This document shows, piece after piece, positions 1 to 62,161 of a stretch of DNA of 62,161 nucleotides. The stretch is taken from contig JAFGIP010000051.1 in assembly GCA_016929525.1 (NCBI GenBank), positions 1-62,161 of the forward strand. Direction: 5' to 3'. This DNA comes from Bacteroidales bacterium (lineage in GTDB: Bacteria; Bacteroidota; Bacteroidia; Bacteroidales; UBA10428). Made by a program: the position numbers and the translations under genes. How positions within the stretch are numbered: the stretch's first letter is position 1; each line of letters begins with the position of its first letter. Below the pieces are notes generated by a model. The model saw nothing but the letters and a program-made list of their open reading frames with translations. It was not told where the DNA came from and made no database searches.

Positions 1-87
1 AATATTATGGTAAGATATGAGATATCAGACAAAAAGAGTCTCAAACCTACCAAAGACTTTAGGTGGCTATAGCAATGGGGTTCCACC

Positions 88-129
88 CCTGCCTGCCTGC
101 CTATAACGGCAGTTAAACCGGAAGGCAGG
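88..129 (+). repeat. 42-nt palindromic insert in 5S helix III
   Basis: The insert starts CCTGCCTGCCTGCC and ends GGAAGGCAGG. Its ends form a 7-bp stem, CCTGCCT (88-94) with AGGCAGG (123-129), extended by two more pairs after a mismatch; TGCC/GGCA (98-101/108-111) can form an inner hairpin. It lies exactly between the C87-G149 and U130-A148 pairs of helix III, so it would branch out as a side helix. CCTG is repeated in tandem at its left end. Confidence 0.8.
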
Positions 130-161
130 TCTTCCCATACCGAACAGAGAAGTTAAGACCA

Positions 162-181
162 CCTGCCTGCCGGTAGGCAGG
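162..181 (+). repeat. 20-nt palindromic insert in 5S helix II
   Basis: The sequence CCTGCCTGCCGGTAGGCAGG is a near-perfect palindrome with stem CCTGCCT/AGGCAGG around GCCGGT. It separates A161 from U182, which otherwise form consecutive pairs (U76-A161, A75-U182) of helix II. It shares its terminal CCTGCC/GGCAGG with the insert at 88-129, so both look like members of one small repeat family. Confidence 0.82.
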
Positions 182-232
182 TTCGCGCCGATGGTACTGC
201 GACTAGCAGGAGAGTAAGTCGCCGCCGTTTTT

Positions 233-275
233 TAATCCCGATATACTACTTAGTAATTACATCGGGATTTTTTAT
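233..275 (+). terminator. Rho-independent terminator after 5S
   Basis: AATCCCGAT (234-242) pairs with ATCGGGATT (261-269) across an 18-nt loop and is followed by a run of T. It ends the rRNA operon. The stem contains the same TCCCGAT/ATCGGGA arms as the hairpin in the broken tRNA-Leu at 46633-46650. Confidence 0.75.
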
Positions 276-337
276 AACTTTCAGCTCTAATATTGATTGG
301 TTGAGTGGTATGATTATTGCCTTCGACGACCAGATTT

Positions 338-2389
338 ATGAAAATATACTTTTCAATATTCCTTCTCTTTACAGGTCTTGTGCTCAAAGCTCAAATACAA
401 CCTGATTCAACAACAGTAATGTATTCATGGAAGCTTGAAAATAATTACTCTACTCTAACACTTGTTGAAATCGATACTAATTTGCCAAATTTCCAGATTC
501 TTTATCCAATCTATCATTATTCCATTAATAATTCTTTTCTAGGTAATTTTGGTTCACCTGTGATTCAGAATGTTTATACAGACAGGATATTCCATGAGGA
601 TGCTTTTTTCCTTAACTGTTATTTACCATATTTACATACAGAAGAAAATACTGCATACTTTAATTCAAAAAAGCCGTTTTCACGATTATCTTATTCATCA
701 AGCGGATCTGCTGTTAGTAAAGAACAGTCATTTGAAGCGTTCCACACGCAGAATATAACACCTAAATTTAACTTCGGTTTTCGATATCATGTAATCTCTT
801 CAAAAGGACAGTACAGGTACCTTGCAGTTAAAAAGAACGCTTTTCGTATTTTTTCAAGTTATACAGGCGACAGGTACATGGCACATGCCGTATTTAATGT
901 CAACAGGTACAAAGGTGGTGAAAGTGGTGGATTATCAGATACTTCAATGACTTTGCTTGAAAATAATTACCATATAGCTGAAGATGGAACTGAAAGTTAT
1001 AGCTATAGATACGATCTTGAAACCAGGTTTAATGGTTCGGGCCAACCATATTTCACATCGAATGCCCATAACAGAATCAGATATTACGACATCTTATTAA
1101 GCCAACGTGTTAAGCTGTTTACATTAGCTTCAAAAGTCGATTCTTCTAAACTGGACAAAGGACGTTCGTTTGCAGAACCAGTATTAACCTATTCGGTTAA
1201 AGCTAACAGGGCGATAAAAGCTTATGATGATATTGATCCGCTAGATCCGGGATATTACAATACATTTTATTTCAATACGGAAAATACATATGATTCGATC
1301 ACCAATTTTAAGGTTACCAACACAGCACAACTTGAATTTAAGACTACCTTCAGAGGCAAGGTTCAGGTAGGTATTTTTGGTGCCATAAAACATGAATATA
1401 AAAATTATACACTTTATTCTGAATGGGATACAACCTATGTACCCGGTGATACACTGATAACAGTACTTTTTGAAGAATCAGATATCAATGGAAACGGAAT
1501 ACTTGATACCCTGAAAGGTGTCAAAGACATTGAACATTTACAGAATACATATGTTTCTGCAGGTATCTATGGAAATTTATGGAACAAAGTAAAAACACGT
1601 TTTTCAGGGACCATATGTTTAATAGGTGAAAAAGCTGGTGAAACTATGTTAGAAGGATTTATTGATACAAAAATCTCCTTATTTAACAGAGAATTTGAAT
1701 TTGGTGCCAATGGTGCGATAGAAAGTAAAATGCCTGGTTACCTTTATAATCACTACTATTCCAACCATTATATGTGGAATCAAAGTCTAAGTCCTGAATA
1801 CCATGTTTATTTATCAAGTGTTATAGCTTCTCCGTCAAACAATTTTGAGATTCGTGGCAATTATCACGTACTTCGCAACTACATTTATTTCGGAAAGGAT
1901 ATTGTTCCACAGAATTATGGAGAAATATTAAATTATTTTTCTATCGGGGTCGATAAAACATTTAACGTGTGGCGATTGTTTTCTGTAAATAAAATTGTGT
2001 ATCAGGCAACTGAGAATAAAGAGGTTTTACCATTACCTGATATCGTGTATTATAATTCAACATATATCGATTATACTTTCAATTTTGAAAAGACTGGCGG
2101 AAAACTGCAGGTTATGCTTGGATTCGACTTATTTTATAATACAAGTTTTAACGGGTATGAGTATTCTCCGGCTTTAGCACAGTTTTATACCCAGAGTGAT
2201 AATTATATAGGAAATTATCCTTTGGTGGATGCTTTTTTGAATATTAAACTTAAGAGAACACGATTCTTCTTTAAAATGCAACACTTTTATACATTATTTG
2301 ATAAATATAACGGCTATTATTCAACTGTACGTTATCCATATAATCAATATGCACTAAAATTCGGAATATCATGGACATTCTATGATTAA
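338..2389 (+). CDS. Putative porin (Porin_10-type outer-membrane beta-barrel)
   Basis: The protein of about 683 aa starts with a clear signal peptide (MKIYFSIFLLFTGLVLKAQ). The ATG at 338 is preferred over the upstream TTG at 317, which would add seven residues before the signal peptide. The rest is rich in Tyr, Phe, Asn and alternating polar/apolar strands and ends in an aromatic strand (FGISWTFYD), as expected for an outer-membrane barrel. Composition and length fit the putative porin family found across Bacteroidota, which is known only as a predicted outer-membrane channel with undefined substrate. A lytic transglycosylase follows 52 nt downstream in the same direction. The family call is from pattern recognition, not a profile search. 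Confidence 0.7.
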   Translation: MKIYFSIFLLFTGLVLKAQIQPDSTTVMYSWKLENNYSTLTLVEIDTNLPNFQILYPIYHYSINNSFLGNFGSPVIQNVYTDRIFHEDAFFLNCYLPYLHTEENTAYFNSKKPFSRLSYSSSGSAVSKEQSFEAFHTQNITPKFNFGFRYHVISSKGQYRYLAVKKNAFRIFSSYTGDRYMAHAVFNVNRYKGGESGGLSDTSMTLLENNYHIAEDGTESYSYRYDLETRFNGSGQPYFTSNAHNRIRYYDILLSQRVKLFTLASKVDSSKLDKGRSFAEPVLTYSVKANRAIKAYDDIDPLDPGYYNTFYFNTENTYDSITNFKVTNTAQLEFKTTFRGKVQVGIFGAIKHEYKNYTLYSEWDTTYVPGDTLITVLFEESDINGNGILDTLKGVKDIEHLQNTYVSAGIYGNLWNKVKTRFSGTICLIGEKAGETMLEGFIDTKISLFNREFEFGANGAIESKMPGYLYNHYYSNHYMWNQSLSPEYHVYLSSVIASPSNNFEIRGNYHVLRNYIYFGKDIVPQNYGEILNYFSIGVDKTFNVWRLFSVNKIVYQATENKEVLPLPDIVYYNSTYIDYTFNFEKTGGKLQVMLGFDLFYNTSFNGYEYSPALAQFYTQSDNYIGNYPLVDAFLNIKLKRTRFFFKMQHFYTLFDKYNGYYSTVRYPYNQYALKFGISWTFYD

Positions 2390-2441
2390 ATGAACAATCC
2401 GGTTTAAAATCCATTTTTATTTCTTAGGTAATTTCAGGATT

Positions 2442-3851
2442 ATGAAAATGAACAGATATCTGGGCATACTGCTAATAATGATATTAGTTTTTTCTTGTAA
2501 GAGAATATCGAATTCTACAAGTCGCATGCAAAACAATTCGAAACTGAAACAGATAGTTGAGAGTGGTGTATTGCGCGTTGTAACCGATTTTAATTCCACA
2601 AGTTATTTTATTTACAGAGGGCAACCAATGGGATTTCAGTATGAAATGCTACAGGAGCTTGCCGATCATTTGGATGTTAAATTAGAGGTTAGTGTTAATA
2701 ATAGCCTTGAAGAGAAATTTGAGATGCTGGAAAGAGGTGATGTCGATCTAATCGCAGTGAATCTTACAGTGACCAATGAAAGACGGAAGATGATGGATTT
2801 CACAGTACCTTTTGCGCAAACCAGACAGGTTTTAGTACAGCGAAAAGTGAGTGATTCAGATGATTCGGATAATGATTCAAAAAATTCAATGGTTTTTACC
2901 CAGCTCGATTTGGCTCGTAAACCCGTATATGTGCAAAGCAATTCTTCCTATGCAAAAAGATTAAAAAATCTTTCTGATGAAATTGGCGATACAATATTCA
3001 TTCATGAAATTGATCAGGGAGTTGAGAAATTGATAGAGCTTGTTGCCGAAGGTGAAATTGACTATACAGTAGCTGATGAGAATGTTGCAAGGGTGAATAG
3101 TACCTATTTTGATAATATCGATTTCTCGGTACCGGTAAGCTTTCCTCAGAATATGGCATGGGCAGTTGCTAAAGGTACAGATGATCTGCGCTTCGCCGTT
3201 AACAGCTGGATGGAGAAATTTCGCGACACCAGAAAATATGCTGTTTTATATAACAAGTATTTCATGAATAAACGCTCGGCAGAAATTGTGGAGAGTGATT
3301 ATTTCGCAAATTCTTCGGGAAAAATTTCACCATATGATGATATCATCAAAGAGTATAGTAAAGATATCGGATGGGACTGGAGACTTGTTGCATCTATGAT
3401 GTATCAGGAATCCAGATTTAATCCCGAAGCAGTGTCATGGGCGGGTGCTTATGGACTTATGCAGCTTATGCCAAATACAGGGGCTAGGTTTGGTATTGTG
3501 CCAACGTCACCGGAAAAAAAGCAGATCAGAGCAGGTATAATGTTCATTCAATGGCTCAATGAGCAGCTAAGTGATATTAAAGATGAAGAAGAACGAAGAA
3601 AGTTTATACTGGCATCTTATAACGTTGGACTGGGGCATGTTTTAGATGCCAGAGCTTTAGCGGCAAAGCATGGAAAAGATCCTAACATCTGGGACGATAA
3701 TGTTGACAAGTACCTTCTAAGTAAATCGGAACCAAAATATTTTACCGATTCTGTTGTAAAATATGGTTATTGCAGGGGAATAGAAACTTACCGCTATGTT
3801 GCAAATATTGTAGATAGATATGAGCACTATAAAAATCTGGTGGAAGAATAG
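2442..3851 (+). CDS. mltF: MltF-like membrane-bound lytic transglycosylase
   Basis: The 469-aa lipoprotein has signal peptide and lipobox LVFSC with Cys19. Residues about 35-275 are a periplasmic solute-binding fold (SBP_bac_3: LRVVTDFNSTSYFIYRG, DLIAVNLTVTNERRKMMDFT). Residues about 300-465 are a goose-lysozyme-like SLT domain with YQESRFNPEA (catalytic Glu323) and AYGLMQLMPNTG. This order matches MltF, which cleaves peptidoglycan to 1,6-anhydro-muropeptides and may be regulated through the binding domain. A short Asp/Ser-rich insert (about residues 136-147) interrupts the binding domain. It acts at the inner face of the outer membrane or in the periplasm. Confidence 0.92.
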   Translation: MKMNRYLGILLIMILVFSCKRISNSTSRMQNNSKLKQIVESGVLRVVTDFNSTSYFIYRGQPMGFQYEMLQELADHLDVKLEVSVNNSLEEKFEMLERGDVDLIAVNLTVTNERRKMMDFTVPFAQTRQVLVQRKVSDSDDSDNDSKNSMVFTQLDLARKPVYVQSNSSYAKRLKNLSDEIGDTIFIHEIDQGVEKLIELVAEGEIDYTVADENVARVNSTYFDNIDFSVPVSFPQNMAWAVAKGTDDLRFAVNSWMEKFRDTRKYAVLYNKYFMNKRSAEIVESDYFANSSGKISPYDDIIKEYSKDIGWDWRLVASMMYQESRFNPEAVSWAGAYGLMQLMPNTGARFGIVPTSPEKKQIRAGIMFIQWLNEQLSDIKDEEERRKFILASYNVGLGHVLDARALAAKHGKDPNIWDDNVDKYLLSKSEPKYFTDSVVKYGYCRGIETYRYVANIVDRYEHYKNLVEE

Positions 3852-3854
3852 TAC

Positions 3855-4478
3855 TTATTTTTTCCTGTATACAGATGTGCGTTTTAGTATTTCAATAAAT
3901 TCAGATAAAATCATCGCAGTGGCTCCCCAGATTGTTTCACCCTGAATATCATAGTAAGGGACATTTATTTTAGTATTCATTAGGGTCATTGTCTTATGTT
4001 TTATAGTATTTCTGTCAAAGAAAATCACAATGGGCTCCCTGATTATGTACTTGACTTCGTGATCGTCAAGTTTGAAATTAACAGAACCATTGTATTTAAA
4101 TACATGCGGACTTACCAGAAATCCGCTTACGGGAATCTGTAAAGGTGTTAGTATTCCAAGTAAATCACTGCCACATAATTTTATTCCTATCTCCTCGTAG
4201 GTTTCTCTTATGGCTGTGTCTAAAAGACTATGATCGTTTTTTTCTTTTTTACCTCCGGGGAAACTTATCTGTCCGCTATGATATCCTTCGTATTGTGTTC
4301 GTTTAATCAGGATAAGTTCAAATGAAGGTTCCGGTAAAATAATTATTGAAACGGCTGCTTTCTTTCTGACAGATCCTTCTTCTGATAAGGTTCTGAATTC
4401 CGGGGCCATTTTCATCTGTGCTTTAATACCTGGTAAAGGTTTTTTTAAAGCTTGATTTACAATCATGTAAAAATCCAT
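3855..4478 (-). CDS. NUDIX hydrolase, CoA pyrophosphatase (NudL) type
   Basis: The 207-aa protein has the CoA-specific motif region LIKRTQYEGYHSGQISFPGG (57-76) followed by a Nudix box ending RETYEEIGI (91-99). These are hallmarks of the NudL/YeaB family, which hydrolyses CoA and its derivatives to 4'-phosphopantetheine and 3',5'-ADP. Glutamates of the REXXEE core are intact. The gene runs toward the MltF gene, ending 3 nt from its stop, and begins 6 nt after the end of the permease gene, so it is probably the second gene of a leftward pair. Confidence 0.85.
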   Translation of the reverse strand: MDFYMIVNQALKKPLPGIKAQMKMAPEFRTLSEEGSVRKKAAVSIIILPEPSFELILIKRTQYEGYHSGQISFPGGKKEKNDHSLLDTAIRETYEEIGIKLCGSDLLGILTPLQIPVSGFLVSPHVFKYNGSVNFKLDDHEVKYIIREPIVIFFDRNTIKHKTMTLMNTKINVPYYDIQGETIWGATAMILSEFIEILKRTSVYRKK

Positions 4479-4484
4479 AACCTC

Positions 4485-5729
4485 TTAATTATATCGGAGT
4501 GTTTTAACAGGATCGATTTTTAATATCACCAATGTGGGTATTAACATCGAAAGGAATATGATAAAAAGGCTGCCAAGATTTGTAAAAATAACAATTAACC
4601 AGGTGAGATTAACTGGTACATAGTCGATAAAATAGGATGACTGATTTAATTTCAGTAACTGGAATCTTTCCTGAATAAAACAGATGGCGAGGGCCAACAT
4701 ATTTCCTATTACAAGACCTTTTAATATCAGATATAAAGCCTGGTACATAAATATTTTCCTCATTGACCGATTATTTGCACCTACTGCTTTTAACAATCCG
4801 ATTGTATTTGTTCTGTCAAGAATCAGGATGATCAGACCTGATATCATATTAACAACAGCAACAACGATCATTAATACCAGTATCACTAAAACATTCATGT
4901 CCAGCAGCCCCAGCCACTGAAAAATTTGTGGGTATTTATCCTCTATACTCAGTACTTTGAGCCTTGAACCGTCGTCGAGAAAATGATAACCGGCAATATC
5001 ACGCACGAGGTAGGTAATTATATCCAGGTCTTTAAACCCGTCAATAAGAAGTTCAAAACCACTTATTTGATTATCATTCCAGTTATAAAGTTTTTGAATA
5101 TGTTTTATATCTGCCAGTATGAACTGGCGGTCGAATTCTTCAAGACTGGTGGTGAAAAGTCCGCTGATTTTAAATCTTCGCCCTCTGGGTCGTTCATCGA
5201 AAAAAAACATTGGAAATTCATCTCCGATATCAAGCCTTAGCATTGAGGCCAGTTTCTCAGATAATATAACTTCGTTGGTTGCTGCCGAATCAGTGACTTT
5301 AAAGGAATTTCCTTTAATCATATTCTGATTAAAAAATGTCCAGTCATAATCAGGTCCGACACCTTTCACAAATACTCCCTGGTTTTCTTTGTCAGCCTTA
5401 ATTATGCCGGGTTTTGTTGCAAAGACCTGAATGTGCCTTATTCCCGGAATACTTTTAATTGAAGGTAAAAAATCCTGATTCGAAGATATAGGAATAGATT
5501 CATAGGAATTGTTGGCATCGAAATTTAGAATCTGAATATGACTTCCAAATCCAACTACCTTATTCCGGATCTCTTTCTTGAATCCTGTAACCACTGCCAG
5601 CGTAATTATCATTACTGCTATGCTCAGGGAAATTGAAATAACCGAAAGTCGCACTATCGATCTCGACATGAGTTTTTTCCCTTCTTTATCAAAACTGAAT
5701 CTGCGTGCTATGAATAGTTCGGTGTTCAA
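4485..5729 (-). CDS. FtsX-like ABC permease, LolC/LolE family
   Basis: The 414-aa protein has an N-terminal transmembrane segment (about 25-50) after the family-typical LFIARRF start, a long extracytoplasmic MacB/LolC-like domain (about 50-265), and three C-terminal membrane segments (about 275-305, 325-355, 375-400). The GLLKAVGANNRSMRKIF stretch is typical of LolC/E permeases that extract lipoproteins from the inner membrane. No ATPase is adjacent, but a LolD-like ATPase lies at 36574-37233 and could be its partner. It is the first gene of a leftward pair with the NUDIX gene. Confidence 0.85.
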   Translation of the reverse strand: MNTELFIARRFSFDKEGKKLMSRSIVRLSVISISLSIAVMIITLAVVTGFKKEIRNKVVGFGSHIQILNFDANNSYESIPISSNQDFLPSIKSIPGIRHIQVFATKPGIIKADKENQGVFVKGVGPDYDWTFFNQNMIKGNSFKVTDSAATNEVILSEKLASMLRLDIGDEFPMFFFDERPRGRRFKISGLFTTSLEEFDRQFILADIKHIQKLYNWNDNQISGFELLIDGFKDLDIITYLVRDIAGYHFLDDGSRLKVLSIEDKYPQIFQWLGLLDMNVLVILVLMIVVAVVNMISGLIILILDRTNTIGLLKAVGANNRSMRKIFMYQALYLILKGLVIGNMLALAICFIQERFQLLKLNQSSYFIDYVPVNLTWLIVIFTNLGSLFIIFLSMLIPTLVILKIDPVKTLRYN

Positions 5730-5796
5730 AATGTTATCATCTTTGTAAAGTGCGTAAAAGTACTAATTTAGTTAAGTTTTTTTCAGCATATCAGAT

Positions 5797-6999
5797 ATGA
5801 AAAATTTCATTCGGAATATTATAAAAATATATACTTTGACATTCATCATCCTTGTTTCATCATGCTGTTCAGATCCTCAGGGGAAAGAGACGGATGTAAC
5901 TCCGGGAGCTTATCAGACAAGGGAATACATACCGTATTTAAGTAATAAAAGAATAGGTGTTGTTGTTAATCAAACATCTATGATAGAAAATGTTCACCTC
6001 GTGGATACTTTAATTTCTTCAGGGATCAATGTGGTTAAGATCTTTTCTCCGGAACATGGATTTAAAGGTGATAAAAGTGACGGTGAAATTATTGAAGATG
6101 AAAATAGTGAAGAATATAATATCCCGGTAATTTCACTTTATGGTAATGATAAAATGCTTAATGCACATGATGTGAGAGACATTGATATAATGGTTTTCGA
6201 TATTCAGGATGTCGGAGTCAGATTTTATACATATATCAGTACATTACATTATGTTCTGGAAGGCTGTGCTCAGAATAATATCCCTGTACTGGTTCTTGAC
6301 AGGCCAAATCCAAACAGACAATACATTGACGGGCCTGTTCTGAAGAAGGAATTCAGTTCATTTATTGGTATGCATCCTGTACCGGTTGTTTACGGGATGA
6401 CGATTGGTGAATATGCCGGAATGATTAACGGAGAGCTCTGGTTAAAAGATTCGCTTCAGTGCAAGTTAGAGATAGTTAAATGTGAAAACTATGATCATTC
6501 AAGTTATTATGATCTGCCTGTTAATCCTTCACCAAATCTGCGTAACATAACTGCAATTTACCTTTACCCGTCTCTTGCTTTCTTTGAAGGAACGGTTGTT
6601 TCTGTCGGACGTGGTACCAAATTCCCATTTTTGGTCATTGGTCATCCTGATTATACGGATACAACATTTAGTTTTATTCCTCAGTCGGATCCTGAAGCCA
6701 GTTTGCATCCTAAACTGAAGGGGCAGAAATGCTATGGAATTAATTTGCAGGGGATTAATGCCGACTCATTAAGATGTAATGGCAGGATAGAATTATCCTA
6801 CCTTATTTCGTTTTACAATGATCTGAATCTGGGTGACGAATTTTTCACTGATTACTTCACGCTTCTTGCAGGGAACAATGAGCTATCGAATCAAATAATC
6901 GAAGGTAAAACAGCAGAGGAGATTAAAGAAAGCTGGCAAAAGGATTTGGAGAAGTATAAAATAATCAGGGCAAAGTATCTTCTTTACCCTGATTTCTAA
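5797..6999 (+). CDS. namZ: NamZ-type exo-beta-N-acetylmuramidase (DUF1343), lipoprotein
   Basis: The 400-aa protein has an N-terminal hydrophobic segment and lipobox VSSC (Cys23, with a second Cys at 24). The body carries DUF1343 signatures: RIGVVVNQTS, KIFSPEHGFKG, DIMVFDIQDVGVRFYTYISTLHYVL, LDRPNPN and the FEGTVVSVGRGTKFPF stretch. Characterised members (GH171, NamZ) remove terminal MurNAc from the non-reducing end of peptidoglycan fragments, supporting cell-wall recycling. Lipid anchoring implies a periplasmic or outer-membrane location. It is divergent from the LolC/E-type gene with a 67-nt spacer. Confidence 0.88.
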   Translation: MKNFIRNIIKIYTLTFIILVSSCCSDPQGKETDVTPGAYQTREYIPYLSNKRIGVVVNQTSMIENVHLVDTLISSGINVVKIFSPEHGFKGDKSDGEIIEDENSEEYNIPVISLYGNDKMLNAHDVRDIDIMVFDIQDVGVRFYTYISTLHYVLEGCAQNNIPVLVLDRPNPNRQYIDGPVLKKEFSSFIGMHPVPVVYGMTIGEYAGMINGELWLKDSLQCKLEIVKCENYDHSSYYDLPVNPSPNLRNITAIYLYPSLAFFEGTVVSVGRGTKFPFLVIGHPDYTDTTFSFIPQSDPEASLHPKLKGQKCYGINLQGINADSLRCNGRIELSYLISFYNDLNLGDEFFTDYFTLLAGNNELSNQIIEGKTAEEIKESWQKDLEKYKIIRAKYLLYPDF

Positions 7000-7007
7000 G
7001 TTTAAAT

Positions 7008-8243
7008 TTATTTAGCAGCTAATACACTTTTCTTTGCAGATGCAGTTTCTATTCTGCCAGGGTATTTGCTAAGACCAACTTCAAGACACTTCATTGCAAT
7101 TGCAATTTGTTCTTTGTTTATAACATATGCCAATCTTACTTCCTGTCGTCCTAATCCTCCTTCGGTGTAAAAACCTGCACCCGGAGCAAGCATTATTGTA
7201 TTGCCATTATATTCGAATTCCTCCAGCATCCACATGGAAAATTTTTCGGCATCATCGACAGGAAGCTTTGCCATTACATAAAAAGCACCTTTTGGATACG
7301 GACAAAATACTCCTGGAATTTCATTTAATGCCTTAACAATAAAATTTCTTCTGCTCAGATATTCTTCATAAACACCATCCATATATTCTTTTGAACTGTC
7401 AATTGCAGCTTCCCCGGCAATCTGACCAACATACGGCGGACTCAGGCGGGCCTGACAGAATTTAAGTGCTGTATCCCGCAGTTGTTTATTTTTGGTAACC
7501 AGTGCTCCGGTTCTTAACCCGGTAGCGCTATATCGTTTCGATAGTGAATCAATAAGAATAGCATGCTGATCCAGGCCTTCAAGCTGCATCACGGAAATAA
7601 ATTCTTCACCGTCATATACAAATTCCCTATAAACTTCATCTGACAGCAGAAACAGGTCATATTTAAGAACAATATCACGAATCTGTTCCAGCTCCTTTCG
7701 GCTATATACATGTCCGGTTGGGTTATTCGGATTGCAAATGATAATTCCTCTGGTCTTTTCTGTAATCTTTTTTTCAAATTCAGATATCGGAGGTAAAACA
7801 AAACCATCTTCAATATGCGATGAAATTGCTACTACATTCACATCAGTTGAAGTGGCAAAACTATAATAGTTTGCATAAAATGGCTCGGGCACAAGTATTT
7901 CATCGTCACCATTTGAACATGTAAGAAGTGTTATTGTAATAGCCTCTGAACCTCCAATGGTAATCAATATATCTTCATAGTTAACGCCAATATTATGTCT
8001 TTTATAATATTCAACCATTTTTCTTCGCAGCGATTCCATACCTGCGCTGTGGCTATACTCCAAAACTTTTGTGTCGAGATTACGAATTGCCGCCAAGGCT
8101 TTATCAGAGGTTGGTATATCGGGTTGACCGATGTTTAAACGAATAACATTTCTGCCCTTGCTCGTGGCTTCCTCAGCAAGGGGTACCAACTTCCTGATCG
8201 GAGAGTTTGGCATGAGTGTACCTCTTTTTGAAATCCTTGGCAT
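7008..8243 (-). CDS. Class I/II pyridoxal-phosphate aminotransferase (AspC family)
   Basis: The 411-aa fold-type I aminotransferase has NPNNPTG (171-177), SDEVYREF (201-208) and the PLP-binding Lys236 in SLSKRYSATGLRTG. N-terminal SKRGTLMPNSPIRKLVPLA and LNIGQPDIPT resemble Bacteroidota aspartate aminotransferase-like enzymes. It probably transfers amino groups between aspartate or a related amino acid and 2-oxoglutarate, but substrate cannot be fixed from sequence. The C-terminus has a short low-complexity tail (KKSVLAAK). It lies 82 nt downstream of the DUF1573 gene, separated from it by a terminator. Confidence 0.9.
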   Translation of the reverse strand: MPRISKRGTLMPNSPIRKLVPLAEEATSKGRNVIRLNIGQPDIPTSDKALAAIRNLDTKVLEYSHSAGMESLRRKMVEYYKRHNIGVNYEDILITIGGSEAITITLLTCSNGDDEILVPEPFYANYYSFATSTDVNVVAISSHIEDGFVLPPISEFEKKITEKTRGIIICNPNNPTGHVYSRKELEQIRDIVLKYDLFLLSDEVYREFVYDGEEFISVMQLEGLDQHAILIDSLSKRYSATGLRTGALVTKNKQLRDTALKFCQARLSPPYVGQIAGEAAIDSSKEYMDGVYEEYLSRRNFIVKALNEIPGVFCPYPKGAFYVMAKLPVDDAEKFSMWMLEEFEYNGNTIMLAPGAGFYTEGGLGRQEVRLAYVINKEQIAIAMKCLEVGLSKYPGRIETASAKKSVLAAK

Positions 8244-8263
8244 AATTGTAATTATTAATTGGT

Positions 8264-8300
8264 TAAAAAAACAAACTCACAGATAAACGTATCTGTGAGT
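8264..8300 (-). terminator. Intrinsic terminator of the DUF1573 gene
   Basis: ACTCACAGATA (8275-8285) and TATCTGTGAGT (8290-8300) form a perfect 11-bp stem with a 4-nt loop. Read leftward, the stem is followed by a T-rich run, so it terminates leftward transcripts and uncouples the DUF1573 gene from the aminotransferase. Confidence 0.85.
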
Positions 8301-8325
8301 CGCGATTATCTGTATGATTATAATT

Positions 8326-8760
8326 TTATTCTATTGCTGCCGCTGCAGGCTGTGGTTGTGGTTCAACTTTACCTTTTATGCGCAATATTATTGGTGCTTC
8401 CTGAGCATTTGAATATACAGTGACACTCTTTGAGAAAGTGCCAACTCTTTTGGTATTATATTTTACTTTGATCGCTGAATCCTGACCCGGATTTATCGGT
8501 TCACGTGGCCACTGCGGTACAGTACAACCGCATGAACTGCGAACGTTACTAAGTATTAAAGGTTCGGTACCCGTATTTTTAAAGACAAAATCTATCGTAG
8601 CATCTCCATCATATTCAATAGTACCAAAGTCGTGTTCTGTTTCACTGAATTCTATTCCGGGACCAAACACATCAGCAGTTTCTCCCTGTGTCGGTGTTTG
8701 TGAACAACTTAAAGTAAATATAGCTCCGAAAAATAAAACGCTTGTTAAGATCTTTTTCAT
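8326..8760 (-). CDS. DUF1573 domain lipoprotein
   Basis: The 144-aa protein has signal peptide and lipobox TLSC (Cys19). Residues about 40-135 form one DUF1573 domain: TEHDFGTIEYDGDATIDFVFKNTG, the conserved SSCGCTVP (Cys77, Cys79) and the NPGQDSAIKVKYNTKRVGTFSKSVTVYSN stretch. DUF1573 has an immunoglobulin-like beta-sandwich and is abundant in Bacteroidota as short secreted lipoproteins without proven function. It ends in a Pro/Ala-rich tail. It is monocistronic: own -7 element at 8781-8788 and own terminator. Confidence 0.9.
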   Translation of the reverse strand: MKKILTSVLFFGAIFTLSCSQTPTQGETADVFGPGIEFSETEHDFGTIEYDGDATIDFVFKNTGTEPLILSNVRSSCGCTVPQWPREPINPGQDSAIKVKYNTKRVGTFSKSVTVYSNAQEAPIILRIKGKVEPQPQPAAAAIE

Positions 8761-8780
8761 GATAAAAATTTTTCAGGTTA

Positions 8781-8788
8781 CAAATTTA
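8781..8788 (-). promoter_or_regulatory. -7 element for the DUF1573 gene
   Basis: Read leftward this is TAAATTTG, matching the Bacteroidota TAnnTTTG -7 consensus, about 20 nt before the start codon at 8760. No convincing -33 element was identified. Confidence 0.5.
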
Positions 8789-9019
8789 AAGATATTTAAC
8801 TGAATAATTATGCATAATTTATTGAATCATTAATATTATTTCAAAATTAGGTTTAAATACCAGTGAATCAAGCATGGATAGTGAATCTTTTCTTAATGAA
8901 TTGTTAATGTTTCATAAAGTAATCTGCTGGTATTATTAGATCAGGTTCCGTATTCTTCAGGTTAATTTATATTTTTACGCAATTTTTAATAAGACAATTT
9001 CAAGTTAAAATTTTTAAGT

Positions 9020-11650
9020 ATGGATATTCCCAGTAAATACGATCCGCGTGGAGCAGAGAACAAATGGCACAGGTACTGGCTTGAGCAGGGTTTCTTTAAA
9101 TCGGTTCCGGATGAACGCGAGCCGTATACCATTGTAATACCTCCTCCGAATGTTACGGGAGTGCTTCATATGGGACATATGCTTAATAACACTATTCAGG
9201 ATATTTTGGTTCGTCGTGCACGTATGTTGGGGAAGAATACATGTTGGGTTCCGGGTACCGATCATGCCTCTATTGCCACAGAAGCAAAAGTTGTGGTAAA
9301 ACTTAAAGATGAAGGAATTAATAAAAGTGATCTTTCACGAGAAGAATTTTTAAGACACGCCTGGGACTGGAAAGAGAAACACGGGGGAATAATCCTGGAA
9401 CAGTTAAAAAAGCTTGGAGCTTCATGTGACTGGGATAGAACAAGTTTCACAATGGATGAGAAACTTTCTGAAAGCGTTATCAAAGTATTTATCCATTTAT
9501 ATAATAAAGGCTATATATATCGAGGTGTTCGGATGGTAAACTGGGACCCGCAGGCAAAAACTGCCGTTTCCGATGAAGAAGTGATATATAAAGAGGAACA
9601 GTCGAAATTGTATTATGTCCGGTATAAAATAGTCGGAACTGAAAATGAATGGGTGACAATTGCGACTACACGTCCGGAGACGATACTTGGTGATACTGCC
9701 GTGTGTGTAAATCCTAACGATCGCAGGTTCTTGCATTTAAAAGATAAAAAGGTAGTTGTGCCAGTAGTGAACAGAGTTGTACCGATCATATTTGATGATT
9801 ATGTCGATATGGAATTTGGCACAGGATGTTTGAAAATTACTCCGGCACATGATGAAAACGATTATGAAATTGGATTAAGACATAAACTTGATTCAATTGA
9901 TATTTTTAACGATGACGGCACATTGAGTGAAAAGGCAGAACATTTTATAGGTGAGGACCGATTTAAAGCAAGGATATTCATGGTCAATGTGCTTGAGAAA
10001 AATGAAAATCTTGTAAAAGTTGAAGATTATATAAACAAGGTTGGATATTCAGAACGCACCGATGTTGTTATTGAACCACGTTTGTCTGCCCAGTGGTTTC
10101 TTAAGATGAAAGAACTGGCAAAACCCGCCCTTGATAATGTAATGAATGATAATATAAAATTTCATCCCGCCAAGTTTAAAAATTTATATCGTCACTGGAT
10201 GGAAAACATTAAAGACTGGTGCATAAGCAGGCAGCTGTGGTGGGGGCATCGTATACCTGTTTACTATTTGCCCGATGGTAATTTTGTTGTTGCCGAAACG
10301 ATCGGGGAAGCATTGGAAAAAGTTAAAACCGAATTTGGAAGAACTGACATAAAAGAAGAGGATCTTAAACAGGACGAAGATGTTCTGGATACGTGGGCAT
10401 CGTCATGGTTATGGCCAATTTCTCTGTTTGATGGTATTAACAATCCGGATAATCCGGAGATTAAATATTATTACCCTACCAACGATCTGGTAACAGCCCC
10501 TGATATTATATTTTTCTGGGTTGCCCGGATGATAATCGCCGGATATGAGTTTCTGGGCGATAAACCTTTCAGTAATGTATATTTTACTGGTATGGTGCGT
10601 GATAAACAGCGCAGGAAAATGTCAAAATCATTGGGTAATTCACCTGATCCGCTTGAGCTGATTGAAAAATACGGAGCCGACGGAGTACGCGTCGGCATGT
10701 TACTTTGCTCACCGGCAGGTAACGATTTACTTTTCGATGAAATTCTTACAGAACAGGGGAGAAATTTCAGTAATAAGATATGGAACGTATTCAGACTGAT
10801 TAAGAACTGGAAAGTTGATCATTCAGAGATACAACCCGAATCATCTAAAATAGCAATAGAATGGTTCGAAAACCTTTTAAATAAAACAATAAAAAGTATT
10901 GACAGTCATTTCTCGAAATTTCGCATCAGCAGTGCGTTAATGGAAATATATACTCTCATCCGGGATGATTTCTCAGGATGGTATCTGGAAGCAGTGAAAC
11001 CTGCTTATCAAAAACCGATTGACTCTGTAACACTTGAAAAGACTATTTTATATTTCGATAGTTTACTGAGGATTTTGCATCCGTTTATGCCTTTTATCAC
11101 AGAAGAAATATTTCAGTTGATTGAAGAAAGGAAACCTTCGGAAAGTATAACCATTTCTGAAATGCCCACATCCGGTAAATATAATAAAGTGTTGCTAGCG
11201 TCTTTTAATGAAACAAAAGAAATTGTTGCTGCCGTAAGAAACATCCGGCAAGAAAAATCTATTGCAAACAAGGAACCAGTGAAGCTTAAGATAATAACGA
11301 AAGAAGATAATTATTCAGGTGGAATGATTCCAATAATTAAAAAGCTGGCCAATGTTAGTGATGTTTCTTTTTCAAGTACAACAGAAAACGGTGAAATAAC
11401 CTTTATGATTAAAACAACCCGGTACAGTATTCCTTTGGGCTCTGTGATTGATACTGAATTGGAAAAGAAAAAGCTTGAGGATGAGTTAAAATATCACGAA
11501 GGTTTTTTGAAATCGGTTATGAAAAAACTTGGAAATGAAAGTTTCATTGAAAATGCACCTGCTAAGGTTGTAGAATTGGAAAGGAAAAAACAAGCCGATG
11601 CCGAGGAGAAAATAAAAACTCTGAAAGAACAGCTAGAAACACTTGCATAA
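9020..11650 (+). CDS. valS: Valyl-tRNA synthetase
   Basis: The 876-aa class I synthetase has [14 protein letters not shown] (HIGH motif, about 41-54), the CP1 editing domain ([36 protein letters not shown]), KMSKS (533-537), an anticodon-binding helical domain, and a C-terminal coiled-coil arm rich in Lys/Glu (about 810-876) typical of ValRS. It charges tRNA-Val and hydrolyses mischarged Thr-tRNA-Val. Length agrees with full-length bacterial ValRS. The 259-nt region upstream is AT-rich and holds no other gene I could support. Confidence 0.98.
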
Positions 11651-11705
11651 TTATAATTCATGTACAAGACCCTGGAAAAGTAATAGTATTCCGAAGAAGT
11701 AAACT

Positions 11706-12344
11706 TTATGGTGCTAATCTTCTGATTTTCCAATTACCATTATTGCGATAATACTCTAAACGGTCGTGTAGCCTGTTTGAACGACCCTGCCAGAATTCGA
11801 ATAATTCGGGAATTACCCTGTACCCACCCCAGTAAAGTGGTCGCGGCAAGCTCCTGGCAATAAATTTAGCCTTTAATTCCTGCTCTATTTCTTCAAGATA
11901 TTTTCGAGAAGGTATTATTCTGCTTTGTGGTGATGCCCAGGCTCCGATCCTGCTGCCTTCCGGTCTGCTGATAAAATATTCATCCGATTCTTCAGGTGAT
12001 ACTTTTTCAGCAGTACCTTCAATTCTAACTTGTCTGTCCAGCAGCTGCCAGGGAAATAAAAGTGAGACATTAGGATTTTCTTCAATCTGTAATGCTTTAT
12101 TACTGTTATAATTGGTAAAAAAAGATAATCCTTCAGAATTTACATTTTTCAGAAGAACAATTCGCGATTTCGGCTTTAAATCTTTACCGGCAGTAGAAAG
12201 TACCATTGCATTTGCATCTTCAATGCCCGACTGAACGGCATCGTTCAACCAGTTCTTAAACTGCTGGAACGGATCGTGTAATGCATTTTCTTCAGAGAAT
12301 TCTGTAGCGGAATATTCTCTTCTGAAATTGAGAAGCTGGTTCAT
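11706..12344 (-). CDS. pdxH: Pyridoxamine 5'-phosphate oxidase
   Basis: The 212-aa flavoenzyme has family features throughout: FQQFKNWLNDAVQSGIEDANAM, KSRIVLLKNV, GLSFFTNYNSNKA, ISRPEGSRIGAWASPQS, PRPLYWGGYRVIPELFEFWQ and C-terminal NGNWKIRRLAP. It oxidises PNP or PMP to pyridoxal 5'-phosphate with FMN, in the cytoplasm. It is the last gene of the leftward group DUF4783-nadC-yihY-pdxH, 41 nt after yihY, and faces valS convergently. Confidence 0.96.
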   Translation of the reverse strand: MNQLLNFRREYSATEFSEENALHDPFQQFKNWLNDAVQSGIEDANAMVLSTAGKDLKPKSRIVLLKNVNSEGLSFFTNYNSNKALQIEENPNVSLLFPWQLLDRQVRIEGTAEKVSPEESDEYFISRPEGSRIGAWASPQSRIIPSRKYLEEIEQELKAKFIARSLPRPLYWGGYRVIPELFEFWQGRSNRLHDRLEYYRNNGNWKIRRLAP

Positions 12345-12385
12345 GTTTCACCTGTTTTATATATCTGTCAAACAGTTAACCAGTG

Positions 12386-13321
12386 TTATTGTTCTTCGGA
12401 ATGTAGGTTGGCATTCTTGATACTTGCATTTAGTTCAAAGCCAATCAGAAGACTGAGTGCGTTAAAATTAAACCAGAGCATCAGGGCTATTAAAGCACCT
12501 ATTGATCCAAAAAATTTATTAAACTGTGCAAAATTATTTACGAAATAAGAAAAGCCGAGCGAGGCAATAACGGCAAGAAGTGTAGCCAGGGTAGATCCTG
12601 CGGAGAAAAATCGCCACTTTGTTTTTCTTTGGGGTGCCATATAATACAGAAATGAAATAGAGAAAAATGTAAGTCCGACTATTATTATCCATTTTCCGGC
12701 TATCACTAAATAATAGGTAATATCCATTTTAATAACGCCAATATCAACCATCCGTTGTATAAATATTTTATTAAAGAAAAGCAGGAATGTTGCAGTTATA
12801 ATTAAAAAATAAAAGATGAAAACCAGCAGCACGGCAATCAAACGCTGTGTATACCACGACCTGGTTTCAATCGTATGAAAAGTAGCGTTGAAAGCTTCTA
12901 TCATTCCATGTATACCTTTCTGTGCAAAAAACAAACTTACAAGCAAACCAAATAATGGTAAACCACTGCGTTTCCGGAAAATTTCATTTAATAAAGATTC
13001 AATTGCTATATAAGAATTATCGGGCATAATATCATTGATCACCTCGAACAGTTCCTGCTGAAAATTGGTAATCGGAAGATACGGAATCATTGCTAGCAGG
13101 AAAACTACACCGGGCCCCAATGCAAGCAGGAAATTAAATGAGATAGACGACGCCCTGGTATTAAGTGATCCCTTTTGTAGTCCCCGAATAAAAAACCATA
13201 TTACATCGTATAATGGAACACGATCGAATCCCGGCAATGTAATATTCCTTAATCTTTCGCCTAAACGGTGAATTTGTTTATCAAAAAACTTATATGTTCT
13301 CTCGTAAGATGATTCGGCCAT
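12386..13321 (-). CDS. YihY/BrkB family inner-membrane protein
   Basis: The 311-aa polytopic protein has about six membrane segments after an N-terminal cytoplasmic region. Family signatures include ASSISFNFLLALGPGVVFLLAMIPY, the KGIHGMIEAFNATFH segment and the C-terminal GALIALMLWFNFNALSLLIGFELNA. YihY/BrkB proteins (earlier called RNase BN by mistake) have no settled biochemical role. The start is 6 nt after the nadC stop, so the two are almost certainly cotranscribed. Confidence 0.9.
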   Translation of the reverse strand: MAESSYERTYKFFDKQIHRLGERLRNITLPGFDRVPLYDVIWFFIRGLQKGSLNTRASSISFNFLLALGPGVVFLLAMIPYLPITNFQQELFEVINDIMPDNSYIAIESLLNEIFRKRSGLPLFGLLVSLFFAQKGIHGMIEAFNATFHTIETRSWYTQRLIAVLLVFIFYFLIITATFLLFFNKIFIQRMVDIGVIKMDITYYLVIAGKWIIIVGLTFFSISFLYYMAPQRKTKWRFFSAGSTLATLLAVIASLGFSYFVNNFAQFNKFFGSIGALIALMLWFNFNALSLLIGFELNASIKNANLHSEEQ

Positions 13322-13327
13322 AGCAGA

Positions 13328-14188
13328 TTAAAAATCGATAGCTTTTAGGCTTAAATCGATACTTTTTATTTGATGGGTAAGCGCTCCAACCGAAATATAA
13401 TCGACTCCACACTCAGCATAGTCTCTGAGTGCTTCCAATGATATACCCCCTGAAGATTCAGTTTCAAATCGTCCGTCAATGAGCTCAACGGCTGTTTTTG
13501 TTTCTTTGATGGTAAAATTATCCAGCATGATACGATCTATGCCACCTGTTTTTAAAATAGTTATAATATCGTCGATACTTCTGGCTTCAATCTCAATTTT
13601 CAGGTCCTTATTATTATCAGCCAGATATTTTTTTGTTCTGGCAATAGCATTTTCAATACTTCCGGCAAAATCTATATGATTGTCTTTTATCAGTATCATA
13701 TCGTATAAGCCAATTCTGTGATTTTCACCGCCGCCTGTTTTAACTGCTTGCTTATCCAGCAGTCGCATACCGGGTGTTGTTTTTCTTGTATCGAGAACCT
13801 TGGTTTTTAAACCTTTTAGCTTTTCTGCATACTTGTTTGTCTGAGTAGCGATACCACTCATGCGTTGCATAATATTAAGGACCAGGCGCTCTGCCTGAAG
13901 TAATGAATGTACCTTACCCGAAACGTAAAACACAATATTGCCCGGGAAAACACGGGTTCCATTTTCAATTTTTTTATCAAATTCTATATCAGGATCAATT
14001 TTTTTAAAAACAATCTCTGCAATATCGCAGCCTGCAATCAGGCCTTCTTCTTTTACCAAGAGATGTGCTTTACCTCTGGCACTTTTTGGTATGCAGGCAA
14101 ATGAAGTATGATCACCATCGCCAATATCTTCTCTAATGGCAAGATCAATAAGCTCTTCAATAAGTTTATTCGGCATAATCCTTTTCAA
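13328..14188 (-). CDS. nadC: Carboxylating nicotinate-nucleotide diphosphorylase
   Basis: The protein of 286 aa (282 if it starts at the internal ATG at 14176, MPNKLIEEL) carries NadC signatures: REDIGDGDHTS, LQAERLVLNIMQRMSGIAT, DTRKTTPGMRLLDKQAVKTGGGENHRIGL, KDNHID, IEIEARS, DRIMLDNF and SGGISLEALRDYAECGVDYISVGALTH. It makes nicotinate mononucleotide from quinolinate and PRPP in de novo NAD synthesis. The start overlaps the end of the DUF4783 gene by 11-23 nt, indicating translational coupling. nadA and nadB are not in the window. Confidence 0.96.
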   Translation of the reverse strand: MKRIMPNKLIEELIDLAIREDIGDGDHTSFACIPKSARGKAHLLVKEEGLIAGCDIAEIVFKKIDPDIEFDKKIENGTRVFPGNIVFYVSGKVHSLLQAERLVLNIMQRMSGIATQTNKYAEKLKGLKTKVLDTRKTTPGMRLLDKQAVKTGGGENHRIGLYDMILIKDNHIDFAGSIENAIARTKKYLADNNKDLKIEIEARSIDDIITILKTGGIDRIMLDNFTIKETKTAVELIDGRFETESSGGISLEALRDYAECGVDYISVGALTHQIKSIDLSLKAIDF

Positions 14189-14558
14189 TTCGTAACTGAT
14201 GGATATATACTGATGAGTTTTCCGTTTTTAAAAGAAGTGTAACCCTGAATTTTTTAGAAGCACAAATAAGATTGCCGATTGCATAGCTGGTATGTTCTTT
14301 GCCTCCCTGGTGAATAATTTTAAACTGTGTAGGTTTATTTTGAGTGAAGAAATCACGCATGATAATTTCAGCTTGTGTTTTACTATAAATTTCTTCTTTA
14401 TCGAACAATGTAAGTTCAATAGTCTGATTGAAATATTCAGATAGTTTTGAAGAATTCCCTGTATAAAATGCTGAAATAATTCCTTGCGGAACATCTCCGC
14501 AAAAAACGGTTAATGTGTTGCTTGCCAAAATGAATAACGATATTATATATTTTTTCAT
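14166..14558 (-). CDS. DUF4783 secreted protein
   Basis: The 130-aa protein has signal peptide MKKYIISLFILASNTLTVFCG. The rest, with GIISAFYTGNSSKLSEYFNQTIELTL, YSKTQAEIIMRDFFTQNKP and a C-terminal strand VYIHQLRIEK, matches the DUF4783 pattern, a small NTF2-like secreted domain common in Bacteroidota and frequently next to nadC. Function is unknown. It is the first gene of the four-gene leftward group and overlaps nadC. Confidence 0.82.
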   Translation of the reverse strand: MKKYIISLFILASNTLTVFCGDVPQGIISAFYTGNSSKLSEYFNQTIELTLFDKEEIYSKTQAEIIMRDFFTQNKPTQFKIIHQGGKEHTSYAIGNLICASKKFRVTLLLKTENSSVYIHQLRIEKDYAE

Positions 14559-14823
14559 CTTCTTAATTTTTTTATTTCCGGAGCTGAAGATTCAAAAACC
14601 AAACCATTTTGCAACATCTTTTCGTGAATACAAATATTGCATATTTCGAATAAAAATAGGCAAACATTTGATGTAAACGAAAACTTTATTTAATTATAAT
14701 TGAAAGAAACGTCATGAATAGTCCGGCAAATTATATGAAATATTTTTTTATTTGAAGTAAAGTGAAAAAAACAGAATTATCAATTTGCACTGAATTAATT
14801 TTTTATTTTAGTGAATTAAAGAT

Positions 14824-15297
14824 ATGAGATTTACTCTGTTCAATATCGATAAAACAGAACCATGTTATCTGTCAGAAGGAATAAATGAATTTCGAGATCG
14901 GATAAAAAATTTTATCGATTTTGATATTATTGATCTTCCCGGAATTAAAAATACAGGTAAATTTCCTGTAAAATTATACATCCAGAAAGAAAGTGAAATA
15001 ATAAAAAAGGCAGTTGCTAAATATGACTTTATTGTTTTGCTTGATGAAAAAGGAACAAATTTTGACTCGCGGGGCTTTGCCAACTGGTTCGGGAAAATTA
15101 TCAACCAGGGAAAAAAACGGGTAGCTTTTATAACAGGCGGTGCGTATGGATTTTCAGAAGATCTGATAGAAATGTGTGATTACAGAATTTCGCTTTCAAA
15201 GCTTACATTTACACATCAGATGGTCCGGCTTATATTTGTTGAGCAGTTATACAGGGCATGTACTATCCTTAAAGGTATGTCATATCATAATGACTAA
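14824..15297 (+). CDS. rlmH: 23S rRNA (pseudouridine1915-N3)-methyltransferase
   Basis: The 157-aa SPOUT methyltransferase has DFIVLLDEKGTNFDSRGFANWFGKII, the SAM-binding loop FITGGAYGF and the near-invariant C-terminal LSKLTFTHQMVRLIFVEQLYRACTILKGMSYHND. It methylates pseudouridine 1915 in helix 69 of 23S rRNA on assembled ribosomes. Length is typical. The 265-nt intergenic region before it is AT-rich and separates it from the divergent DUF4783 group. The histidine kinase gene follows after 12 nt. Confidence 0.96.
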   Translation: MRFTLFNIDKTEPCYLSEGINEFRDRIKNFIDFDIIDLPGIKNTGKFPVKLYIQKESEIIKKAVAKYDFIVLLDEKGTNFDSRGFANWFGKIINQGKKRVAFITGGAYGFSEDLIEMCDYRISLSKLTFTHQMVRLIFVEQLYRACTILKGMSYHND

Positions 15298-15309
15298 CTT
15301 GATAAACAA

Positions 15310-18300
15310 ATGAAGTTAAAACCAACGTTAATAGCATCGGTAATATTTATCTCACTGGCATTTATTTTGGCGCAGTTTTCAGATTTTTTTTCAAACCGGT
15401 CAAAATATGTTGTACACGTTAATGATGTTATAAGCAAGAAAAAAAATAAAATTGACCTTTATTTTTCGAATCTTCTGGAAACAGATGAATATTCTGAAAG
15501 CAACAAGATACTCAATACTTCAAAAGAAAGTATTTTTCTTTACAAATATATAAATGACAGCCTGGTCTTCTGGTCTTCAAATGCTGTACCGATTGCTGAT
15601 TATTATGATGGACAATTATTTGAACACAGAATTGTGAAAATCTTTCATTCATTCTATTATGCAAAAACGTTTAAGCAGGATTCAGTAACCCTGGTCGGAC
15701 TTTACCAGTTAAAAAGCCGATATGCTTATGATAATAAATTACTGCATTCCGGTTATAATCATGATTTCAAACTTCCTCAATCTTCAAAGTTAAGTCTGGA
15801 TGAAAAGGTCGGATCACCTGTTTATGATTCCGACGGGCAGTACCTGTTTAGTTTGTTAGTATCTGAACCCGACCAGGGAGTGACGACACGATCGGTACTG
15901 GCAGTGATATTTCTGTTTTGCGGAATTATTGGGCTGGGTTTTAGTATTTATCTTTTTCTGAAAAGCATAGCAGATGATAAAAAACGTTTCCGGATATTTG
16001 TTTTTATTTCAGGGATAATATTCCTGCGTCTGGCGCAATTGTTACTGGCTTTAAATTTTTCTGCTTTTCTTTTATTCGATCCTTTTATATATGCCGATTC
16101 GGTGCTTGTACCCAGCCTGGGGGATTTACTGATTAACAGCTTGATTTTTCTACTTGTTATTTTGCTTGTAACGCATTCTGTTAAACTGCCTGCTAAGAGT
16201 GAAATAACGAATGCTTTTAGGAATATTGGGATGCACCTGGGATTTAGTCTGTTGCTGCTAACCGCTTTTATTTATGCACATTATTTTTGTCATAGTCTTA
16301 TTTTCAATTCAAATATTTCTTTTCAACCAAATGAAATTGATCAGATTTCATCAACATCGCTCATTAGTTATTTTATAAATGGAATAAATTTTCTTGCAGT
16401 ATCTGTATTACTAATATGGGTTGTCCGTTCGGTAATTTATAAACTGAATTTTTTAAATTTTTTTCTGATTTATATATTTCCAACAGGTGTGTTGTTACGT
16501 GTACTTTTTCTTATAGGTTACCCAATAGATCTGCTTTCTGCAATTTTTTACCCTGGCTTTATAGCCTTTATATATATTTTATATCATCAAAAGCAAAATA
16601 TTTACAACTATTCATACCTTGTCGTTTTTGTTATTCTGTTCTCGTTTTACCTGTTAATGGTTGTAGGTCATAAATCGAAAGAGAAAGAGTCTGTAATCAG
16701 AACTTCACTGGTGCTTAGTTTAGCAAATGAACATGATCCGGTTGCAGAATTTTTATTTGAAGATCTAAGCAGGAATTTAAAATCTGATTCAGCAATCATA
16801 AAACGTTTAAATGAAGAACTTATTGATATTGATGAATTTTATGAATATCTGAAGAAAAATCATTTCTCCGGATTTTGGAATAAATATGATATACAAATAG
16901 CTATTTGTGGTCCGTCGGACAGCGTACTTATCGAAATTCCGGAATACCAGTGGTATTATTGTTATGGTTTCTATGAAAGCATTGTAGAATACTCAGGTAT
17001 CAAATTACCTGAATCTGATTTTTATTATCTTGACAAACATGACGGTAGAATAAGTTATCTGGGAGAAATAGTTTATGAGATAAATAGTGATCCTGGGGAG
17101 AAAACTTTATTCATCGAACTGGATTCTCGCCTGACAAACGAATTACTTGGTTACCCCGAGCTTTTGCTCAATGAGAAATTCCATCAGCAACGTCTGATAG
17201 ATAAATACTCCTATGCAAAATATCATAGAGGTGTCCTGGTTGCACAGTTTGGAAAATTCAGCTATAGTCTCAGCTCTGATATTTTTGGTAAAAGCGAAAA
17301 CGAAATGTACTTTGTTAGTCTTGACGACTATGAACACCTGGTTTATAAATCCGGAAAGGATAGTATTATTGTTGTCAGCAGGCCGAAGATCAGATTTATT
17401 GACAGACTTATTGCTTTTTCCTATTTATTCCTTTTTTATTATTTATGTTTAATTATTTATATCGCGATTAATAATCTGGGTAAACCGGGAGAAAGACCTC
17501 TGAGTAATCTGCGCAGCAAGATCCAGTTTACAATTATATCTGTTTTGTTTACTTCAATGATATTAATAGCGGCAAGCACTATATGGCTGAATATCAGGAG
17601 TTATAAATTAAATCAGAATAAAATATTAAATGAAAAGATACATTCGGTACTTATTGAATTAACTCATAAGCTTCATTATGAGGATGAACTTTCACCGTAC
17701 TGGAGTGCCGACAAATATGATAATCTGGACCAATTATTAATAAAATTCTCCGATGTATTTTATACCGATATTAATTTGTACGACCCTGCCGGTGATCTTT
17801 TAGCAACATCACGATCGGAAATATTCGATATGGGTTTGCAGAGTACGAAAATAGACCCTGTTGCCTATTATAAGCTAAGCAGAGAAAAACGATCACGTTT
17901 TATTCATCGTGAGAACATTAGTGAGCTGTCTTATTTGTCCGCCTATGTACCTTTCGAGAATGCAGAAGGTAAACTGCTGGCATATCTGAATTTACCATAT
18001 TTCACAAAACAAAAAGAATTACAGCTGGCTATTTCTGCTCTGATTGTTACTATTGTGAATATCTACGTTATTCTTTTCCTGGTAACGATTATCATTACTT
18101 TCATTATCTCAGATCAGATTACCAAACCGCTCGAGATACTGCAGCAAAATTTCAGACAGTTAAAGCTTGGTGGCAGGCATGAACATATTGAATATAAAAG
18201 ACAGGATGAAATTGGGAGTCTGGTAGCTGAATACAACAGAATGGTCGAAGAACTCGAGAGAAGTGTTGAAATGCTGGCCCGATCAGAACGTGAATCGGCA

Positions 18301-18957
18301 TGGCGTGAAATGGCAAAACAAATTGCACATGAAATTAAGAACCCGCTTACACCTATGCGCTTAAGTGTTCAGCAGTTACAAAAATCGTGGCGCGATAAAA
18401 AGGAAGATTATGACGAATATTTTAATCGCGTTTCGAATACGCTGATAGAGCAGATAGATAATCTTTCAGCCATTGCTTCGGAATTTTCATCTTTTGCTAA
18501 AATGCCCGTTGCCAACATTACTGAAATAGATATTGTCGAGACTGTTAAGAATGTTGTTGAACTCTTTGAAGGAGGTAAAAACTATAAGATTGTATTTACA
18601 TCAGAAATTGATCAGGTTAACATTAAAGCGGATAAAGAACAACTGTCCCGTGTATTTATAAATATTATTAAAAACGGAATTCAGGCTGTACCTGATGATA
18701 AACAGGGATTAATTAATGTATTGGTTTTTAAAGAGAATCAGTTTGTCAATGTTAGGATAAGCGATAACGGTAAGGGTATTTCTGATGAGATTAAATCGAA
18801 ACTCTTCATGCCTAACTTTACGACAAAATCAAGTGGTATGGGATTGGGGCTGGCAATAGTGCAAAATATTGTTGAACAGATTGGTGGTAATATCTCTTTT
18901 AAAACAAAACTTGGCGAAGGTTCGATCTTTACATTAAAATTTCCGATAAGCAAATGA
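15310..18957 (+). CDS. Large NtrY-like membrane sensor histidine kinase
   Basis: The 1215-aa protein begins with a membrane segment (about 8-28), an extracytoplasmic region, then a multi-helix membrane block (about 195-455), a second extracytoplasmic region (about 460-700), a membrane pair (about 700-760), a third sensor region and a last membrane segment near 910-935. Then come HAMP, HisKA with IAHEIKNPLTPMRLSVQQLQ (phospho-acceptor His1007), and HATPase_c with NIIKNGIQAV, ISDNGKGIS and SGMGLGLAIVQNI. The kinase core resembles NtrY. No response regulator is adjacent, so it is an orphan here. The signal sensed is unknown. Confidence 0.9.
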   Translation: MKLKPTLIASVIFISLAFILAQFSDFFSNRSKYVVHVNDVISKKKNKIDLYFSNLLETDEYSESNKILNTSKESIFLYKYINDSLVFWSSNAVPIADYYDGQLFEHRIVKIFHSFYYAKTFKQDSVTLVGLYQLKSRYAYDNKLLHSGYNHDFKLPQSSKLSLDEKVGSPVYDSDGQYLFSLLVSEPDQGVTTRSVLAVIFLFCGIIGLGFSIYLFLKSIADDKKRFRIFVFISGIIFLRLAQLLLALNFSAFLLFDPFIYADSVLVPSLGDLLINSLIFLLVILLVTHSVKLPAKSEITNAFRNIGMHLGFSLLLLTAFIYAHYFCHSLIFNSNISFQPNEIDQISSTSLISYFINGINFLAVSVLLIWVVRSVIYKLNFLNFFLIYIFPTGVLLRVLFLIGYPIDLLSAIFYPGFIAFIYILYHQKQNIYNYSYLVVFVILFSFYLLMVVGHKSKEKESVIRTSLVLSLANEHDPVAEFLFEDLSRNLKSDSAIIKRLNEELIDIDEFYEYLKKNHFSGFWNKYDIQIAICGPSDSVLIEIPEYQWYYCYGFYESIVEYSGIKLPESDFYYLDKHDGRISYLGEIVYEINSDPGEKTLFIELDSRLTNELLGYPELLLNEKFHQQRLIDKYSYAKYHRGVLVAQFGKFSYSLSSDIFGKSENEMYFVSLDDYEHLVYKSGKDSIIVVSRPKIRFIDRLIAFSYLFLFYYLCLIIYIAINNLGKPGERPLSNLRSKIQFTIISVLFTSMILIAASTIWLNIRSYKLNQNKILNEKIHSVLIELTHKLHYEDELSPYWSADKYDNLDQLLIKFSDVFYTDINLYDPAGDLLATSRSEIFDMGLQSTKIDPVAYYKLSREKRSRFIHRENISELSYLSAYVPFENAEGKLLAYLNLPYFTKQKELQLAISALIVTIVNIYVILFLVTIIITFIISDQITKPLEILQQNFRQLKLGGRHEHIEYKRQDEIGSLVAEYNRMVEELERSVEMLARSERESAWREMAKQIAHEIKNPLTPMRLSVQQLQKSWRDKKEDYDEYFNRVSNTLIEQIDNLSAIASEFSSFAKMPVANITEIDIVETVKNVVELFEGGKNYKIVFTSEIDQVNIKADKEQLSRVFINIIKNGIQAVPDDKQGLINVLVFKENQFVNVRISDNGKGISDEIKSKLFMPNFTTKSSGMGLGLAIVQNIVEQIGGNISFKTKLGEGSIFTLKFPISK

Positions 18958-19010
18958 AATGTTATTTGTAAGGTCACAGTAAATTTCTCCCTTCATTTGT
19001 TAAAACAATA

Positions 19011-19043
19011 TTGGTTAACACCGTAAGATTATTTATATATTTG
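19011..19043 (+). promoter_or_regulatory. Bacteroidota-type promoter of the T9SS cassette
   Basis: TTGG at 19011-19014 and TATATTTG at 19036-19043 are separated by 21 nt, fitting the -33/-7 arrangement TTTG-N17-23-TAnnTTTG. The start codon is at 19065, giving a short leader. Confidence 0.55.
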
Positions 19044-19064
19044 AGTTTAGTTCCCTGAATAGTT

Positions 19065-22000
19065 ATGTTGCTTAAGAAAATACTGCCTGTATTAGCACTT
19101 GCTATCCTTCCGGATTGTTATGCCCAGTCGGAATCAATAAGTGGTGTAATAAACTCTTATTATAAAGTAGAGGAGGTCTTTGAAACCTATACCCAGATGG
19201 ACGCATTGGCCGATCTTTCCGATTTACAGCCGGGGGATAAGGTAGTACTGATCCAAATGTCAGGTGTGAATGTAAATACTACTAACTTCCCGTACAGTAT
19301 TGGATTTAGTTCATATCAGGATGCAGGGAGATTTGAGATGCTGGCTGTGAGAAGTGTTGATAATGTACTAAAACAGGTAGAATATTCTTTCCCTGTAACC
19401 GATCATAACAATTTTAGCCCAGGCGAAAAGATACAGCTGGTAAAAATATATGAAAATGACTATGCAACAGTAGATGGCTTACTTACTGCAAGTGACTGGG
19501 ATGGTGATACAGGTGGAATATTGGCTATGGTTATCTATAAGAAATTAACCCTAAATAGTAATATTAATGTCAGTAACAAAGGTTTCCGTGGTGGAGACCC
19601 GGAACCTGGTTACTCAGGTGGATGCAGACCAAATTTTGGACCAGGGAACGATACCGCATATTTTCATTCGAGTGTTATGGGAATTGCCGGAAACAAAGGT
19701 GAGGGCAACATAATTGCATCATGGGAATACACCAAAGGTCCCGGATGGATGTTAAATGGTGGTGGCGGTGGATTAGGTTATTTTTCCGGTGGTGGCGGAG
19801 GAAGCCATTTTGGTGGTGGAGGATTAGGTGGAAACCAGAAAGATGGTTGCGATGCTATATTGGTAGCTAGTGGCGGTTATTATTTAGACAAAAACCGAAA
19901 TTTCTATGGAAACAATCGTGTAACTATGGGTGGCGGAGGAGGATCGTCTGCCGAGGATGGTACGCATTCAGCGACCAAAGGAGGAGACGGAGGAGGTATC
20001 ATTATTTTACTTGTTGATACTTTGGAAGCTAATGGCAACAATATTATTAATAATGGCGAATCGGTTACAGGAACTGCTATGGCAGGTGGTGGTGGCGGCG
20101 GTGCTGGTGGTAGTATTCTTCTGGATATTAATGTTTATTATGATAATGTATCTTTTTCTGTCAGGGGTGGAAAGGGAGGAAATACAGGAGCAGATAGTAC
20201 CGGTGCCGGCGGCGGTGGCGGTGGAGGTGTTATATGGCTTGCAGGTGTCAGTTGGCCCGATAATGCAAGTTTTGATACAACCCGGGGGGAAGGAGGCGTA
20301 TCCTCAACAGGTATAACTAACCTTTATGCTAATCCTGGTGCTGTTGGAGGTGTAATTCGCGAACTTGAGCTGCCACTAAACGGATTTCTTTTTAATTCAA
20401 TAGACGGGGTAGATACAATATGTGCAGGACAATTTCCCCGGATGATAACAGGCAGTATGCCGAAAGGAGGTACGGAAACTTATGGTTATACATGGTTGCA
20501 AAGTACCGATGCAATAGTTTGGGATCCTGCATCAGGAAGTGGCGGACTGTTATATTTTTATCCCGATGAGCTTACAGAGACTACATATTTTACGCGCCGT
20601 GTAACCTCTGGCAGCGTAGTTGATACGGCATATCCTATTGAGGTATTTGTGTATGATTCAATTGAGGGGAATATAATTGATAACAGCGACACATTATGTT
20701 TTGGCAACAGTCCGGGGACATTAACCGGCGGTGCTCTGAGCGGAGGTGATGGTGATTATGGTTACCTGTGGCAGTCGAGCTTAAATATGTTCGACTGGAC
20801 GGACAGGGTTGAGACATCTTCACTTACAGAATCGGAATTAAATAACACAACTTATTACAGGAGAATTGCCTCTTCTGCAAAAGTCTGTGCCGATACAAGT
20901 AGTTTAGATACTATAACAATATTACAATTAATTACCCAGAATGATTTTAACCGACAGGATACTGCCATTTGTGAAGGGCTCGACGGGGGAATGGTAAAAG
21001 GTTTGACACCCCAGGGTGGCGATGGAGGATATAGTTACCTCTGGCTGCAAAGCAGCGATGATATCAGCTATTCTCAAATTGCAGATTCTGCGAATCAGAC
21101 ATTATACACAGGAGATCTGTTTGATGATACTTATTATAAAAGAATTGTTCAATCAGGTTCCGATAATGTATGTATAGATACAAGCGGATCTTATTATATA
21201 CAGGTTTATGAAACTATAAGCAATAATATTATTGGTACGGATAGTACCAGATACTGTGCAGGAGATATACCGAATGAATTTGAAGGAAATCCTCCCGGTG
21301 GAGGGGATAACTCGACTTATCTGTATCAATGGGTAACACGTATTCCCGGTGAAGAATGGAGCAACATTGCAGGAGAGTCAGGTATCAACTATATACCCGC
21401 AATATATGAAGATACACTCCATGTGGCTCGGGTAGTTTATTCGGGAAGTTTCGATGCTTGCATTGATACGAGCAATTTCATACAGGTTGATGTAATACCG
21501 TATATTAGTAACAACCTCCAGACAAACGATACTGCAGTATGCGAAGGTGCCAGACCTTTGCCTTTTGCAGAAAATGCGGCAACCGGCGGTGCCGGAGGAT
21601 ATACCTACCTGTGGCAAAGTCGTGTTGAGGGTTCCGGAACATGGACAGGTGCGGATGAAACCATATCTTCAAATAACGGCGTAAGTTATTCACCAAACAA
21701 TCTTATTGATAGTACTCATTTCCGCAGACTGGCATCTTCACAGATATGTACAACAAGCAGTAATACGGTTGCTGTTTTTGTTTATCCTTCTATTGATTAC
21801 AACATTATTACGGGAAGCGATATACAATATACCTGTTATAATTCTTCTAAAAATATTAATGCAGAACAACCTGCCGGAGGAAGGCCAAATGATTATAACT
21901 ATACCTGGGAACAATCGGTAAACGATGCTATGTGGGAAAACGCTGCCGGTAGTAATGAACAGCGTAATTACTCAACAGTTGAATTAATGGATAGCATTTA

Positions 22001-23138
22001 CTTCAGGAGAATTGTAAGATCGGGAGAATACTATCAGTGTAAAGATACTTCAGCCCCGGTTCTGATCAGGATAAATCCCCTGCCTGAAGGAGATATTGTT
22101 TCGGCAATAGATACGGCATGTGAAGGCGGGGAGATATCAGTTGGTTATAATATTTCAGGGACAGGACCGTGGATAATTACTTTAGGAGAAACTGATCCAA
22201 TTTATTCAGAAAGTAATATAACAGATCCCAGTGGTGAGCTCGTATTTACAGTATCAGAATCAGCTGTTATCAAGATGCTCGATCTGATAGATGACAGTAC
22301 ATGTCATGCAGATGTTTCCGGTTTTATCAATGAAGTTGATCTGGAAGTATTCATTAATCCTGATGCTGATGCGGGTGATGATGACGAGGTTTGTGGACTG
22401 ACAGCTAATCTTGAAGCATTGCCAACTGTAGGTTTTGGCATTTGGTCAGGTGAAAATGCAGTATTTGAAGATGATACGGCAGCTTCAACGGTTGTTACTT
22501 CAGGAGAATATGGAGAACGTGAATTTATTTGGACTGAAACCAATTGGGAATGTATAGATACAGATACTGTTGAAATAATATTCTATCAACAACCTGAGGT
22601 GCCCAATGCAGGCGATGACATGGTTCTGGATTATACGTTTGAAACAACACTTAATGCTGATGAACCGGACATAGGGGAAGGTTACTGGCAGTTCACTCAG
22701 GGAAACGGAACTTTCGATGATTCAACACAAAATAATACCCGTGTTACATTTGACGAGGTTGGTGAATACAGGCTTACATGGACTGTTGTAAACGGAGTCT
22801 GCGAGGTTGTCGATAATTCACTGGTTATTACTGTTACTGATCTGGCAATTTATAAAGGTTTTTCTCCGAACGGGGATGGTGTAAACGATGAGTTTATTTT
22901 GAATCTGAGCGGACGTGAAGGCGTTACTGTCGAAGTAATTATTTTTGATCGTAGGGGAGGTATTGTGTATAAAGTTGCAAATGCCATTAAAGAGGTACGA
23001 TGGAACGGCAGAAGAGATTTGAAGGGATCGGAAGGTATCGATGCAAGTGGACCCGAGGTTCCTGAAGGCACCTATTTTTATATTATTAGAGAAAGAGGTT
23101 TGCCGGATCGAACCGGATACATTGAACTTCGCCGATGA
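19065..23138 (+). CDS. T9SS-exported glycine-rich multi-module surface protein (type B C-terminal domain)
   Basis: The 1357-aa protein has a signal peptide (LLKKILPVLALAILPDCYAQ). Residues about 25-440 contain several runs of four to six glycines. Residues about 445-1005 hold six tandem modules of about 90-97 aa. The region about 1010-1260 has further Cys-containing beta domains. The last about 85 aa form the gliding-motility/CHU_C type B sorting domain starting KGFSPNGDGVNDEFIL and ending GTYFYIIRERGLPDRTGYIELRR. Such domains direct export through the type IX system, often with a dedicated PorP/SprF partner, which here follows with a 4-nt ATGA overlap. A role as surface adhesin or sheath protein is inferred. 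Confidence 0.88.
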   Translation: MLLKKILPVLALAILPDCYAQSESISGVINSYYKVEEVFETYTQMDALADLSDLQPGDKVVLIQMSGVNVNTTNFPYSIGFSSYQDAGRFEMLAVRSVDNVLKQVEYSFPVTDHNNFSPGEKIQLVKIYENDYATVDGLLTASDWDGDTGGILAMVIYKKLTLNSNINVSNKGFRGGDPEPGYSGGCRPNFGPGNDTAYFHSSVMGIAGNKGEGNIIASWEYTKGPGWMLNGGGGGLGYFSGGGGGSHFGGGGLGGNQKDGCDAILVASGGYYLDKNRNFYGNNRVTMGGGGGSSAEDGTHSATKGGDGGGIIILLVDTLEANGNNIINNGESVTGTAMAGGGGGGAGGSILLDINVYYDNVSFSVRGGKGGNTGADSTGAGGGGGGGVIWLAGVSWPDNASFDTTRGEGGVSSTGITNLYANPGAVGGVIRELELPLNGFLFNSIDGVDTICAGQFPRMITGSMPKGGTETYGYTWLQSTDAIVWDPASGSGGLLYFYPDELTETTYFTRRVTSGSVVDTAYPIEVFVYDSIEGNIIDNSDTLCFGNSPGTLTGGALSGGDGDYGYLWQSSLNMFDWTDRVETSSLTESELNNTTYYRRIASSAKVCADTSSLDTITILQLITQNDFNRQDTAICEGLDGGMVKGLTPQGGDGGYSYLWLQSSDDISYSQIADSANQTLYTGDLFDDTYYKRIVQSGSDNVCIDTSGSYYIQVYETISNNIIGTDSTRYCAGDIPNEFEGNPPGGGDNSTYLYQWVTRIPGEEWSNIAGESGINYIPAIYEDTLHVARVVYSGSFDACIDTSNFIQVDVIPYISNNLQTNDTAVCEGARPLPFAENAATGGAGGYTYLWQSRVEGSGTWTGADETISSNNGVSYSPNNLIDSTHFRRLASSQICTTSSNTVAVFVYPSIDYNIITGSDIQYTCYNSSKNINAEQPAGGRPNDYNYTWEQSVNDAMWENAAGSNEQRNYSTVELMDSIYFRRIVRSGEYYQCKDTSAPVLIRINPLPEGDIVSAIDTACEGGEISVGYNISGTGPWIITLGETDPIYSESNITDPSGELVFTVSESAVIKMLDLIDDSTCHADVSGFINEVDLEVFINPDADAGDDDEVCGLTANLEALPTVGFGIWSGENAVFEDDTAASTVVTSGEYGEREFIWTETNWECIDTDTVEIIFYQQPEVPNAGDDMVLDYTFETTLNADEPDIGEGYWQFTQGNGTFDDSTQNNTRVTFDEVGEYRLTWTVVNGVCEVVDNSLVITVTDLAIYKGFSPNGDGVNDEFILNLSGREGVTVEVIIFDRRGGIVYKVANAIKEVRWNGRRDLKGSEGIDASGPEVPEGTYFYIIRERGLPDRTGYIELRR
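20400..22080 (+). repeat. Six tandem coding repeats of about 285 nt
   Basis: Within the T9SS cargo, a module recurs about six times: a Cys-containing start (TICAG, TLCFG, AICEG, RYCAG, AVCEG, YTCYN), then GG-G-Y-Y-W with a Ser/Trp segment, then a TTYYRRI-type strand and a C-x-DTS strand. Spacing is about 275-290 nt. The copies are divergent at DNA level, so this is an old protein repeat rather than a recent DNA duplication. Confidence 0.75.
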
Positions 23139-24049
23139 AAAGGATTATTTTCAATATAATAACTTCATTAATTGCTGTTATCCCCGTATATCCGCAGACA
23201 ATGCCGGTTGTGACACAGTTCGACCGGAATATTTTTTATCTTAATCCTGCAGCTGTCGGTAATCAGGGAGTTTTATCTGCCAGTTTCTTTTATCGTAGTC
23301 AATGGACAGGTATCGACGGAAAACCTTCAACCCAGGTTTTTAATGTTCATGCTCCGTTAAGAAATCCAAGTGTTGCAATAGGATTGTTATTGGAACATGA
23401 AACAATCGGAAGCAATAATACGACAGGAATTTATGGTAACTATTCATATAACATAAAGCTGGGACCAGGGAAACTGGCAATGGGGATAAGGTTTGGTGTA
23501 AACACAAGTTCCCGTGATTTTATTGATCTGCGTGATGATGCAGATCAGGCTTTTAATGATGATAATAAAACATTTACTTTACCAAATACCGGGCTGGGAG
23601 TGATTTATAATTCAGATTTATTCTGGGTTAGTCTTTCCATACCCCGTTTGCTTGGTTATAAAAGTAATGTGTCAGGTAAGTATGTTGTATCACATGATTT
23701 TAACAGGTATGAATATTTCATGGCAGGAGGAATAAATTACAATCTGAGTAGTCTGATTATGATAGATCCCTCTTTGCTATTTGTGTATAGTTCGAATTTA
23801 ACACCTCAGTTTACATTGCATTTAACCGGGGTTTATAAGGAAGCTTTCAGGGCTGGTCTGGGATTCAGAACAAATGAAGCTATTATTATAATGATGGGGT
23901 ATATAATTAACAGACAGTTTAACATTTCCTATAGTTATGACTTAACAGTTTTTAATGAAGTTTTCCATTATTCTTACGGTTCGCATGAGATCAACATCCA
24001 GTATAGATTTGATTATAAAGTAAATGCATCAAGCCCGAGACGTTTTTGA
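23135..24049 (+). CDS. PorP/SprF family type IX secretion membrane protein
   Basis: The 304-aa protein has a signal peptide and a PorP/SprF-type outer-membrane barrel: PVVTQFDRNIFYLNPAAVGNQG, FFYRSQWTGIDGKPSTQVFNVHAPL, VAIGLLLEHETIGSNNTTGIYGNYSYNIKL. Family members associate with the PorE/PorK/PorN parts of T9SS, and SprF is needed for secretion of the SprB adhesin that carries a type B domain. Start codon overlaps the stop of the cargo gene (ATGA), which points to dedicated pairing. Confidence 0.9.
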   Translation: MKRIIFNIITSLIAVIPVYPQTMPVVTQFDRNIFYLNPAAVGNQGVLSASFFYRSQWTGIDGKPSTQVFNVHAPLRNPSVAIGLLLEHETIGSNNTTGIYGNYSYNIKLGPGKLAMGIRFGVNTSSRDFIDLRDDADQAFNDDNKTFTLPNTGLGVIYNSDLFWVSLSIPRLLGYKSNVSGKYVVSHDFNRYEYFMAGGINYNLSSLIMIDPSLLFVYSSNLTPQFTLHLTGVYKEAFRAGLGFRTNEAIIIMMGYIINRQFNISYSYDLTVFNEVFHYSYGSHEINIQYRFDYKVNASSPRRF

Positions 24050-24052
24050 TTT

Positions 24053-25480
24053 ATGATATACAGGTTGCTTAAAATAATATTATTTCTTTTTAGCTTTATC
24101 TCTGCAGAAGCTCAGGTTTTTTATCGGGCCGACAGAATTGATATAAACACTTCCACCAGCAGTGAGATGGCACCAACTATTTATAATGATGGTATCATTT
24201 TTAGCTCTAACAGGAAAAATGATATCATAATGGTTACTGTTGACCAATCGGGGAATTACATGTATAATTTATATTATTCAAAGCAAAAAAGTCCGAAAAA
24301 CTGGTCTGCTCCCGTATTGTTATCAAAATTAGTTGTATCGCGATTCAATGAGAGTTCAGCATCTGTTTCTGCAGATAAAAGCACATTATACTATACTGCA
24401 ACATTAAATTCAAATAGTAAGATTGGCGATCAGATTTCCGGTGATACTGTTAAGAATGGAATTTTTATTGCACGATGGGATGGATTTAAATGGAATCCCG
24501 ACAGGGAATTTCCTTATAATTCGAATAACTATGATGTGGCATATCCTTGCATAAATGAAGATGGCACAAGGTTGTATTTTGCCTCAAGAAACCCTGAAGG
24601 TTTTGGAGGCTTCGATTTATATTACGCCGATATGGACAGAAACAGATGGCAGGAACCTGTTAATCTTGGGCCTGAAATAAATACTCCCGAAAATGAAGTT
24701 TTTCCATTTGTACACGGTAGTTCGAGGCTGTATTTCGCCTCAAGAGGTCATGAAGGACAAGGGGGTCTGGATATTTTTTATACAGATTATATCAATGGTA
24801 AGTGGACAAAACCCGTTAACATGCCACGTCCATTCAATTCGAGGTCAGATGATTTTGCTTTTGTATCCAACGCTGCAATTGATACGGGCTATTTCACATC
24901 AAACAGAAGAGGAAGTGATGACATTTTTAAGTTTACCTCTTCTATTCCCATCTTTACTGATTGTCCTATGCAGGTTGAAGAAACCTTTTGTTATGAGTTT
25001 TATGAATCAGGGTCTATGAAACTTGATACAACAACCCTCAGATATGAATGGGATATGGGTGACGGAACAAAGATCCGTGAAACAAGAGTATTATATTGTT
25101 ACGAAAAGCCGGGTTATTACCTTGTACAGTTAAACGTAATTGACACACTTACCGGTGAGGTATATTATAGCGAAGCATCATATGATTTGTTAGTTGAAAA
25201 AATTGAACAACCCTATATTATTTCACCGGATACCTTTTTAGTCTCAGAACCTGTTTTATTCAATGGCAAGGATTCACATATTAAAGAATTTACAATACAG
25301 GATTATTACTGGGATTTTGGTGACGGGACAGTTGCAATTGAAGAAGAAACCAGGCATACTTACAATACTGCGGGAAATTATATGGTACGGCTTGGAGTAA
25401 CGGGGCCTTTAAAAAATAATCCTGATAATCAATCGAAAGCGTGTGTTGTAAAGCAGATAATAATTCTGAATGAGCAATAA
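24053..25480 (+). CDS. Secreted PD40-propeller and PKD domain protein
   Basis: The 475-aa protein has a signal peptide, then PD40/WD40-like beta-propeller blades (INTSTSSEMAPTIYNDGIIFSSNR; INEDGTRLYFASRNPEGFGGFDLYYADM; VHGSSRLYFASRGHEGQGGLDIFYTD) over about residues 25-300, and two PKD-like domains (YEWDMGDGTKI about 325; YYWDFGDGTVA about 420). This resembles PorE-type T9SS proteins but lacks the C-terminal OmpA-like peptidoglycan-binding domain of PorE. It starts 3 nt after the PorP/SprF stop, so it belongs to the same operon and may help assemble or anchor the cargo. Confidence 0.8.
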   Translation: MIYRLLKIILFLFSFISAEAQVFYRADRIDINTSTSSEMAPTIYNDGIIFSSNRKNDIIMVTVDQSGNYMYNLYYSKQKSPKNWSAPVLLSKLVVSRFNESSASVSADKSTLYYTATLNSNSKIGDQISGDTVKNGIFIARWDGFKWNPDREFPYNSNNYDVAYPCINEDGTRLYFASRNPEGFGGFDLYYADMDRNRWQEPVNLGPEINTPENEVFPFVHGSSRLYFASRGHEGQGGLDIFYTDYINGKWTKPVNMPRPFNSRSDDFAFVSNAAIDTGYFTSNRRGSDDIFKFTSSIPIFTDCPMQVEETFCYEFYESGSMKLDTTTLRYEWDMGDGTKIRETRVLYCYEKPGYYLVQLNVIDTLTGEVYYSEASYDLLVEKIEQPYIISPDTFLVSEPVLFNGKDSHIKEFTIQDYYWDFGDGTVAIEEETRHTYNTAGNYMVRLGVTGPLKNNPDNQSKACVVKQIIILNEQ

Positions 25481-25537
25481 TCTTAAATAAAACCTTTTCA
25501 AAATGTTTTCGTAGATTATTTTTAAATTATGTTGTCG

Positions 25538-25545
25538 TATATTTG
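25538..25545 (+). promoter_or_regulatory. -7 element upstream of the secreted-protein/phosphatase pair
   Basis: TATATTTG matches TAnnTTTG and lies 46 nt before the start at 25592. It suggests this gene pair is transcribed separately from the T9SS cassette. No clear -33 element was found at ideal spacing. Confidence 0.4.
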
Positions 25546-25591
25546 GGTATAGTCTATATTAAATAGATGACCCCGTTTAACACAAAACTTT

Positions 25592-26554
25592 ATGTTTAGA
25601 ATAATACTTATTCTTTTCCTTATTTATAGTTATAGTTCTTTTGGACAACCCGTTCCGGCCGGAGATGAAAATATTCCCTTTTTAATGACTTTTGGAAATA
25701 AGGCAGAGACTTCATGGGGTGATGATGATTTTTCACAAACCTTTTTTTTCCTGATACCCGAAACTTTCAAGGAACCTGTTTTTATACGGGTTTTTGATCC
25801 GGATACGGGTGGAGATATTGACGAGATAAATGGGGTATTTGATACCCGGACATTATTTTCTGTTTACGGAGGAAATGAATGTTATTCTCATAAAGATGCC
25901 CAGGAAACAGATCCGAAAGGAAATTATAAGAGTGGAGTTTTGCTTGCTTCAAAAGCCTTTGCTCAAAATCCACGATATGATAATAACTGGTATACCTTTG
26001 GTCCGTTTAACCCGACAGAAGGTGAATATGTAAAGAAATTCGGTGGTTATATAATCAAAATTATTGCTGATGGTGTTGATGGTAATGATGGAAATCTGTA
26101 CAGGTATTTCTTAAGTACCAGGTTTGATGATAATAAACCGGTAGAAGGAGGAAATGCATTTGCTTATGAATATTCTTTCAGAATGCATGATAATCCGGAT
26201 GAAGTTTCACACATTTATCCGTATGTTGATGACCGTACCATTACAGTCAAGCTTTCGAATTTTGATTGGGATTCCGATGGCTTTATAAGAACAGTTTCTG
26301 TTGCACGTCGGGGTCAGATGAGCCCTATCTCTGGGGATGATATCTGGATTGAAGACGAGTTTAAGATCTTTGATGAAGAAAAAAATACTTCATTAGATAT
26401 ACAATTCATAAAGAAAAAAACACCACCGGTTAAGAATAACAATGTGGTGGTTAATGTTCGGAACCAGTATAACGAGCTTTTACCATTCTATGTAATTCCT
26501 ATAGGAGGTGTACCAAAATATAAATATTCCATTGTTGGTAACCGTGTAAATTAA
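25592..26554 (+). CDS. Unrecognised secreted protein coupled to a SpoIIE phosphatase gene
   Basis: The 320-aa protein has a signal peptide (MFRIILILFLIYSYSSFGQ). The mature part looks all-beta with many Asp/Gly turns (FDPDTGGDIDEINGVFDTRTLFSVYGG; IIKIIADGVDGNDGNLYRYFLS) and could be one or two beta-sandwich domains with Asp-rich loops; no catalytic motif was recognised. The stop codon shares one base with the start of the next gene (TAATG), so synthesis of this protein and the propeller-SpoIIE membrane protein is probably coupled. An extracytoplasmic ligand or accessory for that receptor is a guess. Confidence 0.7.
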   Translation: MFRIILILFLIYSYSSFGQPVPAGDENIPFLMTFGNKAETSWGDDDFSQTFFFLIPETFKEPVFIRVFDPDTGGDIDEINGVFDTRTLFSVYGGNECYSHKDAQETDPKGNYKSGVLLASKAFAQNPRYDNNWYTFGPFNPTEGEYVKKFGGYIIKIIADGVDGNDGNLYRYFLSTRFDDNKPVEGGNAFAYEYSFRMHDNPDEVSHIYPYVDDRTITVKLSNFDWDSDGFIRTVSVARRGQMSPISGDDIWIEDEFKIFDEEKNTSLDIQFIKKKTPPVKNNNVVVNVRNQYNELLPFYVIPIGGVPKYKYSIVGNRVN

Positions 26555-29500
26555 TGAAATCTATTAAGTCACCTGACCCTTTAAAATACAGTATGGCAAC
26601 AGGGTTTTCAACTCTGCTGTGTTTTATCTTGTTATTAATTTCCACAGATTCATTTTCACAAAATTCACATTTCCGGAATTTTTCAAGTACCGAAGGTCTT
26701 TGCCATCCGTTTGTATACGGTGTAAGCCAGGATAAAAACGGATTTATATGGATTGGCACCGGAGAAGGTTTATGCCGCTATGACGGAATTGATTTTACCC
26801 CGGGGTCAAATCTTGATTCATTACCGGTAGATGTGGTCAATGTAAGTTACGCGGATAGCCTCGATAACTTATGGTTTGGGTTTAATAACGGAATGGTCTG
26901 TTCTTACGGCGGAAATTATTTTATAAAACATGCTTTTAAAAAAGATATCTCCACATCTGTAACAGGTATCGCACAGGATATCGTTGGTAATGTTATTATT
27001 GCCACCCAGAATATGGGAACCTTTAAACTAAACGAACAGGAAGAACTTGTACCAACAGTTCCGTCTTTTAAAGATAAACTGATCTCAACTATTCATTCAG
27101 CTGGTAATAAACTGTTAATTGGCACACATACCGGATTGCTACTATATGATCTTAATAATGAAAATGATACATTACCACGGGAAATTGAGGAACTAAGCTA
27201 TATTACTGTACAGGTGATTTCCGATGCATATTCAAATAATTCGTATTGGGTAGGGACAGAAGATGCGGGGCTTTTTCTTGTACAGTTATTTAAAGATTCG
27301 GTTGATGTAAAAAATGTTGGTGATGAAGAGGGGTTAGGCTATGAAAATGTTCAGGATGTGATGTTCGATTCCGATTCAAATTTATGGATTGCTACTTATA
27401 CATCTGGCTTGCTGAAATGCAGGATGTCTGAATCAGAACCCTGGGAAATTGAAAAAATTGAAAAATATAATACTAAAACGGGTTTCTCTTCAAATTTTGT
27501 GAAGTCGGTTTTTGAAGACAGGGAAGGGAATTTATGGATTGGTACCTATGGTGGGGGAGTTACACTTCAAACAAATCTTGCTTTCGATTTTAAGAATTAT
27601 GAGGAATATGGCATTAGCAGGAATATTGTATCGCTTGCCCTGAATAAGAATTTGTTATGGCTTGGAGGGGAGAATAATATCCTGCAGTTTGATAAGCTGA
27701 ATAATAAATATTATTTATACACTACCGGCAACGGATTGCCTCAGGATCTTATAACCAGTCTGTATTATCGTGATGGGAATTTATGGGCAGGAACTTCTTC
27801 AAATGGTATTTATATCCTGAAAGAGGGATCTAAGAAGTTCACCAGGTTCTTTTCGTCTTCCAGTTCAATAAGTAATTCAATTAATTATATAACCGGGGAC
27901 GCAGACAATATTTATGTAGCAACAAAAGACGGTATTTATATCATCAATAAAGATAGTAATCAGCAGATTCATTATAATACTATAAACGGATTACCTCATA
28001 ACGACATCGAACACTTGTTTCTTGACTCGGAAAACAGACTGTTTTTTGCAACCAGAACAAATGGCATTTATGAAATAAATGTGCGTGGAGAAGTTGAAGA
28101 ATATTTTACAGTCGGGAAATATGAACTTGATTTTAATTCAATAGCACAGGATAAAAAGGGGAATATTTGGGTAAGTACTAACGGCCAGGGAGTGTTTTTA
28201 TTATTAGCCGATTCCGTTATGAATATCACCGTCAGAGATGGGTTGAAATCAAATTACTGTTATAGTCTTGTTGCTGCAGACAGCCTGTATATTTGGGTAG
28301 GCCATCGTCTGGGACTTAGCCGTATTAATATTAATAATCTGTCTGTTACTGTATTTGACTCGGATAATGGTATTACCGGAGACTGTAACCTGAATGCTGC
28401 AAAACTGGCAACCAATAAGGTATTATATTTTGGGACAACCGATGGTCTCGTTACATATGATATAAGAGAAGGCCTTGCTAAAAAGGTTGATCCGAAAACC
28501 AATATTGTCAGGATTTTGATCTCCGACAAAGAATATGACCCTAACAAACCAATTGTACTGCCATATGGAGCATATAAGCTCCAGATCGATTATATTGGTT
28601 TGAATTATGCCGATCCGGAAGCAGTAACTTATCAGTATAAACTGGAGGGTTACGATCTGGGCTGGTCACAAAAGACGAATTCACGTTCGGTAATATACCC
28701 GCGTATCGAGGATGGTAATTATACCTTCCTGCTGAAATCGTTTGGTACCGAAGGTGATACATTACAAACGCCAATAGATCTGAAAATCCGTATCAAACTT
28801 CCGGTATGGAAAACATGGTGGTTCATCTCAATGTCGGTTATAATTCTTGTGCTGATTGTAATTGTTATTATAAAATACCGGGAAAGAAGACAAAAGCAGT
28901 TACAGGAATATCTTGAACAACGACTCGATGAAAGAACACGTGAGGTTGTTGAACAGAAAGAAGAAATTGAAATAAAGAACCGTGACATAACAGACAGTAT
29001 TAATTATGCGCAACGAATCCAGACAAGTATTTTACCCCCTATAAAAAGACTTCAAAAGAATTTCTCAGGCTCATTTATTTTTTATCAGCCCAGGGATATA
29101 GTAAGTGGTGATTTCTATTGGTTCGATCGAATAAACAATAATAAATTCGTTATCGTATGTGCAGATAGCACCGGCCACGGTGTTCCGGGAGCGTTCATGT
29201 CGATGATCGGAACAACATTAATAAAAGATATCAGCATGCGCGATGGTGTAAATGCACCTTCTGATATGCTGCGTGAACTGGATCATGAACTAAGAAGTAC
29301 CTTAAACCAGAATATTGAAGCCGAGCAGTCGAACGATGGTATGGATATAATTGTATGCGAGATAGATGTTAAAACCAACTACCTGCGCTATGCATCGGCT
29401 ATGAGACCAATGATCGTTTATAAGGGTGGAGAACAAATTTATATTAAAGGAAGTCGCAGCTCTGTTGGTGGTCATTACGATAAAGAGGATAAAAACTTCA

Positions 29501-29742
29501 AGGATGAAGGGATACAACTCGATAAGGGCGATCTCATCTATATGTTCTCCGATGGCTACCCCGACCAGTTTGGTGGGCCTATTGGAAAGAAATTCAAAAT
29601 GGTACGCCTGAAAAACCTTCTCAAAGATATTTATCAGAAACCTATGGAGGAACAGTACGAATATGTTAAAAGTACATTCAACTTATGGAAGGAAGATTTT
29701 GAACAGGTCGACGATGTGCTGTTTATGGGGATAAAGATCTGA
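26554..29742 (+). CDS. Two-component-type propeller/Y_Y_Y receptor with SpoIIE phosphatase output
   Basis: The 1062-aa membrane protein has an N-terminal signal region (about 15-36), Reg_prop beta-propeller repeats (IWIGTGEGLCRYDG, LWIATYTSGLLKC, LWIGTYGGGV, LWAGTSSNGIYIL, IWVSTNGQGVFLL) to about residue 690, a Y_Y_Y domain (YQYKLEGYDLGWSQ, about 680-745), one membrane helix (about 752-772), a coiled coil (about 775-815) and a SpoIIE/PP2C domain with CADSTGHGVPGAFMSMIG (about 867-885) and YMFSDGYPDQFGG. The architecture is that of hybrid two-component receptors except that a Ser/Thr phosphatase replaces the kinase. It presumably links an extracytoplasmic signal to a phosphoprotein such as an anti-sigma antagonist. 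A start at the second Met is possible. Confidence 0.9.
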   Translation: MKSIKSPDPLKYSMATGFSTLLCFILLLISTDSFSQNSHFRNFSSTEGLCHPFVYGVSQDKNGFIWIGTGEGLCRYDGIDFTPGSNLDSLPVDVVNVSYADSLDNLWFGFNNGMVCSYGGNYFIKHAFKKDISTSVTGIAQDIVGNVIIATQNMGTFKLNEQEELVPTVPSFKDKLISTIHSAGNKLLIGTHTGLLLYDLNNENDTLPREIEELSYITVQVISDAYSNNSYWVGTEDAGLFLVQLFKDSVDVKNVGDEEGLGYENVQDVMFDSDSNLWIATYTSGLLKCRMSESEPWEIEKIEKYNTKTGFSSNFVKSVFEDREGNLWIGTYGGGVTLQTNLAFDFKNYEEYGISRNIVSLALNKNLLWLGGENNILQFDKLNNKYYLYTTGNGLPQDLITSLYYRDGNLWAGTSSNGIYILKEGSKKFTRFFSSSSSISNSINYITGDADNIYVATKDGIYIINKDSNQQIHYNTINGLPHNDIEHLFLDSENRLFFATRTNGIYEINVRGEVEEYFTVGKYELDFNSIAQDKKGNIWVSTNGQGVFLLLADSVMNITVRDGLKSNYCYSLVAADSLYIWVGHRLGLSRININNLSVTVFDSDNGITGDCNLNAAKLATNKVLYFGTTDGLVTYDIREGLAKKVDPKTNIVRILISDKEYDPNKPIVLPYGAYKLQIDYIGLNYADPEAVTYQYKLEGYDLGWSQKTNSRSVIYPRIEDGNYTFLLKSFGTEGDTLQTPIDLKIRIKLPVWKTWWFISMSVIILVLIVIVIIKYRERRQKQLQEYLEQRLDERTREVVEQKEEIEIKNRDITDSINYAQRIQTSILPPIKRLQKNFSGSFIFYQPRDIVSGDFYWFDRINNNKFVIVCADSTGHGVPGAFMSMIGTTLIKDISMRDGVNAPSDMLRELDHELRSTLNQNIEAEQSNDGMDIIVCEIDVKTNYLRYASAMRPMIVYKGGEQIYIKGSRSSVGGHYDKEDKNFKDEGIQLDKGDLIYMFSDGYPDQFGGPIGKKFKMVRLKNLLKDIYQKPMEEQYEYVKSTFNLWKEDFEQVDDVLFMGIKI

Positions 29743-29755
29743 TTTTACCAGTTAA

Positions 29756-30589
29756 TTACTTGTACACCCCTATTTTTAACATGCTTATTTCTTTGTCGCT
29801 GAGGTATCTCCACTTGCCACGAGTCAACCCTTTTTTGGTCAGTCCGGCAAAATAAACCCTGTCGAGCTTCCTGATCTCATAACCCAGGTGCTCAAAAATT
29901 CTCCTGACAATTTTGTTGCGGCCTGAATGCAACTCAATGCCTATTTGCTTTTTGTCTGAAAGGTCAACGTAATTTATTGCATCGGCTTTGATAAATCCGT
30001 CTTCAAGGTCGAAACCTTCAAGAATTTGTTTCATATGATCGCCCCTGAGGCTTTTATTCAGTGTAACATTATAGATCTTCATTTTATTATAACCCGGGTG
30101 AGTAAGTCTGTCAGTAAGCTCACCATCGTTGGTCAGTAAAAGCACACCGGTAGTATTACGATCTAATCTCCCGACAGGGAAAATCCGTTGTTTGCCTGCG
30201 TTTCTTACAAGATCTAACACAGTCTTTTTAGCAAAAGGATCTTTGGTGGTGGTTACATAATCCTTTGGTTTATTCAACAGCACATATACCGGTTTTTCCG
30301 TTTTAAGCTTTTCACCATTATATCGTACATCGTCGGAAGAGAATACCCTGGTTCCGAATTCTGAAATTGTTTTTCCGTTAACAGTAATAAGCCCGGCTTT
30401 TATGAATTCGTCTGCCTCACGTCGTGAACATAATCCGGTTGATGCCAGATAACGGTTTAGCCGGATTCCTTCTTCCCTGTCCACCGACCTCTTATTGTTT
30501 TTGTCAGTTGAGGTACTTCTTTCTTTATATGCCGATCTGTGATCTTTACTGCCAGATATGCTTTTTCTTACAGGTCTCTTTCCTTTCAT
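29756..30589 (-). CDS. rRNA pseudouridine synthase, RluB/RsuA family
   Basis: The 277-aa protein has a basic low-complexity N-terminus (about 1-40), an S4 RNA-binding domain (IRLNRYLASTGLCSRREADEFIKAGLITVNG, about 42-90) and a PseudoU_synth_2 domain with PVGRLDRNTTGVLLLTNDGE (catalytic Asp143). Bacterial RluB/RsuA/RluE enzymes isomerise specific uridines in rRNA. The basic extension is common in Bacteroidota members. The gene is divergent from glmM with overlapping promoter elements. Confidence 0.92.
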   Translation of the reverse strand: MKGKRPVRKSISGSKDHRSAYKERSTSTDKNNKRSVDREEGIRLNRYLASTGLCSRREADEFIKAGLITVNGKTISEFGTRVFSSDDVRYNGEKLKTEKPVYVLLNKPKDYVTTTKDPFAKKTVLDLVRNAGKQRIFPVGRLDRNTTGVLLLTNDGELTDRLTHPGYNKMKIYNVTLNKSLRGDHMKQILEGFDLEDGFIKADAINYVDLSDKKQIGIELHSGRNKIVRRIFEHLGYEIRKLDRVYFAGLTKKGLTRGKWRYLSDKEISMLKIGVYK

Positions 30590-30599
30590 CTAAATCTAT

Positions 30600-30607
30600 T
30601 ACTTTTG
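30600..30607 (+). promoter_or_regulatory. -7 element for glmM
   Basis: TACTTTTG matches TAnnTTTG and lies 42 nt upstream of the glmM start at 30650. It is 6 nt from an oppositely oriented -7 element. Confidence 0.45.
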
Positions 30608-30613
30608 TAGTGG

Positions 30614-30621
30614 CAAAATTA
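30614..30621 (-). promoter_or_regulatory. -7 element for the RluB/RsuA-type gene
   Basis: Read leftward this is TAATTTTG, a TAnnTTTG match 24 nt upstream of the start at 30589. The two divergent -7 boxes are so placed that each transcript would begin at or inside the other promoter. Confidence 0.45.
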
Positions 30622-30649
30622 CATATTATATTTTTCGAATAAGATAATA

Positions 30650-32038
30650 ATGACACTAATCAAATCAATATCTGGAATAAGAGGTACCATAGGCGGAACA
30701 GAGAATGATAACTTAACACCACCGGACATTGTAAAATTCACTGCAGCATATGCTCAATGGTTAATTGAAAGAAACAGAAATATTAAATGTGCGGTGGTTC
30801 TCGGTCGCGATGCCCGGGTATCGGGTGATATGGTCAGGAATTTGGTTGCCGGGACTTTACAGGGAATGGGTGTTGATGTAACTGATATTGGTCTTGCGAC
30901 TACCCCTACTGTTGAAATAGCTGTAGCTGAGCTTAGTGCGAACGGCGGAATCATTTTAACAGCGAGTCATAATCCCGCACAGTGGAATGCATTAAAATTA
31001 TTGAATGAGAAAGGTGAATTCATTAGTGCTGATGATGGATCAAGATTGCTGGAAATAATTCAATCAGGATCCATCAGCTTTGCAGACTTTAATAAACTTG
31101 GAAAACTCACCACTGATTCCACAATGGCTGATAAACATATACAGGCTGTTCTTGACTTGCCTTATACAGATACATCGGCTATCAGGCAGGCAGGATTTAA
31201 AGTTGCCATAGACTGTGTGAATTCAGTAGGAGGTTTAGTTGTTCCTGAATTATTAAAGAAATTAGGGGTTGAGGAAGTTATTGAGCTTTATTGTGAACCG
31301 AATGGTCTGTTTCAGCATAATCCTGAACCATTACCGGAGAACCTGACTGAAATCTCCGGGGTAATAAAAAGGAAAGGTGCAGACCTTGGTTTTGTTGTCG
31401 ATCCCGATGTTGACCGCCTGGCTGTTATTAACGAAGACGGATCGATGTTTGGCGAAGAATATACACTGGTGGCAGTTGCCGATTATGTGCTTGGAGTGAA
31501 AGGTGGCGGAAATACTGTTTCAAATCTATCATCAACACAGGCGTTGAAAGATATTACCACTCAAAAAGGAGGGAAATATGATGCTTCAGCTGTGGGTGAA
31601 GTTAATGTAGTTGAGAAGATGAAAGAAATTAATGCCGTAATCGGAGGTGAAGGTAATGGCGGTATTATACTACCGGATTTGCATTATGGAAGAGATGCTC
31701 TTGTTGGAATTGCATTGTTCTTAACACATTTGGCTAAGAGTAAGATGAAGTGCTCTGAGCTTCGTGCTAAGTACCCTGCTTATGTAATTTCGAAGAATAA
31801 GATTGAATTAAGTCCTTCAACCAATGTAGATCTTATATTAAAGAAGCTAAAAGAAAAATTCTCATCTCAAAACATTATTGATATCGATGGAGTGAAGATA
31901 CATTTTGAAGGTGAATGGGTACATCTGCGAAAATCGAATACCGAGCCAATAATCAGGATATATGCTGAAAGCAAAAATAAAGCCGGTGCTGATAAACTGG
32001 CAGCCGCAATAATAAGCGAGATCGAATCGTTAAGATAA
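30650..32038 (+). CDS. glmM: Phosphoglucosamine mutase
   Basis: The 462-aa alpha-D-phosphohexomutase has SISGIRGTIGG, the phosphoserine loop LTASHNPAQWNALK (Ser106), the metal-binding DPDVDR (251-256), GEGNGGIILPD and the C-terminal phosphate loop RKSNTEPIIRIYAES. It probably converts glucosamine-6-phosphate to glucosamine-1-phosphate for UDP-GlcNAc synthesis. Phosphomannomutase activity cannot be excluded from sequence alone. Confidence 0.92.
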   Translation: MTLIKSISGIRGTIGGTENDNLTPPDIVKFTAAYAQWLIERNRNIKCAVVLGRDARVSGDMVRNLVAGTLQGMGVDVTDIGLATTPTVEIAVAELSANGGIILTASHNPAQWNALKLLNEKGEFISADDGSRLLEIIQSGSISFADFNKLGKLTTDSTMADKHIQAVLDLPYTDTSAIRQAGFKVAIDCVNSVGGLVVPELLKKLGVEEVIELYCEPNGLFQHNPEPLPENLTEISGVIKRKGADLGFVVDPDVDRLAVINEDGSMFGEEYTLVAVADYVLGVKGGGNTVSNLSSTQALKDITTQKGGKYDASAVGEVNVVEKMKEINAVIGGEGNGGIILPDLHYGRDALVGIALFLTHLAKSKMKCSELRAKYPAYVISKNKIELSPSTNVDLILKKLKEKFSSQNIIDIDGVKIHFEGEWVHLRKSNTEPIIRIYAESKNKAGADKLAAAIISEIESLR

Positions 32039-32150
32039 TTTTCATGAAACCTGCCACGGGCTGAACAGGCAAAATTAATTGTGATAAAATATTGATTATT
32101 CTTAATTTATGAATGTTTTACCCTCAAATTTTTTCTATAGAAAATTTAGT

Positions 32151-32158
32151 TATATTTG
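32151..32158 (+). promoter_or_regulatory. -7 element for secDF
   Basis: TATATTTG, a consensus TAnnTTTG box, lies 57 nt upstream of the secDF start. The upstream -33 region is T-rich without a clear TTTG. Confidence 0.45.
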
Positions 32159-32214
32159 CGCCACTGCTAAAAAAGGCATATTTACACATTAAACCACATA
32201 AAAACTAGTTAAAA

Positions 32215-35200
32215 ATGCGGAATAAAGGAGCCATCTTGACTTTGGCTATAGCGTTGACACTTGTTTGTCTTTATCAGCTCTCTTTTACCTGGGTTGCTGT
32301 CGGCATCAGAAAAGATGCAGGCGAATTTGCAAAGGGTAATCAGGAAAAAGAAGAAAAGTATCTCGATAGCATCTTAAATGAGGATGTTTACAATATTCTT
32401 ATTAATGAATTTACATTCAGAGAAGTTCAGGAACGTGAAATAAATTTTGGTCTTGACCTGAAGGGCGGGATGAATGTTATTCTTGAGATTTCGACGGTAG
32501 ATGTTATTCGTTCACTGGCAAATTATAGTACCGATTCAACATTTAACAGTGCCATTGCTTTAGCAAAAAAGAAGCAAAAGGAAACGTCAAATAAAGATTT
32601 CATTGCACTTTTTGGAGAATCTTTCAATGAAATAGATCCGGATGCAAGATTAGCAGCTATTTTCACCACACAGGAATTAAGAGACAGAATAAATTACGAC
32701 ACACCAAATGAAGAGGTCCTTAAAGTTATCAGAGATGAAGCTGAGGGGGCAATAGACAATGCATTTAATATTATACGCACCCGTATAGACCAGTTTGGTG
32801 TTACACAACCTCAAATTCAGCAGCTGGAAACAAAAGACCGGATACTCGTAGATCTTCCGGGCGTTAAAAACAGGGAGAGAGTGCGTAAGCTGCTGCAGGG
32901 TACAGCAAATCTCGAGTTTTGGGAGACATATGAAAATGCGGAATTAATAAGAAATTTATATACAGCTGATGAGGTTGTAAGAGAATATCTGGAAACTCAA
33001 AAAGAGTTGAAAAAGGAGGAAGCAGAAGAAAGTGTTAGTGCTATAGAAGCAGTTCCTAAAGAGGACGCAACTGAAAAAGAACCTGTTTCTGAATTGCTTT
33101 CTGAAGATCTGGCAGAAGAAGAGGATGACGGTGAGCAGACCTTGTTAGAACAAATTCAGAGCGACACAGTTACAAGTGATTCATTGACACCTGCAGGAAT
33201 TGAAAATGCCTATCCGTTATTAAGTATTCTGAATCCAATGCAGGATCCTCAGAACAGGCAACCTTATCCTGGGGCTGTTTTAGGAACTGCTCATTTTAAA
33301 GATACAACCAAGATCAATTTTTATCTGAAGATTGCTAAAGAGAAAAATATTTTTCCCAGAGAGGCAAGATTTTATTGGTCGGCACTCCCGATAATGGATG
33401 AGAATAACAGACCAACAGACAGGTTCAGATTATATGCGATAAAGGTAAAGAGCCGTGACGGCCAGCCACCTTTGGACGGAGATGTTATTGTATCAGCAAG
33501 AATAGACTATGATCCCGCAACGGGAGAACCGATGGTACTTATGGGAATGGATAGTGAAGGAACAACAAAATGGGCTCATATCACCAAGGAAAACATTGGC
33601 AAAGTAATATGCGTTGTCATGGACCAGCGGGTTTATTCCGGTCCGGTTGTTAACCAGGAAATTACAGGAGGTAATTCACAGATAACAGGATCGTTTACTG
33701 TTGCTGAAGCTCAGGATTTGGCAAACTTGCTCAAATCGGGTAAACTTCCCGCACCTGCAACAATTATCCAGGAGAATGTTGTTGGACCTTCGTTGGGTCA
33801 TAAGGCGATTAACGATGGTTTTAAATCATTTATTATAGCCTTTATCATTGTTCTGTTCTATATGATCTTTTACTACAGTCGCAGAGCAGGATTAGTCGCA
33901 GATATTGCACTGGTTGCAAACATGTTTTTTATTGCAGGGGTACTGGCATCACTTACAGCATCCTTAACATTACCCGGTATTGCCGGTATTGTTCTTACAA
34001 TTGGTATGTCGGTAGATGCTAATGTGCTGATTTATGAGCGTATTCGTGAAGAACTGGAAGCGGGCAAAGGAGTTCGGATGGCTATATCCGATGGATATAA
34101 AAATGCCTATTCTGCAATTATTGATGCTAACCTTACTACCCTTATTACCGCAATTATCCTGTTCTTATTCGGAACAGGACCTATTAAAGGTTTCGCAACA
34201 ACCCTTTGGATTGGTATCTGTACCTCACTGTTTAGTGCAATTTTTGTGACACGTTTAATTTTTGAATCATTTCTAAAGCGAAATAAAGAAATTACTTTTT
34301 CAACCGTTCTTACAAGAAATGCCTTCAAGAAAGTAAATATTAATTTCATTGATAAAAGAAAAATTGCATACATAATTTCAATAGCTGTTGTAGTAGTAGG
34401 TATCGGATCATTAATTGTCAGGGGTCTTGATCCGGGAGTGGATTTTACCGGTGGCAGAAATTACATTATAAAGTTTAAGGAACCAGTTCCTACTTATGAT
34501 ATAACAGATGCGCTTACCGAAAAATTCGGACAAACACCTAAAGTGATCATATTTGGTGAGGAAGAACAGGTACGTATTACTACCCGCTATAAAATCGATG
34601 AAGAAGGGAGCGAGGTTGATGATGAAATACAACGGCTCATTTTTGAGGCAGTTCAGCCGTTAATTAATGAAGATATTGACTACAATACATTCTATGACCA
34701 GTACTGGCAGAGTAATCAGAAAGTGGGGCCGACAATTGCCGATGATATAAAACGGCAGGCAGGATTCGCTATATTCTTGGCTCTGGTATTTATGTTTTTA
34801 TATATACTTCTGCGTTTCCGTAACTGGCAATATGGTTTGGGAGCTGTGGCAGCTTTGATTCACGACGTGTTGATCGTGTTAGGGGTGTTCTCTCTGCTTT
34901 ATGGATTGATGCCTTTCTCACTTGAGATTGATCAGTCATTTGTGGCAGCCATTCTTACGGTAGTTGGTTATTCAATAAACGATACGGTGGTTATATTCGA
35001 CCGTATAAGGGAATATATTCATTTATACCCGAAACGGGACAGGAAGGAAATAATGAACATGGCTTTGAATAGTACTTTGAGCCGTACATTCAGTACATCT
35101 TTCAGTACGTTTATTGTGTTACTTGCCATATTTGTTTTTGGCGGTGAGGTGATCAGAGGATTTGTTTTTGCATTACTTATTGGTGTAGTCGTTGGTACAT

Positions 35201-35289
35201 ATTCTTCACTGTTCGTGGCAACGCCGGTTGTGTTTGATTCAACAAAAAAATCAGAAGAAAAAGTTAATAAAGGACTTAAAAGAAAGTAA
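32215..35289 (+). CDS. secDF: SecDF fusion protein translocase subunit
   Basis: The 1024-aa protein joins SecD (about 1-685) and SecF (about 700-1015), as is usual in Bacteroidota. SecD shows FGLDLKGGMNVILE, the periplasmic region, and the membrane block with TLPGIAGIVLTIGMSVDANVLIYERIREE. SecF shows DPGVDFTGGRNYIIKF and the TVVGYSINDTVVIFDRIRE motif. About 12 membrane helices are visible. It uses the proton gradient to pull preproteins after SecA-driven translocation. An acidic low-complexity insert (about residues 260-325, rich in Glu, Asp, Ser) lies in the SecD periplasmic part. Confidence 0.97.
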   Translation: MRNKGAILTLAIALTLVCLYQLSFTWVAVGIRKDAGEFAKGNQEKEEKYLDSILNEDVYNILINEFTFREVQEREINFGLDLKGGMNVILEISTVDVIRSLANYSTDSTFNSAIALAKKKQKETSNKDFIALFGESFNEIDPDARLAAIFTTQELRDRINYDTPNEEVLKVIRDEAEGAIDNAFNIIRTRIDQFGVTQPQIQQLETKDRILVDLPGVKNRERVRKLLQGTANLEFWETYENAELIRNLYTADEVVREYLETQKELKKEEAEESVSAIEAVPKEDATEKEPVSELLSEDLAEEEDDGEQTLLEQIQSDTVTSDSLTPAGIENAYPLLSILNPMQDPQNRQPYPGAVLGTAHFKDTTKINFYLKIAKEKNIFPREARFYWSALPIMDENNRPTDRFRLYAIKVKSRDGQPPLDGDVIVSARIDYDPATGEPMVLMGMDSEGTTKWAHITKENIGKVICVVMDQRVYSGPVVNQEITGGNSQITGSFTVAEAQDLANLLKSGKLPAPATIIQENVVGPSLGHKAINDGFKSFIIAFIIVLFYMIFYYSRRAGLVADIALVANMFFIAGVLASLTASLTLPGIAGIVLTIGMSVDANVLIYERIREELEAGKGVRMAISDGYKNAYSAIIDANLTTLITAIILFLFGTGPIKGFATTLWIGICTSLFSAIFVTRLIFESFLKRNKEITFSTVLTRNAFKKVNINFIDKRKIAYIISIAVVVVGIGSLIVRGLDPGVDFTGGRNYIIKFKEPVPTYDITDALTEKFGQTPKVIIFGEEEQVRITTRYKIDEEGSEVDDEIQRLIFEAVQPLINEDIDYNTFYDQYWQSNQKVGPTIADDIKRQAGFAIFLALVFMFLYILLRFRNWQYGLGAVAALIHDVLIVLGVFSLLYGLMPFSLEIDQSFVAAILTVVGYSINDTVVIFDRIREYIHLYPKRDRKEIMNMALNSTLSRTFSTSFSTFIVLLAIFVFGGEVIRGFVFALLIGVVVGTYSSLFVATPVVFDSTKKSEEKVNKGLKRK

Positions 35290-35310
35290 AAATTAATTAA
35301 TTCATAAATA

Positions 35311-35342
35311 AGCCTCAACTTTAATGTTGGGGCTTTTTTTTA
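35311..35342 (+). terminator. Intrinsic terminator of secDF
   Basis: AGCCTCAAC (35311-35319) pairs with GTTGGGGCT (35326-35334, one G-T pair) and is followed by eight T. It separates secDF from the tatA-type gene. Confidence 0.85.
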
Positions 35343-35368
35343 TCTTTGGTGGTTTGATAAGGATAAGT

Positions 35369-35593
35369 ATGAATATTTTATTATTTATTGGCGGACCGGA
35401 AATAATAGTTATTCTTTTATTCGTTCTTCTGCTGTTTGGGTCTAAAAGAATTCCCGAAGTAGCAAGGATGATGGGGAAAGGTATGAGAGAATTTCGCAGG
35501 GCAACTGAAGATATTAAGCGGGAGATCAATGATAATACCAAAGATGTCAAAGAGGATATAAATGATTTTAAAGACAACCTTCCTAAGAATTAA
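35369..35593 (+). CDS. tatA: Twin-arginine translocase TatA/TatE family subunit
   Basis: The 74-aa protein has one N-terminal membrane helix with GGPEIIVILLFVLLLFGSKRIPEVARMMGKGMREFRRA, the classical TatA helix-hinge-amphipathic helix pattern including FG at the hinge, followed by a charged tail. The ATG at 35369 is chosen because the in-frame ATG at 35324 lies inside the secDF terminator hairpin. TatA multimers form the pore for folded-protein export; tatC is not in the window. Confidence 0.9.
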   Translation: MNILLFIGGPEIIVILLFVLLLFGSKRIPEVARMMGKGMREFRRATEDIKREINDNTKDVKEDINDFKDNLPKN

Positions 35594-35631
35594 TATATCA
35601 TCACAGTTCCAAATGACAGACCGTTAACAGC

Positions 35632-36570
35632 ATGGAATATCTGTTACTAATTGTTGGATTTATTCTACTTCTGTATGGAGGTAAATTGCTTGTAAACGGA
35701 GGCGTTGCCCTTGCTGAAAGATACCATGTATCACCTATGGTAATTGGATTAACTGTAGTTTCATTTGGCACTTCAGCACCGGAACTGTTCGTCAGTGCAG
35801 CAGCAGCATTAAAGAACCATCCTCAGGTTGCTATCGGGAATGTGATCGGTTCAAATATTGCCAATATAGCTCTGGTTTTGGCATTAACTGCAATGATATT
35901 CCCAATTCCTGTTAAAAGAAATACAATAAAAATTGATGCTCCTTTTATGTTAATGGCCAGTGCATTACTCTGGCTGCTAATGTTAAATAATGTATTGGAA
36001 TTATGGGAGGGGATATTATTTATATTTTTACTAACATGTTATACCCTGGGATTATTTCATTTCTCCGTTAAGAATAAATATCCTGCAGATCCCGATATTC
36101 CTTCCTATAAAATGGGATTGGGTAAGATAATAATATTGTTAATCCTTGCTGATGTTGGTCTTGCATTCGGATCTGATATGCTTGTATCCAATGCCACTAT
36201 AATAGCGAAAAATTTTAATATCAGTGAAAGAGTAATTGCAATTACAGTTGTCGCATTTGGGACAAGCTTACCTGAACTTGCTACTTCTGTTATTGCAGCT
36301 TTTCGAAAAGAAATGGATATATCCGTGGGGAATATTATCGGATCAAATATATTTAACATTCTTGCAGTTCTTGGAATCGCCAGTATAATTAAACCAATTC
36401 AGATTGAGAATATGGGTTTTCTCACAGAAGATATGTATTGGATGCTGGGTATAAGTATTTTGTTATTTGTATTTATTCTGCCGTTCAGAAAAGGTTTATT
36501 AACAAGATTTAAAGGTGCTGTATTATTTGTACTTTATCTGTTCTATATTTATATGCTTTTCAAAAAATAA
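35632..36570 (+). CDS. Calcium/sodium antiporter, YrbG type
   Basis: The 312-aa CaCA-superfamily transporter has about ten membrane helices in two inverted halves. The two alpha repeats are clear: TVVSFGTSAPELFVSAAAALK with GNVIGSNIANIALVL, and TVVAFGTSLPELATSVIAAFRKE with GNIIGSNIFNILAVLG. Acidic residues in the two SxPEL motifs coordinate the transported cations. It probably exchanges Na+ or H+ for Ca2+ at the inner membrane. lolD follows after 3 nt. Confidence 0.93.
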   Translation: MEYLLLIVGFILLLYGGKLLVNGGVALAERYHVSPMVIGLTVVSFGTSAPELFVSAAAALKNHPQVAIGNVIGSNIANIALVLALTAMIFPIPVKRNTIKIDAPFMLMASALLWLLMLNNVLELWEGILFIFLLTCYTLGLFHFSVKNKYPADPDIPSYKMGLGKIIILLILADVGLAFGSDMLVSNATIIAKNFNISERVIAITVVAFGTSLPELATSVIAAFRKEMDISVGNIIGSNIFNILAVLGIASIIKPIQIENMGFLTEDMYWMLGISILLFVFILPFRKGLLTRFKGAVLFVLYLFYIYMLFKK

Positions 36571-36573
36571 GCA

Positions 36574-37233
36574 ATGATTGAAGTTAAAAGAATAAGAAAA
36601 TCATTTGGTTCACTTGAAGTGCTAAAGGGAATAGATGTCACAATTGACAGGAGTGAAATTGTAACGATCGTTGGTGCCAGCGGGGCTGGAAAAACAACAT
36701 TACTTCAGATAATAGGGACATTAATGAAAGCCGATAGTGGTGAAGTATCAATAACGGGAACAAAAATCAATTCACTTAAGGAAAAACAGCTTGCTTCGTT
36801 CAGAAATAAAGAAATTGGATTTGTTTTTCAGTTTCATCATTTACTTCCTGAATTTACCGCTTTGGAAAATGTTTGTATTCCGGCTTTTATAGCCCGAAAG
36901 TCGAGAATCCAGACTGAAAAGAAAGCAAAAGAGTTATTACAGTTACTTCGTTTATCAGAAAGAATGGATCACAAACCTTCTGAACTTTCGGGAGGTGAGC
37001 AACAACGCGTTGCAGTTGCCAGAGCATTAATAAATAATCCGACCGTTATCCTTGCTGATGAACCATCAGGAAATCTGGATACAAAGAACAAGAACGAATT
37101 ACATAACCTGTTTTTTGATCTGCGTGAAAAATTCGGACAAACATTTGTTATTGTAACCCATGATAAAGAATTAGCTGCAATGGCTGACAGAACTCTTAGT
37201 ATGAAGGACGGTTGTATCGTGAACGGTAATTAA
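36574..37233 (+). CDS. lolD: Lipoprotein-releasing ABC ATPase LolD-type
   Basis: The 219-aa ATPase has Walker A GASGAGKT (34-41), Q-loop [16 protein letters not shown], signature [15 protein letters not shown] and Walker [13 protein letters not shown]. It fits the MacB/LolD/FtsE group; the [11 protein letters not shown] segment is typical of LolD. It would power lipoprotein extraction together with a LolC/E permease such as the one at 4485-5729. It is 3 nt behind the antiporter gene, so probably cotranscribed. Confidence 0.87.
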
Positions 37234-37601
37234 ATGACACGTTTGCCGAACGGGGTGATTGCCAGTCCGGCCATTTTAACATGCTGAACTGCAAAAGGTA
37301 TCCCAATAATTGTTATGGCAAATATCAGTGCCAGTAATAGATGAGTAAGTACTATCCCGATTCCGCCCAATATTAGCCAAAGGATATTGAACAGAATATA
37401 AAGACAGCCGGATGCGTTCTCTGTTTCAACATAATTTGATCCGAACGGGGCGATTGCAAAAACTGCAAGTTTGAAACATTGTAGTCCGAAAGGAATTCCA
37501 ATGATTGTGATACAAAGTGCTAACCCACTAATCAGGTATTCAAAAAAAAGAATTATTCCTCCACCGAGAAATATCCATAGAATATTTAACAATAAGTTCA
37601 T
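37230..37601 (-). CDS. YccF domain inner-membrane protein
   Basis: The 123-aa protein contains two YccF halves: [18 protein letters not shown] with [20 protein letters not shown], and [18 protein letters not shown] with [20 protein letters not shown]. Four membrane helices are predicted. The ATG at 37601 is chosen because the open frame upstream (to 37742) lacks family similarity and overlaps the divergent gene. The stop region overlaps the lolD stop by 4 nt, tail to tail. Function is unknown. Confidence 0.88.
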
Positions 37602-37652
37602 GGTTTGGTTTTTATTTGTGAATTGGTTATAAATGTAAAAAAAATCCTTTAT

Positions 37653-38420
37653 ATGGACTGGATTAAACAGCTGCTTGATGAGAAATACATACAATACAAT
37701 AAACCAGAATTCATTGTATCTGATCCTGTAAGCATACCTCATATGTTTTCTTCAAAAGAAAATATTGAAGTATCGGCATTGCTTACAGCAACTTTGTCGT
37801 GGGGCAGCCGGCAACTAATAATAAAAAGTGCAGGAAAACTTATAGAAATGCTCGACAACAATCCTTATGACTTTCTTATATCAGCTTCGGAAAAAGAAAT
37901 CAACGATCTGAAAAGGTTTTACTATCGTACTTTTAACGGTACAGATACAGTTTATTTTATTAGGTCGTTAATTAATATCTACCGGACTGAGGGTGGGTTG
38001 GAATCGATCTTCACTAATGAATATAAAAAATCGGGAGATTTAAAAAATTCAATTCACAGATTCAGAGTAACTTTTTTTTCGGCTACAACACCAGGAAGAA
38101 CAGCCAAACATATTGCTGATGTAATGAACGGAGCCTCGGCAAAAAGAATGAACATGTTCCTGCGTTGGATGGTAAGAAAAGATGAAATGGGAGTCGATTT
38201 TGGATTATGGGAAGAAATTCCGGCTTCTGCACTTTATTTACCTTTGGATTTACATACCGGGAAAATAGCCCGTGATCTTGAACTCCTGGTAAGAAAACAG
38301 AATGATTGGAAGGCTGTGGTAGAATTAACCGAAGCTCTACGTAAATACGATCCTCAGGATCCTGTTAAATATGATTTTGCCCTTTTTGGAATGGGGGTTT
38401 TTGAAAAAAATAAATTTTGA
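37653..38420 (+). CDS. TIGR02757 family protein (DUF2400)
   Basis: The 255-aa protein starts at ATG 37653 (MDWIKQLLDEKY). Family features are FIVSDPVSIPHMFSSKENIEVSALLTATLSWGSR, RTFNGTDTVYF, the RMNMFLRWMVRKDEMGVDFGLW segment, LPLDLHTGKIARDLELL and the C-terminal DPVKYDFALFGMGV. Members are widespread in Bacteroidota and some other bacteria and are predicted to relate to HhH DNA-glycosylase-like folds, but no activity is established. Confidence 0.87.
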   Translation: MDWIKQLLDEKYIQYNKPEFIVSDPVSIPHMFSSKENIEVSALLTATLSWGSRQLIIKSAGKLIEMLDNNPYDFLISASEKEINDLKRFYYRTFNGTDTVYFIRSLINIYRTEGGLESIFTNEYKKSGDLKNSIHRFRVTFFSATTPGRTAKHIADVMNGASAKRMNMFLRWMVRKDEMGVDFGLWEEIPASALYLPLDLHTGKIARDLELLVRKQNDWKAVVELTEALRKYDPQDPVKYDFALFGMGVFEKNKF

Positions 38421-38464
38421 ATAATTTGTTTATTCTTAATCGTTTAGTAATTTCATTAATATTA

Positions 38465-38620
38465 ATGCGAATCTCTGTGTTTGAACTGCTTCTATTATTA
38501 GGTTTGATTGGTGCAGCAAATGCTGTTGATCAGGTTGTTGGTTATTATTTGAAACAGAAAGAAAGAGAAAAGATGATCAGGTCTTTTGAGGAAAAACATC
38601 CTCCATCAACAAATCTATGA
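38465..38620 (+). CDS. Small single-helix membrane protein, hypothetical
   Basis: A 51-aa frame starts at ATG 38465: a hydrophobic helix (FELLLLLGLIGAANAVDQVVGYYL) followed by a highly charged tail (KQKEREKMIRSFEEK). It follows the TIGR02757 gene in the same direction; a TTG at 38417 would overlap that gene. The composition (helix then Lys/Glu tail) looks like a real small membrane protein rather than a random frame, but there is no family recognition. Confidence 0.4.
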   Translation: MRISVFELLLLLGLIGAANAVDQVVGYYLKQKEREKMIRSFEEKHPPSTNL

Positions 38621-38671
38621 TAAATAAAACAATGATTATTACCGCTGTTTCTAAACTAGACAAACCATAAC

Positions 38672-40108
38672 ATGAAAGCCTATTTTAAAAAATTTGGTAT
38701 CGTAATCTTTGCAGCATCCTTTGTTATACTGACTGTTGTAAATTCTGCTATGTATACTAATAGAAATGAACTTTATCAAAATAAAAATCACTTAGAGGAA
38801 GTAAAGGAGAATTACCTTAAATTCTGTGCAGGTTGTCACGGGAAAGATTTGGAAAGATTTACCGGCAGAGAGTGGGTTTTCGGTGGAACACCTGATGAAA
38901 TGTTCTCGACAATAAAGAACGGAAGGCCATCAATAGGGATGCCCGGATTTCAAAAAGGGCTGAATGATGACGAAATACAAAACCTCGCAAACTATATACT
39001 TGTGGAGTTACCTCATATAGGAAGAAAGGAAAGACCTTTTAAATCTCTTGAAGATACTATCCAGTCTGAGAATTTTGCGTTTATCCTTGAAACAGTCGTA
39101 CCTGACCTGGATGTACCTTGGGGAATGGCTTTTCTGCCCAACGGAGATTTGCTTTTTACGGAGCGTTCCGGGTTATTATACAGATTTTCAGATGGAGAAA
39201 AAAATCTGATTAGTGGATTACCTCAGGTAATTGAGATGGGACAGGGTGGACTTATGGATGTGGAATTACATCCTGATTTTGAACAGAACGGGTGGATCTA
39301 TATATCATTTAATTCACCGGCTGAAAGAAAATCTGATGGAGGGAATACCTCAATTTTAAGAGCAAGATTAGTTAACGATGAATTAAAAGATATTGAAATT
39401 TTATTTAAAGCACAACCCGATCTTTCAAGTGGTGTGCATTTTGGTTGCCGTTTGGAATTCGATGGTAAAAATCACCTTTACTTTACTGTCGGTGAAAGAG
39501 GAACAACGCAGAATGCACAGACTTTGACGAATCACTGCGGTAAAGTGCATCGAATTTTTGATGACGGAAGGATCCCTGATGACAACCCGTTTGTCGGTGT
39601 TGAAGGAGCTATGCCTACTATTTATAGTTATGGGCATAGAAATCCTCAGGGTCTGGCAATTGATAAGAAAACAGGAATTATTTGGGAACATGAACACGGA
39701 CCGAAAGGTGGTGACGAACTGAATGTTATTCTGCCGGGTAGAAATTATGGATGGCCCGAAATTACTTTTGGGATTAATTATGACGGAACAATAATTACTA
39801 ATGATACAGCAAAATCAGGAATGGAACAACCGGTGTATTACTGGATTCCTTCGATAGCTCCTTGCGGAATGGACTTCTTCGAAGGCAAAGTATATAAAGG
39901 TTGGGAAGGAAATATCTTAATTGGTTCTCTTAGTTATGAGTATATCGAGCGATGTGTCCTGGAGGAAAATAAAGTTATACATACGGAGAGATTACTTGAG
40001 AATATTGGCAGGGTAAGGAATATTAAAATGGGACCAGATGGTTATGTGTATTTTTCAATTGAAAAACCCGGACAGATATTAAAAATTATACCGGTTGAAG
40101 ATTTCTAG
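38672..40108 (+). CDS. Cytochrome c fused to PQQ-type sugar dehydrogenase
   Basis: The 478-aa protein has an N-terminal signal/anchor, a class I cytochrome c domain with haem motif CAGCH (Cys52, Cys55, His56) and likely axial Met in SIGMPGF, then from about residue 125 a GSDH beta-propeller: PWGMAFLPNGDLLFTERSG, GQGGLMDVELHPDF, YSYGHRNPQGLAIDKKTG, EHGPKGGDELNVILPGRNYGWPEIT. Characterised relatives are soluble PQQ-dependent aldose dehydrogenases. The fused haem domain could accept electrons directly. It is periplasmic. PQQ synthesis genes are not in the window, so cofactor supply is unknown. The TonB receptor gene follows after 5 nt. Confidence 0.88.
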   Translation: MKAYFKKFGIVIFAASFVILTVVNSAMYTNRNELYQNKNHLEEVKENYLKFCAGCHGKDLERFTGREWVFGGTPDEMFSTIKNGRPSIGMPGFQKGLNDDEIQNLANYILVELPHIGRKERPFKSLEDTIQSENFAFILETVVPDLDVPWGMAFLPNGDLLFTERSGLLYRFSDGEKNLISGLPQVIEMGQGGLMDVELHPDFEQNGWIYISFNSPAERKSDGGNTSILRARLVNDELKDIEILFKAQPDLSSGVHFGCRLEFDGKNHLYFTVGERGTTQNAQTLTNHCGKVHRIFDDGRIPDDNPFVGVEGAMPTIYSYGHRNPQGLAIDKKTGIIWEHEHGPKGGDELNVILPGRNYGWPEITFGINYDGTIITNDTAKSGMEQPVYYWIPSIAPCGMDFFEGKVYKGWEGNILIGSLSYEYIERCVLEENKVIHTERLLENIGRVRNIKMGPDGYVYFSIEKPGQILKIIPVEDF

Positions 40109-40113
40109 ATATT

Positions 40114-42354
40114 ATGAGGCTCTTTTTTCTTATTCTTGTTTATATCCCCTGGTTCGTAAATGCCCAGATATCCGGGATAATAATTAATGCAGATACAAAA
40201 CAACCGGTTCCCGATGTACTGATCATCTCCGGTGGAGATACCGTATCAATTAGCAATGAAGCCGGATTCTTTCATATTGAACCGTCATCTGTGACGGATT
40301 CAATTTTTTTTATCACTGATAAATACCAGCATGGATTTCTTCTTGCAGAATCAGAGAAAATCCGTGTTATTATTGAGTTGATTCCGTTAATAGCAAATGT
40401 CCCTGAAGTGATGGTGGCAAGCAATCTTATTAAAGAAGATTTGGAAAAGATACCTGGTAGTACTGCTGTAGTCACAAATGAGGATATCCTTAATAGAAAT
40501 GAAATTTGTATTTTGGATTATATATCGGAAGTTCCCGGTTTATACTCTCATCAGGGAACTTACAACACCAACAGGTTAACTATCCGTGGCATTGGGTCAA
40601 GAACACCGTATTCAAGTAACCGTATCAAAGCGTATTACAACGAAATTCCCCTGACAAATGGTGAAGGGGTATCGACAATCGAAGATATGGATATCTCGGG
40701 AATAGAAAGAATTGAAATACTGAAAGGACCTTCATCCGGAAATTATGGAGCAGGCCTGGGAGGGGTGATCAGATTGTATTCCAAATATCCCGGAAAAGAT
40801 GTGGATGAATTCCAGTTTAAATCTACGATCGGTTCATATGAAACCTTAATGAATGCTCTTACAGCTTATGTAAAAAAAAGAGATTTCTATATCCGAACTA
40901 ACGTTAGTGGCATTTCTTCAAAAGGATTCAGGGAGAATAATAAATATTCCAGAATTAACCTTAACACATATGGCACTTATTTTCATCCGCTTTTTACTGT
41001 TAGCTGGCTTTTTCATTATGTTGACTTATTTGCCCAAATCCCAAGTTCGCTTGATTACGCTACTTACAGACAAAATCCTGTATCAGCAGCTCAAAACTGG
41101 TTTACTGTTGAGGGATATGAAGAATATAAAAAACTAAATTCAGGTTTAACACTATCAACACCTTTATGGAATAAGTGGAGTAATTCATTAACCTTGTTTA
41201 CAGGATATTTCGATCAGTATGAGTTAAGGCCTTTTAATATTCTGGATGATCGATCGTTCAGTTACGGATTCAGAGAGCGTATTCAGTACAGCGATAAAAA
41301 GTTGAAATTTATAATAGGAACTGAATATTATACGGAAAACTATATGGTTAAAATATTCGACGACCAGCAACAAGATACGCTGGAAGCCAATGACACACAG
41401 CAACGTAACTATTTTAATGTATTCACTATGCTCAGCTATGTACCGGATGATAGATTTAATATAACTGTCGCAGGAAATTTTAATTCTACTTCGTATGAGA
41501 TCAAAGATGAATTAAATGCTGATTCATTAAATCATTCGGGAAAATACAGGTTTGATCCGATTTTTTCTCCCAGGGTTGGCATAAATTATCAGGCTACTGA
41601 ATATTTGAATGTATTTTCAGAAATTGGTCATGGATTTTCAGTACCTTCCGTTGAGGAGACACTTCTGCCAGAAGGGCTGATAAATAATTCGATAAAACCC
41701 GAAACCGGTTGGAACATTGATCTGGGTTTAAGACTAAATCTGAATAGAAAAATATTTACAGAAGTTACTTACTACTGGATATTTCTTGAAAATTTATTGG
41801 TGACAAAACGTGAAACAGAAGAAATATTTTATGGAATTAATGCAGGATCAACTCGTCATAATGGATTTGAAGCCCTGGTAAAATACAATTTCTTTAAAAC
41901 TGAAACAGAGAAAAATAGAAAACTTGAACTCACACTGTCACTGACCACAAGTAATAATAAATTTAAATCATTTATTGACGATACAAATAATTATTCGGGT
42001 AATTGTCTTCCCGGAATTCCTGCCTGGTGGATGAATACATCTTTAAAATGGAAATCGGGATTTGGGACAACATTTTTTACTGAATTCAAATATTCAGGTA
42101 AACAATATCTGAACGATACCAATAGTGACATGGTTGCAGACTGGTGGATACTGAATCTGAGTGTCATGTATGATCTTATAATATCAAAGAAATTTGGGAT
42201 TCAGATATTCTTTAATGTAAATAATCTATTAGACGAAAGATATGCATCTATGATTTTGGTAAATGCAACTAATTTTGGAAATAATCCACCTCGTTATTAT
42301 TATCCCGGCATACCCAGAAATTTTAAAATTGGATTATCAGTTTTATTCTATTAG
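40114..42354 (+). CDS. TonB-dependent outer-membrane receptor (FecA-like)
   Basis: The 746-aa receptor has a signal peptide (FFLILVYIPWFVNAQ), a short carboxypeptidase-like domain (SGIIINADTKQPVPDVLII, about 20-95), a plug domain (IPGSTAVVTNEDILNRN; RLTIRGIGSRTPYSSNRIKAYYNEIPLT; IERIEILKGPSSGNYGAGLGGVIRL; about 108-230) and a 22-strand-type barrel ending FKIGLSVLFY. The plug resembles Fe(III) dicitrate/catecholate-type receptors. Close linkage to the sugar dehydrogenase gene suggests uptake of a ligand related to that enzyme, which is inference. Confidence 0.92.
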   Translation: MRLFFLILVYIPWFVNAQISGIIINADTKQPVPDVLIISGGDTVSISNEAGFFHIEPSSVTDSIFFITDKYQHGFLLAESEKIRVIIELIPLIANVPEVMVASNLIKEDLEKIPGSTAVVTNEDILNRNEICILDYISEVPGLYSHQGTYNTNRLTIRGIGSRTPYSSNRIKAYYNEIPLTNGEGVSTIEDMDISGIERIEILKGPSSGNYGAGLGGVIRLYSKYPGKDVDEFQFKSTIGSYETLMNALTAYVKKRDFYIRTNVSGISSKGFRENNKYSRINLNTYGTYFHPLFTVSWLFHYVDLFAQIPSSLDYATYRQNPVSAAQNWFTVEGYEEYKKLNSGLTLSTPLWNKWSNSLTLFTGYFDQYELRPFNILDDRSFSYGFRERIQYSDKKLKFIIGTEYYTENYMVKIFDDQQQDTLEANDTQQRNYFNVFTMLSYVPDDRFNITVAGNFNSTSYEIKDELNADSLNHSGKYRFDPIFSPRVGINYQATEYLNVFSEIGHGFSVPSVEETLLPEGLINNSIKPETGWNIDLGLRLNLNRKIFTEVTYYWIFLENLLVTKRETEEIFYGINAGSTRHNGFEALVKYNFFKTETEKNRKLELTLSLTTSNNKFKSFIDDTNNYSGNCLPGIPAWWMNTSLKWKSGFGTTFFTEFKYSGKQYLNDTNSDMVADWWILNLSVMYDLIISKKFGIQIFFNVNNLLDERYASMILVNATNFGNNPPRYYYPGIPRNFKIGLSVLFY

Positions 42355-42376
42355 GTCAAATATATACTTCCGGGGT

Positions 42377-43090
42377 ATGTCAAACAGCTATTTTCAATTT
42401 AAACAGTTCCGGATCGAACAGGACCGCTGCGCTATGAAAGTGGGTACCGATGGAGTTTTGTTTGGTGCCTGGATCAGCGCTCAGGGAGCACAAAGTATAC
42501 TTGATATTGGTACCGGCACAGGTCTCATTGCTTTAATGTTAGCACAAAGATGTAATGCAAGTATCGATGCTGTTGAAATTGATGCTGATGCAGCATTGCA
42601 GTCTGAGGATAATGTTAAAAATAGTCCATGGAAAGATCGCGTAAGTGTTTATAATATGCCTTTTCAGTCATTTTCGATATTGAAAAAAAAATATGACCTG
42701 ATTGTTTCAAATCCGCCATATTTTGAAAATGCCAAACAGGCACACTTAAAAAACCGTACAATCGCAAGGCACGATATGCTGCTAAACAGGAAAGAATTGA
42801 TAAATGGTATTGTCAGAGTTTCACATGCAGATAGCAGATTTGCCGTAATACTCCCGACAGAGGGGTTTGAAGAATTTTGTTCGATGACCAAACAGAAGGG
42901 ACTTATATTAAATAAAAAAACTCTCGTAAGACCTGTTCCGCAATATCCTCCAAAAAGAGTTTTAGCAGAATATTCCTTCAGGGGGAATAGGTTCCGGACA
43001 AATGAGCTTATAATAGAAAAACATGGCAGGCATCAATACTCTGATGAATATATAAACCTGACAAAAGATTTCTATATTAAAATGGATTAA
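42377..43090 (+). CDS. trmN6: tRNA1(Val) (adenine37-N6)-methyltransferase
   Basis: The 237-aa class I SAM methyltransferase starts at ATG 42377 (MSNSYFQFKQFRIEQDRCAMKVGTDGVLFGAW), the usual TrmN6/YfiC N-terminus. It has motif I DIGTGTGLIALMLAQR and the catalytic NPPYFE typical of N6-adenine methyltransferases. It methylates A37 of tRNA-Val(UAC). The longer upstream frame overlaps the TonB receptor gene and was not used. Confidence 0.93.
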   Translation: MSNSYFQFKQFRIEQDRCAMKVGTDGVLFGAWISAQGAQSILDIGTGTGLIALMLAQRCNASIDAVEIDADAALQSEDNVKNSPWKDRVSVYNMPFQSFSILKKKYDLIVSNPPYFENAKQAHLKNRTIARHDMLLNRKELINGIVRVSHADSRFAVILPTEGFEEFCSMTKQKGLILNKKTLVRPVPQYPPKRVLAEYSFRGNRFRTNELIIEKHGRHQYSDEYINLTKDFYIKMD

Positions 43091-43150
43091 AAAAACTATG
43101 CTTGTGATATTTCTTCTAATAAAACACCAAAGCAAAGAATTCTTAAAAAG

Positions 43151-43309
43151 TTAATTTTTCAACAGACTCAACCGGTCTTCGCTGATAATTTCTCCTGTTT
43201 CTCTCAGTTCATAATGAAATTTTCCATCTTCAATCAGAACACGCTTGATGCGGACTGGAGTTTTTCCATCAACAAATACCAGTTGGGCATTCTTGTATTT
43301 TGAAATCAT
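43151..43309 (-). CDS. Short unannotated ORF of 52 aa
   Basis: Reading leftward from ATG at 43309 gives a charged 52-aa frame beginning MISKYKNAQLVFVDGKTPVR, continuing through a beta-rich LIEDGKFHYELRETGE segment and ending DRLSLLKN. A TTG two codons upstream is an alternative start. A TAnnTTTG box lies about 33 nt upstream (43342-43349, leftward). Codon choice looks like that of neighbours and the product looks like a compact beta protein. No family was recognised. This is the only gene candidate between trmN6 and mutS; 43350-43584 is AT-rich and I see nothing else in it. Confidence 0.5.
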   Translation of the reverse strand: MISKYKNAQLVFVDGKTPVRIKRVLIEDGKFHYELRETGEIISEDRLSLLKN

Positions 43310-43341
43310 TTCCAATAATGTTTTAACGGCTAATAACTACG

Positions 43342-43349
43342 CAAAAATA
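43342..43349 (-). promoter_or_regulatory. -7 element for the 52-aa ORF
   Basis: Leftward reading gives TATTTTTG, a TAnnTTTG match 33 nt ahead of the ATG at 43309. A TTTG lies farther upstream but with spacing longer than usual. Confidence 0.4.
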
Positions 43350-43584
43350 ACACTTATTTCCTATTATCTATTAGTAACAAAAATTATCACGAAGTAAGCA
43401 GTCAATTACCAGTATAAATTGGATATCTGTACCTCTAATTTATTATTTAATGTACTACCGGATAAGACTTATATAAATATTAAAAATAATTGTTAATTAA
43501 TATCTGACATTAATTCTGAACTATGTTTTGCATGCCACTCTTAAAAATCTAATTTAGCCTGAAATCAGAAAATTAATATAGAAA

Positions 43585-46200
43585 GTGTCGGCATCGAAAG
43601 ACATTGTGGAAACCCCGCTTATGAAACAATACTATAGCATTAAGGAAAAGCATCCTGATGCAGTATTGCTTTTCAGGGTTGGTGATTTTTACGAAACTTT
43701 TGGTGAAGATGCCATTAAAGCTTCAGAGATTCTTGGGATTACACTTACAAAAAGGGCCAATGGCGCTGCATCTTTTGTCGACCTGGCGGGTTTTCCGCAC
43801 CATGCGCTAGATACATATCTTCCGAAACTCGTTAGAGCAGGACAGAGGGTAGCAATTTGTGAACAGCTTGAGGATCCCAAACTAACAAAAAAAATTGTAA
43901 AGCGAGGTATAACTGAGCTGGTAACGCCCGGAGTATCTTTAAATGATAACGTTCTGGAGCATAGAGAAAACAATTTTCTGGCGAGTATTCATTTTGGGAA
44001 ACATGCCGGTGGAATAGCATTTCTTGATATTTCAACCGGAGAATTTCTGACTGCTGAAGGTTCTTTTGAATACCTGGATAAGTTGATTAACAGCTTTTCT
44101 CCTAAAGAGGTACTCTTCGAAAAAGGTTGCCAGAAACAATTTGAAAACTACTTTGGAAATAAGTACTATATTTTTAAACTTGACGACTGGATTTATACGG
44201 AAGATGCTGCATCAGACAGACTGAAAAAGCATTTTGAAACTTCCAGTATGAAGGGCTATGGTGTTGGGGGAATGAAACTGGGTATGATAGCTGCAGGAGC
44301 AATATTGCATTACCTGGATATCACACAGCATAGTAAAGTAAGTCACATATCGAAGCTTTCAAGAATAGAAGAAGAAAGGTATGTCTGGCTGGATAAATTT
44401 ACGATCAGAAATCTCGAGCTTTTTAATTCTATAAATGAAGGTGCAAAAACACTAAACGATGTTCTTGATAAAACCATTTCACCAATGGGAAGCCGGATGT
44501 TGAAACGTTGGATTGCACTTCCTTTAAAAGGTATAACTTCTATTAATGAACGTCTTGATATAGTTGAGTATTTTATAAAGGATCCCGAATTGAGAGAACA
44601 AATTGAGGAACAATTATCACGGATTGGTGACCTGGAGAGACTGGTATCAAAAGTTGCCGTTGGCCGAATTTCACCGCGGGAGGTAGTTCAGTTAAAAATA
44701 GCACTCGATGCCATTCATCCAATCAAGCATATGTGTTCTGAAACAAACGAAAAGGCATTTGAGAAAATTTCGGATCAGTTAAATCCATGTGATATCATCA
44801 GGCAAAGAATTGATAAGGAAATACTACCTGAACCCTCGTCACAGATAATTAAGGGGCGAGTTATTTGTGATGGTATTTCAGATGAACTGGATGAATTAAG
44901 AAAAATATCACATTCCGGGAAAGATTATCTTCTGGAGATGCAAAAACGAGAAAGTGAACGAACTGGTATACCTTCCTTAAAAGTGGCTTTTAATAATGTT
45001 TTTGGATATTACATTGAAGTTCGTAATACGCATAAGGAAAAAGTTCCTGCTGAATGGATCAGAAAACAAACCCTGGTCAGTGCAGAGAGATATATTACCG
45101 AGGAATTAAAGGAATATGAAACCAAAATACTGGGAGCCGAAGAAAAGATCATTGAAATTGAAACAAGAATATTCAATGATCTGGTAGAATCGCTTATGGA
45201 TTATATTGCCACAATACAACAAAATGCACAGTTACTGGCTCGTGTCGACTGCTTACTGTCATTCTCAAGATGTGCTATTGAATATAAATATTTCAGACCT
45301 GAAATTAATGATACTGAAGTAATCGATATTCGAGAAGGAAGACATCCGGTAATTGAACAGCAGCTTCCGGTTGATGAAAGCTATGTGGTAAACGATGTCA
45401 TGCTGGATACCGAGCAGCAGCAAATAATAATTATTACAGGACCCAATATGGTAGGTAAATCTGCTCTGTTAAGGCAGACAGCACTGATTGTTCTTATGGC
45501 CCAGATGGGAAGTTTTGTGCCTGCCCAGGCGGCACGAATTGGTTATGTCGATAAGATTTTTACCCGAGTTGGGGCATCCGATAATATATCATTGGGAGAA
45601 TCGACATTTATGGTTGAAATGCTTGAAACGGCAAGTATACTTAACAATGTCTCTTCACGGAGCCTTGTTATTTTAGATGAGATTGGCAGGGGAACAAGCA
45701 CGTATGATGGAATTTCTATTGCATGGGCAATTGTGGAATTTCTGCATGAGAACCAAAAATCAAGAGCTAAAACCCTTTTTGCAACACATTATCATGAGCT
45801 GAACGAAATGGAAACATTTTTCGATCGTGTTAAAAATTATAATGTGACAGTTAAGGAACTGAATGACAAAGTAATATTCATCCGTAAACTTAAAAGAGGT
45901 GGTAGCGAGCATAGTTTCGGCATACATGTGGCACGTATGGCCGGCATGCCAAAGAGTCTGGTAAAAAGGGCCAATGAGATATTAGCTGAACTGGAACAGA
46001 AACAACAGAAAAAGACGCTTGCTAAACCATTTACCAATGTTGCGGAACGCAGGGAAGGAATGCAACTGAGTATTTTCCAGCTTGATGATCCGGTATTGAA
46101 ACAAATAAGGGATGAAATTAAAAATACCAATATTGATAATCTCACTCCAATTGAAGCTCTTAATAAGCTAAATGAAATAAAAAAACTGTCCGGACTTTGA
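43585..46200 (+). CDS. mutS: DNA mismatch repair ATPase MutS
   Basis: The 871-aa protein has the mismatch-recognition motif [14 protein letters not shown] (Phe-x-Glu), connector, lever and clamp domains, and an ABC-type ATPase with Walker A GPNMVGKS (619-626), [13 protein letters not shown], Walker [17 protein letters not shown] and ATHYHEL. It binds mismatches and recruits MutL. The start is a GTG at 43585, which keeps the [13 protein letters not shown]-terminus; the ATG at 43621 would cut into it. Length is typical of MutS1. Confidence 0.97.
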
Positions 46201-46281
46201 TGTAAAAAATCAGTTTAAACCTGTATTATTTTCTTTACGAAATAGTTTTGAAATAGAGGATTTTAAAAAGGTATTTCCCTG

Positions 46282-46312
46282 TTTGGCATAAATAAAAAAA
46301 GCTATATATTTG
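46282..46312 (+). promoter_or_regulatory. Promoter of the tRNA-Gly/tRNA-Leu unit
   Basis: TTTG (46282-46285) and TATATTTG (46305-46312) are spaced by 19 nt, a textbook Bacteroidota -33/-7 promoter. tRNA-Gly starts 72 nt downstream of the -7 box. Confidence 0.75.
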
Positions 46313-46383
46313 CACCACCTTTTAAGGAAAGCTTCTGTGAAAGGGTGAAATAAAGAGGGTTCTTTTAAAACTGAATATACATT

Positions 46384-46456
<73 letters not shown>

Positions 46457-46496
46457 CTTTTTTTTTGTTAAAAATTACGTTCTGAGTATATAGATT

Positions 46497-46582
46497 GCCC
46501 GGATGGCGGAACTGGTAGACGCGCTGGACTTAAAATCCAGTGGACAGCAATGTCTGTGTGGGTTCAAGTCCCACTCCGGGTA
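46497..46582 (+). tRNA. tRNA-Leu (TAA)
   Basis: An 86-nt class II tRNA: acceptor GCCCGGA with TCCGGGT, anticodon stem CTGGA/TCCAG with loop CTTAAAA (anticodon TAA), a long variable arm and T arm GTGGG-TTCAAGT-CCCAC. CCA is not encoded. It lies 40 nt after tRNA-Gly and likely shares its transcript. Confidence 0.97.
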
Positions 46583-46632
46583 CAAAAAGAGTTCAGATCA
46601 CTTAAACAATCGAAATCAGAATGGCAGACGCG

Positions 46633-46650
46633 TCCCGATGAAAATCGGGA
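46633..46650 (+). repeat. TCCCGAT-GAAA-ATCGGGA hairpin in place of the anticodon arm
   Basis: A perfect 7-bp stem closed by a GAAA tetraloop sits exactly between GCG and TGGAC, the two sides that flank the anticodon arm in the intact tRNA-Leu. The same arms occur in the 5S terminator at 234-269. Confidence 0.85.
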
Positions 46651-46674
46651 TGGACAGCAACGTCTGTGTGGGTT

Positions 46675-46692
46675 TCCCGACAGAAACCGGGA
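46675..46692 (+). repeat. TCCCG...CGGGA hairpin in the T-loop of the tRNA remnant
   Basis: TCCCG (46675-46679) pairs with CGGGA (46688-46692) around ACAGAAAC. GGTTTC (46671-46676) with GAAACC (46683-46688) is an alternative 6-bp stem. It lies between GTGGGTT and the CAAG/AAGTC remainder of the T arm. Confidence 0.7.
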
Positions 46693-46716
46693 CAAGCTAA
46701 GTCTTACTCCGGGTAC

Positions 46717-46743
46717 AAAAAAGCTCCTTAAAGGAGCTTTTTG
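46717..46743 (+). terminator. Intrinsic terminator of the tRNA unit
   Basis: AAAAAGCTCC and GGAGCTTTTT form a perfect stem around TTAAA, ending in T. It closes the tRNA-Gly/tRNA-Leu/remnant transcript. Confidence 0.88.
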
Positions 46744-46811
46744 AATTTGAAATTCAACAGTACTTAGATTCTAGTTAATTGAATAAACCAGCTATACAAA
46801 TAATAATTTAA

Positions 46812-46895
46812 TTATGGTTTTACTGGTGGGGGTGTCGGAGGAGGATCTTCAGGATTTGGAACCTCTTTAAATGATTTCAAGAATAATGAATACAT
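46812..46895 (-). CDS. Proline-rich 27-aa ORF, possibly a gene remnant
   Basis: Leftward from ATG at 46895, a 27-codon frame begins MYSLFLKSFKEVPNPED, runs into a Pro-rich stretch (PPPTPPPVKP) and then stops. Such Pro-rich tails occur at the ends of Bacteroidota small proteins, so this may be a tiny peptide gene or the end of a deleted gene. The rest of 46744-47030 is AT-rich and holds nothing else that I can support. Confidence 0.25.
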   Translation of the reverse strand: MYSLFLKSFKEVPNPEDPPPTPPPVKP

Positions 46896-47030
46896 AACGT
46901 TTAGGTTTATTTCTACCTACTCTATTTTAACTTACGTTTTTGTAAGCACGCTTTTCGGTATCCGCTAAAGCAAGTTAATAAATTTCATACATACATATCA
47001 GTCTGAGGAAGTATTTAATATTATATATTC

Positions 47031-50000
47031 GTGTATAAATTGCATGGTTTGAAAATATTACTTAGCATTGAATTAATGGTATTTTTACTGGTTACCGTTA
47101 ATTGTAAAGCCTATAATGACGATATGTTACGTCAATATCAAAAAGAATTATTGGTTCCAGAGCACATACTTCTTTATTATGCTCCTAATAACCAAGAAAA
47201 CAGTTTGTTATACAGTAAATTATTAGAAACCCTTAAAAAAGGTGATCAGGAAGTACTTAACGGAAATTTACCTAAATCCATATCATATTATCAGAAATCA
47301 CTTGAATACGCTAAACACTTAAAACAAATCTGGTTAAATATCTTACTGTTAAATCGTTTGGGCAATAGTTATTACTGGCAGGCAAGATTTAATTCTTCGG
47401 AAGAATATTATACGAATGCATTAGAGTTGATTCGATCAAGCAATGGCATTAAAGATACTTTAGCGTTTGCAGAATCGTTGATTTATTGCAGGATATTGAC
47501 AAGCAGACTTAATACCAATCAGTTTATCAGTATGGAATCTGAAATTGAAGATATATTCTCTAATGCAGATATTAAGGATACTTTAAGAAATATAAAATTC
47601 AGTTTGTTAAAAGCGCAGTATGGGGCTGAGATTTCTAATACCGAAATTCTTCAGAATGAAATACAGAACGTTGAAGGCAATCTAAAAGTTAAATACCACA
47701 CATATTGGCACTTCCTTTTAAGTATGGAATATTTTCGTGCTTTCTATTACTACAAATTAAGAGATTATAATCTCGCGATTAAATTTTTTGAAGATTTGGA
47801 AATTCAAATAAATAAGGATAATCGATATGAATATTACAGATATTTTGTAAATGAAAATCTGGCTGATATACATATGAGAGTTAATAATATAGATCGAGCC
47901 ATTTCCTATTTGGGTAAGAATAAGGATCAGTTAAAAATTGAACCTCATCTGTTACATTATAATTACTATGTCCTTTTGGCTTATATCAATGAGTTAATTG
48001 GGAATATTCAAATTGCTCAATACAACTATCACAAAGCTGAAAAACTTATTCTAAGTTATAATATCAAAGATTATAGGTTAGCATTTGTATTTTTCTACTT
48101 ATCAGATTTTTATAAAAACAAAATGAATAATAACGCGATGTCATTTGAATACGCAAATATGGCCGAAGAAATTTTAATTGAATATCCTAGACCAATTCTT
48201 GAAATGTTTGTAGTATATATACTTGCCGACTATTATTATGATCATTCCGATTATGAGATGGCCATTTTTTATTGTAATTTGGTACTAGATGATCTGAATC
48301 TTTTAATAAATGATGATGAGTATTTCAGTTCTCAGTATTCAGTTTTGGTCCAATCACCTTGGGAACTTATCTTAGGCAAAAGGGCTCTTTCATTCTTTTA
48401 TCTTTCGGAGAGTAAGGATTTTGATCTGATAACTCTTCAACAATCATATCTCGATTATTCATCCCTGGTAAAACTGGAATTAAAATTCTTAAGTTATTTC
48501 TCTTTTGAAGAAACTGAAGTTCAAATCCTTAATAGAGTTCAATATAATTACTATAACCTGATTAATGTTGGTTATACAATCTATGAAGAAACCGGAAATG
48601 ATTCAATAATTACCGTAATATTTAATTTAGCAGAAGAAAGCAGAACGCCTTTATTGCGTTCATATTTATCTGATAATTTAGCCAGGAAGATGTCGGGAGT
48701 TCCCGAAGAAGATCAGGAAAACTTAAAAGTACTTAAAAAAGAAATTGACACATTACAATATACACTTTCACAACATAATGTTAGAGATTATAATGCATCC
48801 GAGAATTTTATAGCAAAAAAGATGGTCAGTAAACTTGATGAGTATAATTACCAAATTGAGTTGCTTGAAGAAAGATATCCTGCTTATGCCAAACTTAAAA
48901 AAACCAGTCAAATAATTTCTGTTTCAAAAGTTCAGGAATTATTAGATGAGGATCAGGTTATTGTTGAATATCTCATTGCAGGAGGGTATTTGTATACTTT
49001 TTTTATAGATAAGGAACATAAAGAGGTTTCATACCAACAAATAGAGAAAGATTTTTCTTATCAGATATTAGAATACAGAAGACTTTTTACTGATATGAAT
49101 TATGGAGACTTTTCAGAGTCTGTAATTAAAAGTTACTTAACAAAGTCTCACGCACTTTATGATCTTTTAATTGGTCCAGTCAAAGATTTGATAAAGGATA
49201 AAAGGTTACTTATTATCCCCGACAGAGAATTGAACCTCATTCCTTTTGAAGCACTAGTAAGCGATAGTACCCTATCTGAGAATTCCAATATTTCATTCAG
49301 GGATTTACATTACCTGGTATTAGATAATCCGGTAAGTTATCTATACTCCAGATCACAGCTGGCAATAGGTTCTGAAAAAAGAAATAGAAGAATAAGGTTT
49401 TCCGGTTTTGCTCCTGATTATGGTAATTCATATAACAAATCTGCAAATAAAGATACAACTTATATAGATCTTAGTTGGTTACCCGGTGCATCAATGGAGA
49501 TAGAAACGGCTCTAAAGTATTATAAGGGTAAAGCATTTACCGGAGACAATGCCAGTAAAGACAATTTCTTCAAAGCAAGTACTAAAAGTGAAATAGTACA
49601 TCTTGCTATGCACGCTATTTTGGACCAGGAAGAACCAATGAATTCGCAACTGATTTTTAAAAAGAATGGAGGTTCCTTTAAGGATCAGCTGCATGCATAC
49701 GAGGTTTATTCAAGAAATATTAATGTGCGTTTAATGGTTTTAAGTGCATGTAATACGGGAAGCGGGGAATTGGAATTCGGCGAAGGTGTTTTTGGTATTG
49801 CAAGGGCATTTTTACTTGCCGGAATAAGAAATATTATTGTCACACAGTGGTCTGTTGCCGACCGGTCAAGTGCCTCAATAATGAACAAATATTATTATTA
49901 TTTGTCAAAGGGTGAACCTGTGGATATAGCACTCCAAAAGTCTAAAATAAATTTTCTTTTAAAAGATGACCCGGTAAAAGCACATCCTTATTATTGGGCA

Positions 50001-50129
50001 GGATTTGTAAACATGGGGAAACCAGTTATTTTACCCAGAAAAAACAACCTCCGGCTAATTCTGATTACAATAGTGTTGGTAATTGGTTTTGGTGCGATTT
50101 ACTTTAGATACAAACGACTAAAATATTAA
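47031..50129 (+). CDS. TPR-CHAT protein, periplasmic caspase-like with C-terminal anchor
   Basis: The 1032-aa protein starts at GTG 47031 with a signal-peptide-like segment. Residues about 60-435 are TPR-like helical repeats (SYYQKSLEYAKHL, LNRLGNSYYWQARFNSSEEYYTNALELI). A linker with coiled coil (about 560-620) precedes a CHAT domain (about 635-1000) with catalytic His861 in VHLAMHA and Cys907 in LSACNTGSGE, followed by GIARAFLLAGIRNIIVTQWSVAD. A membrane helix (about 1005-1023) and short basic tail end the protein. CHAT domains are caspase-related cysteine proteases. Its stop overlaps the anti-sigma gene stop by 4 nt, tail to tail. Signal plus C-terminal anchor put the protease on the outside of the inner membrane, by inference. 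Confidence 0.85.
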   Translation: MYKLHGLKILLSIELMVFLLVTVNCKAYNDDMLRQYQKELLVPEHILLYYAPNNQENSLLYSKLLETLKKGDQEVLNGNLPKSISYYQKSLEYAKHLKQIWLNILLLNRLGNSYYWQARFNSSEEYYTNALELIRSSNGIKDTLAFAESLIYCRILTSRLNTNQFISMESEIEDIFSNADIKDTLRNIKFSLLKAQYGAEISNTEILQNEIQNVEGNLKVKYHTYWHFLLSMEYFRAFYYYKLRDYNLAIKFFEDLEIQINKDNRYEYYRYFVNENLADIHMRVNNIDRAISYLGKNKDQLKIEPHLLHYNYYVLLAYINELIGNIQIAQYNYHKAEKLILSYNIKDYRLAFVFFYLSDFYKNKMNNNAMSFEYANMAEEILIEYPRPILEMFVVYILADYYYDHSDYEMAIFYCNLVLDDLNLLINDDEYFSSQYSVLVQSPWELILGKRALSFFYLSESKDFDLITLQQSYLDYSSLVKLELKFLSYFSFEETEVQILNRVQYNYYNLINVGYTIYEETGNDSIITVIFNLAEESRTPLLRSYLSDNLARKMSGVPEEDQENLKVLKKEIDTLQYTLSQHNVRDYNASENFIAKKMVSKLDEYNYQIELLEERYPAYAKLKKTSQIISVSKVQELLDEDQVIVEYLIAGGYLYTFFIDKEHKEVSYQQIEKDFSYQILEYRRLFTDMNYGDFSESVIKSYLTKSHALYDLLIGPVKDLIKDKRLLIIPDRELNLIPFEALVSDSTLSENSNISFRDLHYLVLDNPVSYLYSRSQLAIGSEKRNRRIRFSGFAPDYGNSYNKSANKDTTYIDLSWLPGASMEIETALKYYKGKAFTGDNASKDNFFKASTKSEIVHLAMHAILDQEEPMNSQLIFKKNGGSFKDQLHAYEVYSRNINVRLMVLSACNTGSGELEFGEGVFGIARAFLLAGIRNIIVTQWSVADRSSASIMNKYYYYLSKGEPVDIALQKSKINFLLKDDPVKAHPYYWAGFVNMGKPVILPRKNNLRLILITIVLVIGFGAIYFRYKRLKY

Positions 50130-50857
50130 AGCTTGCGTATAACTTTTTTTGCCGCGTTGGTATATATATTATCAGATTCTGTCAGTTTTTCTAAAATATT
50201 TTCTGCATCATTTCTTTTATTCATTTTAAGATACGTCATTGCAAGATACCACTGAGCATGAATTTTAAATGGTGTGCTTCTGTCATTCGCAACAAGTAGT
50301 AATTCGGTAGTGGCAAGTTTGTAATTTTTCAATTCCAGGGCGTTCATACCATAGTAAAAGTGTGCTGTGATATCATTATAATTTTGAGAAAGATAGTTTT
50401 TTAAAATTTCCGATGAGGCTTCATAGTCCTTTTCCTGGTATAAAATATAAGAGAGTTGCACACTATTAGCCGATTGATTGACGGACCTTGTTGATATGTC
50501 AGTCTGGTAGGGTTTATAAAACTCGTTAAAAACTTCACTTGGTGTAATACGTGTAGTTAATTTCCAGATGCTTAAGCCAAGTATCACCACTATACCAGCA
50601 GCGACCGGATATTTTATATATGTTTTAATGAATAGGATTTGTTTGTTTGCTCTTTTTGAATTTTTTGTAATGACCTTTTTGACATTTTGCCTGAATTCAT
50701 ATAAAGCATCGTCCTTTATAGCTTCATTAACAGAACGATGTAATTCTACTTCATCTTTCAGTTGCTTGTTTGCAGACATTTTTTCCCTGAAAGCATTTGA
50801 TTTTTTGGAATTCAAACTACCATCTAGGTATTCCTCTATCGTTTGAATTGTTTTCAT
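50126..50857 (-). CDS. Anti-sigma-like membrane protein with TPR domain
   Basis: The 243-aa protein has an N-terminal cytoplasmic region similar to Bacteroidota anti-sigma proteins (TIEEYLDGSLNSKKSNAFREKMSANKQLKDEVELHRSVNEAI), a single membrane helix (about 83-100) and a C-terminal TPR-like domain (about 130-240: YILYQEKDYEASSEILKNYL; GMNALELKNYKLATTELLLVAN; WYLAMTYLKMNKRNDAENIL). The start at 50857 overlaps the sigma gene by 41 nt, indicating coupled translation. It probably holds the sigma factor at the membrane. The TPR side would face the periplasm. Confidence 0.78.
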   Translation of the reverse strand: MKTIQTIEEYLDGSLNSKKSNAFREKMSANKQLKDEVELHRSVNEAIKDDALYEFRQNVKKVITKNSKRANKQILFIKTYIKYPVAAGIVVILGLSIWKLTTRITPSEVFNEFYKPYQTDISTRSVNQSANSVQLSYILYQEKDYEASSEILKNYLSQNYNDITAHFYYGMNALELKNYKLATTELLLVANDRSTPFKIHAQWYLAMTYLKMNKRNDAENILEKLTESDNIYTNAAKKVIRKL

Positions 50858-51425
50858 ATCCTAACTTTTTGTATTCTTTGCTGTTTCGTATATTATTAAT
50901 GAGTGTTTTCTTACATCTGAAACGTCTGTTTTTTGTATGTTGATCTGAGCTATATCCCATAATTGCAGTGATATCTTTTATTGGGATGTTAATTAGAAAC
51001 ATCTTTAAAACCTTCTTACAATCCTCACTAAGTTCTTCAAACTTTTCTCTGTATAATTTATATCTCTCACTTTCTTCTAATAATTCAATATCACTATCTG
51101 TAGTATTCAAAACTAATTGTTCGCCTTCAATAAATTCAGCTCTGACCTTTCTATTATTAAGCTCTCTAATCCATATAATTCTGGCAACTGAGTATAAATA
51201 AGTAGTTAAAGAACTTGATAATTGAAAGTTTTCTTCCCTGATTTTAATAAACACAACAACGAGTGCTTCCTGAAATACATCTTCAGCATCCTGCTCTTTC
51301 CCATTGTTTGAAATAACCAAATATCGTATTGGCCGATAGCTGATATCATAAATATGATTTAATATTTTAATATCATTTCTGCCAATACCTTCAAGTAATT
51401 CCTGGTCTGAATATTTTTTATTCAA
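50817..51425 (-). CDS. ECF-type RNA polymerase sigma factor
   Basis: The 202-aa sigma-70 family protein has a region 2 segment (IYDISYRPIRYLVISNNGKEQDAEDVFQEALVVVFIKI, about 27-64) and a region 4 helix-turn-helix (LSEDCKKVLKMFLINIPIKDITAIMGYSSDQHTKNRRFRCKKTL, about 130-175). It is followed with 41-nt overlap by a membrane anti-sigma-like gene. It lies 73 nt downstream of gcvP on the same strand; whether it has its own promoter is unclear. Confidence 0.9.
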   Translation of the reverse strand: MNKKYSDQELLEGIGRNDIKILNHIYDISYRPIRYLVISNNGKEQDAEDVFQEALVVVFIKIREENFQLSSSLTTYLYSVARIIWIRELNNRKVRAEFIEGEQLVLNTTDSDIELLEESERYKLYREKFEELSEDCKKVLKMFLINIPIKDITAIMGYSSDQHTKNRRFRCKKTLINNIRNSKEYKKLGYENNSNDRGIPRW

Positions 51426-51498
51426 CTCTATTGTGTTAATACCGTTTAGGATTATAAAGTAACCCTATGAGATAACAAAATAAGTAATTTTTATTCTA

Positions 51499-54357
51499 TT
51501 ACCAGATATTAACTGGCATGCATGTACAAATCAGGTTCCGGTCGCCAAAAGCATCATCAATTCTTGAGACAGGTGTCCAGTATTTTTTTTCATTCAGCCA
51601 GTCAAACGGGAAAGCTGCTTCTTTTCTGGTATAAGCGTGTTTCCAATTGTCAGATGTTACCTCAGCCAGCGAATGTGGAGCATTTTGAAGTACGTTGTCT
51701 TCGGTGTATTCTATTTCTAGTTTCTGAATTTCAGAATATATCGATAGCATAACATCGATAAATCTGTCAAGCTCTTCTTTTGATTCACTTTCAGTAGGTT
51801 CAATCATGAGTGTTCCGTGTACCGGGAATGAAAGTGTTGGTGCATGAAAGCCAAAATCCATAAGTCTTTTGGCAATATCTGCTTCAGTGATACCGACACT
51901 ATTCTTGAACTGGCGGCATTCCAGGATAAGTTCGTGAGCGACATACCCTGTTTCTCCGGTATATACAATTCCGTACTTGTCTTTAAGTTTGGAAGCAAGG
52001 TAATTTGCATTTAGTATCGCAATTTTTGAACTGTTGGTTAATCCATCAGCTCCCAGAAGTTTGCAATAAGCATGTGAAATTGTTAGAATACTGGCGCTTC
52101 CCCAGGGAGCTCCTGCTACAGCCTTTATTCCATTTGTGCCTCCTGTTTCGACAATCGGATGAGTCGGTAAAAATTCAACCAGATGATTAGAAACACAAAT
52201 TGGTCCGACACCCGGGCCTCCTCCACCATGCGGAATTGCAAAAGTCTTGTGCAGATTCAGATGACAAACATCTGCACCAATTTCTGCCGGATTTGTCAGT
52301 CCAACCTGGGCATTCATGTTGGCTCCATCCATATATACCTGTCCGCCGTGCTTATGGATTATCTCCGTAATTTCTTTAATGTTTTGTTCAAATACACCAT
52401 GGGTTGACGGGTAAGTTACCATCAATGCAGACAGATTTTTTGAATTTTCTTTTGCTTTCTCCTTTAAATCGTTGATATCAATATTTCCATTTTCGTCGCA
52501 CGAGATTATAACAACTTTCATTCCTGCCATTACTGCACTTGCCGGATTGGTTCCGTGAGCCGATGATGGTATGAGAACTATATTTCTATGTAATTGATTC
52601 TTGTTCTTATGATATGCCCTGATTACCATAAGCCCTGCATATTCTCCTGCTGCCCCCGAATTAGGCTGAAACGAAACTGCCTCGAAGCCTGTAATGACTT
52701 TTAGTATTTTCCCTAATTCATGAAAAAGTTGTTGATAACCTTCTGTTTGGTCAATAGGAACAAAAGGATGTATTTCTCCAAATTCAGGCCAGCTAAGCGG
52801 TAATAATTCAACGGCTGCATTGAGCTTCATTGTACAAGAGCCCAGAGAAATCATGGAATCGGTCAATGAAATATCCTTTTTTTCAAGATGTTTGATATAA
52901 CGCATCAATTCTGTTTCTGATCTGAATTTGTGAAATATTTCATGGTCCAGAAATTTGCTGGTTCTTTTAAAGTTCGTATTAAAATAAATTATTTCTTCCA
53001 GGTTTTGTATCGTTGTAAAAGGTTTAGCAACTGAAGCGGCAAATACTTCAATGAGGTTGTTTAAATCTTTTAAACTTGTTGTTTCATCAATGCTGATTCC
53101 AACTGAACCATCGTTGAAATATCGCAGGTTAATTTGTCTTTCGAGAGCCTGTATCTGTATATCTCTTTGGGTGATATTATCTGCGAGCTCTATTTTCAGG
53201 GTATCAAAAAAATTCTCATTGGTCTGCTTAAATCCAATTTTTTCCAATGACTGGGCTAATACACCAGCAATATTATGGCATCTCAAAGCAATTTGTTTTA
53301 ATCCTTCAGGTCCATGGTAAATAGCGTACATTCCGGCCATTGTGGCCAGAAGTGCTTGTGCAGTGCATATATTTGAAGTTGCTTTTTCCCTTTTAATATG
53401 TTGTTCTCTGGTTTGTAAAGCCATTCTTAAGGCTCTGTTACCAAATTTATCTTTTGAGACACCTATTATTCTTCCCGGAATATATCTCTTAAAGGATTCT
53501 TTGGCGGCAAAAAATGCCGCATGAGGTCCGCCAAATCCCATTGGAATACCGAATCGCTGTGCTGAACCAATAACAACGTCAGCTCCCCATTCACCTGGTG
53601 GTGTAAGAACAGATAAGCTAAGCAGATCTGCCGATACAGTAATTTTACAGTCATAGCTATGGGCTTTATCTATAAAGGAAGAATAGTCTTTAAAAGAACC
53701 GTTATTATTTGGATATTGTAAAAAAGCACCGAAATAGTTGTGAGAAAGCGGGCAGTTTTCAAACGATCCTATGATGAGATTGATACCAAGTGGTTCGGCA
53801 CGTGTTTGTAATACTGATAAAGTCTGGGGGAAGACATCCTGATCAACAAAGAAAAAATTACAATTTTCTGCTATTTGCTGTCGTGTTCTTGCATTGAAAA
53901 GCATAATCATAGCTTCTGCTGCTGCTGTTGCCTCATCAAGCAGCGATGCATTGGCAATTTCCATTTTGGTCAGCTCAATTACAACAGTCTGGAAATTAAG
54001 TAATGCTTCTAATCTTCCCTGAGAAATTTCCGCCTGATAGGGAGTATAAGAAGTGTACCAGCTTGGGTTTTCAAGAATATTTCTTTGTATTACTGCAGGG
54101 AAGATTGTATTATAATAACCTGTTCCGATATATGATTTATATACAATATTCTTGGCGGCAATTTTCTTAATTGATTTAAAGTATTCGTATTCCGATATAC
54201 CATCGGGCAGGTCAAGTTTCTGCTTTATTCTTATATCAGACGGGACTGTTTTATTTATTAATTCATCAAGCGATTTCAGACCTATATCCGAAAGCATGCT
54301 TTCTATCTCATTTTCTCGTGGTCCGATATGGCGCAGTGCAAACTTTTCTTCAGGCAT
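51499..54357 (-). CDS. gcvP: Glycine dehydrogenase (decarboxylating), P protein
   Basis: The 952-aa protein is a full-length fused P protein. The N-terminal half has FALRHIGPRENEIESMLSDIG and the PYQAEISQGRLEALLNFQT segment. The C-terminal half has the PLP-binding LNLHKTFAIPHGGGGPG (Lys704), SSAHGTNPASAVMAGMKVV and YPSTHGVFE. It decarboxylates glycine and passes aminomethyl to lipoylated H protein in the glycine cleavage system. gcvT and gcvH are not in the window. It sits behind pcm and an MBL-fold hydrolase gene on the same strand. Confidence 0.98.
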   Translation of the reverse strand: MPEEKFALRHIGPRENEIESMLSDIGLKSLDELINKTVPSDIRIKQKLDLPDGISEYEYFKSIKKIAAKNIVYKSYIGTGYYNTIFPAVIQRNILENPSWYTSYTPYQAEISQGRLEALLNFQTVVIELTKMEIANASLLDEATAAAEAMIMLFNARTRQQIAENCNFFFVDQDVFPQTLSVLQTRAEPLGINLIIGSFENCPLSHNYFGAFLQYPNNNGSFKDYSSFIDKAHSYDCKITVSADLLSLSVLTPPGEWGADVVIGSAQRFGIPMGFGGPHAAFFAAKESFKRYIPGRIIGVSKDKFGNRALRMALQTREQHIKREKATSNICTAQALLATMAGMYAIYHGPEGLKQIALRCHNIAGVLAQSLEKIGFKQTNENFFDTLKIELADNITQRDIQIQALERQINLRYFNDGSVGISIDETTSLKDLNNLIEVFAASVAKPFTTIQNLEEIIYFNTNFKRTSKFLDHEIFHKFRSETELMRYIKHLEKKDISLTDSMISLGSCTMKLNAAVELLPLSWPEFGEIHPFVPIDQTEGYQQLFHELGKILKVITGFEAVSFQPNSGAAGEYAGLMVIRAYHKNKNQLHRNIVLIPSSAHGTNPASAVMAGMKVVIISCDENGNIDINDLKEKAKENSKNLSALMVTYPSTHGVFEQNIKEITEIIHKHGGQVYMDGANMNAQVGLTNPAEIGADVCHLNLHKTFAIPHGGGGPGVGPICVSNHLVEFLPTHPIVETGGTNGIKAVAGAPWGSASILTISHAYCKLLGADGLTNSSKIAILNANYLASKLKDKYGIVYTGETGYVAHELILECRQFKNSVGITEADIAKRLMDFGFHAPTLSFPVHGTLMIEPTESESKEELDRFIDVMLSIYSEIQKLEIEYTEDNVLQNAPHSLAEVTSDNWKHAYTRKEAAFPFDWLNEKKYWTPVSRIDDAFGDRNLICTCMPVNIW

Positions 54358-54400
54358 TTTATAAGAGAATTGAATTATATTTTAAAAGTGTTATCATTCT

Positions 54401-55039
54401 TTAAATTAAAAAAGGATTTGTATCATATTCTTTACCAATAGTTGTAGAATCACCATGACCGGGAAATGCTGTTGTTTGCCTGGGCAGTACCATCAGTTTA
54501 TTTCGTATACTGTTTAATAAAGTATTGTAATCACCTCCCGGGAGATCTGTTCTTCCAATACTTCCGTTAAATAAAACATCGCCGGTAATTACAAATTCGC
54601 CCGGAATATTATGAAATGCAAGACTTCCGGGTGAGTGCCCCGGGACATGATAGATAATAATTTCAGAATTACCAAATATAAAAACGTCATTATTTTTAAG
54701 AAATTTGTCAGGTATTGGAGGAGATTCCATTTCAATACCAAAAATGGATCCCATTTCGGGTGCATGTTCCAACAGAGGTATTTCTTCTTCATGGGTATAA
54801 AATGGTAAAGAATATTTTCTTTTTACTATATTACAGCCTAAAATATGATCAACATGACAATGGGTATTGATCATGGCTACAGGCTTCAATTTATTTTCTT
54901 TAATATAGTTGTCTATTATTTCTTCTTCCGTTGAAGAACTCATACCCGGATCAATAATGATGCATTCTTTTGTTTCATCAGAAAGAATAAATGTGTTTTC
55001 CTGAAAATCATTGAATATAAAGGATTTTATATTTATCAT
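54401..55039 (-). CDS. MBL-fold metallo-hydrolase, glyoxalase II-like
   Basis: The 212-aa protein has the metal-binding NTHCHVDHILG (HxHxDH), GHSPGSLAFH, ITGDVLFNGSIGRTDLPGGD and FPGHGDSTTIG motifs of the glyoxalase II/YcbL subgroup. It is shorter than true glyoxalase II and lacks its C-terminal helical domain. Substrate, probably a thioester, is not determined by sequence. It starts 18 nt after the pcm stop. Confidence 0.9.
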   Translation of the reverse strand: MINIKSFIFNDFQENTFILSDETKECIIIDPGMSSSTEEEIIDNYIKENKLKPVAMINTHCHVDHILGCNIVKRKYSLPFYTHEEEIPLLEHAPEMGSIFGIEMESPPIPDKFLKNNDVFIFGNSEIIIYHVPGHSPGSLAFHNIPGEFVITGDVLFNGSIGRTDLPGGDYNTLLNSIRNKLMVLPRQTTAFPGHGDSTTIGKEYDTNPFLI

Positions 55040-55057
55040 TACTACTGAATTTTTCTG

Positions 55058-55699
55058 TTATGCTTTCCCTTTAAGCATTGGGACAAAAACAAAGGACCCA
55101 TGCTCACTTGTTTTATAGTTATTTTCTTCAGTTTTTATTATCAATGTCATTATTTGTGAAACTCTGCTTCCAACAGGAACAACCATTTTACCTCCTGCTT
55201 TAAGCTGCGAAACAAGTTTTTCAGGAATTGAAGATGCGGCGGCTGTAATAATTATCCTGTCAAAGGGAGCGTATGTTGGCAAACCTTCATAACCATCACC
55301 ATAGAAGAAGTGGGGTTTGTAACCAATCTTTGGTAAAAGTGTCTGAGCACCAACATTAAGAATTTTATATCTTTCTACGGTAAAAACCTGTGCTCCCATT
55401 TCAATCAGAACTGCAGCCTGATAACCTGAACCTGTTCCAACTTCCAAAACTTTATGATTTTTGCTAACATCGAGTAATTGTGTTTGAAATGCTACTGTAT
55501 ATGGCTGTGAGATTGTTTGATTGGCAGCAATCGGAAAAGCTTGGTCTTTGTATGCAAAATGAACAAAACTACTGTCCATGAATAAATGTCGCGGCACTTT
55601 ATTCATTGCATCGAGCACTTTATGATCATTGATCCCTTTTAACTGAATATCCTCTATTAGTTTCTTCCTCAGGCCTTTATGAAGGTAAGTATCTTCCAT
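55058..55699 (-). CDS. pcm: Protein-L-isoaspartate O-methyltransferase
   Basis: The 213-aa methyltransferase has VPRHLFMDSSFVHFAYKDQAFPIAANQTISQPYTVAFQTQLL, SAM motif I VLEVGTGSGYQAAVLIEMG, YGDGYEGLPTYAPFDRIIITAAA and IPEKLVSQLKAGGKMVVPVG. It repairs isoaspartyl residues in aged proteins. It is the first gene of a likely leftward unit with the MBL hydrolase and gcvP. Confidence 0.95.
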   Translation of the reverse strand: MEDTYLHKGLRKKLIEDIQLKGINDHKVLDAMNKVPRHLFMDSSFVHFAYKDQAFPIAANQTISQPYTVAFQTQLLDVSKNHKVLEVGTGSGYQAAVLIEMGAQVFTVERYKILNVGAQTLLPKIGYKPHFFYGDGYEGLPTYAPFDRIIITAAASSIPEKLVSQLKAGGKMVVPVGSRVSQIMTLIIKTEENNYKTSEHGSFVFVPMLKGKA

Positions 55700-55822
55700 T
55701 AAAAGTATGTTGACTTATCAAATTAAAAATGCATAAATTAAATATTCATTATGGCATTCTGCAAGAAAAGTAATTAAAAAAGGAATTAAGCGATTAAAAG
55801 TACAAGAGTTATACATTATTTC

Positions 55823-55830
55823 TATATTTG
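55823..55830 (+). promoter_or_regulatory. -7 element for the sugar transferase gene
   Basis: TATATTTG, a TAnnTTTG match, lies 34 nt upstream of the start at 55865. No good -33 element is seen. Confidence 0.45.
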
Positions 55831-55864
55831 TCGCTGATTTTAAGGATGAATTTTCTTCCCAGAT

Positions 55865-57280
55865 ATGAATAAGAATGTACAGCTGGCGAAATATCTTATC
55901 TCAGATTTAATATCAGCCTCACTTGCGTGGGGATGTTTTTATGTTTATCGTAAAGTATATATTGAATCGCTTAAATTTGGTTACTCTATACCCGTTGAAT
56001 TTGGTACTAAATTTTATCTTGGTTTAATTCTGATACCCTTATTCTGGGTAGTTCTGTATTATGCATCAGGCTATTACAGGGATGTATTCAGGAAATCCAG
56101 ATTAGCCGAGCTGTGGTATACATTAAGAATTACATTTATAGGTGTTTTAATTCTGTTCTTTGGTTTATTACTTGACGATGAAATATCAACTTATTCGAAT
56201 TACTACAGATCATTCATTGCGTTATTCAGTATTCATTTCATACTTACATACATTCCACGCCTGATAATTACCACAAATACTACACATAAGATACACGGAA
56301 GGTTAATTGGTTTTAAGACGGTTATTATTGGAGGTAATGAGAAAGCGTTGGAAATTTATAACGAAATCGAGAACCAGAAACACGGGACAGGCAACATTAT
56401 TATTGGATTTGTTAATGTTAATAATGGTAATAATTATCCACTGGAAGACAAGCTTAAACATTTGGGTGATATTAGTCAGATAAAGGAAATCATTCAGGAG
56501 CATAATATATCTGAAGTGATTATTGCATTAGAATATACTGAACATAGCAGCATTGAAAGTATATTGAATTTATTGATTGATAGTAATGTAATGATTAAAA
56601 CTATTCCGGGTATGTACGAGATTTTTACCGGTAAAGTAAAAATGTCGGCAATTTTCGGAACTCCGCTGGTTGAGGTATCACACCATCTGATGCCTGCATG
56701 GCAAGGTAATCTAAAACATTTTCTTGATATAATACTTTCATTGCTTGCTTTAATTATTCTTTCGCCATTATTTCTCATATTAACACTCGGGGTGATTTTT
56801 TCTTCAAAAGGTCCGGTATTTTATAAACAGAAACGCATTGGCAGGAATGGGAAACCATTTACCATTTATAAATTTCGTTCAATGTATGTCAATGCCGAAT
56901 CAAATGGCCCGGAACTTTCCTCAAAAGATGACAGACGTGTTACAAGCTTTGGCAGATTTATGCGGAAATCGAGATTAGATGAAATACCAAATTTCGTTAA
57001 TGTTTTAAAAGGAGATATGTCACTTGTCGGACCAAGGCCAGAACGTGATTACTTTATAGAAAAAATTGTTGAGAAAGCACCTCATTATACACAGTTACTT
57101 AAAGTAAAACCGGGGATTACATCGTGGGGGCAGGTTAAGTATGGATATGCTGAAAATGTGGATCAGATGATAAAAAGAATGAAATACGATCTGCTTTATA
57201 TCGAGAATATGTCTTTATATGTTGATATTAAAATATTAATATACACACTTTTAATAATATTTAAAGGGAAGGGTATATAG
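55865..57280 (+). CDS. Polyprenyl glycosylphosphotransferase (exopolysaccharide initiation)
   Basis: The 471-aa protein has four N-terminal membrane helices (about 10-135), a nucleotide-binding-like domain (about 145-250, VIIGGNEKALEIYNEI), a membrane helix (about 283-305) and a C-terminal bacterial sugar transferase domain with KRIGRNGKPFTIYKFRSMYVNAE, FMRKSRLDEIPNFVNVLKGDMSLVGPRPE and KPGITSWGQVKYGY. Such WbaP/WcaJ-type enzymes attach a sugar-1-phosphate to undecaprenyl phosphate to start a surface polysaccharide. No other polysaccharide genes are adjacent. A weak hairpin (57282-57287/57297-57302) lies between it and the convergent thpR gene. Confidence 0.93.
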   Translation: MNKNVQLAKYLISDLISASLAWGCFYVYRKVYIESLKFGYSIPVEFGTKFYLGLILIPLFWVVLYYASGYYRDVFRKSRLAELWYTLRITFIGVLILFFGLLLDDEISTYSNYYRSFIALFSIHFILTYIPRLIITTNTTHKIHGRLIGFKTVIIGGNEKALEIYNEIENQKHGTGNIIIGFVNVNNGNNYPLEDKLKHLGDISQIKEIIQEHNISEVIIALEYTEHSSIESILNLLIDSNVMIKTIPGMYEIFTGKVKMSAIFGTPLVEVSHHLMPAWQGNLKHFLDIILSLLALIILSPLFLILTLGVIFSSKGPVFYKQKRIGRNGKPFTIYKFRSMYVNAESNGPELSSKDDRRVTSFGRFMRKSRLDEIPNFVNVLKGDMSLVGPRPERDYFIEKIVEKAPHYTQLLKVKPGITSWGQVKYGYAENVDQMIKRMKYDLLYIENMSLYVDIKILIYTLLIIFKGKGI

Positions 57281-57303
57281 CCAGAATCTTTTCTTAATTC
57301 TGC

Positions 57304-57864
57304 TTAGTTTTTATTAAGGATAAAGTTTTCCAGTATAGTGTATTCTGGTCCCGATTGTGTAAGTATACTCTTATATAGCTGAATATCTTCAACTCTCATT
57401 ACAATTTTCCTGATTTTGTTACCTGTAATGAATTCTTTAAATTCCTCAAGCTCTTTTAAGTATTTAATACGTGCTAATGTTATATGAGGGTAGAATCTTT
57501 TTTCTTCGATGTCAAATCCCAACCGTTCAAGAGAACTGGCAATGTGGTTCTGTAATGACGAAATCATTTGATTTTCTTTAAAGCCATACCAAATAACTTT
57601 CGGAGAAGAATCTTTACCGAAGTAACCAATGCGATCGGATATAAGTTCAAATGCAGGACAATTGCCTGTAATGTGTTCAAGAACCATTTTTATTGAGTTG
57701 ACGAAGTAGGATTTTACATCACCAAGAAATTTAAGAGTTATATGGAAGTTTTCCTCTGAAGTCCAGTTTATTTTGCTTTCAGGTAGTATTATTTGGAGCT
57801 CTTGCTGGTATTTTTTAAAGATATCCTGGTGATTCATTTTTATACCAATAAACAGGCGTATCAT
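57304..57864 (-). CDS. thpR: RNA 2',3'-cyclic phosphodiesterase
   Basis: The 186-aa protein, starting at ATG 57864 (MIRLFIGIKM), is a 2H phosphoesterase with the two catalytic motifs HITLKFLGD and HITLARIK and the typical RLFIGI first strand. It hydrolyses 2',3'-cyclic phosphates of RNA and may join tRNA halves. The longer frame starting at 57915 overlaps the upstream gene and adds nothing conserved. Confidence 0.9.
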   Translation of the reverse strand: MIRLFIGIKMNHQDIFKKYQQELQIILPESKINWTSEENFHITLKFLGDVKSYFVNSIKMVLEHITGNCPAFELISDRIGYFGKDSSPKVIWYGFKENQMISSLQNHIASSLERLGFDIEEKRFYPHITLARIKYLKELEEFKEFITGNKIRKIVMRVEDIQLYKSILTQSGPEYTILENFILNKN

Positions 57865-57895
57865 ATCATAGAAGATATTTGGATAGGAATAATAC

Positions 57896-58495
57896 TTATA
57901 ACTGTCCGTTTTCAATTAATATTACTATCTCATTAAGCAATTTGTCTTCTCCGTCTGGGTCGAACTCACTTTTTAAATTTTGTCCGAATATGCGAGCCAG
58001 GGTTTGCCAGAATACTGCAGTAAAACTGCCTTTTAATTCTTTCAGTAAATCATATGATGTTTCACCAATTTCTCTGTCAATAAGCTTCAGGAGGATACGG
58101 CCCTGGGTCATTGTAAGGTCTCTGATGTCATCTTCAAACTCGTCCATGATCTCCTTTTCAACTTGCTTAATGTATTGTCTTCTTTCTTTATCGGTTTCCA
58201 GACTAAGCATATTCTTTGCTACTATATCGTACTTTTCACCAGCCATTTTTGCAAATGGATAGACTTTCTTTACATGACGTACCAACCTGTGGTACCTCCG
58301 CCACTCCCGGCGTGTATTAAATTTGTGCGATTTAAAAAAAATAACTTCGTCAATACTTGAAATCAGAATTGTATCTCCATCCTGAATTATACCAAGAAGA
58401 ACATATTTATCAGACAAGTTTATTGTATCTTGTGCATAAAGCATTCCGCCTGTAATGATGAATGCCAGAATTATTACGAATTGTAAAGGTCTCAT
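57896..58495 (-). CDS. DUF4294 secreted protein
   Basis: The 199-aa protein has a signal peptide (LQFVIILAFIITGGMLYAQ) and the DUF4294 pattern: KFNTRREWRRYHRLVRHVKKVYPFAKMAGEKY, then acidic helices with YIKQVEKEIMDEFEDDIRDLTMTQGRILLKLIDREIGETSYDLLKELKG. The family is specific to Bacteroidota and of unknown function, probably periplasmic. It is the first gene of a leftward pair with thpR (31-nt gap). Confidence 0.87.
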   Translation of the reverse strand: MRPLQFVIILAFIITGGMLYAQDTINLSDKYVLLGIIQDGDTILISSIDEVIFFKSHKFNTRREWRRYHRLVRHVKKVYPFAKMAGEKYDIVAKNMLSLETDKERRQYIKQVEKEIMDEFEDDIRDLTMTQGRILLKLIDREIGETSYDLLKELKGSFTAVFWQTLARIFGQNLKSEFDPDGEDKLLNEIVILIENGQL

Positions 58496-58682
58496 TCTAA
58501 ATTGTCAGCATCGAGTTATTCAATTACCATACCATAAAAATGTATACGGAGATTAAACGAAATTAAATATTATTGGTTTGATTATTACAGAGCTAATCCT
58601 TTTTATTTTTGTTAGATATTAAATATTATATCATAAAAGAGTTACTTTAACTTTATAGTTATAAAACAAAAGAACAGGTAAT

Positions 58683-59165
58683 ATGATTGAGGACAGGGAC
58701 GGAAAGAATAACAGGGAGTATACAAACGGTGAAATAACGGTTTACTGGAAACCTTCGAAATGTATACATGTTACCACTTGTTACAGGGAGTTGATAGATG
58801 TTTTTAATCCAAGGAAACGTCCGTGGATTAATATGCAGGGTGCACCAACTGATGAAATCATCAGGGTCGTTGAGATGTGTCCAACTCAGGCTATAAGCTA
58901 TGCGTGGAATTCTGAAATAAATAGAAAGAAAAAAGCCGGGAAAAAACCTGTAGAACAACAGCCTGCTGAGATTCAGGCTGCAGAAGTCAGGGTTATGAAA
59001 AACGGGCCATTACTGATCAGAGGTAAATTCAAGATTAAAGATGCTGATGGAAATGAGATGAGTCAAATGAAGATGGCTTCGTTTTGTCGCTGTGGAAAAT
59101 CAGGGAGAATGCCTTTCTGTGATGGTACGCATCGAAAAATTGGATTCTCTGATGACAATCAATGA
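58683..59165 (+). CDS. Fer4_19 and CDGSH double iron-sulfur protein
   Basis: The 160-aa protein joins two small metal-binding modules. Residues about 10-85 form a Fer4_19 divergent ferredoxin-like domain (KCIHVTTCYRELIDVFNPRKRPWINM; EMCPTQAISYAW). A Lys/Gln/Ala linker (about 86-100) is followed by a CDGSH iron-sulfur domain with FCRCGKSGRMPFCDGTHRKIGF (3-Cys-1-His [2Fe-2S] site). Both halves occur together in other bacteria; the role, probably electron transfer or redox sensing, is unknown. It sits upstream of arcA with a 105-nt gap. Confidence 0.88.
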   Translation: MIEDRDGKNNREYTNGEITVYWKPSKCIHVTTCYRELIDVFNPRKRPWINMQGAPTDEIIRVVEMCPTQAISYAWNSEINRKKKAGKKPVEQQPAEIQAAEVRVMKNGPLLIRGKFKIKDADGNEMSQMKMASFCRCGKSGRMPFCDGTHRKIGFSDDNQ

Positions 59166-59270
59166 AATACTGCTTTATCTGCATAAAATCATTTTTCATT
59201 TGTTTGTTTTTCAATAATTTAGATTATACGGAATTACTACAGTAAGTAATCTTATAACTTTTGTTATTTA

Positions 59271-60512
59271 ATGTTTAATTTAAATATCAAATCGGAGACA
59301 GGCAAGCTTAAACTGGTACTTCTGCATGAACCGGGTAAAGAGGTTGAGAATATGACACCTGATACTGCAGAAAGAGCACTTTATAGTGACATTCTTAATT
59401 TATCGGTTGCTTCAAAAGAATATGGTTATTTCAAAGAAGTTCTTAAAAAAATAGCAAACGTTTTTGAAGTAAAAGAAATGCTTTTAAGGGTAACTTCGAA
59501 TAATAAGGCAAGAATGCAAATTATCGAAGAGATTTCTCAGTACAAAGGAAATGATAACCTTGCAAAACAACTGCAATTTCTTTCAAATGAAGAACTAACT
59601 CGCCAGATATTGGAAGGTGTCCCCCTGGCTGAAAATTCCCTTACAAATTTTTTAAGCAGAGACCGGTATATTCTTAGTCCGTTACATAATATTTTTTTCA
59701 CTCGCGATGCTACTTTTGTTATAGGTAATTCTTTATTTATCGGATCGATGGCCAAACGAATACGAGTACCGGAAGCTATTATTATTAAATCTCTATTTGA
59801 GTTTGAAGGTGATTTTAACGGTGATATTATACCTCTGGATTTGTCTCAGAGGGTAAAGGGTGATAATGCAACCATAGAGGGGGGAGATATAATAGTAGTA
59901 AGTGAAGATACTTTAATAATAGGGATTGGAAGCAGGACAAACTCACATGGTGTAGACCTGCTCGTCGAAGAATTGACCGTGCGCACAAATATTAAATATA
60001 TTCTAATTCAGGAGTTACCGGATAAACCAGAATCTTTTATTCATCTCGATATGGTTTTTACCCTGCTTAGCGAAAATGAATGTATGTTATATGAACCATT
60101 GATACTCGGATCAACAAAATATCATACCGTTCTGATGAAAATTAAAGGCAATAAAGTCACTAAAATTGAATATGTAAGGAATCTTCTCGATGGTTTAAAA
60201 ATAGCAGGTCATGAATTCAGTGTGTTAAGATGTGGAGGTTCGGAAAGAATCTGGCAGGACAGGGAGCAGTGGCAGAGTGGAGCTAACTTTCTTTCTTTTG
60301 CTCCCGGTAAAGTAATAGGTTACGACAGAAATATACGTACAGCCGATGAATTAAATAAAAATGGTTATGAGGTTGTATCGGCCAAAGAGTTTTTGTCAGA
60401 TTCACGAATTGCCGATGAGCATAAGAAATTATTAATTACTATTCCCGGTTCAGAACTGTCGAGGGGAGGAGGAGGTCCCCGCTGTATGTCAATGCCTCTT
60501 TTACGTGATTAA
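59271..60512 (+). CDS. arcA: Arginine deiminase
   Basis: The 413-aa guanidino-modifying enzyme has LVLLHEPGKEVENMTP, the substrate-binding FTRDATFVIGNSLFIGSMAKRIR, EGGDIIVVSEDTLIIGIGSRTN, SFIHLDMVFT (catalytic His region) and the C-terminal catalytic Cys405 in GGGGPRCMSMPL. It converts arginine to citrulline and ammonia. arcB, arcC and an arginine/ornithine antiporter are not adjacent, so it is not part of a compact ADI operon here. Confidence 0.93.
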   Translation: MFNLNIKSETGKLKLVLLHEPGKEVENMTPDTAERALYSDILNLSVASKEYGYFKEVLKKIANVFEVKEMLLRVTSNNKARMQIIEEISQYKGNDNLAKQLQFLSNEELTRQILEGVPLAENSLTNFLSRDRYILSPLHNIFFTRDATFVIGNSLFIGSMAKRIRVPEAIIIKSLFEFEGDFNGDIIPLDLSQRVKGDNATIEGGDIIVVSEDTLIIGIGSRTNSHGVDLLVEELTVRTNIKYILIQELPDKPESFIHLDMVFTLLSENECMLYEPLILGSTKYHTVLMKIKGNKVTKIEYVRNLLDGLKIAGHEFSVLRCGGSERIWQDREQWQSGANFLSFAPGKVIGYDRNIRTADELNKNGYEVVSAKEFLSDSRIADEHKKLLITIPGSELSRGGGGPRCMSMPLLRD

Positions 60513-60539
60513 TTCACTTGTTTTTGTAGTAAAAAGATT

Positions 60540-61730
60540 TTATTTAACAACTTCTTTAACTAAGTCAGCTGCTTCTTTTAAACTTATGGCAGAATGAACA
60601 CTTAATCCGGAATCGTCGATCAGTTTTTTACCTTCTTCTGCATTGGTACCCTGCAAACGAACGATAACAGGTATACGAATATCTCCAATAGCATTATAAG
60701 CATCAACAACGCCTTGTGCTACACGATCACAGCGGACGATTCCGCCAAATATATTAATTAGTATGGCACTGACATTCGGGTCCTTCAGGATAATTCTGAA
60801 ACCGGCTTCGACTGTTTGTGCATTGGCTGTACCACCAACATCAAGAAAATTTGCCGGATGACCACCCGATAATTTAATGATATCCATGGTAGCCATTGCA
60901 AGACCAGCTCCGTTTACCATACAACCAACATTACCATCAAGTTTAATGAAATTCAGGTCGTATTTTGAAGCTTCTACTTCGGTCGGATCTTCCTCTGTAA
61001 GATCACGTAATTCCAGATAATCCTGATGCCGGGAAAGAGCATTATCATCGAGATTAACCTTTGAATCGGCAGCCATTATAAGTTCATCAGAGGTTTTAAT
61101 TACAGGATTTATTTCGAACAGCGATGCATCACTTTCAACATAAGCCCTGTAAAGTGAATCGACAAACTGTATCATTTGCTTAAAAGCCTTACCGGAAAGT
61201 CCAAGATTGAAGGCTATTTTTCTCGATTGAAAGGCCTGAAGACCTATTCCCGGATCGATATCTTCCTTAAATATCAGATTTGGAGTTTTTTTCGCAACAG
61301 CTTCAATATCCATTCCTCCTTCCGTTGAATACATAATGATATTTCTTCCTGTCTGGCGATTTAGCAAAATACTCATATAGTATTCTTCAACCGGATGATC
61401 ACCGGGATAATAAATTCCCTGTTCAATTAGTATTTTATGAACTTCTTTTCCTGCAGGACCGGTCTGGTGTGTTACCAGATTCATACCGATTATTTCACCT
61501 GCATATTTTTCAACTTCAGCGATTGATCTGGCAATTTTTACTCCTCCACCTTTTCCTCTTCCACCGGCATGAATTTGTGCTTTAACAGCCCATGTGTCTG
61601 TACCGGTTTTTTGTTGAATAGTAATTGCCGCAGAGCGGGCTTCTTTTGAACTTTTTGCAATTATTCCCACCGGGACCTGAACACCATAATTACTAAGTAT
61701 TGCTTTCCCCTGATATTCATGAATATTCAT
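60540..61730 (-). CDS. sucC: Succinate-CoA ligase (ADP-forming) subunit beta
   Basis: The 396-aa protein begins MNIHEYQGKAILSNYGV and has an ATP-grasp domain (VKAQIHAGGRGKGGGVKIA; LFEINPVI) and the C-terminal CoA-ligase part (GNVGCMVNGAGLAMATMDIIKLSGGHPANFLDVGG; NIFGGIVRCDRVAQGVV). It forms succinyl-CoA or runs in reverse with substrate-level ATP synthesis. The alpha subunit gene sucD is not seen next to it in the window. Confidence 0.97.
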   Translation of the reverse strand: MNIHEYQGKAILSNYGVQVPVGIIAKSSKEARSAAITIQQKTGTDTWAVKAQIHAGGRGKGGGVKIARSIAEVEKYAGEIIGMNLVTHQTGPAGKEVHKILIEQGIYYPGDHPVEEYYMSILLNRQTGRNIIMYSTEGGMDIEAVAKKTPNLIFKEDIDPGIGLQAFQSRKIAFNLGLSGKAFKQMIQFVDSLYRAYVESDASLFEINPVIKTSDELIMAADSKVNLDDNALSRHQDYLELRDLTEEDPTEVEASKYDLNFIKLDGNVGCMVNGAGLAMATMDIIKLSGGHPANFLDVGGTANAQTVEAGFRIILKDPNVSAILINIFGGIVRCDRVAQGVVDAYNAIGDIRIPVIVRLQGTNAEEGKKLIDDSGLSVHSAISLKEAADLVKEVVK

Positions 61731-61887
61731 AATTATTATCCCCTATTATTATGGGCTACGAAAATATTTATTTTTTTTCGTCCGGCAAAAATTACTACGC
61801 CATTACATCTATTTTCATTATTATTTAAAAATATTTTTTTTTATACTGAAAATTGTTTGATTTGCCAGTTAAAATATTTAATTCAAT

Positions 61888-62161
61888 ATGAGAAAGCTTC
61901 TTAATGAAGAATTGGAAAGATTAACTATCGAAGAGTTTAAAAGCACTAAAAAACTACCCCTGGTTGTAATTCTTGATAATGTGAGAAGCATGAATAACAT
62001 TGGTTCAATATTCAGGACTTCAGATGCATTTTTGGTGGATGCGGTTTATCTGTGTGGTATATCAGCAACCCCTCCAAATAAGGATATTCATAAAACTGCA
62101 CTGGGTGCAACTGAATCTGTCGACTGGTATTATTTTAAGCATACATTGGAAGCAATTGATG
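61888..62161 (+). CDS. TrmH/SpoU-family RNA methyltransferase (5' part only)
   Basis: The frame begins at ATG 61888 (MRKLLNEELERLTIEEFKST) and is open to the window edge (about 91 residues). It carries the SPOUT start VVILDNVRSMNNIGSIFRTSDAFLVDAVYLCGI, the N-RxxxNxGxxxR motif of 2'-O-ribose methyltransferases. Specific target (rRNA or tRNA) cannot be told from this part. It is divergent from sucC with a 157-nt AT-rich spacer. Confidence 0.85.
   Translation, partial: MRKLLNEELERLTIEEFKSTKKLPLVVILDNVRSMNNIGSIFRTSDAFLVDAVYLCGISATPPNKDIHKTALGATESVDWYYFKHTLEAID

Follow-up and report, generated by a model that had tools for sequence, protein, structure and literature searches.

A 5S rRNA gene of 108 nt, located at positions 59–228 of the window, is interrupted twice, and both interruptions are precise and rare among the genomes searched. 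The two inserts, of 42 nt (positions 88–129) and 20 nt (positions 162–181), are members of a family of palindromic repeats dispersed through the same genome, and the 5S core and its terminator have been retained. The window is the whole stretch of 62,161 nucleotides that was analysed; it is the beginning of contig C89 of a bin (G000) that comprises 122 contigs. We consider it probable that the gene is a redundant 5S copy that was struck twice by a REP-like element and that is either tolerated or beginning to decay.

The interrupted gene and its core

The gene and its surroundings are composed of the following features. The insertion sites are given in what we take to be the E. coli numbering, in which insert 1 lies between positions 31 and 32 (31/32) of helix III and insert 2 between positions 63 and 64 (63/64) of the 3′ strand of helix II.

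1..58, + strand: sequence upstream of the 5S gene, at the contig start; its final bases, AAAGACT, are like the 5S leader of some family members
59..87, + strand: 5′ part of the 5S core, with the 5′ strands of helices I and II, loop B and the start of helix III (from the core alignment and pair listing)
88..129, + strand: insert 1, a 42-nt palindromic dispersed repeat at 31/32 in helix III (from repeat searches, copy alignment and pair listing)
130..161, + strand: middle part of the 5S core, with helix III, loop C, loop B and the 3′ strand of helix II (from the core alignment and pair listing)
162..181, + strand: insert 2, a 20-nt palindromic dispersed repeat at 63/64 in the 3′ strand of helix II (from repeat searches and pair listing)
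182..228, + strand: 3′ part of the 5S core, with the end of helix II, helices IV and V, loop E and the 3′ strand of helix I; pair 71-105 of helix V is C-A (from the core alignment and pair listing)
229..275, + strand: intrinsic terminator, ATCCCGAT...ATCGGGAT followed by a T run, −11.4 kcal/mol (from folding and comparison with relatives)

When the inserts are set aside, an alignment with 20 5S genes of the order covers the entire core, which scores 102.5 bits over its positions 1–108 on the profile built from these genes; this bears out the identification as 5S rRNA that a previous, sequence-only reading of this DNA had made. These 20 genes are 18 of the 20 5S loci from one search (L030 and L035 were left out) and two from another, and the core used for scoring and alignment has two extra 3′ bases. 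On the same profile, the interrupted gene is recovered as two pieces only, of 57.8 and 22.3 bits. The 5S of this bin also resembles those of named Bacteroidota contigs. The sequence-only reading had recommended a comparison with the Rfam 5S model (RF00001); in a relaxed Rfam search, the gene as it stands reaches 27.9 bits against a cut-off of 38 and is aligned in the wrong register (105–230), and no match over the cut-off was found anywhere in the readable part of the bin, the interrupted gene included. That such a gene scores under the standard 5S cut-off is a warning for annotation. The full conserved core, with all of its helices except for pair 71-105, is nonetheless present once the inserts are removed, as judged on the profile of the relatives.

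The removal of the inserts reforms helix II, with seven pairs and a bulge at window position 184, and helix III, from pair 31-51 to pair 34-48 with two bulged A residues; insert 1 sits opposite these residues, A52-A53. The insert boundaries and the restored helices are exactly those that had been proposed from the letters of the sequence. Both insertions are base-precise and lack a target duplication, and neither junction can be slid, since the flanking bases differ from the end bases of the insert. The hairpins that the reading had predicted are also recovered, as the inserts folded alone reach −18.0 (insert 1) and −11.8 kcal/mol (insert 2). According to folding and junctions, at the level of the gene, the arrangement is that of an expanded 5S rRNA, in which internally paired inserts extend from an intact core.

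Relatives of the same genus are uninterrupted wherever the sites are visible. Site 2 is continuous in the six contigs that show it (one each from G004, G006, G007 and G008, and two from G005) and site 1 in the two genomes that show it (G006 and G007), the remaining contigs beginning past this site; no 5S was found in the other three genus relatives (G001, G002 and G003). Both ends of helix I and the terminator are intact in the interrupted gene, and the ATCCCG...CGGGATTTTT hairpin located 3′ of the 5S is also found in G004–G008. The 58 nt upstream of the gene looked by eye like a 23S–5S spacer, but this assignment was dropped because local alignments with the upstream sequences of ten relatives were no better than those of shuffled sequences. 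Far downstream, a tRNA-Gly(gcc) and tRNA-Leu(taa) pair at positions 46384–46583 represents the sole tRNAs found in the window.

A dispersed palindromic repeat in and outside 5S genes

The search of the genome for further copies of the palindrome, which the sequence-only reading had also suggested, was productive. The motif CCTGCCTGCC occurs five times in the window (three of them inside the inserts), against 0.02 expected, and the pattern CCTGCCTGCC-N(2-30)-GGCAGG gives 18 matches at 14 places in the bin, both 5S inserts counted, versus none for the reversed pattern. A looser pattern, CCTGCC-N(8-34)-GGCAGG, gives 38 matches at 31 places, some of which may not belong to the repeat family, and none in the control. 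Four further 42-nt copies of insert 1 were found (in C120, C56, C64 and C57), with a mean column identity of 96% over the five copies including that of the 5S gene, and insert 2 has one further exact copy (C44:21271-21290). In the 16 loci considered (15 of the 29 places outside the 5S gene, and C56), no reading frame longer than 99 aa spans the element. The stricter pattern is present in 18 of 40 genomes, the bin itself included, with a patchy spread: within the genus, there are 34 matches in G001, five in G003 and one each in G004 and G006, and none in G002, G005, G007 or G008. The highest number among the 40 genomes, 164 matches of CCTGCCTGCC..GGCAGG (83 forward and 81 reverse), is that of a member of the same family, G017.

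Regarding how the inserts arrived, a search for the C120/C56 insertion site in its unoccupied form gave nothing clear. The repeat copies nearest to the inserts share flanking bases with the 5S sites (C..TCT and CA..TT, with a chance of 0.0225 per pair), but this is a hint only of templated insertion, as the copies compared were picked for being the nearest.

The element has some of the characteristics of REP sequences. It is a short palindrome with many dispersed copies outside genes, and the bin encodes three REP-associated tyrosine transposases, all over the NF047646 cut-off (96.9 bits against 80 for that of C51). In C51, a 38-nt copy of the palindrome splits a diverged hairpin repeat 20 bp after the transposase gene, without target duplication, and the uninterrupted version of this hairpin repeat is found twice in the same locus. 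There (L160, positions 1–1030), the transposase gene lies between copies of a GTTAGTC..GACTAAC hairpin repeat, and it is a further, diverged copy that is split by the CCTGCC palindrome. By contrast, no full palindrome was found in the loci of the other two transposase genes, and the copies begin with CCTGCC and end with GGCAGG, with flanks that, among the copies inspected, show no common tag by eye. Canonical REPs, as the available parts of two reports describe them, bear a GTAG-type tag (PMC3733652, PMC6006769), and the systems differ in that the element described here has no GTAG or GTGG tag at its 5′ foot and accompanies one of three transposase genes only. For this reason, it is described here as REP-like rather than classified as a REP. 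Atypical hairpins with copies elsewhere are described in the available text as flanking the transposases of subclass 2.6, which are found mostly in Bacteroidetes (PMC6006769).

Other palindromes are known to enter genes, and the element may be compared with them. The Rickettsia palindromic elements are short palindromes located inside genes and are, in this respect, similar to the 5S inserts; they differ in sequence, and the 16 copies of the present element that were examined lie outside long reading frames.

Interrupted 5S genes are infrequent in other genomes. An exact pattern for a site 1 insert matched three of 393 genomes of the order (the window and two normal 5S genes with a chance CACC upstream) and seven of 395 genomes of the phylum (the window and six normal 5S genes of the same sort), where the two sets overlap and, for comparison, a readable 5S was present in 18 of the 40 genomes of another search. 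A collection of species genomes, which may omit those nearest to that of the window, was scanned once for inserts of approximately 10–40 nt in the helix II arm, rather than for site 1 alone, and gave 15 stretches. Six of these are 5S genes of Clostridia/Ruminococcus that match the pattern through another native layout, and four more were discarded as partial 5S duplications (L052 and L064), a run of N (L053) and unrelated sequence (L059). The other five are 5S remnants that contain intact or degraded palindromes (L063, L055, L051, L060 and L061).

The most informative of these remnants is that of L063, from a metagenome bin of Flavobacteriaceae (CANJWG010000017.1, approximately 49–560 in reverse-strand coordinates). 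There, a normal 5S is followed by a 5′-truncated 5S that carries a CCTGCC..GGCAGG palindrome at 31/32, while its helix II strand contains a different palindrome, TCCCGAAGCTTCGGGA. Next comes a further short remnant similar to 5S, which also has a CCTGCC..GGCAGG palindrome. The L063 insert at 31/32 shows that this 5S position has been hit in a bacterium other than that of the window, which is a hint of a preferred target. In L055, a TCCCGAAAGCATTCGGGA palindrome occupies the helix II strand of a remnant behind a normal 5S. Moreover, in the Flavobacterium contigs L051, L060 and L061, the 5S remnants have had their 5′ half replaced, and their helix II strand contains a hairpin of the TCCCGAAACTTCGGGA type, either intact or degraded; L051 contains at least two such remnants in succession.

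Contig ends and a probable second 5S copy

The sequence-only reading had also called for a comparison with the other 5S genes of the genome and its relatives. The relatives behaved as described above, but no second 5S was found in the readable part of the bin, either over the Rfam cut-off or by DNA likeness. A search for 23S in the same stretches gave no match, a result that says little about its absence.

The geometry of the contigs, however, points to another copy. We sampled 87 contig ends of the bin, of which 85 were readable. A terminal stretch of at least 60 bases is shared with another end by 30 of them, and the other 55 have no partner in the sample. None of the shared stretches goes past base 87, and 17 of the 30 stop exactly there, the others at bases 83–86. 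As shared ends never extend further, the data fit an assembly with 87-base overlaps, in which the start of a contig precedes a fork by 87 bases. Insert 1 begins at base 88 of its contig, that is, exactly 87 bases in, so the fork is most likely to be located exactly at the insert junction. Contig geometry thus indicates that the sample most likely contains a second molecule with the same 58 upstream bases and the same 29 bases of 5S, followed by a different next base. The simplest candidate for it would be an uninterrupted 5S, which could belong to a second operon or to a second strain, and by this reasoning an uninterrupted copy probably exists beside the interrupted one. Contigs may start for other reasons, in which case the coincidence with the junction would be due to chance. 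In the genus relative G005, two contigs bear a 5S and share exactly 87 bases, so a genome of this genus can have more than a single rrn end. Another type of contig end was also observed: 15 sampled ends share the terminal sequence ...GAACAGTCTC (the starts of C2–C6, C23, C35, C37, C39, C45, C64 and C71, and the ends of C7, C82 and C86), apparently that of a multicopy insertion sequence at which the assembly is broken.

The sequence-only reading had proposed that the inserts would give either an expanded or a fragmented and processed rRNA, and had named intact 5S copies, combined with an interrupted copy that is never transcribed, as a point against itself. It was right in that this is a real gene with inserts, but it missed both the dispersed copies of the repeat and the second copy implied by the contig start, which make a weaker case for ribosomes that must carry the expanded RNA. 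The first half of that point probably holds, since an intact copy is likely to exist, although it is deduced from contig ends and is not seen in the bin.

Fate of the interrupted copy

A possible alternative, which we hold with limited confidence, is that the gene codes for a working expanded 5S rRNA, in which both hairpins would be kept as expansion segments and a 170-nt RNA would be present in ribosomes, alone or beside a normal 5S. Stepanov and Fox (2021) described, in the main text available, 89 expanded 5S rRNAs of prokaryotes, each of which carries between one and three segments, of 13–109 nt, and may coexist with normal copies (PMC7812874). The number of inserts found here is within that range. 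The segments known from that text are likewise hairpin-forming and placed in an otherwise conserved core, as they are in the interrupted gene, where the core and the terminator are kept and both inserts fold locally. The location of the inserts is ambiguous in this regard: the same text counts site 52-53 among the least obstructed, and insert 1 lies opposite these residues, but it also states that site 29-30, near insert 1, overlaps the binding site of uL18. Neither 31-32 nor 63-64 is among the sites named in the text of the paper, its table aside, and the segments described here differ in being copies of a dispersed repeat of their own genome and in being mutually complementary.

This complementarity counts against a working RNA, together with the loss of pair 71-105 and the second continuation from the same 5S head that is deduced from the assembly. 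In folding predictions, the duplex between the inserts reaches −32.4 kcal/mol, nearly equal to the −29.8 kcal/mol of the two local hairpins summed. For the naked 170-nt RNA, the native fold with both hairpins has −41.0 kcal/mol, versus −67.2 kcal/mol for the best fold and −58.8 kcal/mol when just the two hairpins are forced. The mutual complementarity of the inserts thus leads to a prediction of misfolding for the naked RNA. Nevertheless, without the inserts the core likewise folds best into a non-native structure (−29.2 versus −20.3 kcal/mol for the native one), so the gap between native and best folds is partly a limit of the method, which takes no account of proteins or of co-transcriptional folding.

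The hairpins inside helices of the 23S intervening sequences provide a different precedent. In analogy with them, an RNase III-type activity would excise the inserts and leave 5S fragments that stay associated through base pairing. We regard this as improbable, as the stems are short (8 bp in insert 2), even though the excision of 5S inserts has been raised as a possibility in the text of PMC7812874.

It is very improbable that misassembly or chimeric reads placed repeat copies in a normal 5S gene: the assembly is indeed fragmented, with short overlaps, and a contig end and repeats are involved, but the exact next base of the 5S resumes after each insert, an overlap of 87 bases can cover insert 1 together with 5S sequence on either side, and a named Flavobacteriaceae contig carries an insert of this kind at an identical position. 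We give hardly any credit to a second, non-ribosomal 5S-like copy in tandem behind a normal 5S; insert-bearing remnants of this type are described in the text of PMC7812874, and L063 and L055 follow that layout with inserts in a 5S-like core (at the same 31/32 site in L063), and the 58 nt upstream cannot be recognised as a 23S–5S spacer, but those remnants lack a 5S end whereas the copy in the window is full length with a complete 5′ end, and the upstream 58 nt, inspected by eye, contain nothing resembling a terminator hairpin.

The reading that we favour is, as stated above, that of a redundant copy. A REP-like palindrome of a Bacteroidota-type genome would have entered one 5S copy on two occasions, each time precisely and with no target duplication, through a machinery that may act on single-stranded hairpins, as is thought for REP-associated tyrosine transposases. 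At least one 5S copy with a different continuation, most simply an uninterrupted one, would coexist in the genome or population, and its presence is proposed to allow the interrupted copy to persist. If transcribed, the latter would give rise to an RNA of 170 nt in which helices II and III each bear a hairpin arm. As the inserts can pair with each other, this RNA may tend to misfold, in which case it would add little to ribosomes and its gene would start to decay.

The sequence of the core is consistent with mild erosion. The 5S genes of the same family score 112.1–121.3 bits when each is left out of its own profile, and ten out of ten are above the 102.5 bits of the core, a value that lies inside the range of the other ten genes of the order (84.0–112.6 bits). 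The core has three changes at columns that are invariant in the other full-length genes, in which the number of such changes goes from 0 to 5. One is found in loop C, another turns a U-G pair of helix IV into U-A, which improves the pair, and the third breaks pair 71-105, left as C-A. All three are located 3′ of insert 1.

In the literature, as judged on titles and the beginnings of abstracts, no such inserts were found in the 5S of Bacteroidota. The abstract of PMC7812874 names Clostridiales, Halanaerobiales, Thermoanaerobacterales, Alteromonadales and Halobacterales, and the terms Bacteroidetes, Bacteroidota, Flavobacteri- and transpos- have no occurrence in its main text. According to the same text, motifs similar to one of the inserts that it describes are intergenic in other genomes, yet they are restricted to 5S in thermoanaerobacterial genomes. 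What is new is, hence, a 5S gene with two expansions from a group that this paper, as far as its abstract and main text go, does not list, with inserts that can be traced to a repeat of their own genome.

A bolder proposal, which we consider doubtful, is that fixed 5S sites (31/32 in helix III and the 3′ strand of helix II) are recurrent targets to which mobile palindromes of Bacteroidota home and that, in this organism, two such palindromes have become the expansion segments of a ribosome-borne 170-nt 5S, giving rise to two kinds of ribosomes. As to where rRNA expansion segments originate, the inserts described here have relatives in the same genome, which makes it possible to name their source, and if this proposal were true, the origin of expansion segments from an organism's own mobile repeat would be directly readable. 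If the RNA is used, the gene would represent a natural test of the carrying capacity of 5S rRNA; if it is not, it would show the onset of decay in a redundant rRNA copy.
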